A DNA stretch of 45,125 nucleotides, from contig JALFXV010000109.1 in NCBI GenBank assembly GCA_022786545.1, positions 1-45,125 of the forward strand, written 5' to 3'. Positions 1 through 45,125 of the stretch are shown piece by piece; position 1 is the stretch's first letter; every line of letters starts with the position of its first letter. This stretch comes from Selenomonadaceae bacterium (GTDB lineage: Bacteria > Bacillota > Negativicutes > Selenomonadales > Selenomonadaceae). The notes beneath the pieces were generated by a model. That model had not been told where the DNA came from. It searched no databases and saw only the letters and a program-made list of their open reading frames with translations. The position numbers and the translations under genes were made by a program.

Positions 1-126
1 GGCATGTACCCAAAGAAAACCTTGAGTGCAGCCTCGCTTCTTAGCGAGTGCGAGCGTAAGCGACGCAGGAGCTTAGAAGCGCGAGGCTGTGCTAAGAGCG
101 AGAGCGAGTTTTCTATGGGTACTGCC
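1..126. repeat. Long imperfect inverted repeat / hairpin
   Basis: The outer arms are bases 1-20 (GGCATGTACCCAAAGAAAAC) and 108-126, whose reverse complement GGCAGTACCCATAGAAAAC differs by few bases. Inside them a GCCTCGCTTCT arm near 31-41 pairs with AGAAGCGCGAGGC near 75-87. The centre is rich in GCGAG/GCGAC words. No run of T follows the right arm, so it is not a simple terminator. It may be a dispersed intergenic repeat or a structured RNA end. The left side may continue beyond the window. Confidence 0.5.
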
Positions 127-237
127 GCTACCTGTCCCTTTTAAATGTCTGAACAGAGTCCACGAACTATCAAACTACATCATCAGTATGTGCACTAAGT
201 AACGAGTAAGCACTACGACAAACTGAAATTTAACTTC

Positions 238-266
238 TTGACTTTAATCCTAATAATTCGTAAAAT
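238..266 (+). promoter_or_regulatory. Predicted sigma-A promoter of rny
   Basis: TTGACT (238-243) and TAAAAT (261-266) are separated by exactly 17 bases, upstream of rny. Seen directly; activity is inferred. Confidence 0.6.
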
Positions 267-321
267 AGAATGGTATGGTTGTGTGTAGTCACAGCCGCTA
301 AATGATAATTTACGCCATGAA

Positions 322-1893
322 ATGGCAAAAAATTTTAAGAAGGGGAGGTGTGTTATTATCATTGAGATTATACTTGCAGCAGTTGTTGCCCTGGCGGCAG
401 GCGGTGCTGGGGGCTATATGATGCGCAAGCAGGCTGCTGAGAAGCAGATCGGCTCTGCTGAGGAGGAGGCAAAGCGCATTATCAGAGCCGCAGAGTCCAA
501 GGGCGAGGCTGCAAAGAAGGAAAAGCTGTTAGAAGCAAAGGAAGACGTACATCGTCTTCGTCAGGAATTAGATCGTGAAACCCGTGACCGCCGCAACGAG
601 TTGCAGCGGCAGGAGCGCCGTCTGGTATCCAAAGAGGAAAACCTTGACCGCAAGCTGGATTCCCTGGAAAAGAAGGAAGAGGCCATCTCTGCCAAGGAAG
701 CCAGGCTGGAAAAGAGCCAGGCTGCCATCAATGAGCTGCACGAGAAGCAGAAGACGGAGCTGGAGCGCATTTCCAGCCTGACCACGGAGGAAGCAAAGGC
801 TATGCTGCTGGCCGAGGTTGAGGAAGAGCTGCAGCATGAGAAGGCAATGATGATTAAGGATTATGAGCAGCAGACCAAGGACGAAGCTGAGAAGAAAGCC
901 AGGAATATCATTTCTATGGCTATCCAGCGCTGTGCTGCTGACCATGTGGCAGAAACCACGGTTTCTGTGGTAGCATTGCCTAATGATGAGATGAAGGGCC
1001 GCATTATTGGCCGTGAGGGACGCAATATCCGTGCCCTGGAGACCATGACCGGCATTGACCTGATTATTGATGATACCCCGGAGGCTGTCATCCTGTCGGG
1101 CTTTGACCCGGTGCGCCGGGAGGTGGCAAGGATTGCTCTGGAGAAGCTGATTGCCGATGGGCGTATTCATCCTACCAGCATCGAGGATATGGTCAAGAAG
1201 GCCCGCCGGGAGGTGGAGCAGCGCATCAAGGAGGCCGGAGAGCAGGCTACCTTTGATACAGGCGTGCATGGCCTGCACCCGGAGCTGGTGAAGCTCCTGG
1301 GTCGCCTGCGCTATCGTACCAGCTACGGACAGAATGTGCTCAATCACTCCGTGGAGGTGTCCCACCTGGCAGGCATGATGGCTGCGGAACTGGGGGTGGA
1401 TGTGATGCTGGCCAAGCGTGCCGGCCTTATCCACGATATTGGTAAGTCCATCGACAACGAGGTGGAGGGCACCCACGTTACCATCGGTGCAGATGTGGCC
1501 AAGAAGTATCGTGAGTCCAAGGATGTCATCAATGCTATTATGGCACATCATGGCGATGTGGAGCCGAATACTGTGGAGGCTGTGCTGGTAGCTGCGGCTG
1601 ATGCCGTTTCCGCTGCCCGTCCTGGGGCCCGCCGTGAGAGCTTGGAAGCTTACCTGAAGCGTCTTACCCGCCTGGAGGAGATTGCCGAGGGCTTCAACGG
1701 TGTCGAGCGCTGCTTTGCCATACAGGCAGGCCGCGAAATCCGCGTGATGGTCAAGCCGGACAAGGTTGATGATGCAGGTGCCATTACCCTGGCGCACGAC
1801 ATTGTCAAGAAGATTGAGGCTGAGCTGGAATACCCTGGCCAGATAAAGGCTACTATTATCCGTGAAACCCGTGTAGTTGATTACGCGAAATAA
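322..1893 (+). CDS. rny: Ribonuclease Y
   Basis: Endoribonuclease that starts bulk mRNA decay; membrane-anchored on the cytoplasmic face. The 523-residue reading has an N-terminal hydrophobic anchor (about 11-33), a long charged coiled coil (about 40-205), a KH RNA-binding domain with the [10 protein letters not shown] signature near 226, and an HD phosphohydrolase domain with the His-Asp pair near 371-372. Length and domain order fit the family. The start is uncertain: the ATG at 322 has no Shine-Dalgarno, while a strong AGGGGAGGTG lies at 341-350, inside the reading frame, just before isoleucine codons (355, 358, 361) where the usual family N terminus begins. Initiation at AUU/AUC would remove about 12 residues. 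The gene is monocistronic or heads the ymdB group. Confidence 0.97.
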
Positions 1894-1983
1894 GTATTGG
1901 CAAATGAGTGGGGCTGTTGTCGAGGGATGGCAGCTCCTTTTCATTAAAATGATGCATAAAAATAGAAGCTGATAAGAAAAGTA

Positions 1984-2012
1984 TTGCAGTTTGTTTTAGA
2001 ATGTTGGATAAT
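1984..2012 (+). promoter_or_regulatory. Possible promoter for the 2065 gene and ymdB
   Basis: TTGCAG (1984-1989), 17 bases, then GATAAT (2007-2012), about 50 bases before the next start codon. A moderate match to the sigma-A consensus in an AT-rich gap. Confidence 0.35.
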
Positions 2013-2064
2013 TGTAATAAATAATGGATAGTAATCTTCGTCAGGCATGAAAAGGAGGAAGATT

Positions 2065-2574
2065 ATGGGCGAGAAGAAGACAGGAGTTACCCCCAGCGAG
2101 GCTGCGATGGACGGTGTGCAGCTGGTGGCATCGATTCTGATGTGTTTTCCTGAAATGGCAAAGGTAACGCTGGACTCTGAGGATAGCGGCGTCTGGCTGG
2201 ATTTTACCCTGAAGGACGTTCCGTCAGAGGAACGCATGAAGAAGGCTGACAGGATGATTACTGACAGCATGAGGCTTTACCATGAACTGGAAGGATTCAG
2301 CAGTGCGAAGCTGGCGTTTTTTTACGCCAAGGGGGCGTTGCGCATTTTCCGTGATATAGATAGCCTGTCCAGGGCAGAACTGGATATCCTGGTTAGTGTA
2401 ATCAGGGATAATTTTGATGATTTGCTGCTGGCTGATACAGTGAACAATATAGATGAAGATGTGCTTTTTAATCAGTCAGAGATGATCGACCACAGGATAC
2501 GTTTTCTGAGGAAAAACCATATTCATGAGAATATGGTGGGCATCCGCGAGGAAGGCAGGGTCATGGTCTATTAG
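2065..2574 (+). CDS. Conserved hypothetical protein between rny and ymdB
   Basis: Soluble protein of 169 residues with no signal peptide or membrane segment and no motif I recognise. The start is placed at ATG 2065 because AAGGAGG (2051-2057) sits seven bases upstream; an in-frame ATG at 2047 lies before that site and is unlikely. The sequence is acidic and largely helical in appearance, and ends in a short basic stretch followed by EEGRVMVY. It lies between RNase Y and the YmdB-type phosphodiesterase, with only 18 bases to the latter, so it is probably cotranscribed with it. No function is claimed. Confidence 0.8.
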   Translation: MGEKKTGVTPSEAAMDGVQLVASILMCFPEMAKVTLDSEDSGVWLDFTLKDVPSEERMKKADRMITDSMRLYHELEGFSSAKLAFFYAKGALRIFRDIDSLSRAELDILVSVIRDNFDDLLLADTVNNIDEDVLFNQSEMIDHRIRFLRKNHIHENMVGIREEGRVMVY

Positions 2575-2592
2575 GCACCGGGAGGAAAGACT

Positions 2593-3369
2593 TTGAAGAT
2601 TTTAATCGCAGGCGATGTGGTAGGGCGCAGTGGCCGCAGGGCATTTGACCGCTATACCCGTGAGCTGAAGCAGAGCAGGGGCATTGACCTGGTAATTGTG
2701 AATGGCGAAAATTCTGCCGGGGGCAAGGGCATCAGCCGCAAGTCCCTGGATGAGCTGTACAGGGGGGGCGCGGATATTGTCACCTCCGGCAACCATATCT
2801 GGGATAACAGGGAGGTGTACGGCTTTATTGATGAGGAGCCGTATCTGGTGAGGCCGGCCAATTACCCGGAGGGGGCGCCGGGGAAGGGATGGTGCATCTA
2901 TCCTTTCCGGTCTGCCAATGTGGCGGTCATCAACCTGTCAGGCCGGGCTTTTATGCCTGAGATGGACTGCCCTTTTCAGAAGATAGAGGATATCCTGTCG
3001 GAGATTGGTGACCGGGCGGATATTTTTATTCTGGATTTTCATGGGGAAACCACCTCGGAAAAGATGGCGATGGGATTTTACCTGGACGGCAGGGTGCAGG
3101 CGGTGGTGGGAACCCATACCCATGTGCAGACTGCCGATGAGAGGATACTGCCTCAGGGAACGGCCTATATTACCGACCTGGGCATGTGCGGCCCCTGGAA
3201 CTCCGTGCTGGGAGTAAAGCCGGAAATTATCATCAGGAAGTTCACTACCTGCATGCCAGTGCGGTTCGAGCTGGCAGAAGGCCCTGCCGTTTATTCGGCG
3301 CTGCTGGTAGAGATAGATAACGCTTCCAGGAAAGCTGTCAAGGTGGAGCGGATTTTGCTCAATGAGTAA
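2593..3369 (+). CDS. ymdB: YmdB family metallophosphoesterase
   Basis: Member of the TIGR00282 family of calcineurin-like phosphodiesterases; Bacillus YmdB hydrolyses 2',3'-cyclic nucleotides and affects RNase Y activity and biofilm/motility decisions. The 258 residues open with a GDVVGRSGR metal-binding motif (residues 7-15) and contain NGEN, a TSGNHIWDN motif and a GTHTHVQTAD motif near the C-terminal third, giving the expected Asp/Asn/His ligands. Translation starts at TTG 2593, supported by GGAGGA at 2581-2586. Its position just downstream of rny matches the common Firmicutes arrangement. No membrane segment, so cytoplasmic. Confidence 0.93.
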   Translation: MKILIAGDVVGRSGRRAFDRYTRELKQSRGIDLVIVNGENSAGGKGISRKSLDELYRGGADIVTSGNHIWDNREVYGFIDEEPYLVRPANYPEGAPGKGWCIYPFRSANVAVINLSGRAFMPEMDCPFQKIEDILSEIGDRADIFILDFHGETTSEKMAMGFYLDGRVQAVVGTHTHVQTADERILPQGTAYITDLGMCGPWNSVLGVKPEIIIRKFTTCMPVRFELAEGPAVYSALLVEIDNASRKAVKVERILLNE

Positions 3370-3478
3370 GGCTGTCCGTCAGGGTAAGTTCCGGGAAAAT
3401 TTTTTCCCAAAGCAGGATTTTACCCCAGCGAAAGCGAATATACAGAATATGCGAAGGTATGATTAGAGGTATAAACTG

Positions 3479-4306
3479 ATGTCAAGCGATTTACATACCC
3501 ACACCAGCTGCTCTGACGGCCTGCTGGCTCCGGAGGAGCTGGTGGAGGCTGCCAGGGAAGCTGGTCTTAGCTATATTGCCATTACGGACCATGATACGGT
3601 GGCAGGATTGTGCCAGCTTTATGAGCACGGGCTTTATCCTCAGCCGGGCATAAGGATTATTCCGGGCATTGAGTTCAGTGCCCACCATGAGACCAGTGAA
3701 ATTCATATTCTCGGCTACAACATCGACATCTACAACAAGGAGCTGGTGGACAGGCTCAACGATGTGGTGGAGGGGCGCTGGACCAGGTTTTCAACGATGA
3801 TTGAAAAGCTGCAGGGGCTGGGCTACGATATAAGCGAGACTGATGTGCTGGAGATTGCCGATGGCAGCACCTCCATCAGCCGGTCCCATATTGCTCAGAC
3901 CATGGTGAAGAAAGGTTATTTTCCGACTGTGGCAGATACTTTTGCCCAGCTGCTGGAAAAGGGCAAGCCTGCCTACGTGTCCCATTACAGGCTGGAGCCG
4001 GATGAGATTATCGACCTGATTAAAAACAGCGGCGGTACGCCAGTGCTGGCACATCCCAAGCTGGTAAAGGATGACGGGCTGGTGGAGGAGCTCCTGAAAA
4101 AGGGCATCGAGGGCATTGAGGCCCTTTATCCCAGCCATACTGAGGAAGATACGAAGCGCTACCTGGAGATGGCGGACAAGTACCATCTGCTGGTGACGGG
4201 CGGCTCTGATTTTCATGGTATTGCAGGCAGGCTGCCGAAATTCCTGGGGGAGTTTACGGTGCCTGACGAGTACGCGGAGGAACTTTATAGGGAGCCGCAG
4301 CTGTAG
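3479..4306 (+). CDS. PHP domain phosphoesterase (RNase AM / TrpH-like)
   Basis: Cytoplasmic PHP-family metal-dependent phosphoesterase of 275 residues. Hallmarks are HTHTSCSDG (residues 6-14), AITDHDTVAG near residue 37, an IPGIEFS motif near 62, PVLAHPKLV, and a C-terminal GGSDFHG, which together form the multi-metal site. Relatives act on nucleoside 3',5'-bisphosphates or trim the 5' ends of RNA. An AGAGG sits upstream of ATG 3479. Lying after rny and ymdB it may join an RNA-turnover group, but that link is by neighbourhood only. Confidence 0.88.
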   Translation: MSSDLHTHTSCSDGLLAPEELVEAAREAGLSYIAITDHDTVAGLCQLYEHGLYPQPGIRIIPGIEFSAHHETSEIHILGYNIDIYNKELVDRLNDVVEGRWTRFSTMIEKLQGLGYDISETDVLEIADGSTSISRSHIAQTMVKKGYFPTVADTFAQLLEKGKPAYVSHYRLEPDEIIDLIKNSGGTPVLAHPKLVKDDGLVEELLKKGIEGIEALYPSHTEEDTKRYLEMADKYHLLVTGGSDFHGIAGRLPKFLGEFTVPDEYAEELYREPQL

Positions 4307-4390
4307 TCTGGTTCCGGGCGGCACTTTGCGGCATTGAAGTTAGTTTTTTAGCTGTTGCAGGGCGTGACAGGGAGTTTGGAGGATATTATT

Positions 4391-5254
4391 ATGGAGGTTA
4401 TTGCTTTAGTGGGGCCAAGCGGCACCGGAAAGAGCCATCGTGCCCTGCTGGTTGCCCATAACAATCAGGCTGATGCCATTATTGATGATGGCCTGCTGAT
4501 AAAGAATGGCAAGATTATTGCCGGCAAGTCTGCCAAAAGGGAGCAGAACAAGGTGCTGGCGGTAAAGCGTGCCATATTCGTGCTGCCGGGACATGCGGAG
4601 GAAGTCCGCAAGGCCATTGAGGAAACGAAGCCGGTGCGGATTCTGATTCTGGGGACTTCTGAGAACATGGCCAGCAAGATTGCCAAGGCACTGAAGCTGC
4701 CGGAGGTTTCCCGCTTCGTGCATATAGAGGATATCGCCACCCAGTCCGAGATGGACAAGGCGCGTTTCCACAGGCTGCGGGAGGGAAAGCATATCATCCC
4801 GGTGCCGACTATTGAGCTGAAGCCGCATTTTTCCGGCTATCTGGTGGACCCGATTAATTCCCTGCTGAAAAAGAGGCGGGAGGACGGGCGGCGCCGCCAT
4901 CTGGGGGAAAAGTCCATCGTGCGGCCTGTGTTCAGCTATTATGGCAAGCTGATTATTGACGACTGGGCTATCAAGGCAATCGTCAGGAAGCTGCTGGTGG
5001 ACGGGGAGAATGTCACCAAGGTGGCTGACGTGCGGGTGGAGCATGTCTACAAGGGGGATGGAGAGGTAGGCTTTGAGTCTGCCGGTATCGTCATCGGCTG
5101 CGATGTGGTCATCAGCTATGGCAAGCATATCCCTACCCTGGTGCAGAAGCTGCAGGCGCAGGTGCGCAAGGATGTGGAGTATATGACCGGCATGGTGGTG
5201 AAGAAGGTCAATATCACCATCAAGGCGTTGTTTGTGCAACCGAAAAAGTTCTGA
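4391..5254 (+). CDS. P-loop ATP-binding protein fused to an Asp23/Gls24 domain
   Basis: 287 residues from ATG 4391, chosen because GGAGG (4377-4381) lies nine bases upstream. The first residues carry a Walker A motif, GPSGTGKS (8-15), in a small nucleotide-binding domain reaching to about residue 140. The C-terminal part (about 165-285) reads as an Asp23/Gls24 (DUF322) domain: a strand-helix pattern with IKAIVRKLL, an IVIGCDVVISYGKHIP stretch and a terminal VKKVNITIKAL strand. Asp23-type domains in Gram-positives localise to the membrane and respond to envelope stress. No anchor is visible. The substrate is unknown. The gene ends just before a large palindrome. Confidence 0.8.
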   Translation: MEVIALVGPSGTGKSHRALLVAHNNQADAIIDDGLLIKNGKIIAGKSAKREQNKVLAVKRAIFVLPGHAEEVRKAIEETKPVRILILGTSENMASKIAKALKLPEVSRFVHIEDIATQSEMDKARFHRLREGKHIIPVPTIELKPHFSGYLVDPINSLLKKRREDGRRRHLGEKSIVRPVFSYYGKLIIDDWAIKAIVRKLLVDGENVTKVADVRVEHVYKGDGEVGFESAGIVIGCDVVISYGKHIPTLVQKLQAQVRKDVEYMTGMVVKKVNITIKALFVQPKKF

Positions 5255-5274
5255 GGCTGGGGCATAAATTTACT

Positions 5275-5322
5275 GTCAGACCTTTTTATAGAGTGTCATG
5301 GCACTCTATAAAAAGGTCTGAC
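5275..5322. repeat. Perfect 21-bp inverted repeat, 6-base loop
   Basis: Bases 5275-5295 (GTCAGACC followed by a T run and ATAGAGTG) are exactly the reverse complement of 5302-5322, around the loop TCATGG. It follows the stop codon at 5254 by 20 bases, so it may act as a transcript end or mRNA stabiliser. There is no T tract after the right arm on either strand, and the stem itself is AT-rich, so it is not a classical intrinsic terminator. Confidence 0.6.
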
Positions 5323-5323
5323 T

Positions 5324-5505
5324 GACGAGTTTGTTAATTCGCGAAGTTGTATGCGTTGTTCAGGTAACGTAGAGCTTGAACAGGGAAGCCGGGAGGCTGG
5401 TGGGGAGCTGTTTGCTATAGTGGCTATGAGCAGGGATTGGCATTGTCTTTCCGCCCATTGGCGTATCGCTGATACCTTCTGATAGCTCCCCTGCACGAAT
5501 TTAGA
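5324..5505. other. Structured non-coding stretch, possible small RNA
   Basis: About 180 bases with no convincing ORF between the palindrome and the tRNA terminator. It can fold: AATTCG (5336-5341) pairs with CGAATT (5496-5501), GGGGAGCT (5401-5408) pairs with AGCTCCCC (5484-5491), and small hairpins TGTTCA/TGAACA, AGCC/GGCT and GTATC/GATAC lie between. The nested pairing resembles a long bulged rod. I could not match it to a named RNA family, and the strand is unknown. Confidence 0.3.
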
Positions 5506-5510
5506 GACGC

Positions 5511-5540
5511 AAAAAAGCCGTCCCTGTCGGAACGGCTGAA
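5511..5540 (-). terminator. Intrinsic terminator after tRNA-Gln
   Basis: Read on the minus strand, AGCCGT/ACGGCT arms form a stem followed by a run of six T, just downstream of the tRNA gene's 3' end. Confidence 0.75.
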
Positions 5541-5547
5541 AAATCAA

Positions 5548-5623
5548 TGGCAGGGGTAGCTGGACTCGAACCAACGCATGCTGGATTCAGAATCCAGTGC
5601 CTTACCAACTTGGCGATACCCCT
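5548..5623 (-). tRNA. tRNA-Gln (anticodon CUG)
   Basis: The minus strand gives a 76-base cloverleaf. The acceptor arms are AGGGGTA and TACCCCT, with discriminator G and an encoded CCA end. The anticodon stem CTGGA/TCCAG encloses the loop TTCTGAA, giving anticodon CUG, which reads the glutamine codon CAG. The T arm carries GGTTCGAGTCC. Transcription runs toward the terminator at 5511-5540, opposite to its neighbours. Confidence 0.95.
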
Positions 5624-5831
5624 ATATTTCATTTTATTTGCTGTGTGACTCACAACAGATATTAGTATAATGCTTTCTGGCAATTTTGTCAAGAAAAAAA
5701 TATTTTCTGGGAGAAATTTTGTCATGGAATAATTTCCGACTTATGTCAGATTAGTTTTTTTAGAATAGTGCAATTTTGTAGATAATCGTGTATAATAATG
5801 GTGCATATATCATAGATTGGGGGCATTAATT

Positions 5832-6233
5832 ATGAAATATGAGTTTACCAAGGATTATTATACGGGTATTGATTTTATTGATGAAGAGCACGCCAAGCTT
5901 TTTGAGATAGCGAACCGCGCCTATGATTTGCTGAAAAATCAGTTTGTGACGGATAAATATGATGCGATTGTGGCGGTGCTGGAGGAACTGAGGGACTATA
6001 CCAAGTACCACTTCAACCACGAGGAAGAGTACATGAAGAGCATCAATTATCCTAAGCGCTTCAGCCAGCTGCATCAGCATACCCAGTTCATCAACAAGCT
6101 TAATTCCTACAATCTGAAGGAAATCGATGTGAACCAGCAGGAAGGCCTTTTGGAAATCCTGGACTTTCTGGCTGTGTGGCTGCAGAGCCATATCAAGGGC
6201 ATGGACAAGAAGATTGGCGCGGCAGCGAAGTGA
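5832..6233 (+). CDS. Bacteriohemerythrin
   Basis: Single-domain hemerythrin of 133 residues, a four-helix bundle with a di-iron site that binds oxygen or senses it; in anaerobes it is usually linked to oxygen protection or delivery. Iron ligands can be read as His20, His60 with Glu64, His81/His83, His120 and Asp125 (HIKGMD). The ATG at 5832 follows a GGGGG site; a longer reading from TTG 5817 would overlap that site and is rejected. A TATAAT lies at 5791-5796 upstream. It stands alone and ends before a strong terminator. Confidence 0.93.
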   Translation: MKYEFTKDYYTGIDFIDEEHAKLFEIANRAYDLLKNQFVTDKYDAIVAVLEELRDYTKYHFNHEEEYMKSINYPKRFSQLHQHTQFINKLNSYNLKEIDVNQQEGLLEILDFLAVWLQSHIKGMDKKIGAAAK

Positions 6234-6254
6234 GACTGCCTGAAATAAAACAGG

Positions 6255-6302
6255 AACGGCAGCGGCAGGGCCTTGCGGGGCTTTGGCCGGTGCCGTTTTT
6301 TG
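6255..6302 (+). terminator. Intrinsic terminator after the hemerythrin gene
   Basis: AACGGCAGCGGC (6255-6266) pairs, with one mismatch, with GCCGGTGCCGTT ending in a T run at 6297-6301. Confidence 0.8.
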
Positions 6303-6448
6303 CTTTGTCCCGCTTTACTTTTGCCGGTGTGTGTGGTAGTATTGCAGGTGATGGACGGTATTCTGTATGGAAACTGTACTATGATTTTCTGCAAGATTTT
6401 TTCCTGATATTCCGGGCAGCACATCACCATACTAGAGGGGTGATGCTT

Positions 6449-7372
6449 ATGAGGATTGGTTTTATTGGTGCCGGCAAGGCAGGGGTTACCCTGGGAAAGT
6501 ATTTCAGCCGGCACGGTGTTGAAGTTACAGGCTATTACAGCCGCAATATTCAGTCAGCCAGGGAAGCCGCCGAGTTTACGGCAGCGGACATTTACGAGGG
6601 TGCAAGTGATTTGCTGGCAGATAGCGATGTGCTGTTTTTGACGGTTCCCGATGATGCGATTGCATCCTGCTATGGGGAGCTGTGCCGGTCAGCCGGCAGT
6701 ATTCAGGGAAAGATTTTTTGTCATGCCAGTGGTGCCATGACGGCAGAGGCTGCCTTTCCGGGAATTGAGGCGGCAGGGGCCTATGGATATTCTGTTCATC
6801 CGCTTTTTGCTATCAGCGACAGGTTTCATGCTTATAGCGAGCTGGCGGATGTTTTTTTTACCCTTGAGGGCTCTGCCGGGCGCAGGGATTTTATGCTGGC
6901 ATGGCTGACAGCTGCCGGGCTCAGGGTGCAGCCTATCGGGGCAGGCTGCAAGGCGAAGTACCACGCGGCAGCCGCCATTGTCAGCAACCAGGTAGTGGCG
7001 CTCTTTGATGAAAGCAGAAGGATGCTGGAAGAGTGCGGCTTCCCGCCAGAGGCGGCGCAGGAGGCGCTGAAGCCGCTGTTTCTGGGTAATGCCGCCCATG
7101 TGGCGGCCAAGGGAGCGGTCAGGGCGCTGACGGGGCCTGTGCAGCGGGGGGACACCGGGACCCTGGCCAAGCATCTGGCAATTTTTGAGGCTGGTGAGGA
7201 CAGGCTTTTGTACCTGCTGCTTTCCAGGCGGCTCTTGCAGCTGGCCAGGGCCAGGAATAATGATTATGACGATACCTCCATCAGGGCTTTTTTGGACGAG
7301 GAATATAGAAAAGGTATTGAGGCGGCTGCGGCGGAACTGCTGCAGGCGGGAAGAAAGGACGAAGCTAAATGA
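6449..7372 (+). CDS. Rossmann-like/DUF2520 dehydrogenase, candidate ketopantoate reductase
   Basis: 307 residues from ATG 6449, chosen by the GAGGGG site at 6435-6440; an ATG at 6443 is too close to it. The N terminus reads [10 protein letters not shown], a GxGxxG dinucleotide-binding loop, followed by a Rossmann fold to about residue 160 and an all-helical DUF2520 domain. The stop overlaps the panB start (ATGA at 7369-7372), so the two are translationally coupled. As I recall, the Francisella ketopantoate reductase PanG belongs to this broad family, which would give the step after PanB in pantothenate synthesis. The family is firm; the substrate is inferred from the neighbour. Confidence 0.8.
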
Positions 7373-8196
7373 AAAACACCGTGGCAACTTTTTTGGCAAT
7401 GAAGCAGAAGGGCGAGAAGATTTCCATGCTGACCTGCTATGATTATTCCACAGCCAGGCTGGAGGAGGAAGCCGGCATCAATGCTATCCTGGTGGGGGAT
7501 TCCCTGGGCAACGTGATGCTGGGGCTGCCTGATACCATCTCAGTCACTATGGAGGATATGATTACCTTTGGCGGGGCTGTGGCCCGCGCCTGCAGCGATA
7601 CTATGGTGGTTATCGATATGCCTTTCATGTCCTATCAGGTATCAGTGGAGCAGGCGGTGATGAATGCAGGCAGGCTGATGAAGGAAGGCCGTGCCAATGC
7701 CGTCAAGCTGGAGGGGGGAGCCGCAGTCTGCCCGCAGATTAAGGCCATTACCGATGCAGGCATCCCGGTGATGGCACATCTGGGCCTAACCCCGCAGTCC
7801 GTCAATGCCCTGGGAGGGCACCGGGTGCAGGGCAAGAGCGAGGAAGGCGCCAAAAAGCTGGTGGAGGATGCCCTGGCCATTCAGGAGGCAGGAGCCTTCG
7901 CCGTGGTGCTGGAGTGCATCCCGGCCAAGCTGGCGGAACTCATCAGCTCCAGGCTGGATATCCCTACTATCGGCATCGGGGCAGGTGCCGGCTGTGATGG
8001 CCAGATCCTGGTTTATCAGGACATGCTGGGGCTGTTCAGCGGCTTCAAGCCTAAGTTCGTGAAGCATTTTTCAGAGCTGGGGGAGCAGATGAAGGCTGCT
8101 TTCCGCGCCTATGATGAGGAAGTGAAGGCCGGTACCTACCCGGCAGCGGAGCACACCTTCAGGATGGATGATGATGTGCTGCAGCGGCTGTATTAA
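7369..8196 (+). CDS. panB: 3-methyl-2-oxobutanoate hydroxymethyltransferase
   Basis: First committed enzyme of pantothenate synthesis: it transfers a hydroxymethyl group from methylene-tetrahydrofolate to ketoisovalerate, giving ketopantoate. The 275 residues match the usual length and begin with the family pattern [11 protein letters not shown], followed by [12 protein letters not shown], a VIDMPFMSY motif, VKLEGG, a [11 protein letters not shown] motif and the late [15 protein letters not shown] block, covering the magnesium and substrate sites of the TIM barrel. Its ATG overlaps the stop of the DUF2520 gene. panC and panD do not follow; rsmD and coaD come next after a 108-base gap. Confidence 0.97.
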
Positions 8197-8304
8197 AATC
8201 GTGTACAATTTATACTGATTATGGTAAAATAGGCTAAAAATTTTATTCAATTATCACCAAAAATATGTTAAAATAGGAAAGAATTTGTTTTTTGAGGTTT
8301 TTTT

Positions 8305-8877
8305 ATGCGCATTATTACCGGCACAGCCAAGGGCTGCAATCTGAAAACCCCCAGGGGGATGAATACCAGGCCTACATCGGACAGGGTGAAGGAGTCACTT
8401 TTCAGCATCCTGGGCGGCGATACGGGCGGCAGGGTGCTGGATGTTTTTGCCGGCACCGGGGCGCTGGGGCTGGAGGCCCTGAGCCGGGGGGCTGACAGTT
8501 GCGTCTTTATTGACAAGGCAACAACGGATATTATCAGCTTCAATGCGGAGCACACGCGCCTTTCTGACAGGTGCAGGGTGCTGAAGGGCGATGTCTTTGC
8601 CTGTTTGCAACGCCTTGCCGGGCAGGGAGAGCGCTTTGATTTGGTCTTTTGTGACCCGCCCTATCATCAGGGGATGGCACACAGGCTGCTGGAATACCTG
8701 GACGAGGGTGAGATTCTGGCACCTGATGCCATCGTAGTGGTGGAATATGGCGGCGATGAGGCAGCCTTGCCAGCCACGGGCAGGCTGCGCCTGGTCAGGG
8801 AGCAGCGTTATGGCAGGACCACACGGATTGGTTTTTATCATTTGCCGCCGGAGGCCGGCAGGGAGGATGCAGAATGA
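8305..8877 (+). CDS. rsmD: 16S rRNA (guanine966-N2)-methyltransferase
   Basis: Modifies G966 of 16S rRNA using S-adenosylmethionine. 190 residues, with the family start RIITGTAKG, TRPTSDRVKESLFSIL, the SAM-binding VLDVFAGTGALGLEALSRGA, and the catalytic DPPY motif. The start ATG at 8305 is the beginning of the conserved domain. The last bases overlap coaD (ATGA at 8874-8877), the usual rsmD-coaD pairing in Firmicutes. The 108 bases upstream hold two similar TATG-N-TAAAATAGG stretches that could serve as -10 regions. Confidence 0.96.
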   Translation: MRIITGTAKGCNLKTPRGMNTRPTSDRVKESLFSILGGDTGGRVLDVFAGTGALGLEALSRGADSCVFIDKATTDIISFNAEHTRLSDRCRVLKGDVFACLQRLAGQGERFDLVFCDPPYHQGMAHRLLEYLDEGEILAPDAIVVVEYGGDEAALPATGRLRLVREQRYGRTTRIGFYHLPPEAGREDAE

Positions 8878-9353
8878 AGAGAGCGATTTGTCCGGGAAGC
8901 TTTGACCCTGTTACTTTGGGGCATGTGGATATATTTCAGAGGGCGGCAAGGATTTTTGACGAACTGTACATCGGCGTTTTCAACAATATCAGAAAGACAC
9001 CGCTATTGCAGACGGAGGAGCGCATGGAGCTGCTCAGGAGCGCGGTGGCAGATATTCCCAATGCAAAGGTGGTGGCCTTTGACGGGCTTCTGGCAGAGTA
9101 CATGATTGCCAATGATATCCAGGTGATTGTCAGGGGGCTGCGCTCCGTGACGGACTACGAGTACGAGCAGGGGCAGGCACAGATTATCAAGTCCATGCAC
9201 CCGGAGCTAGATACCATGTTCCTTCTGGGCAAGCCGGAGTACAACAGCTACAGTTCCTCGGTGGTAAGGGAGATTATCCGCTTCCAGGGGGATTATTCCC
9301 GGCTGGTGCCTCATGAGGTGGTAGAATATTTAAATGGAAAGAATCCTGTGTGA
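8874..9353 (+). CDS. coaD: Pantetheine-phosphate adenylyltransferase
   Basis: Penultimate step of coenzyme A synthesis, adding AMP from ATP to phosphopantetheine. 159 residues, the normal length. It has the nucleotidyltransferase signature PGSFDPVTLGH near the N terminus, the VRGLRSVTDYEYE block, and the C-terminal ISSS-like YSSSVVREI motif. Translationally coupled to rsmD through an ATGA overlap. With panB upstream this stretch carries two CoA-pathway enzymes, though the two pairs are separated by a gap. Confidence 0.98.
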   Translation: MKRAICPGSFDPVTLGHVDIFQRAARIFDELYIGVFNNIRKTPLLQTEERMELLRSAVADIPNAKVVAFDGLLAEYMIANDIQVIVRGLRSVTDYEYEQGQAQIIKSMHPELDTMFLLGKPEYNSYSSSVVREIIRFQGDYSRLVPHEVVEYLNGKNPV

Positions 9354-9402
9354 CAGTAATTGCTTTGCACAGCTGAGTGTTATATAAAAGGTGGTAATTG
9401 CA

Positions 9403-10080
9403 ATGAATGGCGATGCTATGTTGAAGATTGATGCCGTATTGGAAGAGATTGAGGATTATGTGGCAGGTGCAAGCCGCATGCCCCTGGTGGACAGGGTAAT
9501 GATCAAGGATGATGAGCTGTTTCATCTGATGGACAAGCTGCGTCAGGAGCTGCCCCGGGAGGTCAGCGATGCTATGGAAGTATGCCGCCGCCGGGAAGAG
9601 ATTATCGGGGCTGCCCAGACTGAGTCGGAGCAGCTTATTGCCAAGGCAAATAAAGAGGCTGAGGAAATTGTGGAAAAGGCAAAGCGCCTGGCCCAGAAGA
9701 CCCTGGACGAGCATGCACTGGTGCTGCAGGCAAATGAGCAGGCAAGGGATATCATGGAGGCAACCAATGCCAAGGCAAAGGAAGTTGTAGAAAGTGCCGA
9801 GGCTAAGGCAAAGGAGCTGACGGAAGGTGCCGAGGCGCAGGCAAAGCAGGCAAGGGAGTCTGCCGAAAGGGAGGCTGCCCAGATGAAGGCAGATGTGGAG
9901 CGTTATGCGAATCAGCTGTTTGATGTGGTCCTTGCCAATATGAACACTGCCATGACGGCTATCCAGAACCACGCAGGCGGCATCATCAATGCGATGGAGA
10001 ACATCCATAATGACGTGGGCGGAGCTATGCAGGCGATGCAGCAGGCCAAGGAGCAGATTCACGCCGCTAATAACGGCTGA
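9403..10080 (+). CDS. Coiled-coil protein resembling ATPase subunit H/DivIVA-like proteins
   Basis: 225 residues from ATG 9403, preceded by AAAGGTGGT. Residues about 60-180 are one long Ala/Glu/Lys-rich helix with many EAEE and AKAKE stretches, ending in a Met/Ala/Asn-rich helical tail. There is no signal peptide and no membrane segment. Proteins like this, often labelled ATPase or V-type ATPase subunit H-like, commonly follow coaD in Clostridia and Negativicutes; their role is not established. It probably has a structural or envelope/division-linked role, but nothing in the sequence proves it. A strong terminator follows. Confidence 0.75.
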   Translation: MNGDAMLKIDAVLEEIEDYVAGASRMPLVDRVMIKDDELFHLMDKLRQELPREVSDAMEVCRRREEIIGAAQTESEQLIAKANKEAEEIVEKAKRLAQKTLDEHALVLQANEQARDIMEATNAKAKEVVESAEAKAKELTEGAEAQAKQARESAEREAAQMKADVERYANQLFDVVLANMNTAMTAIQNHAGGIINAMENIHNDVGGAMQAMQQAKEQIHAANNG

Positions 10081-10149
10081 CAGGTGCCCTGTATCACCAG
10101 GCAGCTTTGCAACCGGCTTTAGCGTTACAAGAAAATAAAAGTGCGAGAA

Positions 10150-10198
10150 AAGCGCAGCTACCGGGGGATTGCCCCTGGCAGCTGCGCTTATTTTTTAT
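10150..10198 (+). terminator. Intrinsic terminator after the coaD group
   Basis: AAGCGCAGCT (10150-10159) pairs with AGCTGCGCTT (10180-10189), with an inner CCGGGGG/CCCCTGG region, then ATTTTTTAT. Confidence 0.88.
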
Positions 10199-10247
10199 AA
10201 TAAAGGAAGCAACTGGCATGGTATGCTGCTTTTGCAGAAAAAAGTGC

Positions 10248-10299
10248 TTGCGTAATGTCAAAATGTCAAATATAATATAGGAAAGGTCAAATTGTCAAT
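10248..10299 (+). promoter_or_regulatory. ctsR promoter with CtsR-type operator repeats
   Basis: TTGCGT (10248-10253), 17 bases, TATAAT (10271-10276). GTCAAA words occur at 10257 and 10265, and again at 10286 with GTCAAT at 10294, flanking the -10. CtsR binds tandem GTCAAA heptads, so this is a likely autoregulatory site. The repeats are 8 bases apart rather than the 10 of the Bacillus consensus. Confidence 0.65.
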
Positions 10300-10324
10300 T
10301 CGTTTTAAGGAATAAGGTGTTAGT

Positions 10325-10774
10325 ATGAGCAGTAATATTGCAGATTTGATAGAGGATTATATCCTGACACGGCTGGCGGAGCAGCAGACCGGACAGGTGG
10401 AGCTGAGGCGGACGGATATTGCCGATGAGATATCCTGCGCCCCCTCCCAGATAAGCTATGTGCTGAATACCCGCTTCACCCATGACAAGGGCTTTTCCGT
10501 GGAGTCACGTCGGGGGCTGGGGGGCTTTATCCGGGTAGTGCGGGTTCCTTTCAGGAATATTATTTATCAGGAAATGCTGGAAAAAATCGCTGCCGATACG
10601 GAATTTGTGGAGATCAAGGCGATGCTGCATTACATGATTCAGCACCAGATGATTTCCACCAGGGAATGTTCCCTCCTGCTGCAGGCAATCAAGTCAGCTT
10701 ATGAGAACATGCCGCCGGAGCCCAGGACAAAGCTGGTCAGATCCCTGTTCAGTACCCTGGCGGAGTTTTCATGA
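10325..10774 (+). CDS. ctsR: Class III stress repressor CtsR
   Basis: Transcriptional repressor of clp protease and chaperone genes, released on heat or protein stress. The 149 residues follow the Bacillus CtsR pattern: N-terminal ISDIIE-like helix (NIADLIEDYI), the winged-helix segment RRTDIADEISCAPSQISYVL, NTRF, and the glycine-rich wing RGLGGFIR, then a helical dimerisation domain. Start ATG 10325 has AAGGTG upstream. In Bacillus the gene is followed by mcsA, mcsB and clpC; here none is present before radA. Overlapping ATGA links it to a 59-residue ORF. Confidence 0.95.
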   Translation: MSSNIADLIEDYILTRLAEQQTGQVELRRTDIADEISCAPSQISYVLNTRFTHDKGFSVESRRGLGGFIRVVRVPFRNIIYQEMLEKIAADTEFVEIKAMLHYMIQHQMISTRECSLLLQAIKSAYENMPPEPRTKLVRSLFSTLAEFS

Positions 10775-10950
10775 TGGAGAAGCGCAGAGCAGGAGGAAAG
10801 CTGCTGGAAGGCAGGGGCAGCGGCCCCGTGAGCAGGGGGGCGCTGGATTCCCTGCTGAATTTTTTGCTGAGTTTCGGTATTGCCGTGGCCTGGCTGGGCA
10901 GGTGGACCATCAGGCTGGCGGCAAGGTTGTGGCAGAGATGGAGTAGGTGA
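10771..10950 (+). CDS. Small hydrophobic protein between ctsR and radA
   Basis: A 59-residue ORF that begins at ATG 10771, overlapping the ctsR stop (ATGA), and ends three bases before the radA ATG at 10954. The first 24 residues are basic and Gly-rich. Then LDSLLNFLLSFGIAVAWLG forms one hydrophobic segment, followed by an Arg/Trp-rich tail (RWTIRLAARLWQRWSR). The seamless packing against both neighbours argues that it is translated. It sits where mcsA, mcsB and clpC would be, but shares no motif with them: no zinc Cys pairs, no kinase or AAA domain. Function unknown; possibly a membrane-bound small protein. Confidence 0.6.
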   Translation: MMEKRRAGGKLLEGRGSGPVSRGALDSLLNFLLSFGIAVAWLGRWTIRLAARLWQRWSR

Positions 10951-10953
10951 GTG

Positions 10954-12336
10954 ATGGCAAAGAGAAAGACCATGTACGTGTGTCAGAGCTGCGGCTATGA
11001 TACAGCAAAATGGCTGGGCAGGTGTCCCGGCTGCGGCCAGTGGAATACTATGGTGGAGGAAATCATCCGGGAGGAAAAGAAGCAGTCACGGGGCCTGAGC
11101 CTGGGCCTCTCCGAGAGCGGCGTGCCGCGCCCTATCAGCCAGGTGACCGTGGAGGACCTGCCACGCATGACTACGGGCTCCCAGGAACTGGACAGGGTGC
11201 TGGGGGGAGGCATTATCCCCGGCTCAATGGTGCTGATTGTGGGGGACCCGGGCATCGGCAAATCCAGCCTGACCCTGAAGGTGTGCGCCAATGAAGCTGC
11301 TATGGGCAGGAAGGTGCTCTATGTGACAGGGGAGGAAAGCGTGCGTCAGGTGCGCATGCGGGCTGACAGGCTGGCAGCGGTGCAGGAGGGGCTTTTGGTT
11401 GTCAGCGAGACGAATCTGGAGCATATCGGGCAGCATGTGGAACAGCTGAAGCCGGAGCTTCTGGTGGTAGATTCCATCCAGACTGTCTTCCGTCCCGATG
11501 TGCAGAGTGCGCCGGGCAGCGTCAGCCAGGTCAGGGAGTGCGCCGTGGAGCTTTTGCGGCTGGCGAAGACCAACGGCATCGCCGTCTTCGTGGTGGGGCA
11601 TGTGACCAAGGACGGCACCCTGGCGGGGCCCAGGGTACTGGAGCATATCGTGGATACCGTGCTGTATTTCGAGGGGGGCGGCAGTTCCGAGTACCGCCTG
11701 CTGCGGGCGGTGAAGAACCGCTTCGGCAGCACCAACGAGATAGGCATCTTCGAGATGCGCGATACGGGTCTGATTGATGTGCCGGATGCCTCCCGGCTGT
11801 TCCTGTCGGAGCGGACGGAGGAGGCAGGCAGCATCATCGTGCCCACAGTGGAGGGGACGCGGCCCCTGCTGGTGGAGGTGCAGGCACTGGTGGCCCAGAC
11901 CCCTTATGTGCCTCCCCGCCGTACCTCGGATTCGGTGGATATCAAGCGCATCCAGCTTCTTCTGGCGGTGCTGGAGAAAAGGGTGCATCTTGCCATCGGT
12001 GCCTGTGATGTCTTTGTGAAGGTGGCAGGGGGGCTGCGCATTGACGAGCCGGCTGCAGACCTTGGCATCTGCGTGGCGATGGCCTCCAGCTTTGCCAACC
12101 GCCGCCTGCGCCCTCAGACCATCGTCTTTGGCGAGGTGGGGCTCTCCGGGGAGGTCAGGGCGGTGAGCCAGGCGGAGGGCAGGCTCAGGGAGGCGGCGCG
12201 GCTGGGCTTCACCAGTGCCGTCCTGCCCAGGAAGAACTGCGAGCAGCTGAAGAAGGAAAGGACTGTGGAAGGGATTGCCCTCTACGGGGCTGCCGACCTG
12301 ACAGAAGCCCTCCGCTACGCCATGCCCAGGGATTGA
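10954..12336 (+). CDS. radA: DNA repair protein RadA (Sms)
   Basis: RecA-like helicase/branch-migration protein used in recombinational repair. 460 residues: N-terminal zinc finger (Cys10, Cys13, Cys24, Cys27), Walker A GDPGIGKS near residues 97-104, Walker B LLVVDSIQT, the RadA-specific KNRFGS motif, and a C-terminal Lon-like domain ending with the VFGEVGLSGEVRAV block. The start is ATG 10954 or GTG 10951; the first fits the AGGTGAG spacing better. It follows the small ORF with no gap and belongs to the ctsR operon. Confidence 0.97.
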   Translation: MAKRKTMYVCQSCGYDTAKWLGRCPGCGQWNTMVEEIIREEKKQSRGLSLGLSESGVPRPISQVTVEDLPRMTTGSQELDRVLGGGIIPGSMVLIVGDPGIGKSSLTLKVCANEAAMGRKVLYVTGEESVRQVRMRADRLAAVQEGLLVVSETNLEHIGQHVEQLKPELLVVDSIQTVFRPDVQSAPGSVSQVRECAVELLRLAKTNGIAVFVVGHVTKDGTLAGPRVLEHIVDTVLYFEGGGSSEYRLLRAVKNRFGSTNEIGIFEMRDTGLIDVPDASRLFLSERTEEAGSIIVPTVEGTRPLLVEVQALVAQTPYVPPRRTSDSVDIKRIQLLLAVLEKRVHLAIGACDVFVKVAGGLRIDEPAADLGICVAMASSFANRRLRPQTIVFGEVGLSGEVRAVSQAEGRLREAARLGFTSAVLPRKNCEQLKKERTVEGIALYGAADLTEALRYAMPRD

Positions 12337-12371
12337 TGGCAGGGGGCAATAACATGTTATAATAATCTGTA

Positions 12372-12400
12372 TTGACAGAAATTTGCATGTATGATAAAAT
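12372..12400 (+). promoter_or_regulatory. Predicted sigma-A promoter of carD
   Basis: Consensus TTGACA (12372-12377), 17 bases, then TAAAAT (12395-12400), about 70 bases before carD. A second TATAAT at 12429-12434 is nearer the gene but has a poor -35. Confidence 0.7.
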
Positions 12401-12472
12401 TACTTCTTTTCTTGTGAATTAATTTGTGCTATAATCGTTTTGTATGGTTGATTTATAAGAGGGGGTGTGATT

Positions 12473-12961
12473 TTGTTACAGGTTGGTGATAGGGTAGTCT
12501 ATCCTATGCATGGTGCAGGGGAGATAGCCGGTGTTGAAGAGTGCGAGATTATGGGGCAGGTCAAGCAGTATTTTATCTTGCAGCTGCCTGTCGGCGACAT
12601 CAGGATAATGATTCCTACTGATAACGCGGATGGTATCGGCCTGCGGCAGATTTCACCGCCAGAGATGATTGAGAGGGTGGCAGAGGTGCTGCTGGAGGAG
12701 CCGGAGCGCCCCCTGGGCAGCTGGAACAAGAGGTTTCACAGCAATCTTAATCGCCTGAAGACAGGGGATATCCTGGAGGTTGCGGCGGTCATCCGCAATC
12801 TGATTTTGCAGGACAAGCGCAAGCGCATATCCGGCGGCGAGAAGCGCCTGCTGGAACTGGCGCGGCAGATATTCGTCAGCGAGCTGTCCTTTGCCCTGGG
12901 ACTGCCTACGGAAGGGGCCGAGGCCTGGATGATGGAAAAGCTTGATAATAACCATAGATGA
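12473..12961 (+). CDS. carD: CarD family transcriptional regulator
   Basis: CarD/CdnL proteins bind the RNA polymerase beta subunit and stabilise open promoters, notably at rRNA genes. The 162 residues start with the family N terminus LQVGDRVVYPMHGAG and LPVGDIRIMIP in the Tudor-like domain (about 1-60), followed by a helical DNA-binding domain. TTG 12473 is chosen: the GAGGGGG site at 12459-12465 is too close to GTG 12467. The gene has its own consensus promoter and a downstream terminator. In many Firmicutes this position is held by disA or carD after radA. Confidence 0.93.
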   Translation: MLQVGDRVVYPMHGAGEIAGVEECEIMGQVKQYFILQLPVGDIRIMIPTDNADGIGLRQISPPEMIERVAEVLLEEPERPLGSWNKRFHSNLNRLKTGDILEVAAVIRNLILQDKRKRISGGEKRLLELARQIFVSELSFALGLPTEGAEAWMMEKLDNNHR

Positions 12962-13008
12962 GTTTTGTATTGCGCTATGCCGCCAGGGCGGCTGATTGAG
13001 CAGTATGC

Positions 13009-13036
13009 AGCCTGTTTCCGTGACAGGCTGTTTTTG
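13009..13036 (+). terminator. Intrinsic terminator after carD
   Basis: AGCCTGT (13009-13015) and ACAGGCT (13023-13029) form a stem followed by GTTTTTG. Confidence 0.75.
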
Positions 13037-13170
13037 TGTAGGCTGTGCAGGGGCATGGCGGAGGAGGCAGGGGAAGAGGTTCCTGCCTTGCTGAGGAAGG
13101 GCATACAGATGATTTTCATCTTTTTGCTATATATTGGCTTTGTTGCGATGATGAAAGGAGGTGAGAGGGA

Positions 13171-14379
13171 ATGCTGGTAAAGGTTATTCGTTTTTTTGTT
13201 ACTGCATTATTGGCGGTGATTGGCGGTGTCATAGTGCATCTTGCCAGCCCTGTGCTGACAGAGCTTATCAGCACTGAGGTGCTGAAGGCTTCTATGGGGC
13301 TTTACAAGCTGACTATGGCCAACGTGCTTCTGATAGCCCTGGGCATGGCGGTGGGCGCTGCTGTGGGCTATCTGATTTCGCCATTTGTGGCCGGTACTTT
13401 GCAGAGGTTTTCCGTGTGGGTCGAAGGGCAGCTCAGCAAGATGCCGTTGCAGGATGTGATTGCCGGGGTTGCCGGTTTGGCTATTGGACTTATAATTGCA
13501 AATTTATTAGGCGGGGCATTTTCCAACATACCGGTGGTAGGCGACTATATACCGGTGGTGTTCAGCATCGTTTTCGGTTATCTTGGCATTCATATCGTTG
13601 TGCGCAAGCAAAAGGAGATTGGCGAACTGCTGGGGCGCATGCTCAAGCTGAAAAAGAAGCCGAAAGCACAGGCTGAGGCTGCTGCCCAGGACGCTGCCGG
13701 CAGCGCATCTGATGCGTTTTGCGGGCCGGAGGCCGGCATGGAGGCTGCTGCCAGGGCGGCTGCCGCCAATCATGGCAGCTATGTGGGCTGCAAGCTTTTG
13801 GATACCAGCGTGATTATTGATGGACGCATCGCTGATATCTGCCGGACGGGTTTCGTGGATGGCAAGCTCCTGATACCGGTCTTTGTGCTGGAGGAGCTGC
13901 AGCATATTGCTGACTCCGCAGATGCGCTGAAGCGTGTCCGGGGCAGGCGGGGCCTGGATATCCTCCAGAAAATCCGTACCGAAAGCGGCTTGCAGGTGGA
14001 GATAATCAATCAGGATTTTGACGATATCGCAGAGGTTGACTCCAAGCTGGTACGGTTGGGGCAGCAGCTGGGCGGCAAGATTATTACCAATGATTACAAT
14101 CTCAACAAGGTGTCAGAGCTGCAGGGGGTGCCTGTGCTGAACATCAATGACTTGTCCAATGCGGTGAAGCCTGTGGTCATACCAGGGGAGAGCATGCATG
14201 TTACCATTGTCAAGGAAGGCAAGGAGCATGGCCAGGGTGTGGCGTATCTGGATGACGGCACCATGATTGTGGTGGAGAATGGCCGCTATCATCTGAATGA
14301 GGCGATACAGGTGGAGGTTACGTCTGCCTTGCAGACATCTGCCGGGCGCATGATTTTTGCCAAGCCTGTGACGGTGTAG
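13171..14379 (+). CDS. yacL: PIN/TRAM domain membrane protein (YacL family)
   Basis: 402 residues with four hydrophobic helices (roughly 5-25, 48-75, 95-115, 122-145), a charged Ala-rich linker (150-205), a PIN-type nuclease domain beginning at LLDTSVIIDGRIADI with the catalytic Asp at 211, and a C-terminal TRAM domain (about 335-400) typical of RNA binding. Membrane anchoring plus PIN plus TRAM is the YacL family, found next to ispD in most Firmicutes. AAAGGAGGTGAGAGGG precedes ATG 13171. The target RNA is not known. Confidence 0.93.
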   Translation: MLVKVIRFFVTALLAVIGGVIVHLASPVLTELISTEVLKASMGLYKLTMANVLLIALGMAVGAAVGYLISPFVAGTLQRFSVWVEGQLSKMPLQDVIAGVAGLAIGLIIANLLGGAFSNIPVVGDYIPVVFSIVFGYLGIHIVVRKQKEIGELLGRMLKLKKKPKAQAEAAAQDAAGSASDAFCGPEAGMEAAARAAAANHGSYVGCKLLDTSVIIDGRIADICRTGFVDGKLLIPVFVLEELQHIADSADALKRVRGRRGLDILQKIRTESGLQVEIINQDFDDIAEVDSKLVRLGQQLGGKIITNDYNLNKVSELQGVPVLNINDLSNAVKPVVIPGESMHVTIVKEGKEHGQGVAYLDDGTMIVVENGRYHLNEAIQVEVTSALQTSAGRMIFAKPVTV

Positions 14380-14425
14380 GCTGTGCGGGCGGCGGAAATT
14401 TTTTCAAGGAAATAGTGGTTGATAT

Positions 14426-14486
14426 CAGGGGCTGCGGGCTGGCGGTGAGCTTTCCCGGCCCCTGATTCTGTACAGGGGATTATTTT
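14426..14486 (+). promoter_or_regulatory. Alternative hairpins (attenuator-like) upstream of ispD
   Basis: CAGGGGC (14426-14432) can pair with GCCCCTG (14458-14464). The same CCCCTG can instead pair with CAGGGG (14473-14478), which is followed by ATTATTTT. The two pairings exclude each other, the layout of a terminator/antiterminator, or the second may simply be the yacL terminator. Confidence 0.4.
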
Positions 14487-14504
14487 GTGATAATGCTGTT
14501 TTGT

Positions 14505-14530
14505 GATTGCGTTATAAGATTGCGTTATAA
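14505..14530 (+). repeat. Tandem 13-bp duplication in the ispD leader
   Basis: GATTGCGTTATAA occurs twice in a row (14505-14517, 14518-14530), followed by a partial third GATTGCG just before the ribosome-binding site. Confidence 0.8.
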
Positions 14531-14548
14531 GATTGCGGAGGTGTGAAG

Positions 14549-15256
14549 GTGGTAACAGCAATTTTTCCGGCGGCAGGCAAGGGTAAAAGGATGCAGGCAG
14601 GCATGAACAAGGTGCTGGTGGAACTGGAGGGGGTGCCCATATTGGTACGCACCCTGGCCAGATTCTCCCGCTGCCAGGCTGTTGACAGGCTGGTGGTAGT
14701 AGTGGCGGCCCATGAGGTGGATTTTGTGACGGAGATGCTGGAGAAGGCAGACAAGAAGTTCGGGCTGAAGCCGTGGCAGGTGACGGCTGGCGGCTCTGAG
14801 AGGCAGTATTCCGTGTGGAACGGGATTCAGGCGGCCACGGAGCCGTCAGATGATGATATTATCCTGGTGCATGATGCGGCAAGGCCGCTGGTCTCAGAAA
14901 AGACCATCCTTGAGACCATCCGTGTGGCGGAGGCGAAGGGGGCGGCTATTGCGGCGGTGCCTGCCAAGAATACCATCAAGCTGTGCAACGCGTCCGGGGA
15001 GGTGGTGGAAACACCTGACCGCAGCAGGCTCTGGGAGGTGCAGACACCTCAGGGGTTCCGCAGGGATATTCTGGTCAGTGCCAACAGGCAGGCGATGGCT
15101 GAGGGCTTTTTGGGCACTGATGATGCCAGCCTGGTGGAGCGGCTGGGGCGGAAGGTGTTTATTGTGGAGAGCGATTACCGCAATATCAAGCTGACTACCC
15201 CGGAGGATATGGTGATAGCCAAAGCTTTTTTGGCAGCAGAGGAGGAACGTGAATGA
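14549..15256 (+). CDS. ispD: 2-C-methyl-D-erythritol 4-phosphate cytidylyltransferase
   Basis: Third step of the non-mevalonate isoprenoid pathway: adds CMP from CTP to methylerythritol phosphate. 235 residues from GTG 14549, which has the right distance from GCGGAGG (14535-14541); GTG 14543 is too close. Motifs are [10 protein letters not shown] with the CTP-binding Gly/Lys/Arg, [19 protein letters not shown] and a TDDASLVE block. The end overlaps ispF by ATGA at 15253-15256, so IspD and IspF are made together, as in many bacteria. Confidence 0.97.
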
Positions 15257-15729
15257 GCAGGTTTGGTATGGGCTACGATGTGCATCAGCTGGTGGAAGGC
15301 CGCAAGCTGATTATCGGCGGCGTGGATATTCCCTTTGAAAAGGGGCTTTTGGGACATTCTGATGCGGATGTGCTGCTGCATGCGATTTCTGATGCCCTGC
15401 TGGGGGCGGCTGCCCTGGGGGATATCGGCAAGCATTTTCCTGATACCGATGAGCGCTACAAGGGGGCAGACAGCCTGGAGCTTTTGGAGGAAGTGGGCAG
15501 GCTGCTGGCGGAAAAGGGCTATGCTGTAGGCAACGTGGATGCTACCATCGTGGCCCAGAGGCCGAAGATGGCACCGCATATTCCTGTGATGCGGGAAAAT
15601 ATTGCCCGGGTGCTGCATGTGGATGCGGACAGGATAAATGTAAAGGCGACCACGGAAGAGCATCTTGGCTTTACCGGTAGCGGGCAGGGCATTTCCGCCT
15701 ATGCGGTAGCAGGAATTGAGAAAATCTGA
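15253..15729 (+). CDS. ispF: 2-C-methyl-D-erythritol 2,4-cyclodiphosphate synthase
   Basis: Fifth step of the same isoprenoid pathway, releasing CMP to form the cyclodiphosphate. 158 residues, with the zinc-binding GYDVHQL at the start, [25 protein letters not shown], and the C-terminal [20 protein letters not shown]. Length and motifs are complete. Coupled to ispD by a four-base overlap. In Bacillus gltX and cysE follow; here the core operon stops at a terminator and accessory DNA begins. Confidence 0.98.
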
Positions 15730-15797
15730 TGAATAGATAAATATCGCAGTATTTAGATGATAGATGAGTATATTAATCTGGTACTGAAAGAATTTTG

Positions 15798-15842
15798 CAG
15801 GGGCTGCTGTACTAAGCATTTAGTCGGCAGCCTCTGTTTTTG
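15798..15842 (+). terminator. Intrinsic terminator after ispF
   Basis: CAGGGGCTGC (15798-15807) pairs with GCAGCCTCTG (15827-15836), allowing one G-U, then TTTTTG. Confidence 0.8.
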
Positions 15843-15904
15843 TGCAAAAAAAGAGCACAGCCCATAAGACTGTACCCTTATATGACATTTTTAGGCGCAG
15901 TGTA

Positions 15905-16789
15905 TTATGCAGATGGCAGGAGCTCCGCCATGAGCTTTCTCTGATAATCCGGATCCGAGGTGGCACGGGTCAGGTCATCCAAGCGCCCTGCCTTGATAAG
16001 AATATTGTTCAGGGTGTTGATGTTATTGATGCCTTGGCGCTCGCCCTCAATTCTGCCTTGGCGCTCGCCCTCGATTCTGCCCTGGCGTTCGCCCTCCAGC
16101 CTGCCCTCGTAAAGGCCCAGTTCCTTGCTTTTTTCCAAAAGTTCATCCCAAATCTTGCTCATGCTGCTCACTCCTTCATCGCTTTCCTTGAATTGCCGGA
16201 CACGCTCTGCAAGTACAGGATAATGCATATCCTTCACCTGGGTACAGAAAAAATCGTGCATCAGCCAGCCAACGGCATCATCACCCCTGTACTCTCCGTT
16301 GACGTATATGATGTGGGCACCGTCATCCACAGGCTGACCGGTTTCCATCACGCAGCGTTCAACATGGTACATAGGCAGGTGGCATCTGAATTTGTCCTTT
16401 TCTGTAATGAAGATGACATAAGTCTCGGCGAGGTTTTCGCCGTATTTGCCAATGTCCTCCTGGCTGGCATCCATGTAGCTGCTGTTGCGGCGTGCACGTC
16501 TGATGCCTGCACCGCTGTCGGCGCGCTGGATTTCTATGTTTACTATTTTACCATCAAATACCGCCCTGATGTCAAGGCGTATTTCCCGCCCCTGCAGGCT
16601 GGTAATGGTGTATTCCACCTGGCTGGAAATAACCTTTAAGTCCGGCTTGTCCAGCACAATCCGCAATACCAGCTCTACGCACTCATCATGCCCCTCAAAT
16701 ACCTTGCGCATGAACTCATCATCAATAAGGCGCAGCTTGTATTTTATGGCATATGCAGCCTGCGCCTTGATTTCCTCCATAGTAATCAA
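15905..16789 (-). CDS. Rpn family recombination-promoting nuclease / PD-(D/E)XK transposase-like protein
   Basis: 294 residues on the minus strand. The middle has the PD-(D/E)XK nuclease pattern of the Rpn/PDDEXK_2 family, with LDIRAVFDGKIVNIEIQR giving the Asp and the E-x-Q pair, and the family region RRARRNSSYMDA after it. The C terminus contains three copies of an 8-residue EGERQGRI-type repeat, also seen as a 24-bp DNA repeat. The start is taken as TTG 16789 because AGAGGAGAG lies six bases upstream; ATG 16780 is the alternative. Such proteins are multi-copy in Selenomonads and are linked to recombination or phage defence. TATAAT precedes it on the minus strand. Confidence 0.85.
   Translation of the reverse strand: MITMEEIKAQAAYAIKYKLRLIDDEFMRKVFEGHDECVELVLRIVLDKPDLKVISSQVEYTITSLQGREIRLDIRAVFDGKIVNIEIQRADSGAGIRRARRNSSYMDASQEDIGKYGENLAETYVIFITEKDKFRCHLPMYHVERCVMETGQPVDDGAHIIYVNGEYRGDDAVGWLMHDFFCTQVKDMHYPVLAERVRQFKESDEGVSSMSKIWDELLEKSKELGLYEGRLEGERQGRIEGERQGRIEGERQGINNINTLNNILIKAGRLDDLTRATSDPDYQRKLMAELLPSA
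16032..16103 (-). repeat. Three tandem 24-bp repeats inside the Rpn gene
   Basis: Units at 16032-16055, 16056-16079 and 16080-16103 start CCTTGGCGCTCGCCCTC on the plus strand, the third more diverged. They encode EGERQGRI-like repeats. Being a multiple of three, copy-number change would leave the frame intact. Confidence 0.85.
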
Positions 16790-17029
16790 GTTAATCTCTC
16801 CTCTAACTAAATGGTACATATATATTATAACATAGATACGGCAATAAGGGAATATATTTTTTGAAAATATGTATAATTGCGTGGGGATTGTATTTTATTA
16901 ATTATATCTTTTTTTGCTCGTCCTATACGGTAGCTGGAATCTAGAAAAGCTGATGAGTATGTCGAAATGACAATAGTTAAAGCAATCATATTAATCAGCT
17001 AAAAAGCGATATTCATCCATGTAAAGTGA

Positions 17030-17075
17030 ATCCCCCCTGGTACGGTGCTTCTGAGCATTATACCAAGGGGGGTGA
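17030..17075 (-). terminator. Hairpin after the XRE regulator gene
   Basis: CCCCCC-TGGTA on one arm pairs with TACCA-A-GGGGGG on the other, with an inner TGCTT/AGCA pairing. It lies just beyond the stop of the minus-strand gene. The T run after it is poor. The rest of the 300-base gap 16790-17088 is AT-rich and holds only the Rpn promoter area. Confidence 0.5.
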
Positions 17076-17088
17076 ATGGTACTGCAGC

Positions 17089-18555
17089 TTAGAGGTAGGT
17101 TTCCCCAAGCTGCTGCAATATATGAAGTGTTTCTTTGCGTGAATAGACAAGACGGCTGTTCTGGATGTATTCCAAGAAGCTGTAAAAAGCATGCAGCAGG
17201 CTTGGCTCGTTGAGAGTCAGGGAGAATGCCATATCTCCGTCTGCATATAGGTAGAGAATAATTTGTGTAGGTGAAAGAGCTTCTACACTGAGTTCCTTTG
17301 GCAAACTGAATTTTGCCGTATCAATGATATGAGGTACCAATGTGCCTGCCTCTATGGCCTGTATCATGTTATGCAGAATACGCTTACGACTGGCTACATC
17401 CAGTGGCCTGTAGAATTGGTCAGGAATTTCTGTAATGCGGCCTGTTTTGAGGAAAAGCTCCAATCCTTCCCGGGTAAAGCAGGAATTAATGACAGTGTTT
17501 TTGGTTTTCATTACCTGGAAGTGAACTGCCATGCGCTGAAGCATTTCTGGTGAAAAATATTCCATGTTTAAATGATTCAAAATAATATCATTATCAATAA
17601 AAGGCGTCATGCAAGGCTGATAGAGAATTGTAAAAATCTGCGGACCAGGCGGAGTGCTGTTTTCTGCCATGAGGACACTTCGCATATACTGCTGGAAAGA
17701 TGTTTTTAGCGAATGGCAGATTGGCATGGTACAGGCAAGTTTCTTTTGGAAGAATGTTCTCATGAAGTTGTTCATTTCAGTATCATCGAAGAGAAGCGCC
17801 TGGCTGGCATCGGTTGAGAAGCAAAGAACATAATCGCTGGTAAGCAGCATACATGGCATGAGAGTCCATTCATTAAATACACTGGTTACATGGTCGTAAT
17901 AGCAGCGAGCCTCAAAGGCCGGGCAGGCCAAAAGGGTTGGCAGAAGCTTTTCCAGGCAACGCAGGTTGTAGCAATTTTCATCATCATTGCCTCTGTCAAA
18001 GCAAATAATATTCTGTATTTTTGCATTAGGGGCAAAGTGCGTCATGGAAGCCAGGCTTTCATACAGGTACTGATAATCTGGCTGTGCTATCAGGCAGACC
18101 TGGCCGTCGTTTTTTTGCAATTCCATCTCCAGCAGAGTTCGGACAAGCTGATTTACATGCGGTTTTTCTCTGATGATTTGCGGGGGAGCGCTCTGATTGG
18201 AAATGATGGTTTTTAAATCTAAGAACAAATTTTCGGGGGGGTGAATGGGGTTAATGGTCAGAAGGGAAGGTTTTACGCAGTCCAGGAGCAGCTGCTGAAC
18301 ATGCTGGAGCTGACGATATGCCGATTCACCACGACGGCTGATTTCATAAGCGGTCATCAGGTCATCTGTATCTGATGGGGAGAGCAGGAGCGTGCGGGCA
18401 ACGGCCATCACTACATTCTTATTGGTAGGAATGCGGTCTCCTTTCATCATCCTGTGTATCATAGTGCGTTCTACACCAGAGGTAATAGCTACCGAGTAGA
18501 TTGTCTGACCACTGTTTTCAATATAGTATTTTAATCTTTTGGCAAATACTGACAT
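17089..18555 (-). CDS. XRE-type helix-turn-helix regulator with large unknown C-terminal domain
   Basis: 488 residues. The first 60 form a lambda-repressor-like HTH (FAKRLKYYIENSGQTIYSVA, then SGVERTMIHRMMKGDRIPT), followed by a helical linker and about 400 residues that I cannot assign; they contain scattered Cys and aromatic residues and no enzyme motif. ATG 18555 follows AAGGATGG; an upstream TTG is possible. It is transcribed away from the secreted-protein cluster, with a shared 256-base promoter region, so it is a candidate regulator of that cluster. A minus-strand TTGCAC-18-TATAAT promoter precedes it. Confidence 0.75.
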   Translation of the reverse strand: MSVFAKRLKYYIENSGQTIYSVAITSGVERTMIHRMMKGDRIPTNKNVVMAVARTLLLSPSDTDDLMTAYEISRRGESAYRQLQHVQQLLLDCVKPSLLTINPIHPPENLFLDLKTIISNQSAPPQIIREKPHVNQLVRTLLEMELQKNDGQVCLIAQPDYQYLYESLASMTHFAPNAKIQNIICFDRGNDDENCYNLRCLEKLLPTLLACPAFEARCYYDHVTSVFNEWTLMPCMLLTSDYVLCFSTDASQALLFDDTEMNNFMRTFFQKKLACTMPICHSLKTSFQQYMRSVLMAENSTPPGPQIFTILYQPCMTPFIDNDIILNHLNMEYFSPEMLQRMAVHFQVMKTKNTVINSCFTREGLELFLKTGRITEIPDQFYRPLDVASRKRILHNMIQAIEAGTLVPHIIDTAKFSLPKELSVEALSPTQIILYLYADGDMAFSLTLNEPSLLHAFYSFLEYIQNSRLVYSRKETLHILQQLGETYL

Positions 18556-18593
18556 AATCAACCATCCTTTTCTACATGGAATGTTCTAAGTAA

Positions 18594-18703
18594 ATTATAT
18601 ACATTCTTTGCCAGCAAGTGCAACGAATTGCATGAAAAACACCTGAAAAAACCTTGTCACACTATTTGTCACATATTGAGAAAGCGGTTTTTAGGGGTAT
18701 AAT
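18594..18703. promoter_or_regulatory. Divergent promoter region with direct repeats
   Basis: Minus strand: TTGCAC (18618-18623), 18 bases, TATAAT (18594-18599), for the XRE gene. Plus strand: TTGAGA (18676-18681), 16 bases, TATAAT (18698-18703), for the secreted cluster. Between them TTGTCAC occurs at 18654 and 18666, a 12-base direct repeat just before the plus-strand -35, a plausible operator. Confidence 0.55.
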
Positions 18704-18811
18704 ATAAAATGTGTAGGAAGTTGCGACTATTTTGATGATATGCTCAATTTCATGCATAAGAGCAAAATATTTCTTAATTTAGAGGAATTTGGGGCGAATG
18801 GGGTGGAAGTT

Positions 18812-19990
18812 ATGTGTAATATATTGGTGAATTTTAAGAGAAAAGCTATAAAACGATTAAGATATTTTGTAGCAGTAGCTGCTATAGCGGTGTTATGCAG
18901 TTCAACTATTCTGTCAGTGGCACAGGCTGCGGATATTCATGGATATCCGACAGTGGCGGTGATGCAGTTTGGTAATAAGGCCATTACCAGCCAGGGATTG
19001 CGGGCGTATGATTTTGACTCGGCATCCGAATATGCTATTTATCAGTTGCTGGCCTCCGGCTGGTTTGATTTGGTGGATTATGAGCAGTTGGGAAATATTG
19101 CTAAAATGCATGAGGTAAATATGTCTGGCATGGTTGACCAGAGTACAGCAGTGCAGCTGGGAAAGTTCGCCGGAGCACAGTTCATGGTAGTGGGGAATGT
19201 CACAGGATTGACTACCAAGCAATCAGGAATTGATTATCAGCATGGCAAAAAGGGTGGTGCTGGTGTTGCTATTCGTACGGTTATTGCCAATGTTGCTATT
19301 CGTATTGTAGATATAGAAACCGGGAAAATTGTAGGTGCTGGTCTTGGCAAGGGAGAATCAACATCATCAAGTGTAGAAATTGTTTTTAAGAAGTATAGAA
19401 AACCGAAAAATATTGTCAATGCAGATATTGACCCATATCTGATTGGCAGTACTACCAACAACAGTGACATAAACACCGATAGCGATGTAAGTGAGGACAG
19501 CGGTCTTAGTGAAATTGGCAATGATACAGAGGACAATAGCCAGAACGATTATGAAAGCATGGAGTCTGCTGAGGGAATATCCGAGGATGAATCCTTGAGT
19601 ACAGGGGATAACGGCTTTGATGAAAATAATACTGATAACGGAACATATAATGTATCAATGGATATCGGTGGTACTTTGATAGATAATAATTTATTAACTC
19701 AATTAGCTGATAACAGTTCAATGGCTCATTTAGTAGATGATGAAAATGGCAGTGATTCAGAAGTATATTATAGTGATACGAATGGATATACTGATGATGT
19801 GGGCACAGAAAGCAGTTCCACTGAGGAGGAAGTGGAAAACTATAGCATAAAAATTGGTTCCCAAAGCTTTTCAGCTGTTCAGGTTCGTAACGCCATCAGC
19901 AAGGCTGTCAGAGATGCAATCTATGGTGACATGGGGCTTATGACCATGCTGAACGATGGCAAAAAGCTGAAGGTTAAAACAGGGTTCTAA
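18812..19990 (+). CDS. Secreted CsgG/TolB-like protein with a long acidic insert
   Basis: 392 residues from ATG 18812 (GGGGTGGAAG upstream); longer in-frame starts lack a site. The N terminus is basic, then hydrophobic (YFVAVAAIAVLCSSTILS) with a VAQA-ADI signal-peptidase site near residue 39. Residues 40-190 follow the CsgG-type pattern: PTVAVMQFGNK, a Q-L-x-x-G-x-F helix, GKFAGAQFMVVGNVTG and VDIETGKIVGAG. Residues about 205-343 are a low-complexity stretch of Asp, Glu, Asn and Ser. The fold then resumes with IKIGSQSFSAVQVRNAISKAV, matching the end of the gene at 22514. CsgG forms the curli pore; function here is unknown. First gene of the cluster. Confidence 0.75.
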   Translation: MCNILVNFKRKAIKRLRYFVAVAAIAVLCSSTILSVAQAADIHGYPTVAVMQFGNKAITSQGLRAYDFDSASEYAIYQLLASGWFDLVDYEQLGNIAKMHEVNMSGMVDQSTAVQLGKFAGAQFMVVGNVTGLTTKQSGIDYQHGKKGGAGVAIRTVIANVAIRIVDIETGKIVGAGLGKGESTSSSVEIVFKKYRKPKNIVNADIDPYLIGSTTNNSDINTDSDVSEDSGLSEIGNDTEDNSQNDYESMESAEGISEDESLSTGDNGFDENNTDNGTYNVSMDIGGTLIDNNLLTQLADNSSMAHLVDDENGSDSEVYYSDTNGYTDDVGTESSSTEEEVENYSIKIGSQSFSAVQVRNAISKAVRDAIYGDMGLMTMLNDGKKLKVKTGF

Positions 19991-20005
19991 GAAAGGATGT
20001 TATTT

Positions 20006-20827
20006 ATGAAAAGAAAGATCGCTTACGTGATATTGGCATCAAGCATTTTATTTGGCAGCAGTACATCATGGGCAGATCAGGCAAAGGCTGATGAGTACAG
20101 GCAGATTTTTGCTTCCGGGCATTATTATCTGGAATATAAGGAAAGCGGCATCAAGAAAACGCTGGCAATTCAGGATGGAATAAGGATGTCTTATAAGCAG
20201 AGCTTTAACGGTGGATTTAATCCATTATCACTGTTTGTGCCATTTGCCCTATTTGGTGGCGGAGGTGTAACTGTTATTCCTGATGCCTACTACGAAGCTG
20301 GAAAATATTATCAGTTTTTTGAAAAGGACAAGGCACAGATGGCAACAGAGCAGGAATTAAAGGATCCGCAAATTGATCCAACAGAAAATTGGTCAACCGT
20401 AAAGTCGCGCCTTGCCTTGCCGGAAGCCTTCAGGATGTTTGCAGGCGGTACGGACAGCTTTGATGGGAGCACCAGTGGCGTGTTTGATTTTGCAGAAAGC
20501 TATCCGGGGGATGGGCAGGAAAAACTTCCGTATGACAAATATGTGCGGCCAGTCAGGAACAAAGGCGGAAAGGTGATTTTTGAATATCAATACTATGTTT
20601 ATTATAAGGATGGCAATATAAGCAAAATTCAGTGTATGTTGCAAAAACCAGGCAAGAAGGCAGAAAATGTGCGTGAGTATACCAGTATCAAGATAAGCTC
20701 TGATATTCCTAAAAATCGGATAACTTTGCCTAAGGGAAGCAAAATTTTTAAGCCGGGCATGGGGGATATGGATGATCTGCTAGATATACCGGTTCCAATG
20801 CATACAGTAGGGGAGGAAACAAAATAA
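20006..20827 (+). CDS. Secreted protein of unknown function (YRQI-type paralogue 1)
   Basis: 273 residues from ATG 20006 with GAAAGGATG upstream. A clear signal peptide ends at SWA-D near residue 23. The mature protein opens ADEYRQIFASGHYYLEY and later has YYEAGKYYQFFEKDKAQMA, then EQELKDP. Both stretches recur in the N-terminal half of the gene at 26229, and the opening resembles the gene at 20827. No known domain or enzyme motif was recognised; it looks beta-rich and periplasmic. Its stop shares one base with the start of the next gene (TAATG), so the two are coupled. Confidence 0.7.
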   Translation: MKRKIAYVILASSILFGSSTSWADQAKADEYRQIFASGHYYLEYKESGIKKTLAIQDGIRMSYKQSFNGGFNPLSLFVPFALFGGGGVTVIPDAYYEAGKYYQFFEKDKAQMATEQELKDPQIDPTENWSTVKSRLALPEAFRMFAGGTDSFDGSTSGVFDFAESYPGDGQEKLPYDKYVRPVRNKGGKVIFEYQYYVYYKDGNISKIQCMLQKPGKKAENVREYTSIKISSDIPKNRITLPKGSKIFKPGMGDMDDLLDIPVPMHTVGEETK

Positions 20828-21648
20828 TGAAATTTAATATTTTTAGAAATATGCTGTTTGCGGGCATAATAGCATGTGTGGCAGGTATTGTGCAGCCTGC
20901 TCTGGCAGCTGATAATCTTGATACATATCGCGATTTATTGCAGAAGCACACCTATACCATTAATTTTGAGTCGATTACGCCTGAGCCGCGGCAGACGGAA
21001 CGCGACAAGGTACACATGCGCAACAAGGTTGAATTTGCCGCGTCAGAAATCAGCGATTTTACTAATCGCCCTATGAAGTGCATAGTAGTAGCCTCGGGAG
21101 ATAACCGCTATGTTGAAGCTGATGCAGGTACGGGATTGGCTACTTGTCAGCTGGTTAAAGGCAATGAAACTTTTAATTTCACTAAGTCTGTCAATGCTGC
21201 AGGGGAAGTTACTTATTATGGGGATAAGAAAGGTTCTGTTACGGCAGAGGCAACGGATAGTGCTTATCAGGATATATATGGCCAGGGTATGGGAGCCAGT
21301 GATATAAGCAGATTGATGAATGCGATTTTGCCAGATGAAAGCCTGCCAGAGGATGCGCCCCATTATCAGAAAATTGGTTCAGGATGGTTGCCGGATGGGA
21401 AAAACTATATAGATTATCGTGGTGATTTTCCAGGCAGTATTGAAGTAATTCGCTACTATTTTGACCAATACGCTTTAGTCAAGATAGCATCTGGAATTTA
21501 TACGCTGAATGAAAATGGAGAAGTGGCAGATGGGCGTCGCTGCATTGTGAAGATTACCAAGTTTGTGCCTGTGGCAGATGAAAATTATTTGAAGCTGCCA
21601 GAAGGATTGAAGGATAATACCAAGCGCAAGAAGGAGGGGGAAAAGTAA
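20827..21648 (+). CDS. Secreted protein of unknown function (paralogue 2)
   Basis: 273 residues with a signal peptide ending near ALA-ADN (residue 28). The mature part starts LDTYRDLLQKHTYTINFES, the same helix-then-strand opening as the neighbouring 20006 product, and has a similar length and a late KITKFVPVADENYLKLPEG segment comparable to the SIKISSDIPKNRITLPKGS of that neighbour. This suggests an old tandem duplication. The tail is Lys/Glu-rich. No domain recognised; expected in the periplasm. Start codon overlaps the previous stop. Confidence 0.7.
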   Translation: MKFNIFRNMLFAGIIACVAGIVQPALAADNLDTYRDLLQKHTYTINFESITPEPRQTERDKVHMRNKVEFAASEISDFTNRPMKCIVVASGDNRYVEADAGTGLATCQLVKGNETFNFTKSVNAAGEVTYYGDKKGSVTAEATDSAYQDIYGQGMGASDISRLMNAILPDESLPEDAPHYQKIGSGWLPDGKNYIDYRGDFPGSIEVIRYYFDQYALVKIASGIYTLNENGEVADGRRCIVKITKFVPVADENYLKLPEGLKDNTKRKKEGEK

Positions 21649-21649
21649 T

Positions 21650-22477
21650 ATGAAACGGAAAATGGCAGCATTTTTTGCATCTCTGGCGATAATGTCAGGC
21701 ATTTGCGGCATAGCAGAACATGCTGAGGCGGCAGGGGAAAGCAATACATGTATAATGTTGAAGTTTGAAGATGATACGCGCTTTGATAAAGTAGATACAG
21801 CAGGCACATTATCAGATTTGATTATGGAAAAGCTGATGAATAGCGGCAGTTTTTCTTTTAAGGAAACCAAGCCTTTGGATAAAAATATGGAAAAGGCTTT
21901 ATACAATGAAAGAGTAGCGGAGTTTCGCAATGCTAGGACAGCAATAAATTCAGGGAACTATAATGTGCTGTTTGAAGGTGCTGGCTTTGCAGAAAATAAG
22001 GCACAAAGCATTGCTTCCGCCAGGCTAGGGCAGATAGTAAGCCCTGCTATAACGCAAGCCATTGGTACGGAAAATAATGCGGAATATCTGATACAGGGAA
22101 CAATTCTTAATTTGGGAACTGGTAACTGGGTAGATCCAGAATGGGCAATTGCTTCAATGGCAAAAAGCTATTTTGCTCCTGGCCTCGGGATGGCACTTGG
22201 CCCGGCAAGTACTTTACTGAATGTAGATACGCAGAAGACTGGTATTGGAGTACAGGCGGATGTGCGTGTAATTAAGGCATCTACTGGCGAAGTTATTTGG
22301 CAGGAGCGTCTGACAGGCAGGGACACGCAGACGAAGTATAATTTTGGCGGCATGATCAGTATTGGCAGTGATAAGGTCAATAATGAGATGTATTTTAAGG
22401 CTGTCAATGATGCCGCACAAATTATAGCCGATACTTTGATTGGCGCTGCTAATGAAGGAAAGCTGTTTGTGAAGTAA
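21650..22477 (+). CDS. Secreted CsgG/TolB-like protein
   Basis: 275 residues, starting one base after the previous stop codon, with a GGAGGGGGAAAAG site. Signal peptide to about residue 27 (AEA-AGE). The mature domain reads NTCIMLKFEDDTRF, TLSDLIMEKLMNSGSF, EYLIQGTILNLGTGNW, then VQADVRVIKASTGEVIWQ and a terminal helix KAVNDAAQIIADTLIG. This is the strand-helix order of CsgG-type or TolB N-terminal domains, which assemble at the outer membrane. It is not a lipoprotein, as no lipobox Cys is seen. Function unknown. Confidence 0.7.
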   Translation: MKRKMAAFFASLAIMSGICGIAEHAEAAGESNTCIMLKFEDDTRFDKVDTAGTLSDLIMEKLMNSGSFSFKETKPLDKNMEKALYNERVAEFRNARTAINSGNYNVLFEGAGFAENKAQSIASARLGQIVSPAITQAIGTENNAEYLIQGTILNLGTGNWVDPEWAIASMAKSYFAPGLGMALGPASTLLNVDTQKTGIGVQADVRVIKASTGEVIWQERLTGRDTQTKYNFGGMISIGSDKVNNEMYFKAVNDAAQIIADTLIGAANEGKLFVK

Positions 22478-22513
22478 CGTTTGCATTAGCGTTTTGGCAA
22501 GGGATGGTTGAAG

Positions 22514-23161
22514 ATGAAAAATTGGCTGTTTTTGATAATGGCATTTATGCTTATGCCAGTGCATTTATGTAGTGCAGAAAAATTTGATATAAGCACGCCG
22601 ATTGCTGTTATGGATTTTGGTGACCGTCCAGATGCTTCTCCGGCGGAAATCAAGGCACACAAGGCTGGGGAAGCATCAAGTGAGTATTTAATTGCGGCAA
22701 TGCTGGGAAAAGGTTTTATCATCCAGGATAAAGACATGGCAATGCTGCAATTAAATGCAGAGGGCATAAGCACCACAGGTATCATAGATCCTGACAGCGC
22801 AGCGAAAATAGGCGAAAGGCTGGGGGTACGATACATTCTTTATGGCAATGTGGCTAATGTAAGCCTAAGTGATATAAGTGGCGGCCTGAATTTTTCTCCT
22901 GGAGTGCTGGGTGTCGACATTTGTACAGTGAAAGCACATATTGTGGCAAGAGTTATGGATGTGCAAACTGGAGATATTGTAATGATGATGAAGGGAGATG
23001 GTTCATCTAAAAGCAGCTATGTAAAAGCTGGTGCAAAAATTCTTAATCAGGAGCAGATTATAACTATCGGTACAACAAGGGTTACTTTGGACAGTGTGCA
23101 CAACGCTATACAAAAAGCCAGTGTCGATGTTGTTAATAAGATGGTTGCTAAGTGTAAGTGA
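22514..23161 (+). CDS. Secreted CsgG/TolB-like protein, short form
   Basis: 215 residues from ATG 22514 (GGGATGG seven bases upstream). Signal peptide ends near CSA-EKF. It is a compact version of the 18812 product: IAVMDFGDR, SEYLIAAMLGKGFIIQDK, TTGIIDPDSAAKIGERLGVR, YILYGNVANVSLS, VMDVQTGDIVMM and ITIGTTRVTLDSVHNAIQKA line up in order with that protein, but the acidic stretch is replaced by about 20 residues. This gives an internal reference for what the unmodified fold looks like. Signal-peptide Cys is not in a convincing lipobox. Confidence 0.72.
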   Translation: MKNWLFLIMAFMLMPVHLCSAEKFDISTPIAVMDFGDRPDASPAEIKAHKAGEASSEYLIAAMLGKGFIIQDKDMAMLQLNAEGISTTGIIDPDSAAKIGERLGVRYILYGNVANVSLSDISGGLNFSPGVLGVDICTVKAHIVARVMDVQTGDIVMMMKGDGSSKSSYVKAGAKILNQEQIITIGTTRVTLDSVHNAIQKASVDVVNKMVAKCK

Positions 23162-23229
23162 TGCGGGAAGGAGGAGTTTTGGTAATATTGAGTTAGTGTA
23201 ATATGTTTATAGAAAGGAGTATTGTTATT

Positions 23230-24882
23230 ATGGTTAAGTGCGTATTTAGTTTTCTGCTTGCGTTGATATGCCTTGTGACAGGTTTGCCAGCAGAAGCTGC
23301 AAGAAATGATAATTATCCAACGCCGCTGTTCTGTTATGTTTTGTCTAATGGACGTGTAACTACTTATGTTCAGAATAGCACTGCCCGTGTAAGTGGTTAC
23401 ATTGATGGTGGTGTAGATCAGGTACAGTTGAATAATATTTATCCAAGCGATAATTGGGTGTATGGTGGTTATCCAACTAGCAGAGGCAGAAAATGGGCTT
23501 GGTTCAGAGTAAGTGATGTTATATATGATTATAACTATCAAATGAAAAAGACTAAAGCTTTGAGAACTGCACCGGCTTATCGGAAAAAGGAACGTGGACA
23601 GACTATTGGTTCTGTTTATGCTAATGATGTAATATATGTGGTTTCCGAGTATGGAGATTTGGCACAGATTATTTACCCGATTAGTGGCGGTTATAAGCTG
23701 GGATGGGTTGAAAAAAGTGTAGTAGACTGGGGCAGCAGACCAGCACCGCAGCCTGGCACAAATTATCCTACTGGTAATATTGTCAATGTATCCAACGGAA
23801 CATATAAAATTGCATCGGCTGCAAATTTAAATATGGTTTTGGATCTTGATAATGGCCGTAATGAAAATGGAGCTAACCTTCATTTGTGGCAGTGGGTAGG
23901 TACTCCACAGCAGAAATTTGTAATTGAAAATTGTGGAAATGGCTATTATTCCTTGCGTCCATCATATACTGACAAAAAACTTGATGGATTGGGTTCTAAA
24001 CCTAATAATGGTACCAATGTAGGTTTGTGGACCTCTAATGGTTCAAATGAGCAGAGATGGCGTTTTATAGATGCAGGTAATGGCTATGTGTACATTGAGT
24101 CAAAAATGAAGCCAGGCTTATCTTTGGATTGTCAGGGCGGCAGGGTTCAGAATGGTGTAAATGTGCAGGTGTGGATGCGAGGCAATGTGCCTTGGAATAA
24201 GTGGAAGTTAGAGCGTCTTGATACTCAGCCAGGACAAAGTGCTGAAAGATATGTAGTGTCTACAAATGGTGCAACGCTGGCTCTTAGAAGCGGTCCAGGT
24301 ACTAATTATGGTATAAAGGCTAGGATGCCTAGAGGTAGCGTAGTTGAAGTATACTCGATTAGTAATGGCTGGGCAAATCTTAGTTACAATGGTATGAGTG
24401 GATATGCTGCATCATCATATTTGATCAAAAAAGGGGATAATGAACAAGGGAATGATTGGGACAGGTATGTTGGTAGAATGCCTGGGAATTTGAATTTAAA
24501 TTCTTCTTATTATCAGGCGCGTTCTAGTAATAATCCATTCGCAAAGTCATATAGGGATAGTAATGGAAGATATCATAGCACTAACTGTACATGGTATGCT
24601 TATGGTAGATTTTATGAAGTAAATGGGCAAAAGCTTGGAGTCACGGGTATGCCATATAGATGGTCAGGTCAAGCTAGAAATAACGGTTTTTCAATAGGTA
24701 CATCTCCACGTTCAAAATCTGTAGCTGTTGCGGAAAAACATGTTATGTTCGTAGAAAATGTATCTAATGGATATGTTTATTTTACGGAGGCGAATTATGG
24801 TGATGATTTTGTGGTAAAGAAGATGTCTATAGCTGAATTTACTAACAAAAGGAAGATTCAGAGTTATATCTACGCAAAATAA
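23230..24882 (+). CDS. Secreted CHAP-domain cell-wall hydrolase with SH3 and ricin-type lectin domains
   Basis: 550 residues from ATG 23230 (AAAGGAG upstream). Order: signal peptide (1-23, AEA-A); an N-terminal domain of a type often found ahead of cell-wall enzymes (about 30-100); an SH3-like domain (about 105-165); a ricin-type beta-trefoil (about 183-330) with repeated QxW-like motifs such as NLHLWQWVG, NVGLWTSNG and NVQVWMRGN; a bacterial SH3 (about 340-400, LRSGPGTNYGIK); and a CHAP domain (about 430-550) with catalytic Cys453 (NCTWYA) and His504. CHAP enzymes cut peptidoglycan peptides or glycan-peptide bonds. It may open the wall for the cluster's assembly or act on other cells. Confidence 0.85.
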   Translation: MVKCVFSFLLALICLVTGLPAEAARNDNYPTPLFCYVLSNGRVTTYVQNSTARVSGYIDGGVDQVQLNNIYPSDNWVYGGYPTSRGRKWAWFRVSDVIYDYNYQMKKTKALRTAPAYRKKERGQTIGSVYANDVIYVVSEYGDLAQIIYPISGGYKLGWVEKSVVDWGSRPAPQPGTNYPTGNIVNVSNGTYKIASAANLNMVLDLDNGRNENGANLHLWQWVGTPQQKFVIENCGNGYYSLRPSYTDKKLDGLGSKPNNGTNVGLWTSNGSNEQRWRFIDAGNGYVYIESKMKPGLSLDCQGGRVQNGVNVQVWMRGNVPWNKWKLERLDTQPGQSAERYVVSTNGATLALRSGPGTNYGIKARMPRGSVVEVYSISNGWANLSYNGMSGYAASSYLIKKGDNEQGNDWDRYVGRMPGNLNLNSSYYQARSSNNPFAKSYRDSNGRYHSTNCTWYAYGRFYEVNGQKLGVTGMPYRWSGQARNNGFSIGTSPRSKSVAVAEKHVMFVENVSNGYVYFTEANYGDDFVVKKMSIAEFTNKRKIQSYIYAK

Positions 24883-25002
24883 TAAGGTTTTATGAACTGA
24901 AATAGAAATGATAAATAATTTTGAGCTAGTATATTTTGTTAGTAATTAGAATGTTCAATGTGTCAATTTTTTTATGTTGTTTATTGGGCTGATTTTGCAT
25001 TA

Positions 25003-25035
25003 GTGCTGGTCTGTAATGGTATTATAGACCAGCAC
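25003..25035 (+). terminator. Hairpin between the CHAP gene and the next gene
   Basis: GTGCTGGTCTGTAAT (25003-25017) pairs with ATTATAGACCAGCAC (25021-25035) with one G-U pair and a three-base loop. No T run follows, so it may be a weak terminator or an RNA-stabilising element before the gene at 25055. Confidence 0.5.
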
Positions 25036-25054
25036 CATATTTACAGGGGGTTGT

Positions 25055-26215
25055 ATGAAAAAATTCATAGTAATGACTTGCTTGCTTTTATGGACTAATA
25101 TCTCCTGTGCTCAGCAAGTCACGGTAACAGGTGTAGGCGATAACAAGGACGTTGCAATAAAAGATGCTTTTCGCAATGCGATAGAGCAGGTCGTTGGTAT
25201 TTATGTAAATAGCAGTACAGTGGTGTCTAATTCCCAGGTAGAATTGGATAAGATTTATGCCAATTCAGAAGGGTATATCACTGATTTTAAGGTCCTCAGG
25301 ACGGCTTATAAAGGAGAGGGCTGCCATGTTCAGGTGCTTGTAGATGTTGATACAGAGCCTAGCTCTAAGCTGCTTAGTGATTTGAAGCTTACATATATGC
25401 TGGATAATCCACGTATAATGGTAAAGGTCTCTGGTGGTCGATATGCTGGGATTTGTGAGGCGGCACTAGTTAGTAAGTTGCGTGAAATGGGGCTTGAGGT
25501 AGTGGCTGCTAAAAGCAGCACAACAAACAGTATGCAAAATAGTACTGAGTCTGTAGTTGATGTAAATAATGATATGATAGGTATGGATATCTTATCCGAA
25601 GATGCAGAACTCGCCAATCAAAATCCTCAGGATGAAGCAACAGGAATGGATTCTGGTATTGAAATATATGATGGTCAGGACATAGAAGAGTTTTCGGAGG
25701 AGAATAGTTTGGATACTGACTTATCAGATGAGGGGATATCTGGTGAAAATCAGGTAGCTATACCTGATGATAATTACAGCGATATGCAAAATAATAATGT
25801 GTCAAATGAAGTTTCCATAATAAATACTGCTTCTAATGAAAATGGGAGCATGCAAGCATTATCTGATTGGGGAATCAATGAATTAGAGGCTGGATTGGGC
25901 GATTATACAGTTAGATGCATAATTTCCGAAAGCAGTATGAATGTTACTTTGCCTAATTTCTATGTAGCTGGTAAAAATACTAAAACTACTAACAATGCTA
26001 CAGGTTTGTATAAGGGCATAGTAAATGCCAATGTGGATGTAGTGAAAAACAGCACAAAGTCAGTTGTTCAGCAGTTTTATTTAACTGATACTAAGATATA
26101 CAACAGTGCAGATATAGCCAAGCAGATGGCGGCTGAAGGTATTAGCCAGCAAATCGCAAATAAGGTGGCTGAAATTTTTTCGCATCATGCTACATTAGTA
26201 ACAGTAAACAGCTAG
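25055..26215 (+). CDS. Secreted FlgT-N/LPP20-like protein with acidic insert
   Basis: 386 residues with a signal peptide ending at SCA-QQ (residue 19). Residues 20-115 read as the FlgT N-terminal/LPP20 type: VTVTGVGDNKDVAIKDAFRN, AIEQVVGIYVNSSTVVSN, then SEGYITDFKVL and VQVLVDVD. In Vibrio, FlgT and LPP20-type FlgP build the rings around the flagellar basal body. Residues about 153-265 are an Asp/Glu/Asn/Ser-rich low-complexity stretch; the fold resumes at SDWGINELEAGL and ends in a helical tail. AGGGGG lies upstream of ATG 25055. Not a lipoprotein in appearance (the Cys is followed by AQQ). Confidence 0.72.
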   Translation: MKKFIVMTCLLLWTNISCAQQVTVTGVGDNKDVAIKDAFRNAIEQVVGIYVNSSTVVSNSQVELDKIYANSEGYITDFKVLRTAYKGEGCHVQVLVDVDTEPSSKLLSDLKLTYMLDNPRIMVKVSGGRYAGICEAALVSKLREMGLEVVAAKSSTTNSMQNSTESVVDVNNDMIGMDILSEDAELANQNPQDEATGMDSGIEIYDGQDIEEFSEENSLDTDLSDEGISGENQVAIPDDNYSDMQNNNVSNEVSIINTASNENGSMQALSDWGINELEAGLGDYTVRCIISESSMNVTLPNFYVAGKNTKTTNNATGLYKGIVNANVDVVKNSTKSVVQQFYLTDTKIYNSADIAKQMAAEGISQQIANKVAEIFSHHATLVTVNS

Positions 26216-26228
26216 GAGAAAGGACGAG

Positions 26229-27623
26229 GTGAGCGTCTTGAAAAAACGAATAATATTTTTATTAACGTTGCTTTGGATCTTATTAACAGCTACTCTTGTC
26301 CATGCTGAACAGCCGGAAGCAGAAAAGTACAGGCAGATTATTGCAAACGGAAACTATTACATTGAGTACGATTTTAGCATCGATGAACAAAAAGAGGCTA
26401 TACTGGATAAAATAGGAGAAAACCGTGACGTTATTGGAGCTGTAATAGCGGGAGCTGAGCGAGGCGGCTTGCTGGCATCTCAAAATGGGAAGCGTATGAA
26501 AAAGATGATTATCAGCCATGGTATTTTTGGGAACAGCATTATTCCTGAAATATATTATGCTGATCACAAATATTATCTTTTCTCAGGAGAAGATAAAGCT
26601 ATCATGGCTACGGAAGAGGAATTAAAGAATCCGCGTATAACTTATAATGGGGATTGGGAACAGCATAGGGCAAAGCTGAATATACCTGAGCCGTTAATAC
26701 CATTTGCTCCTAAAGGAACGTATGATGATGCAATTCCTGAACCGAAGTTTGTGTTATCAGCAAAAAAATTATTTAGTATTATGATTGCCTTGCTTATGCT
26801 GTCAATTTCCAGCGTGGCTATGGCTGCCACTGATGTCAGTGATGGTGTAATCCGGGTTACCGGTATTGGTGCTCCTGGGCAGCCTCCTTATTTGGGCTTT
26901 ATTGCTGCCAGGGCGGATGCCCAGAGACAGCTTGCGGCTGAAATAAATGGCGTGCAGGTGGACTCAGAGACTACTGTAGAGTTGCTGATGGTTCAGAATG
27001 ATACCATCAAGACAAAGGTTTCCGGCCTTGTAAAGGGAGCCCGGGTTGTGCAGCAGGGGACTAATGATTATGGTTACTTTGTTGTCATGGAAATGCCTGT
27101 TTTTGGTGCTAATTCTATTGCTTCTGCTGTTATTCCGCAGGTTCAGCAGCAGAACTTCCCGCAGCCGGCGGATGTGGCTCCGTCTGTTTCTACTACTGTG
27201 ATTGTCAACAATAATGTAGGTACTGTACCAGCGCCAGCACCTGCACCTGCTGTAAATCCTAATCAGGCAACTGTTGGCAACATGTATGGTGCTACCGGCC
27301 AGTATACCGGCCTGATTGTCGATTGCAGCGGCCTGGGCTTGCAGACTGCTATGGCTCCTGCTGTTTATACTGATGGCAAGAAGGTTGTTTATGGCCTTGA
27401 GCATTTCTCTCATGACCAGGTTATCAATCGTGGCTATGTAGGTTATTCCACCAGCACTACTGCCGGTGTTCAGCGTGCAGGCAGCAATCCTATGGTTATC
27501 AAGGCTCAGAGCGTTGAGCATTTCTTTAACCCGGTAATTTCTAAGGAAGATGCTGCAAAGATTTTGGCTGAAAACCAGATGAATGGTTTCTTGTCTGCCG
27601 GTAATGTGGTTTTTGTAAAGTAA
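26229..27623 (+). CDS. In-frame fusion: truncated YRQI-type protein joined to an LPP20-like protein
   Basis: 464 residues from GTG 26229 (TTG 26238 possible). Residues 1-26 are a signal peptide; 30-170 match the first part of the 20006 product (EKYRQIIANGNYYIEY, DHKYYLF-EDKAIMATEEELKNP) but stop short. Residues 177-199 are a second complete signal sequence, LFSIMIALLMLSISSVAMA, buried in the chain, followed by an LPP20-like domain (VIRVTGIGAPGQPPYLGFIA, ADAQRQLAAEINGVQV, then SGLVKGARVV; 205-293), a Pro/Ala linker and a C-terminal domain with YTGLIVDCSGLGLQ. The downstream half is GC-richer. It looks like a deletion that joined two genes in frame. How the internal signal behaves is unknown. 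Confidence 0.78.
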   Translation: MSVLKKRIIFLLTLLWILLTATLVHAEQPEAEKYRQIIANGNYYIEYDFSIDEQKEAILDKIGENRDVIGAVIAGAERGGLLASQNGKRMKKMIISHGIFGNSIIPEIYYADHKYYLFSGEDKAIMATEEELKNPRITYNGDWEQHRAKLNIPEPLIPFAPKGTYDDAIPEPKFVLSAKKLFSIMIALLMLSISSVAMAATDVSDGVIRVTGIGAPGQPPYLGFIAARADAQRQLAAEINGVQVDSETTVELLMVQNDTIKTKVSGLVKGARVVQQGTNDYGYFVVMEMPVFGANSIASAVIPQVQQQNFPQPADVAPSVSTTVIVNNNVGTVPAPAPAPAVNPNQATVGNMYGATGQYTGLIVDCSGLGLQTAMAPAVYTDGKKVVYGLEHFSHDQVINRGYVGYSTSTTAGVQRAGSNPMVIKAQSVEHFFNPVISKEDAAKILAENQMNGFLSAGNVVFVK

Positions 27624-27639
27624 CTCCGGGGTGAGTATG

Positions 27640-28248
27640 ATGAAAAAATTTGTTGCCGGTATTTGGGGGATTGTTATAGCAGGCATCATTGCGATGCCTG
27701 CTTGTCAGGCTGCTGAAGAATTACCTGCGGCCTCCGAGGTGCAGCAAGCAACAGAAAAACAGGAAAAGGATGCTGCTGGCAGTGCCGTGCAAACTGGCCA
27801 TGAGCAAGGGCAAAATGTGGCAATAAATGCAGTTGCCCAGCAGCAGGCGAGCCAGATAGCAAATGTGGCAAAGTCGGTTGCCGTGCAACAGGGGGCAGAA
27901 GTCAAGCAGCCTGCCGGTGTGACTGCGAGTTCTATATCGCTGGTTGAGGCATGGGCAAGGCGGGAACCGGCCATGCTGACCATGAAAAGTGGCGGTAAGG
28001 ATTATGAAACCGCTAAATCGCTGGCAGAAAAGAAGGCTGTGGCAAAGGCGATATTTTTGTTTACTGAAGCGGATGTAGCTCAGGACTATGATGTGGCCGT
28101 TTATCATCTGGCAGATAATTATGGCAAGTATATCCTCCTGTTTGAAGAAACAAATGGGCAGGAAGCTGGTTCAGGTGTCTTGCTTTTATCCCGTGTGGTG
28201 CTGAAAAAAGATATTTTGCTTGCGGATATGGAACAGTACAAGAAATAA
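27640..28248 (+). CDS. Secreted protein of unknown function
   Basis: 202 residues; ATG 27640 is favoured by the CGGGGTGA site, with ATG 27637 and GTG 27631 possible. Signal peptide ends near QAA-EEL. Residues about 25-95 are low-complexity Gln/Ala/Glu/Val, likely a flexible linker. The last 100 residues form a compact domain (SLVEAWARREPAMLTMKSGG, ETAKSLAEKKAVAKAIFLF, then NYGKYILLFEETNG and a final VVLKKDILLADM). No family recognised. It follows the fusion gene by 16 bases and precedes the Sel1 gene by 13, so all three are likely one transcript. Confidence 0.7.
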   Translation: MKKFVAGIWGIVIAGIIAMPACQAAEELPAASEVQQATEKQEKDAAGSAVQTGHEQGQNVAINAVAQQQASQIANVAKSVAVQQGAEVKQPAGVTASSISLVEAWARREPAMLTMKSGGKDYETAKSLAEKKAVAKAIFLFTEADVAQDYDVAVYHLADNYGKYILLFEETNGQEAGSGVLLLSRVVLKKDILLADMEQYKK

Positions 28249-28261
28249 GGAAAGGGACGGC

Positions 28262-29377
28262 ATGAAGAAAAGCGATGTTTTGCTTGTTGCTCTGATGACC
28301 GCATTGTCTGTCGGAGTAGCAGGAAATGTTCCTGTGTATGCCAATGGAGGAACCAACACACCTGTGGCAGAGACTATAGATGGTGTTGAGGCTGATTTGC
28401 AGGATTTTGAAGTTGAGATTGTAGTTGATTGGCTGGAATCAAAGGTAAATACCCCTGCCGAAATAGCTGCAAAGTACAAGAAACCTAATAACAGATACAA
28501 TATTTTGCAGTCTGCTATCAGGCGCGGGGTTCCTGTAATTTCTGAACTTACGGAGGCGTTTTATGGCAGCACTAATGGTGTTGTGCCGAAGGAAAGCAGC
28601 CGGGACGTGATTAATAATCCGGCAGTGACGGTTCCGTCTGCTCCAGGAACTGCGTCTGTTGCTGTGCAGAAGGCTCCGGCAGTGCCTGTTTCTCCAGTTG
28701 CTAATGCAGCCGTTCAGATTAAGGTATATCCTGGTGAGGCTGAGTATCAGCAGGGGCTGGAATATGAAAAGCAGAAGAATGATGCTGAGGCTTTTTATTA
28801 TTTTAAGCTTGCTGCTGATAAATTGCATCCGATGGCTGCTGACAAGGTGGCATGGATGTATTATCATGGTAATGGTGCCACTGAGAATAAAGACAATGCA
28901 CTTGCTTATTTCAAGATTTCTGCTAATGGCGGTTATGTAAAAGGCGAGTATGATTATGGCTGGATTCTGGTGCGGGAATATTCCGATAAGGATGGAGTTG
29001 TCTGGCTGAAGAAGGCCGCTGAACATAAATCTCCGGATGCCTGCTGGGATTTAGCGGTTGGCTATACACCGGGGCGCAATCTATTAGGAAACTGGCGGCT
29101 GTCTGGCTGTCTGGTGAGGGACAAAACTACCGCCATTAACTATTACAGGATGGCTCGTGATACTGATACAGCGGCAGGGTATTACTATTATGGTTACATG
29201 TATTATATGGGAGAGCTTACCCAAAGGAATTATGCCGAAGCTGTTAAGTGGTTTACCAAGTCCTATGATATGGGCTATCAGGAGGCGAAGGACAAGCTGA
29301 TAGACATATACAGAAATGGTGGCTATGGTGTAAATAAGGATACGGACATGGTGAATAAGCTAAAAGGCAGGTTTTAA
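28262..29377 (+). CDS. Secreted Sel1-repeat protein
   Basis: 371 residues from ATG 28262 with GGAAAGGGA upstream. Signal peptide ends around VYA-NGG. A Pro/Val/Ala-rich linker covers about 120-165. From about 170 to the end there are Sel1-like (TPR-related) helical repeats, for example AEAFYYFKLAADKLHPMAAD, VAWMYYHGNGATENKDNALA, AAGYYYYGYMYYMGELTQRN and AVKWFTKSYDMGYQEAKDK. Sel1 repeats bind partner proteins or help assemble complexes, so it may be the scaffold of the cluster. Last gene of the run; a new promoter follows. Confidence 0.85.
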   Translation: MKKSDVLLVALMTALSVGVAGNVPVYANGGTNTPVAETIDGVEADLQDFEVEIVVDWLESKVNTPAEIAAKYKKPNNRYNILQSAIRRGVPVISELTEAFYGSTNGVVPKESSRDVINNPAVTVPSAPGTASVAVQKAPAVPVSPVANAAVQIKVYPGEAEYQQGLEYEKQKNDAEAFYYFKLAADKLHPMAADKVAWMYYHGNGATENKDNALAYFKISANGGYVKGEYDYGWILVREYSDKDGVVWLKKAAEHKSPDACWDLAVGYTPGRNLLGNWRLSGCLVRDKTTAINYYRMARDTDTAAGYYYYGYMYYMGELTQRNYAEAVKWFTKSYDMGYQEAKDKLIDIYRNGGYGVNKDTDMVNKLKGRF

Positions 29378-29429
29378 ACATTGGCATAATGCTGCTGCTG
29401 GAGGGAGCGGATATCTGGATAACTTTTAT

Positions 29430-29466
29430 AACATATATTGACAATATATGTTAAGTATGTTATACT
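29430..29466 (+). promoter_or_regulatory. Promoter overlapped by a perfect palindrome, ahead of the glycyl-radical genes
   Basis: TTGACA (29438-29443), 17 bases, TATACT (29461-29466): a near-consensus promoter. AACATATATTG (29430-29440) and CAATATATGTT (29442-29452) are perfect 11-base arms around a single A, covering the -35. This is a strong operator candidate for a dimeric repressor. Confidence 0.7.
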
Positions 29467-29498
29467 TGGCACATCATTTGGAACTGACCATAAAAAAT

Positions 29499-29566
29499 GG
29501 AGGTTTTGGATGCGATTGTACTACCCGTATGGGGAAGTATGCGTGTCTGAAGCCTCCTTTTGTTTT
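29499..29566 (+). promoter_or_regulatory. Leader hairpin with T tract, possible attenuator
   Basis: GGAGGTTTT (29499-29507) pairs with GAAGCCTCC (about 29549-29557, two G-U pairs), followed by TTTTGTTTTG. It lies between the promoter and the activase gene. The GGAGG is also a good ribosome site for an ATG at 29510 that opens a 68-codon frame ending inside the next gene; whether it is translated is unknown. The remainder of the gap 29378-29643 shows nothing else. Confidence 0.4.
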
Positions 29567-29643
29567 GTTCAAAATAGTGAACAGCATCATGGCAATCCAA
29601 TGAAAAGTTCGTGCGGTGCAGAAGGGAGTGAAAAGTCAGACAG

Positions 29644-30558
29644 GTGGATATTGAAGGTATGGTGTTTAACATTCAAAGGTATTCTGTGCATGATGGACCG
29701 GGCATACGGACTGTAGTTTTCCTGAAGGGCTGTCCGCTGCGATGCCGCTGGTGCAGCAATCCTGAGTCCCAGGCGGCATATCCAGAGCTGTCTTTTCACC
29801 GGCGTTCCTGCCTTGGCTATAGTGCCTGCGGCTTATGCAGCTCCTTGATGACTGGCTGCGATGATGAAGATAAGCCGGTGTTTCCTGCTTGGCCGGAGCG
29901 GCAGGCAGATGCTGTTGTCAGGTCATGTGCGAATGGGTGTCCTGCCAAAGCGCTGAATATCTATGGCAGGAAGATGCCCGTGCAGGAGGTGCTGCAGGAG
30001 GCGGAAAAGGATCTTCCTTTTTATCGCCGTTCTGGCGGCGGTCTTACCCTTTCCGGCGGTGGAGTACTGGCGCAGCCGGAGTTCGCCGAGGCGATTTTGT
30101 CAGAGGCGAGGAAGCTGCATATTCACACAGCGGCAGAAACTTGCGGCTGTGGTGACTGGCAGGTACTGAAGAAGCTGGCAGGGCTTCTGGACTATATCAT
30201 GTATGATGTGAAATGCCTGGATGAAAAACTGCACATCAGGGGCACAGGAGGCAGCAACAGGCAGATTTTAGAGAATCTGTCAGATTTGGCGGAAGGTTTT
30301 CCCAAGCTGCCCATACTGGTGCGAACCCCGGTCATTCCTGGCTTTAATGATGATGCAGGGTAAATCGGCAGGATAGCTGATTTTTTGGCAGGCTGGCAAA
30401 ATGTCAGCTATGAGCTTTTGCCTTACCATGCTTTTGGCAAGTCAAAGTATGAGGCGCTGGGGAGGCCGTATCCTATGGGAGAGGCGGCCCTGCAGGATGG
30501 GTGCATGAAAAAGTTGCAGATGCTTTTGGAGAGTAAAAATCCTATTTTGAATAACTGA
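29644..30558 (+). pseudogene. Glycyl-radical enzyme activating protein, interrupted by a stop codon
   Basis: Radical-SAM activase that would install the glycyl radical on the adjacent enzyme. The reading starts at GTG 29644 and has CPLRCRWC at residues 30-37, giving the C-x3-C-x2-C [4Fe-4S] motif, then an extra Cys-rich insert (CLGYSACGLC and CANGC) typical of PflA relatives with auxiliary clusters, and GGGLTLSGGGVL. After GFNDDAG the codon at 30361-30363 is TAA. The same frame goes on without break as IGRIADFLAGWQNVSYELLP, then PYHAFGKSKYEALG, to TGA at 30556-30558, the normal C terminus. One base change (for example GAA to TAA) explains it. The truncated product would lose about 65 residues. 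Confidence 0.88.
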
Positions 30559-30607
30559 TAATGGTTAAAGATAATGTCTGTATGAAGTAAAAGGAGCGAA
30601 GACGATT

Positions 30608-33087
30608 ATGGCATTATTATCACCGCAGGAACAGCGGATTGCAGATGGGATACCTGACTGGCAGGCAGGTATCAGCGAGAAGGTGCAGAGGCGCCTGAAA
30701 AGCTGGGAACAGGCACGTCCTGTGATTGATATATATAGGGCTTTGTATTTTACTGAGTCATTCCGTGCAACGGAGGGCCAGCCGCTGATTTTGCGCTGGG
30801 CAAAGGCCATGCACCATATTGCTGAGAAGATAGATGTGGTCATTGGTGATGATGAGCTGATTGCCGGCCGGGGCGGCAGGGCAGAGCGTTACGGGGTTCT
30901 CTATCCGGAGCTGGATGGGGATTTTCTGGTGACGGCCCTGCATGAGCTGCCGAACCGGCCGGGGGCGCCTTTTACCATTGATGAGCTGGATGCTTCCGTG
31001 GTGGAGCAGGAAATTGCCCCTTATTGGGAGGGAAAAAACTACCATGAAGCATTAGCAAGGGAGCTGCCGGAGGAGGTTTTGCCTTATACCTGCAATCCTA
31101 AGAATGTGCTGGAGTCGCGCTTTATTGTCAATGAAACTTCCTCCTTCCGTTCCTTTACCCAGTGGGTGCATGATTATGAGAAGGTTCCGAAATATGGGCT
31201 GGCAGCTATCCGGGAAAAGGCGCAGGCGCGGCTTGCGGAGCTGGATGAGTTCAACCCTGTGGACACGCTGGAGAAGGCACCGTTTTTGCAGGCGGTGATT
31301 ACAGATATTGATGCCATTGTGCTCTGGGCAAACCGCTACAGTCAGGAGGCACGGCGGCTGGCGCGGCTGACAGCGGATGAGAAGCGGCGGCAGGAGCTTT
31401 TGCAGATTGCAGAGGCATGTGCCCATGTGCCGGAGCATCCTGCTAGGAATTTCCGGGAGGCAGTTCAGTCCCAGTGGCTTATCCAGATGTTTTCCCGCCT
31501 GGAGCAGAAGACAGGTACCACCATTTCCAATGGCCGCATGGACCAGTATTTCTATCCATATTATAAGGCGGACAAGGAGGCAGGCATCCTCAGTGATGAG
31601 GAGGTGCTGGAGATTTTGGAAAGCCTGTGGCTGAACAGGGCACAGTATGCGGATTTGTATATTTCGCCAACCGGCGGTGCCTTTAACGAGGGCTATGCCC
31701 ATTGGGAGGCTGTGACAGTAGGCGGTCAGACGCCTCAGGGACAGGATGCTGTCAACGAGCTGACTTATTTGATTTTGCAGTCAAAGCGCCAGTTCCCGCT
31801 GCATTATCCTGATTTGGCGGCACGGATTCACAACCGCTCCGATGAAAGGTATCTTTACGCGGTGGCGGAGGTGATTCAGGATGGCTGTGGCTTCCCGAAG
31901 CTCATCAATGATGAGGAGGTAGTGCCGCTGCTGCTTTCCAAGGGGGCATCCTTTGAAGAAGCCTTTGATTATGCTGTTTCCGGCTGCTCCGAGGTACGCA
32001 TGCCGAACAGGGATACATACATCGCCCCTTGTGCCTATATCAATTTTGCAGCTGCCCTGGAGATGACTCTGCGCAACGGGCGCATGAAGAAATACGGGCA
32101 GGAGCAGATTGGCCTTGCCACAGGGGAGGCGGCGGACTTCGGCTCCTGGGAGGATTTCCTTGCCGCATATCTGAAGCAGCAGAAGAATTTCCTGAAGCAG
32201 GTTTTTTTGCAGCAGTACAAGATTATTCAGCTGCATCCGAAGCATTTTGCCTGGCCGCTGGGTTCCTTGCTGCATGATTTGTGCCTGGAGGATTGCCGTG
32301 ACATTCACGAGGCGAAAATCAAAGGTGGCATAGATTTAGGTTTTTTTGATTTTATCGGCTTTGCAACGGTGGTGGATTCTTTGGCAGCCATCAGGAAGCT
32401 GGTCTTTGAAGATAAGAAGCTGTCCATGCAGCAGGTGCTTCAGGCACTGGATGATGATTTCAAGGGACATGATATTGTCCGCCAGTATCTGCGCCATGCG
32501 CCAAAGTATGGCAACGATGATGAGTATGCGGATTCTATCGCCCGGCTGCTGGACGAGGAATGTTTGAAGTTTACCAAGGAGTATTCCCAGGCTCTGGAGG
32601 TGCAGCTGGATTTGCGGTACGTTCCTTTCACCAGCCATGTGCCATTCGGCAAGGTTATAAGCGCCACGCCTAATGGCAGGTATGCCTATACGCCGCTTTC
32701 TGATGGTTCCTCTGCTTCCCAAGGGCTTCCCAAGGGGATGACGAAAAGGGTCCTACGGCGGTGCTGCTTTCCAACTATGCCTCCAAGAATCCTGGCTTCA
32801 GGAACCGGGCGGCAAGGCTTCTGAATATCAAGTTCAGCCCTTCCTGCGTGGTTGGCAGGGAAGGGGCGGACAAGCTGGTTTCCTTCATTCGTACCTGATG
32901 TGATTTGCACCTGTGGCATGTGCAGTTCAATGTCATCAATCGTGAGACGTTGCTGGCGACACAGAAGGAGCCGGAGAAGTACCGCAATCTGATTGTGAGG
33001 ATTGCAGGCTACAGCGCGTATTTTGTGGAGCTGTCCGAGGATTTGCAGAATGATTTGATTGCCCGTACCGCCCATGTGGCAGTGTAG
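30608..33087 (+). pseudogene. Glycyl-radical enzyme (pyruvate formate-lyase/dehydratase family), frameshifted and interrupted
   Basis: The ORF from ATG 30608 gives 738 residues of a PFL2/dehydratase-type enzyme with the active-site thiyl Cys460 in SGCSEVRMPN. At 32714-32735 an 11-base unit, GCTTCCCAAGG, is present twice, shifting the frame. Beyond it the correct frame reads [20 protein letters not shown] and on to IRT, then a TGA at 32896-32898 where relatives usually have Trp, then [16 protein letters not shown] and the glycyl-radical motif RIAGYSA (Gly codon 33007-33009), ending at TAG 33087. Without the radical Gly the 738-residue product cannot be active. Substrate not determined. AAAGGAGCG precedes the start. 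Confidence 0.92.
32714..32735 (+). repeat. 11-bp tandem duplication causing a frameshift
   Basis: GCTTCCCAAGG at 32714-32724 is repeated exactly at 32725-32735. Removing one copy restores [19 protein letters not shown], the expected family sequence. Confidence 0.92.
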
Positions 33088-33138
33088 GCACAAGTGCATT
33101 GATTAAGTAGATTGCAGGTGCAAAGGTTTTTTACAGGG

Positions 33139-33186
33139 ACACCCCGTGTTTGGCAGGATAAATTTGCCAAAGGCGGGGTGTTTTCG
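33139..33186 (+). terminator. Intrinsic terminator after the glycyl-radical gene
   Basis: ACACCCCG and TTTGGCA on the left pair with TGCCAAA and CGGGGTGT on the right, followed by TTTT. Confidence 0.82.
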
Positions 33187-33226
33187 TTTTGGTGCATTGG
33201 TTAATTATGTGACACTACAACAATTT

Positions 33227-34693
33227 TCATCTCATTGTCTTGAGCAGGATTTTCCGTTTGTCAGTAGAGCGTATAAGCTGACCGGAGGCAATCAGGTTTT
33301 CCGTAGTGCTGCGCAGTTTTGCGGTGATTCCCTTGTAGCCCATTGCATGGGACAGCTCAGTGAGGGTCAGGCCGTGCCCATCAGTGCAGAGCTCAAGGAT
33401 TTTTTGCTGGTAATCCATCTGTTTTTCTGTTTTGATACTTTTTTCATTGAATGCTTCATGGATTGGTATGACAACGGAAAGAAAGTCGCGCTCAGGATTC
33501 ATGATGAACTGGAGCATAGGTGAGCCGTTTTCCTTGAGAGCCCTGATGGCATTTGGGAAGTCTGTATTGCGTTCTTCGATGAGGTGCAGCTCCTTGAGAA
33601 AATCACCTATGCGCCTGTTGCGATATCGTCTGGCACGAATTTGATAATTTTGGATATCGGTGTCGCTGATGCTTCTGTCAAAACCGGGGCAGCTGGTGAT
33701 TTCAATATTTTGCTGTGTTATGCGGACAGTGATGGGCTCATGAATTTGATAAGAACGATGGTATACAGCATTGGCAAGGATTTCCTCAATAGCTGCAAAA
33801 GGATAATTATCTATGCGTTCTGCTTCAGCCTGATTGCTTAGCTTGATGATTTTTTGTGCAATCAGATTGTTTTTTATGTAGCTGAGAGCATTTTTTAACT
33901 GATAATGAAGTGGGCCGGTAAAAATGCGTTCAGTCATGCCGTTGCCTGATGGGTCAGGGATATGGACAATTTCAATTCTGGCATAGCGAAAATATTTTTC
34001 CGGTTGTTCGGAAAACATGAGCAGACCTACATTGAGCGGTTTCATATCTTCAGGTGGTCCCTCTACAAGCTGCAGGGATTTGGCAATTTCAAGCGAATCC
34101 ATATTGCTGGACAGCTGATAAAGCGAGCTGTTGACCGCCTTTAGATATTCGCGCATAATTTCTCTGTTCAGGTCATTGATATCAGCCAGCAGATTAGGCC
34201 GGTCATCATAAGGTATATCTGAGGCAATATAAAATAACTCTTTTTCTTCTTCAGGTGAAGCGATAACACTGCTGGAAAATTTGCGGATATAATAGTATTT
34301 GTGGGATTGTTTGCTGGTTACATCTTTGGGAGCTCTATATGGACGTCCATAGCCACCTGCGGCCTTGATGACGATAATGTACTTGTCACCATAAAGTATT
34401 GATTCGGTTTCAGGTTCATACAGGGGCTCAATAAAATGACAGGTTTCTCGCAGTTTTTTCAGTATGCTGTCAACACGTTCCTTGTCAATGCCGCTGATGG
34501 GCAATTTTGGGATGCCATTATCTTCTTCTACACCAATCAGGATATAGCCTCCGCCGATATTTTCAATATCATTGGCAAATGCACATATAGAGTGAATGAT
34601 AGTTGAGGGATTCCAGTCTTTTTTGTATTCGATACGGGATGATTCCACAATACGTTGTTGCAGCAAATCTTCTATATTTATTGTTATCGACAT
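33227..34693 (-). CDS. AlbA_2-domain ATP-binding transcriptional regulator (COG2865-like)
   Basis: 488 residues on the minus strand from ATG 34693, which has AAAGGAGGTG upstream. The N-terminal AlbA_2 (Schlafen-type) domain reads ESSRIEYKKDWNPSTIIHSI, CAFANDIENIGGGYILIGVE. The middle carries a GHKL-like ATP-binding region (IEEILANAVYHRSYQIHEPI, then TSCPGF), and the C terminus looks like a winged helix with TLTELSHAMGYKGITAKLR. Such proteins are widespread, often called putative DNA-binding regulators or linked to defence islands. Palindromic repeats in its promoter region suggest autoregulation. It lies between two similar hairpins (33139 and 34843). Confidence 0.82.
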   Translation of the reverse strand: MSITINIEDLLQQRIVESSRIEYKKDWNPSTIIHSICAFANDIENIGGGYILIGVEEDNGIPKLPISGIDKERVDSILKKLRETCHFIEPLYEPETESILYGDKYIIVIKAAGGYGRPYRAPKDVTSKQSHKYYYIRKFSSSVIASPEEEKELFYIASDIPYDDRPNLLADINDLNREIMREYLKAVNSSLYQLSSNMDSLEIAKSLQLVEGPPEDMKPLNVGLLMFSEQPEKYFRYARIEIVHIPDPSGNGMTERIFTGPLHYQLKNALSYIKNNLIAQKIIKLSNQAEAERIDNYPFAAIEEILANAVYHRSYQIHEPITVRITQQNIEITSCPGFDRSISDTDIQNYQIRARRYRNRRIGDFLKELHLIEERNTDFPNAIRALKENGSPMLQFIMNPERDFLSVVIPIHEAFNEKSIKTEKQMDYQQKILELCTDGHGLTLTELSHAMGYKGITAKLRSTTENLIASGQLIRSTDKRKILLKTMR

Positions 34694-34742
34694 TATGAAC
34701 ACCTCCTTTACAAAATATAACACTAACACTGGATAGAAAAAA

Positions 34743-34804
34743 TGTCTAGCACTAGATGATATTTTTGTCTAGTACTAGACAAAATTTATATCCAGTCTGT
34801 CTAG
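34743..34804. promoter_or_regulatory. Repeated TGTCTAG palindromic operators
   Basis: A perfect 22-base palindrome, TTTTGTCTAGTACTAGACAA plus AA, covers 34763-34784. An imperfect copy, TGTCTAGCACTAGATG, is at 34743-34758, and a half site TGTCTAG is at 34798-34804. They lie upstream of the AlbA_2 gene, so likely binding sites for it or another regulator. Confidence 0.7.
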
Positions 34805-34842
34805 CCTGCAGGGAGCAGGTTGTCAGGAAGTCTGTTTTATAT

Positions 34843-34888
34843 ACCCCGTATTTGAAAGGAGGAATTTTTGTCAGGTACGGGGTGTTTT
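34843..34888 (+). terminator. Terminator-like hairpin before the thioesterase gene
   Basis: ACCCCGTA (34843-34850) pairs with TACGGGGT (34876-34883), then GTTTTG. Its arms and part of the loop resemble the terminator at 33139, though no plus-strand gene ends here. Confidence 0.6.
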
Positions 34889-34991
34889 GCATTACTGCCT
34901 TGACTTTTTTCTGTAATAGTTTTATAGTGAATAAGTTGAATTTTGGGTTTAATTGTGTAGCTTATTAAAGGAGTTTGTCAAAGGAGGCGGC

Positions 34992-35402
34992 ATGATGGTT
35001 ACGACTGTGGCGCACAAGGTTAATTTTTATGATACTGATGCTATGGCGGTGGTACATCACTCCAATTATATACGCTGGTTTGAGATTGGCAGGGTGGAGT
35101 TTCTCCGCCAGGCAGGGATTACCCTGACGGAGCTGATGGATGACGGCTATGTTTTTCCGATTACCGAGGTGAGTGCCAAGTACATGAACTCAGGCTATTT
35201 TGATGATGAGCTCATCATCGAGACCACGCCGGTGGCGCTGACCAAGGCGAAGATGGCGTTCAGTTACCGGGTGCTGCGGGCTTGTGACGATACGGTGCTG
35301 GTGACCGGTTTCACCCAGAATGTGTTTACCAGCAGGGCAACTGGGAAGATTACCCGTTTGCCAGATAAGTACTATGACAAGCTGAAGGTTATGCTGGACT
35401 GA
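34992..35402 (+). CDS. Acyl-CoA thioesterase, YbgC/FadM hotdog family
   Basis: 136 residues from ATG 34992 (or 34995) after AAAGGAGG. It has the 4HBT hotdog signature VNFYDTDAMAVVHHSNYIRW with the catalytic Asp16, then FEIGRVEFLRQAG. Members hydrolyse acyl-CoA thioesters in the cytoplasm; the substrate cannot be told from sequence. No membrane or signal segment. It stands alone downstream of a hairpin, and marks the return of core-type GC-richer sequence. Confidence 0.9.
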   Translation: MMVTTVAHKVNFYDTDAMAVVHHSNYIRWFEIGRVEFLRQAGITLTELMDDGYVFPITEVSAKYMNSGYFDDELIIETTPVALTKAKMAFSYRVLRACDDTVLVTGFTQNVFTSRATGKITRLPDKYYDKLKVMLD

Positions 35403-35516
35403 CCTCATTGCACTGGATTGATAGCAGTATATATGGCAGCATATCTTAGATGAGTTTGTGCATACATAAATACAATAATATAATAGATGATTGCAGACTT
35501 TGTGGGAGGAAATTAT

Positions 35517-36092
35517 ATGTGTTCATTTACTTTTTTTGATTGCCTGCTGTGGCTGGTGGTAGCCGTGGCAGTGCTGGCAGGGCTGGTGAAGCTGTACCTG
35601 TGCCATGCAGGCACGGAGATTATTGTGCCGAAGGTGGAGAGCCGCAGCAGGCTGGCTGTGGATGAGCAGACTGAGGATAGCCTGACCATCAGCACAGTGA
35701 TTGAGTTTGTCAATGAGGGCAAGCAGTGTGCCACCATCATGGATGCCTTGGTGCGCCCGCAGCTGCCTTATGAGCAGTACGACGGCCTGGAAACCCACGG
35801 CCACGCGGAGCTGGTGACTGCGCCTCGTGAGGATGATTATTTTGAGGCCTACATCATTCAGAAGAAGGGCTACAAGGGCGGCTTGGACAAGGCATCCATC
35901 AAGTGCCAGGTGAAGCTGATTGCCAGAAAGGGCATGTCCCTCAAGGAAGCGGTTTCCCACATGCCTGACTTCAACTTCCAGCTGATCTGGCTGGAGACTG
36001 GCCGTACCCCTTGCCACTATCGCCAGGTGCGCATTGAGGTGCCGGCGGCTGAGGTGGCTGCCCTGGCTGGCACGAAGCTGGCAGAGGACTGA
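35517..36092 (+). CDS. Membrane-anchored hypothetical protein
   Basis: 191 residues from ATG 35517 (GGGAGG upstream). One N-terminal membrane helix (about 8-25, [20 protein letters not shown]) followed by about 160 residues likely outside the membrane, with a beta-rich look ([43 protein letters not shown]) like an immunoglobulin-type fold. I do not recognise the family. It is 17 bases before the CofE-like gene and is probably cotranscribed with it. Confidence 0.7.
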
Positions 36093-36109
36093 GTTGGGAG
36101 GTTGTTGAG

Positions 36110-36772
36110 ATGAGCGATATTAAGATAGATTTGGTGCCGATTCCTACGAGGATTTTAACCGATAAGGATAATATTATTGATGTGGTAGAACGCTACACCA
36201 AGGGCAAGATTGGCCCGGATGATGTTATTTCCGTGGCTGAGAGCGTGGTGGCCATTACCCAGGGCAGGGCGATTCGTCCTGAGGATTTGAAGATTACCCG
36301 GGTGGCACAGCTTTGTTGCCGCTTTATTCCTGACTATGGCTCCCTGGCAAGCCCTCATGGCATGCAGTCCCTGATGGATGTGGAGGGCAAGTGGCGTGTT
36401 GCCGGTGCCCTGGTCATGGGCTTTCTGGGCAAGCTGGTGGGCATGAACGGCCTGTTCTACAAATGGGGCGGTGAGCAGACTGCCCTGATTGACGATGTTA
36501 CCGGCACTATGCCGCCTTTTGACAAGCATATTGTCTACGGCCCTAAGGACCCTGACAAGGTGGTGGAGCAGCTGAAGCAGCGCCTGGGCTGCTTTGGCGG
36601 CCTGATTGCCGATGTAAATGACCTGAAGCGTTCCCGTGTGGTTGGTGCTTCTGCTGGTCTTGACGGTGAGAGGGCGGCAAGGCTGCTGATTGATAATCCT
36701 TTTGGCAATGCTTCCCAGAAGACGCCGATTGTTATTATCAAGAATTTCCGCAAGCTGCAGGAACAGGGGTAA
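36110..36772 (+). CDS. CofE-like (F420-0:gamma-glutamyl ligase family) protein
   Basis: 220 residues from ATG 36110 with GGGAGG upstream. The sequence opens [20 protein letters not shown] and has [18 protein letters not shown], close in style to the N-terminal half of F420-0:glutamate ligases, plus [20 protein letters not shown]. True CofE acts in coenzyme F420 synthesis; no other F420 gene is visible here, and this short form in Firmicutes is of unknown role. So the family call is reasonable and the reaction is not established. crcB starts five bases after its stop. Confidence 0.75.
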
Positions 36773-36777
36773 TACTT

Positions 36778-37161
36778 ATGCTGTTCAATGCTTTGCTGGT
36801 TTTTGTAGGCGGCGGACTGGGGGCTGTCAGCCGCTATCTGGTGACTACCTTCATGGGCAATCATGTGGGTGGCAGCTTTCCCTATGGTACTTTTGCCGCC
36901 AATATTATAGGAAGTTTCTGCATGGGTGCGGTGATGTTTTATTTTCTCAACAAAAGCATGCCTGTGCCGGAGCATATCAGGCTGCTTCTGCTGGTGGGCT
37001 TCATGGGCGGCTTTACCACTTTTTCCTCTTTCAGCATGGAAACAGTCAGCCTGATGCAGAATCAGCATGTGCTGTCCTCTATGCTGAACGTGGTGGGCAA
37101 TGTCAGCCTGGGCATAGGAGCGGTGCTGATGGGCATGTTTGCCGCCAACTGGCTGAGCTGA
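36778..37161 (+). CDS. crcB: Fluoride ion channel CrcB (Fluc)
   Basis: Small membrane protein of 127 residues with four hydrophobic helices; dual-topology dimers export fluoride and protect the cell. Signatures: GGGLGAVSRYLVTTF, GTFAANIIGSFCMG with the pore Asn, and GFMGGFTTFSSFSMET with the stacked Phe residues. It starts five bases after the preceding gene, so is translated from the same message. I see no fluoride riboswitch in the short gap. Confidence 0.96.
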   Translation: MLFNALLVFVGGGLGAVSRYLVTTFMGNHVGGSFPYGTFAANIIGSFCMGAVMFYFLNKSMPVPEHIRLLLLVGFMGGFTTFSSFSMETVSLMQNQHVLSSMLNVVGNVSLGIGAVLMGMFAANWLS

Positions 37162-37279
37162 CAGCAGAGGGATAGCCGTGGCAGCCTGGCTGTTGGTGTT
37201 TTGGCAGCAGGGGCTAAAAGCTGTAGTTTTGGCTGACTGTCTGGCTGTTGCAAGGATTATAAAATTATTTGCAAAATTT

Positions 37280-37313
37280 TACTGTCAGTTTTGGTTGCTG
37301 GCAGTATTTTTTT
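37280..37313 (+). terminator. Intrinsic terminator after crcB
   Basis: TACTGTCAG (37280-37288) pairs with CTGGCAGTA (37298-37306), one G-U, followed by seven T. Confidence 0.85.
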
Positions 37314-37364
37314 GCGTTTTTGTGGTATCATATATAATGGTAAGTTTTTGCAAGGAGGAATTTT

Positions 37365-38141
37365 ATGGAGCGTAAGAACGGGCGCAAGGCACAGACGGAG
37401 GGACGCCCTGACGGGCGGCAGGCTGACCAGCTGCGCCGCCATCGGATAAATCGTTTTTTTCAGAAGCATCCGGCTGGTTCGGTGCTGATTGAGATGGGCA
37501 ACACCAAGGTCATCTGCGCCGCTACTATCGAGGAAAGGGTGCCGAATTTTCTGCGGGGCACCGGCGAGGGCTGGCTGACAGCGGAGTATTCCCTGCTGCC
37601 CAGCGCCACCAATACCAGGACGCCGAGGGAGGCGGCCCGGGGCAGGCAGACGGGACGCACCCAGGAAATTCAGCGGCTCATAGGCAGGAGCCTGCGCTCC
37701 GTTATGGATATGAAGGCTCTGGGGGAGCGGACTATCATCATCGACTGCGATGTGATTCAGGCAGATGGCGGTACCCGGACTGCTTCTATTACGGGAGCTT
37801 TTATTGCCCTGGTGGAGGCATGCAACAGCTTTTATGATGAGAAGAAGCCTTTCCCGGTCAAGGATTTTTTGGCGGCTATCAGCGTGGGGATTTCCCCTGC
37901 CGGGGAGCCGCTCCTTGACCTCTGTTATGAGGAGGACTCCGCCGGGGTGGTGGATATGAACGTGGTCATGACCGGCGAGGGGCAGTTCGTGGAGGTGCAG
38001 GGTACCGGCGAGGGCAGGCCTTTCAGCCGTGAGGAAATGAACAGGTTGCTGGAGCTGGCGGAAAAGGGAATCGATGAATTGATTTCCTATGAGAAGGATG
38101 TATTGGGCAACGTGCTGGTATGGAGGGTAGGTCGCGAATGA
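37365..38141 (+). CDS. rph: Ribonuclease PH
   Basis: Phosphorolytic 3'-5' exoribonuclease that trims tRNA 3' ends. 258 residues, with the family segments [50 protein letters not shown], the arginine-rich [20 protein letters not shown] and [19 protein letters not shown], all intact. ATG 37365 follows AAGGAGG. TATAAT at 37333-37338 probably belongs to its promoter. The stop overlaps the start of rdgB (ATGA), a common pairing in Firmicutes. Confidence 0.97.
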
Positions 38142-38773
38142 AAAATGTGCAGATGGCAGCAAATGAAAAGCCAAGACTGAAAATCGTGATTGCCACGAAA
38201 AATCAGGGCAAGGTGCGGGAGATGATTAATGCCTTTCAGGGACTGCCTGTGGAGCTGGTGTCTTTGGCTGACCTGGATGAAAGGTTCGAGGAGCCGGTGG
38301 AGGACGGGGATACCTTTGCGGCAAATTCCCTGATTAAGGCTGAGTATTACTGTAAGCAGACCGGTATGGCCTGCCTGGCTGATGACTCGGGGCTGGAGGT
38401 GGAGGCACTGGGCGGTGCTCCGGGAGTGTATTCCGCCCGCTTTGCCGGGGAAGCTGCCAGCGATGCAGATAACAATGCAAAATTACAGCAGGAGCTGCAG
38501 GCACTGGGCAGGGAATCATCACCGGCGGCGTATCAGTGTGCCCTGACCTTTATGGATGCCGAGGGCAGGACGCTGACAGCCAAGGGGTTCTGCCGGGGAG
38601 AAATCCGCCTCCAGGCAAGAGGGGCGAACGGCTTTGGCTATGACCCGTACTTTTATGTAGGTGATGTGACCATGGCGGAGATGAGCCTGGCAGAAAAGCA
38701 GGCCATCAGCCACCGGGGAGCGGCACTAAGGGAGATGGCAGTGCTTTTAAAGGATTATTTTGCAGGGCGCTGA
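38138..38773 (+). CDS. rdgB: XTP/dITP diphosphatase
   Basis: Removes non-canonical purine triphosphates so that they are not built into DNA or RNA. 211 residues from ATG 38138, coupled to rph by ATGA; an upstream in-frame ATG at 38120 would precede the GGAGGGTAGG site and is rejected. Motifs: [60 protein letters not shown] and [10 protein letters not shown], covering the nucleotide pocket. Confidence 0.97.
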
Positions 38774-38853
38774 CTGATATACCGGCATAGCAGGGATTCT
38801 TTGCAGGAGTTTCCCGGCTTTCCAGTTTTTTGATATGTTGAGGTGCGTTTGAG

Positions 38854-39408
38854 ATGAAAATCGGATTGATAAGCGATACCCACGGCAATACCGCGGCTAT
38901 TGACCAGGCGGTGGAGCTGGCAGGGGAGATTGATTTGTGGCTTCATGCAGGGGATATGATTCATGATGCCGAATACCTGGACATGGCATATGATGCCAAG
39001 GTGGTGAATGTGGCAGGCAACTGCGACTGGGGCAACCGCAGCGTGCCGGAGGAGGAGGTCGTGGAGGCGGAGGGGCACAGGATTTTCCTGACTCACGGCC
39101 ATATCTACGGCGTCAAGGGCTCTCCCTACGGCATGGTGCAGGCCGCAGAGGAAAACGGCGCGGATATTGCCGTCTTCGGCCACAGCCATGTGGCATTTAA
39201 GGAAAAGATTGACGGCGTGCTGCTCATCAATCCCGGCAGCCTTGCCTATCCCCGGGACGGGGGCGGCCAGTCCTTTATGGTGCTGGAGCTGCATGAGGGA
39301 GCAGAGCCGGAGATTTATCACTACCACCTTGAGGACAGGCGGAAGGAAGCTAAATCAGCCAAGGAGGGCAAGGGGAAAAAACGTGAAAAATGGTTCGGTT
39401 TGTTTTGA
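38854..39408 (+). CDS. YfcE/MJ0936-family metallophosphoesterase
   Basis: 184 residues with the small calcineurin-like phosphodiesterase motifs: ISDTHGN (6-12), HAGDMIHD, AGNCDWGN, THGHIYG and VFGHSHVAF, which supply the two-metal site. Relatives hydrolyse phosphodiesters in vitro; the cellular substrate is not known. It follows rdgB by 80 bases, as in many Firmicutes. The C-terminal 20 residues are Lys-rich. Cytoplasmic. Confidence 0.92.
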   Translation: MKIGLISDTHGNTAAIDQAVELAGEIDLWLHAGDMIHDAEYLDMAYDAKVVNVAGNCDWGNRSVPEEEVVEAEGHRIFLTHGHIYGVKGSPYGMVQAAEENGADIAVFGHSHVAFKEKIDGVLLINPGSLAYPRDGGGQSFMVLELHEGAEPEIYHYHLEDRRKEAKSAKEGKGKKREKWFGLF

Positions 39409-39520
39409 ACAATATTCATAAGATTTATCATACAAATTCCCGATTATAAGTATGAGCAATCAATACAAAAAGATGAATTAGGTTCACTTTATTTTCTCTA
39501 AAACCCTTGCCGTTATTAGG

Positions 39521-39549
39521 TTGAAAGCAATTTAAAAATATGATATTAT
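39521..39549 (+). promoter_or_regulatory. Predicted promoter of the fumarase-SDH operon
   Basis: TTGAAA (39521-39526), 17 bases, TATTAT (39544-39549), about 45 bases upstream of the first gene in an AT-rich gap. Confidence 0.6.
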
Positions 39550-39594
39550 AAAGTAGCGAATGTGATTTTATTATATATTTAGGGAGGGTTTACT

Positions 39595-40437
39595 TTGCGT
39601 ACAATTAATGTAGAGCAGATTACTGCTGAAGTAGCGCAGATGTGCAAGGAAGCTGCCTATTATTTGCCTCAGGATGTATACGAGGCATTGAAGAAGGGCA
39701 GGGAAACCGAGGAGTCTCCTGTTGGCTGTGATGTTCTGGATCAGATCATCCGCAATTCCGAGATTGCCCGGGCAGAGGATCGTCCTATCTGCCAGGATAC
39801 CGGCATGACCATCGTCTTCCTTGAGATCGGCCAGGATCTGCACATTGAGGGCGGCAATTTGACCGATGCCATCAATGCAGGTGTTGCAAAGGGTTACGTT
39901 GAGGGGTATTTGCGTAAGTCCGTTGTAGCTGAGCCTCTGTTCAACCGTGTGAACACTCAGAACAATACGCCTGCTATCATCTACACCAAGATTGTAGATG
40001 GCGACAAGCTGAAGATTGAGGTTACCCTGAAGGGCTTCGGCAGCGAGAACAAGTCCGGCATCAAGATGCTGGTTCCTGCTGACGGTGTTGAGGGTGTGAA
40101 GAAGGCTGTTCTGGATATTATCCAGCATGCCAGCTGCAACCCTTGTCCTCCGATGGTTGTAGGCGTAGGCATCGGAGGTACCATGGATCAGGCTGCATAC
40201 CTGTCCAAGCGCGCCCTGATGCGTCCTACCAATGTCCGTAATGCGCATCCTGACTATGCGAACCTGGAGGGCGAGCTCCTCGAGATGATCAACAAGACCG
40301 GTATCGGGCCTCAGCTGGGCGGCACTACTTCTGCCCTGGCTGTCAACATCGAGTGGGGTCCTACCCACATTGCCGGACTGCCCGTTGCTGTGACCATCTG
40401 CTGTCATGCAATGCGCCATTCTGAGCGTGTATTATAA
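39595..40437 (+). CDS. Fumarate hydratase class I, alpha subunit
   Basis: One of two subunits of the oxygen-sensitive [4Fe-4S] fumarase, interconverting malate and fumarate. 280 residues. Cluster Cys are visible as Cys66 (RPICQDTG), Cys181/Cys184 (ASCNPCPP) and the late ICCHAMRH (269-270). TTG 39595 is the start, with AGGGAGG upstream. The beta subunit follows after 17 bases. In a succinate-producing anaerobe the enzyme feeds fumarate to the reductase encoded just downstream. Codons are strongly biased toward a high-expression set (CCT, CGT, GTT). Confidence 0.96.
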   Translation: MRTINVEQITAEVAQMCKEAAYYLPQDVYEALKKGRETEESPVGCDVLDQIIRNSEIARAEDRPICQDTGMTIVFLEIGQDLHIEGGNLTDAINAGVAKGYVEGYLRKSVVAEPLFNRVNTQNNTPAIIYTKIVDGDKLKIEVTLKGFGSENKSGIKMLVPADGVEGVKKAVLDIIQHASCNPCPPMVVGVGIGGTMDQAAYLSKRALMRPTNVRNAHPDYANLEGELLEMINKTGIGPQLGGTTSALAVNIEWGPTHIAGLPVAVTICCHAMRHSERVL

Positions 40438-40454
40438 GAGGAGGAAGAAAGATA

Positions 40455-41012
40455 ATGGCTGAAAAGATTCGCATTACTACACCTTTGACTGAGGAAGTAT
40501 CCCGCACCCTGCGTGCTGGTGACAGCGTGCTGATTAGCGGTACCATCTATAGCGCCCGTGATGCTGCCCACAAGGCTATGACTGAGGCCCTGGCCCGTGG
40601 CGAGAAGCTGCCGATTGACTGGAACAACCAGATTGTTTATTATCTCGGCCCTACGCCTGCCAAGCCTGGCAATCCTATCGGCTCCTGCGGCCCTACCACT
40701 TCCGGCCGTATGGATGCCTACACTCCTACCATGCTGGATCAGGGCATCAAGGGCATGATCGGCAAGGGCTCCCGCGCACCTGAGGTTATCGAGTCCATGA
40801 AGAAGCATGGTGTAACCTACTTTGCTGCTGTGGGCGGCGCTGCTGCCCTGATTTCCAAGTCCGTAAAGAGCTACACCGTTCTGGCTTATCCTGAGCTGGG
40901 ACCTGAGGCTGTGGCAGCTCTGGAGGTTGAGGATTTCCCTGCTATCGTTGTAATCGACTCTGAAGGCAATAACTTCTACGAGATGGGTCAGGCTCCATAT
41001 CGTAAGTTATAA
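40455..41012 (+). CDS. Fumarate hydratase class I, beta subunit
   Basis: 185 residues corresponding to the C-terminal domain of one-chain class I fumarases. Recognisable blocks are LRAGDSVLISGTIYSARDAA, a YLGPTPAKPG motif, GSCGPTTSGRMDAYTP, and GKGSRAPEVIESMKKHGVTY with the catalytic Lys/Arg neighbourhood. AGAGGAGGAAG precedes ATG 40455. It works only with the alpha subunit. The same high-expression codon use continues. Confidence 0.96.
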   Translation: MAEKIRITTPLTEEVSRTLRAGDSVLISGTIYSARDAAHKAMTEALARGEKLPIDWNNQIVYYLGPTPAKPGNPIGSCGPTTSGRMDAYTPTMLDQGIKGMIGKGSRAPEVIESMKKHGVTYFAAVGGAAALISKSVKSYTVLAYPELGPEAVAALEVEDFPAIVVIDSEGNNFYEMGQAPYRKL

Positions 41013-41051
41013 TTACTTTCCAAAGGAAAGAATATATTTAGGAGGTCTAGA

Positions 41052-41672
41052 ATGATTAACGTATCTTTTTATCTTCGCCGTCTGCATTCCCTCTGCGGTC
41101 TGATTTTACTGGGCGGTGTGCTGGTTGAGCATTTGCTGACAAATGCTTCAGCTATGGGTGGCCCTGAGGTGTTCAATCAGGGATTGGCTATGATGGAGCT
41201 CATTCCACCACCAATTTTCCTGACCATTGAAATCTGCATGTATGCAGTGCCAATTTTGTTCCATGCAATTTATGGTATTTTTATCGCTTTGGACGCAAAG
41301 AACAACCCTGGTGCCTATGGCTATTCCCGCAACCTGAAGTTTGCCCTGCAGCGTTATACTGCATGGTACCTGGTAGCATTCCTCATCTGGCATGTGGGCT
41401 ATCTCCGTATTTATCTCAAGGGCCTGAGCGGTGTTCATATCAGCTATGAGCTGGTACAGAGCGTTCTGTCCAACCCGATTGTCTTCGTTCTCTATGCTCT
41501 CGGTATGTTTGCTGCCATTTTCCATTTCTGCAACGGTATTACTACCTTCTGCATGACCTGGGGTATTGCCAAGGGCCCTCGTGCACAGTGCGTTGTTGAC
41601 AAGATGGCTATGGGCCTGTGTGCTCTGATGTGCCTCTTGACTCTGGCATTTATGTTCTCTTACTTCATGTAA
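41052..41672 (+). CDS. sdhC: Succinate dehydrogenase/fumarate reductase cytochrome b subunit
   Basis: 206 residues with five membrane helices, of the Bacillus/Wolinella one-subunit, dihaem type that links the catalytic subunits to menaquinone. His27, His71, His114 and His158 fall at the four positions that bind haem in Bacillus SdhC (28, 70, 113, 155). The N terminus SFYLRRLHSLCGLILLGGVL is typical. AGGAGG precedes ATG 41052. Two-haem enzymes of this type can run as fumarate reductase, which fits the adjacent fumarase. Confidence 0.95.
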   Translation: MINVSFYLRRLHSLCGLILLGGVLVEHLLTNASAMGGPEVFNQGLAMMELIPPPIFLTIEICMYAVPILFHAIYGIFIALDAKNNPGAYGYSRNLKFALQRYTAWYLVAFLIWHVGYLRIYLKGLSGVHISYELVQSVLSNPIVFVLYALGMFAAIFHFCNGITTFCMTWGIAKGPRAQCVVDKMAMGLCALMCLLTLAFMFSYFM

Positions 41673-41741
41673 TCTTCGGATTGCATAGCCTGTTTGGAGA
41701 ATTTGTCGTAGTTAAAAATATTGTATAAGGAGAGAAACTGC

Positions 41742-43541
41742 GTGGCTAAAAATAAGATTATAGTAGTTGGTGGCGGTCTTTCTGGCTTGATGGCTACCCT
41801 TAAAATTTGCGAGGCTGGCGGCGAAGTAGACCTGTTCTCTTACTGCCCGGTAAAGCGTTCTCACTCCCTCTGCGCCCAGGGCGGTATCAATGCCTGCATG
41901 GACACCAAGGGTGAGCATGACTCCATTTATGAGCATTTTGATGATACCGTATACGGCGGTGACTTCCTGGCAGACCAGCTGGCTGTAAAGGGCATGGTTG
42001 AGGCTGCTCCTAAGCTCATCAAGATGTTCGACCGCATGGGTGTGCCTTTCACCCGTACCCCTGAGGGCGTTCTGGACCTCCGTAACTTCGGCGGCCAGAA
42101 GAATAAGCGTACCTGCTTTGCCGGTTCCACTACCGGTCAGCAGCTGCTGTATGCTCTTGATGAGCAGGTTCGTCGCTGGGAAGTTAAGGGCGGCGTAACC
42201 AAGTATGAGTTCTGGGAATTCATCAAGATTATCAAGAACAAGGACGGCATCTGCCGTGGTATTGTTGCCCAGAGCATGAACTCTATGGAGATTAAGGCAT
42301 TCCCTGCCGATGTTGTTATTCTGGCAACCGGTGGCCCTGGCCAGGTATTTGGCCGCTGCACCGCTTCCACTATCTGTAACGGTTCTGCTGTATCTGCTGT
42401 TTACCAGCAGGGTGCTGCTATCGGCAACCCTGAGTTCATCCAGATTCATCCAACCGCTATCCCTGGCTCTGACAAGAACCGTCTGATGTCCGAGGCATGC
42501 CGCGGTGAGGGTGGCCGTGTATGGGTATACCGTGATGGCAAGCCTTGGTACTTCCTGGAGGATATGTATCCTGCATACGGCAACCTGGTTCCTCGTGACG
42601 TTGCATCCCGTGCTATCTTCAAGGTATGCGTTCACATGGGCCTGGGCATTGATGGCGACCGCCGCGTATATCTCGACCTGTCCCACATTCCGGCTGATTA
42701 TCTGGAGCGCAAGCTGGGCGGTATCATCGAGATTTACACCGAGTTCGTAGGCAAGGACCCTCGCAAGGTTCCAATGGAGATTTTCCCTTCCGTTCATTAT
42801 TCTATGGGCGGTATTTATGTAGACAGGAAGCACTTCACCACTATTCCTGGCCTGATGGCTTCTGGTGAGTGCGACCATCAGTACCACGGTGCAAACCGTC
42901 TGGGTGCTAACTCCCTGCTGTCCGCTGCTTACTCCGGTACTGTTTCCGGCCCTGAGGCTATGAAGTATTGCAAGGAAGGCAAGCAGGGCGCAGCTCTGAC
43001 CGATGCCGAGCTGGAAGCAGCCCGTCAGGAGGTTCAGGCTGAGTATGACAAGATTCGTCAGATGAATGGTCCTGAGAATGCTCACAAGCTGCATCAGGAG
43101 ATGGGCGAGATCATGTATGAGTATGTATCCATCGAGCGTGACAACATCGGCCTTGACAAGTGCCTTGTTAAGCTGAAGGAAATCCTGAAGCGCTGGGATA
43201 ACATCGGTCTGACCGACCATGGCAACTGGGCTAACCAGGAGGCCATGTTTGTTCGCCAGCTCCGCAACATGATTCTCTATGCAATGGCTATTACCAAGGC
43301 TGCCCGCTGCCGTGATGAGTCCCGTGGTGCTCATGCCAAGATTGAGCTGGATGCTAACGGCAAGCGTAAGATGGATGGCGAGGAGCTGGTATTCATGCCT
43401 CGTAACGACGAGAAGTTCATGAAGACCACTGTTGTTACCTACGATCCTAAGACCGAGGAGCCAATCGTAAATTATGAGGAGTTCGAGCATTCTCTGATTA
43501 AGGCTCGTCCTCGTAACTATGCTGTTGCGAAGAAGGAATAA
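41742..43541 (+). CDS. sdhA: Succinate dehydrogenase/fumarate reductase flavoprotein subunit
   Basis: 599 residues from GTG 41742, placed by AAGGAGAG at 41727-41734; a TTG at 41721 would overlap that site. The FAD-binding start is IIVVGGGLSGLMAT, and His41 in RSHSLCAQGG is the residue that carries the covalent flavin. Later motifs include NGSAVSAVYQQGAAIGNPEF, IQIHPTAIPG, SEACRGEGG, the active-site arginine region and GECDHQYHGANRLGANSLLS. Catalytic subunit for succinate/fumarate exchange. Direction cannot be told from sequence, though the setting suggests fumarate reduction. Confidence 0.97.
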   Translation: MAKNKIIVVGGGLSGLMATLKICEAGGEVDLFSYCPVKRSHSLCAQGGINACMDTKGEHDSIYEHFDDTVYGGDFLADQLAVKGMVEAAPKLIKMFDRMGVPFTRTPEGVLDLRNFGGQKNKRTCFAGSTTGQQLLYALDEQVRRWEVKGGVTKYEFWEFIKIIKNKDGICRGIVAQSMNSMEIKAFPADVVILATGGPGQVFGRCTASTICNGSAVSAVYQQGAAIGNPEFIQIHPTAIPGSDKNRLMSEACRGEGGRVWVYRDGKPWYFLEDMYPAYGNLVPRDVASRAIFKVCVHMGLGIDGDRRVYLDLSHIPADYLERKLGGIIEIYTEFVGKDPRKVPMEIFPSVHYSMGGIYVDRKHFTTIPGLMASGECDHQYHGANRLGANSLLSAAYSGTVSGPEAMKYCKEGKQGAALTDAELEAARQEVQAEYDKIRQMNGPENAHKLHQEMGEIMYEYVSIERDNIGLDKCLVKLKEILKRWDNIGLTDHGNWANQEAMFVRQLRNMILYAMAITKAARCRDESRGAHAKIELDANGKRKMDGEELVFMPRNDEKFMKTTVVTYDPKTEEPIVNYEEFEHSLIKARPRNYAVAKKE

Positions 43542-43558
43542 GAGGAGGATAAATCAGA

Positions 43559-44314
43559 ATGGCAGAACAGAAGAAAACAGTTACTTTTATTATTGAGCGT
43601 CAGGACGGCCCGAACAGTGCCCCTTACACTCAGGAATTTGAAATTCCATATCGTCCTGCACTGAACGTCGTTGCCTCCCTTATGGAAATCCAGAAGAATC
43701 CTGTAACCAAGGATGGCAAGCGTGTTGCCCCTGTTACCTGGGAGTGCAACTGCCTGGAGAAGGTATGCGGCGCCTGCATGATGGTTATTAACGGCAAGGC
43801 TCGTCAGGCCTGCTGTGCCCTGATTGATGAGCTGGAGCAGCCAATCCGCCTTGCTCCTGCCAGAACCTTCCCTGTAATCCGCGACCTGCTCATCGATCGT
43901 TCCGTAATGTTCGAGAGCCTGAAGCGCGTACAGGCATGGGTTGAGATTGATGGTACCTGGGAAGTTAAGGATGCTCCTATCCAGAATCCTTACACCGCTA
44001 CCACCGCTTATGAGATTTCTCACTGCATGACCTGCGGCTGCTGCCTGGAGGCTTGCCCGAATGTTGGCCCTCAGTCCGACTTTATCGGTGCTTCCCCTAC
44101 TGTACAGGCTTACCTGTTCAACCTGCATCCGCTGGGAAAATTCGACAAGGAGAAGCGTCTTAATGCTCTCATGGGCAAGGGCGGTATCACCGGCTGCGGC
44201 AACTCCCAGAACTGCGTAGAGGTTTGCCCTAAGAACATCAAGCTGACCACTTATCTGGCTCAGCTGAACCGCGATGTGAACAAGCAGGCCTTGAAGAACA
44301 TTTTCAATAAGTAA
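43559..44314 (+). CDS. sdhB: Succinate dehydrogenase/fumarate reductase iron-sulfur subunit
   Basis: 251 residues passing electrons between flavin and haem. The [2Fe-2S] ligands are Cys65, Cys70, Cys73 and Cys85 (CLEKVCGAC and the later QAC). The second domain carries CMTCGCCLEACPN and CGNSQNCVEVCPKN for the [4Fe-4S] and [3Fe-4S] clusters. GAGGAGG lies upstream of ATG 43559. Last gene of the five-gene unit, which ends in a strong terminator. Confidence 0.97.
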   Translation: MAEQKKTVTFIIERQDGPNSAPYTQEFEIPYRPALNVVASLMEIQKNPVTKDGKRVAPVTWECNCLEKVCGACMMVINGKARQACCALIDELEQPIRLAPARTFPVIRDLLIDRSVMFESLKRVQAWVEIDGTWEVKDAPIQNPYTATTAYEISHCMTCGCCLEACPNVGPQSDFIGASPTVQAYLFNLHPLGKFDKEKRLNALMGKGGITGCGNSQNCVEVCPKNIKLTTYLAQLNRDVNKQALKNIFNK

Positions 44315-44377
44315 TCTGTAATATTGTAGTATCACATTATTGTGATGGCGTAATATTGTAGGATTTCGGCTTGCAGG

Positions 44378-44420
44378 AGGCTGCTGCCAGGATGTGTGTG
44401 CATCTGGCAGCAGCCTTTTT
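44378..44420 (+). terminator. Intrinsic terminator of the fumarase-SDH operon
   Basis: AGGCTGCTGCCAG (44378-44390) pairs with CTGGCAGCAGCCT (about 44404-44416), with GATG/CATC extending the stem over a one-base bulge, then TTTTT. Confidence 0.9.
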
Positions 44421-44516
44421 CGCGTGAGGGAAATTTTATAGGTGAAAAACAGGCTTTTTCCAAATCTGTGGTATGTGATATAATGGTAGATAATCTAGCA
44501 GAAAGCAGGTGAGGAT

Positions 44517-44753
44517 ATGATTTATCCATTCATGACATTAGAGGATGATACGGAAATAACCCATTCTGAAATGCTGCCTAATGGTGAAGTAAAGGTATAT
44601 GTGGAAACACCTGATGCACAGGACTGTTTTCATAGCATGGTGTGTTATCTTCCTTCGTATAGGGTTGAGGATGTTTTGGGCTATTCTGAGGATGAAGTAA
44701 ATAAATATTTGGATTTTATCAAACAGGCAGCTCATCTTATTTTAAAAGTATAA
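44517..44753 (+). CDS. Small hypothetical protein
   Basis: 78 residues from ATG 44517 with AGGTGAGG upstream and a TATAAT at 44479-44484, so it is likely a real, separately transcribed gene. It is acidic (IYPFMTLEDDTEITHSEM, EVKVYVETPD) with a helical C terminus (SEDEVNKYLDFIKQAAHLIL). The two-part beta-then-helix layout recalls small antitoxin-like or adaptor proteins, but no toxin partner is present and I do not recognise the family. Confidence 0.65.
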   Translation: MIYPFMTLEDDTEITHSEMLPNGEVKVYVETPDAQDCFHSMVCYLPSYRVEDVLGYSEDEVNKYLDFIKQAAHLILKV

Positions 44754-44854
44754 GCTAAAGAAGTATTTGTAAAAAACATACTAGTGGTTGGGGATTGGAG
44801 TTGCTGATTATCATGGCAGTAAAGAGACTGGGTATATCTCGTGATTTACCAAAT

Positions 44855-44897
44855 GTGCCGTAAAGCCACTGCCTTTAGACATGGGGATATAAGGCAC
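44855..44897. mobile_element. Possible end of an IS200/IS605-type element
   Basis: GTGCC (44855-44859) and GGCAC (44893-44897) enclose CCACTGCCTTTAGACATGGG, which resembles the small end hairpin of IS200/IS605 elements. It is either the left end of the element whose transposase begins at 44979 or a relic of an older copy. Confidence 0.35.
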
Positions 44898-44978
44898 GTC
44901 CACCGAATTTGTGCAAGCAATTGAAGGTGGATAAATTATATTGTTGAAATATATATAATTTTTTGCTATTATATAAGC

Positions 44979-45125
44979 ATGAGCAAAACAATATATAAAT
45001 CCAATAAGAATATCGTATATTCATGCAAATACCATGTTGTTTGGTGCCCTAAATATCGTAGAAAAGTATTAATTAATGGTGTGGATTTAAGACTGAAGGA
45101 GCTTATAAAATCTGTTGCAGATGAA
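44979..45125 (+). CDS. tnpA: IS200/IS605-type transposase TnpA, cut by the window end
   Basis: First 49 codons of a single-strand (Y1, HUH) transposase. The translation contains SCKYHVVWCPKYRRKVL, the usual N-terminal block of the family, followed by a basic helix. The HUH metal site and catalytic Tyr lie beyond the window, so completeness cannot be judged. It is AT-rich compared with the genes before it. A ribosome site is not obvious. Confidence 0.85.
   Translation, partial: MSKTIYKSNKNIVYSCKYHVVWCPKYRRKVLINGVDLRLKELIKSVADE

Follow-up and report, generated by a model that had tools for sequence, protein, structure and literature searches.

Does a run of ten consecutive genes for exported proteins in the genome of a Selenomonadaceae bacterium encode a coherent cell-envelope system and, if so, of what kind? 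The ten open reading frames, designated A to J, occupy positions 18812-29377 of the window, i.e. the whole 45,125-nucleotide stretch of DNA that was analysed. They are all encoded on the forward strand with intergenic gaps of at most 41 nt, save for the 172 nt separating F from G. A sigma-70-like promoter candidate (TTGAGA-N16-TATAAT, 18676..18703, forward strand), recognized solely by its match to the consensus at 11 of 12 positions, lies in the divergent intergenic region 5' of gene A. As claimed in the initial annotation, each of the ten codirectional genes carries an export signal: a pattern test and sequence reading showed that 10/10 products begin with a basic n-region followed by a hydrophobic core and by a signal-peptidase I site of the AxA type, whereas most of the housekeeping neighbours taken as controls are devoid of such a signal. 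Lipoboxes were judged by pattern test and not by SignalP. No Rfam element was detected within the cluster region, and a phage or plasmid origin was rejected, given that phage, plasmid and viral collections returned no match. A regulator common to the clusters was also considered and rejected, since the window gene transcribed divergently from A matches no Pfam family and shows no significant similarity to a same-sized gene adjoining an H paralogue. Small XRE-type regulators are found close to several clusters in relatives.

The presence of three CsgG/TolB-like proteins, also announced by the initial annotation, was borne out by profile and structure comparisons. Gene A (18812..19990, with an alternative start at 18740) and gene E (22508..23161) match Pfam CsgG above the cut-off of 20.8 bits (1.9e-14 and 53.9 bits for A, 1.4e-7 and 31.5 bits for E), and the profile of the A family recovers solved CsgG at 3e-5, the assignment of E to CsgG being likewise backed by PDB profile comparison. 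The product of gene D (21650..22477), the best conserved of the core proteins described below, scores slightly under the same Pfam cut-off, but its single-chain AlphaFold2 model (pLDDT 69) displays a CsgG fold, with Z scores of 15.8 to the FlgT middle domain (3w1e), 13.1 to PelC and 12.0 to CsgG, and hhalign relates it to A/E at 98.8%. In the CsgG transporter, the barrel is built from two amphipathic transmembrane beta-hairpins, and loops equivalent to these hairpins are present in the alignment of both A and E. In the A product, an acidic insert separates the C-terminal helix from the last CsgG strand, at a site that is occupied by a Dockerin_1 domain in the homologue from genome G089.

These assignments, together with the secreted repeat-rich, RTX and autotransporter proteins encoded inside the cluster in relatives, would be consistent with a curli-like channel, in which A and/or E would form an outer-membrane pore for unfolded substrates, for instance cargo of the repeat-rich or lectin kind, D and G then acting as periplasmic cap or adaptor. 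Nevertheless, the pattern test revealed no lipobox in the A, E and H families, whereas CsgG requires N-terminal lipidation for its attachment to the outer membrane (PMC3173608). Besides, none of the ten window proteins has a curlin-like or CsgE/CsgF Pfam match, the cargo consists of folded multidomain enzymes, and the cluster differs from the CsgG-CsgE-CsgF system by its three CsgG-type paralogues and its additional FlgT-, FlgP- and LolA-type components. Such a channel is rather unlikely, and the outer-membrane pore put forward in the initial annotation is at present unsupported or unproven. The same three proteins could also be viewed as LpoB/TolB-type periplasmic activators that regulate peptidoglycan synthesis or remodelling in partnership with the wall hydrolases encoded next to them. 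Indeed, A matches Pfam LpoB above the cut-off (3.6e-9), the D model matches LpoB and TolB domains, and CHAP, M23 and NlpC/P60 hydrolases occur in the cluster. However, the CsgG score of A exceeds its LpoB score, and the match to the NCBIfam LpoB equivalog reaches only 37.3 bits, far under the 110.55-bit cut-off. None of the loci read showed a penicillin-binding protein, and the presence of B, C, G and H is not accounted for, which makes this reading unlikely.

Two further proteins had been described as LPP20/FlgT-type, and both retain this assignment. Gene G (25055..26215) encodes an exported FlgT-like protein made of a FlgT_N/LPP20 N-terminal domain and a CsgG-like middle domain with an acidic insert. 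FlgT_N was matched in 4/8 members of the family (best 2e-5), whereas the window G itself gives only a weak LPP20 match (0.006) and is devoid of the C-terminal domain found in related proteins. Gene H (26229..27623) is an in-frame fusion in which a B paralogue in truncated form (26229 to about 26750) is joined to an LPP20 protein (26751-27623), for which a GTG at 26751 is a possible start. Pfam LPP20 is matched by the window H and by 7/8 family members, and the family profile recovers 9hmf_C, a putative lipoprotein read here as FlgP-type, at 7e-14, and chains named FlgP at 1.8e-5 to 2e-4. The C-terminal part of H matches residues 139-259 of Treponema pallidum Tp0624 (1e-8), a protein whose D1-D2 unit is among the nearest known comparators, and H combines FlgP/LPP20 and Tp0624-D2-like parts; it differs from Tp0624 in having no OmpA-like D3 and in that its N-terminal half best matches FlgP-type chains.

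The remaining genes F, I and J lie outside the conserved core. As first annotated, F (23203..24882) specifies an exported putative peptidoglycan hydrolase with a sugar-binding domain (RicinB, SH3_3 and CHAP by Pfam), and J (28262..29377) an exported Sel1-repeat protein, likewise by Pfam. The exported product of I (27631..28248) has no assigned fold and a relative in a single related locus (L050, 5e-8), and no homologue of J was found in the related loci searched. In relatives, the slot of F holds other wall-active or lectin genes, and the variable cargo encoded across loci comprises CHAP, lectin, SH3, M23, NlpC/P60, dockerin, CAP, RTX and autotransporter proteins. Dockerin domains occur on cargo as well as on the A homologue mentioned above; a dockerin-cohesin scaffold was rejected, Pfam cohesin being absent in eight carriers.

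What is conserved is therefore smaller than the ten-gene run: a seven-gene core in the order G-A-B-C-D-E-(cargo)-H, consisting of the FlgT_N/CsgG-like G, the CsgG-superfamily A, D and E, the composite H, and B and C, which have no Pfam match. The expectation that the genes keep company in relatives thus holds for this core, in Selenomonadaceae and in a second Negativicutes family, but neither for I and J, which are not conserved, nor for F, which is interchangeable. Across 22 distinct loci, 148/149 core genes lie on one strand, the median gaps in the G-A-B-C-D-E run range from -4 to +3.5 nt, and adjacency is kept for B and C in 21 loci, C and D in at least 17, G and A in 11, and A and B in 11. 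Reduced sets also exist (G-A-E-x-x-H in L072, C-A-G-H in L073) and H is found alone, so that the seven proteins need not form one complex. Carriers are patchily distributed, accounting for 50/380 Negativicutes genomes (13%), and belong only to Selenomonadaceae and the second family, which most likely includes Phascolarctobacterium-type genomes. In terms of identity, D from the window is closer to that of G089 (57%) than to that of G001 (39%), a genome of the same genus, whereas RadA shows the opposite (51% and 95%, respectively), indicating that the cluster was not inherited vertically.

This distribution bears on the view that the core encodes an H-ring or basal disk, i.e. an accessory ring of the flagellum, located apart from the flagellar cluster. 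G resembles FlgT and H resembles FlgP, while A/E could stand for FlgO, and an H paralogue is found close to flgI in one genome (G042, locus L068). As in the FlgO-FlgP-FlgT system of Vibrio and Campylobacter, all components are exported and A, D and E have a TolB/CsgG fold. However, FlgI is missing in 6/6 second-family carriers tested, four of which are at least 89% complete, one of these being 100% complete, which argues that the core is not a flagellar accessory, and 75/84 FlgI-positive relatives have no core. In H-rings, FlgP and FlgO are outer-membrane lipoproteins, whereas H has no lipobox, and the cluster, devoid of flagellar genes, adds B, C, extra CsgG-type paralogues, wall-active cargo and the D2 domain on H. 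This view, already disfavoured, is very improbable.

The core genes B (19997..20827) and C (20827..21648) both encode exported proteins, which the initial annotation had left unclassed; it had overlooked that C has a LolA-type fold and B is a relative of C, and that the cluster is patchily distributed and independent of flagella. Comparing solved structures with the sequence profiles for B, C and D gave nothing useful, hence the need for structure prediction. The single-chain AlphaFold2 model of C (pLDDT 82) has a predicted LolA/LolB/RseB/LprG-type fold, with Z scores of 11.7 to the LolA-like 4mxt (174 residues) and 10.1 to the Porphyromonas gingivalis LolA, at about 10% identity. Being distantly related to C (hhalign 95%, spanning just 48 C-terminal columns), B is probably LolA-type too. 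LolA-type folds are also found in sensors (RseB) and enzymes (VioE), so that a carrier role of B and C is a guess. Unlike known members of this superfamily, B and C are always paired in an operon with CsgG-type genes. They could nevertheless take the LolA and LolB roles in a Lol-like route for lipids or lipoproteins to the outer membrane: surveys found neither LolA nor LolB in Negativicutes and doubted the existence of outer-membrane lipoproteins there (PMC5007114, PMC5491611, PMC10665443), and Pfam LolA (PF03548) matches neither B nor C nor any protein of the nine genomes tested. Yet a cluster carried by so few Negativicutes does not correspond to a housekeeping route, no LolCDE-type transporter was seen in the cluster loci read, and A, E and H lack a lipoprotein signal, making such a route quite unlikely.

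Taken together, these data favour, with a probability of about 0.4, a conserved and horizontally spread envelope module of diderm Firmicutes in which a periplasmic or outer-membrane ring scaffold handles exported cargo with the help of LolA-type carriers. The core proteins would first be exported by Sec; A, D and E, with G as FlgT-like adaptor and the FlgP-like H, would then most likely come together as a ring scaffold in the periplasm, lying beneath the outer membrane or within it and resembling the FlgO/FlgP/FlgT H-ring, though with no flagellum attached. Homo-oligomeric rings are indeed what most relatives of A, D, E and H with a solved structure form (CsgG, PelC and the FlgT/FlgP LPHT ring 8z5n). 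B and C may act as carriers or chaperones that supply this scaffold with a ligand (lipid, acyl or amphipathic) or with the cargo itself, while the interchangeable neighbours (CHAP, M23 and NlpC/P60 hydrolases, ricin-type lectins, dockerin, RTX and autotransporter proteins) would be the proteins to be installed in the wall or at the cell surface. Some observations count against a ring scaffold: A, E and H have no lipobox, unlike the lipoproteins CsgG and FlgP, the cargo genes could be merely co-regulated, and the link between B and C covers only 48 aligned columns. The data show the export signals, the folds, the conserved gene order, the variability of the cargo and the independence from flagella; ring assembly, position at the outer membrane, what B and C bind and the handling of cargo are inferred, as is the envelope-spanning assembly suggested by the initial annotation. 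The CsgG, FlgT_N and LPP20 folds it named are present by profile as well as by structure. More tentatively, the cluster could be an undescribed envelope machine of diderm Firmicutes, in which a flagellum-independent CsgG/FlgT/FlgP-type ring and a LolA-type carrier pair would deliver or display the hydrolases and lectins encoded in the operon, within a clade reported to have neither LolA nor LolB. In line with the initial annotation, a search of the open literature, whose coverage left out preprints and most subscription journals, yielded no description of a system composed in this way.

The cluster touches on the open question of how proteins and lipids are delivered to the outer membrane of Negativicutes, as it unites LolA-type proteins with ring proteins of the FlgP/CsgG type that are not lipidated and with exchangeable wall-active cargo, all in one transferable unit. 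If the proposed assembly holds true, the building blocks of the H-ring and of curli can be put to use in the envelope where neither a flagellum nor curli is involved. The copy carried by the named strain Selenomonas ruminantium HD4 (L064) offers a tractable entry for the study of what may be an unrecognised cell-envelope machine of some rumen and gut Selenomonas relatives.

The ten codirectional open reading frames predicted on the plus strand at 18812-29377 were all recovered, and each encodes, as the initial annotation had proposed, an export signal. By pattern test and direct reading, every one combines a basic segment with a hydrophobic core and a signal-peptidase I site of the AxA type; such N-termini are absent from most of the neighbouring housekeeping genes that served as controls. 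No lipobox was found by pattern test, rather than a trained predictor, in A, E, H or their homologues. Regarding the three CsgG/TolB-like proteins expected, genes A (18812-19990) and E (22508-23161) exceed the Pfam CsgG cut-off and D (21650-22477) falls slightly under it; the D model matches both CsgG and TolB. As for the two LPP20/FlgT-type proteins, H (26229-27623) is LPP20 by Pfam, while G (25055-26215) is only weakly LPP20 and FlgT_N is detected in four of eight G-family members. The predicted peptidoglycan hydrolase with a sugar-binding domain corresponds to F (23203-24882; RicinB lectin, SH3_3 and CHAP), and the Sel1 repeat protein to J (28262-29377), which follows I (27631-28248).

Profile and structure comparisons bore out CsgG, FlgT or LPP20 relationships for A, E, D, H and the G family, B (19997-20827) and C (20827-21648) being without Pfam match. 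Against solved structures, the combined A and E profile matches CsgG (3e-5), and that of H matches 9hmf_C (7e-14), a chain deposited as a putative lipoprotein which, from its length and not from its record, we take to be Campylobacter FlgP; chains named FlgP are matched at 1.8e-5 to 2e-4. The H profile also matches the second domain of Treponema Tp0624 (1e-8), whose D1-D2 pair has been described as a functional unit present in various bacteria (PMC5104382). The G profile matches 9hmf_C (2.8e-5) and, weakly, CsgG (0.4), and its middle part aligns with A/E (hhalign, 88%). The D model (pLDDT 69, two loops low) resembles the FlgT middle domain (3w1e; Z 15.8, 3.9 Å over 152 residues), the FlgT-like chain of the LPHT ring (8z5n_0; Z 13.8), PelC (Z 13.1), CsgG (12.0) and TolB (11.1). 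The C model (pLDDT 82) falls with the LolA/LolB/RseB/LprG superfamily, to which nearly all its top structural matches belong (best 4mxt; Z 11.7, 4.2 Å over 174 residues). Since the B and C profiles match over their last 48 columns (95%) and give weak cross-hits, a LolA-type fold is likely for B as well.

To delineate the conserved part, D and B homologues were sought in 100 related genomes and their neighbourhoods extracted, 13 further loci with organism names were taken from genome contigs, and all were mapped with family profiles. The resulting core order is G-A-B-C-D-E-(cargo)-H. Over 22 distinct loci, B and C are adjacent in 21, C and D in at least 17, D and E in at least 13, and G-A and A-B in 11 each, these counts being lower bounds because several loci end at contig ends and antisense overlaps masked some genes. 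Median gaps between neighbours from G to E range from -4 to +3.5 nt; of 149 core genes, 148 share a strand. B, C and D homologues are thus not singly scattered. Several genomes carry two or three B-C-D sets (L048, L050, L056, L060) and one, G054, several clusters; smaller sets also exist (L072, G-A-E-x-x-H; L073, C-A-G-H), and stand-alone H is common (35 of 60 relatives at E 1e-12).

The exported proteins encoded between E and H or beside the core vary among relatives. They include RicinB lectins that also carry SH3_3 and dockerin, a dockerin-bearing M23 peptidase, enzymes of the NlpC/P60 type, a CAP protein, an RTX protein, another with an autotransporter beta-domain, and large repeat proteins that match no Pfam family. 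In L047 (7206-8801, minus strand), this slot holds a tandem pair of near-identical exported proteins (unknown family) that begin MLKRKILAAMAFVFT, and similar-looking ones occur in L048 and L067. Zinc-ribbon DUF805 membrane proteins, the sole clearly non-periplasmic members, recur there (L051, 14010-15305; L048, 2466-3872). Window A and G carry similar acidic inserts; where A has its insert, the A protein of genome G089 has Dockerin_1, and in that loop a CsgG-family protein of L041 (12345-13886, minus strand) has dockerin type I repeats. No cohesin was found in the genome carrying L041, nor any Pfam cohesin in eight carrier genomes.

The window copy also departs from its relatives. Its G lies after F instead of upstream of A and lacks a C-terminal domain present in seven relatives; 3' of it, H joins a truncated B paralogue, in frame, to the LPP20/Tp0624-D2 protein, which is a separate gene in relatives. 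Translation of the LPP20 protein, complete with a signal sequence of its own, could start anew from a GTG at 26751. This copy seems to have undergone local rearrangement, unless the assembly has fused two genes at this point. Upstream, a divergent 490-aa gene (17089-18561, minus strand) without Pfam match has an N-terminus that by eye resembles a small helix-turn-helix regulator, and several related clusters have XRE-type regulators nearby. Right after J are an imperfect AT-rich inverted repeat (29419-29463; 22-nt arms, 82%) and a promoter-like TTGACA-N17-TATACT at 29438, ahead of a glycyl-radical activase gene.

Among 380 Negativicutes genomes from 102 genera, C was found in 50, representing 15 genera and only two families: that of the window, Selenomonadaceae by its named relatives, and a second, most likely Acidaminococcaceae, since the close matches that bear names come from Phascolarctobacterium and Acidaminococcaceae. 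In 398 genomes sampled across the phylum, D gave only weak CsgG-type matches apart from the window's own genome, and plasmids, phages and viral contigs gave no match. The window's D is 57% identical to that of G089, from the other family, versus 39% for the same-genus G001, whereas RadA runs the opposite way (51% and 95%), so inheritance is not simply vertical. Horizontal transfer is the simplest reading, the D tree nesting Phascolarctobacterium among Selenomonadaceae (support 96/95); ancient paralogy followed by loss keeps some plausibility because some genomes carry several copies.

FlgI is present in 84 of the 100 relatives, nine of which have the core, as do two of the remaining 16; all six second-family carriers tested lack FlgI, one genome being 100% complete. 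A flagellar part was therefore rejected. Beside an MreB-like gene in genome G042, a lone H-type gene (LPP20 and D2; L068, 5646-6797, minus strand) lies about 5 kb from flgI, and some H-family members may therefore serve the flagellum. The Vibrio H-ring consists of FlgO, FlgP and FlgT (PMC7990780); the cluster likewise has FlgT- and FlgP-type proteins along with CsgG-fold ones, but fails on the two defining features tested, flagellum and lipoproteins. As a curli system it fails on lipidation, and as a Lol pathway on sequence family.

The reading held most likely is that A, D, E, G and H would build a periplasmic or outer-membrane-facing ring scaffold that receives or places the exported proteins encoded with it, while B and C would carry or chaperone a ligand of lipid, acyl or amphipathic character. 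Of this, the export signals, folds, gene order, flagellum independence and variable cargo were observed. Assembly into a ring, its location, the ligand and the handling of cargo are suggested by how solved relatives behave: CsgG and PelC as rings, FlgP and FlgT as parts of the LPHT ring, and LolA-type proteins as lipid binders. What weighs most heavily against this reading is the lack of lipidation, the putative nature of any CsgG-type membrane hairpins and the wide functional range of LolA-type folds.

No account of this gene combination was located in open papers, in line with the initial view that no described system has such content. A housekeeping Lol role was ruled out by the patchy presence. 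Since LolA and LolB are reported absent from Negativicutes (PMC5007114; PMC10665443) and no LolA family member (PF03548) was found in nine genomes, the predicted LolA-type fold is new information for Negativicutes.
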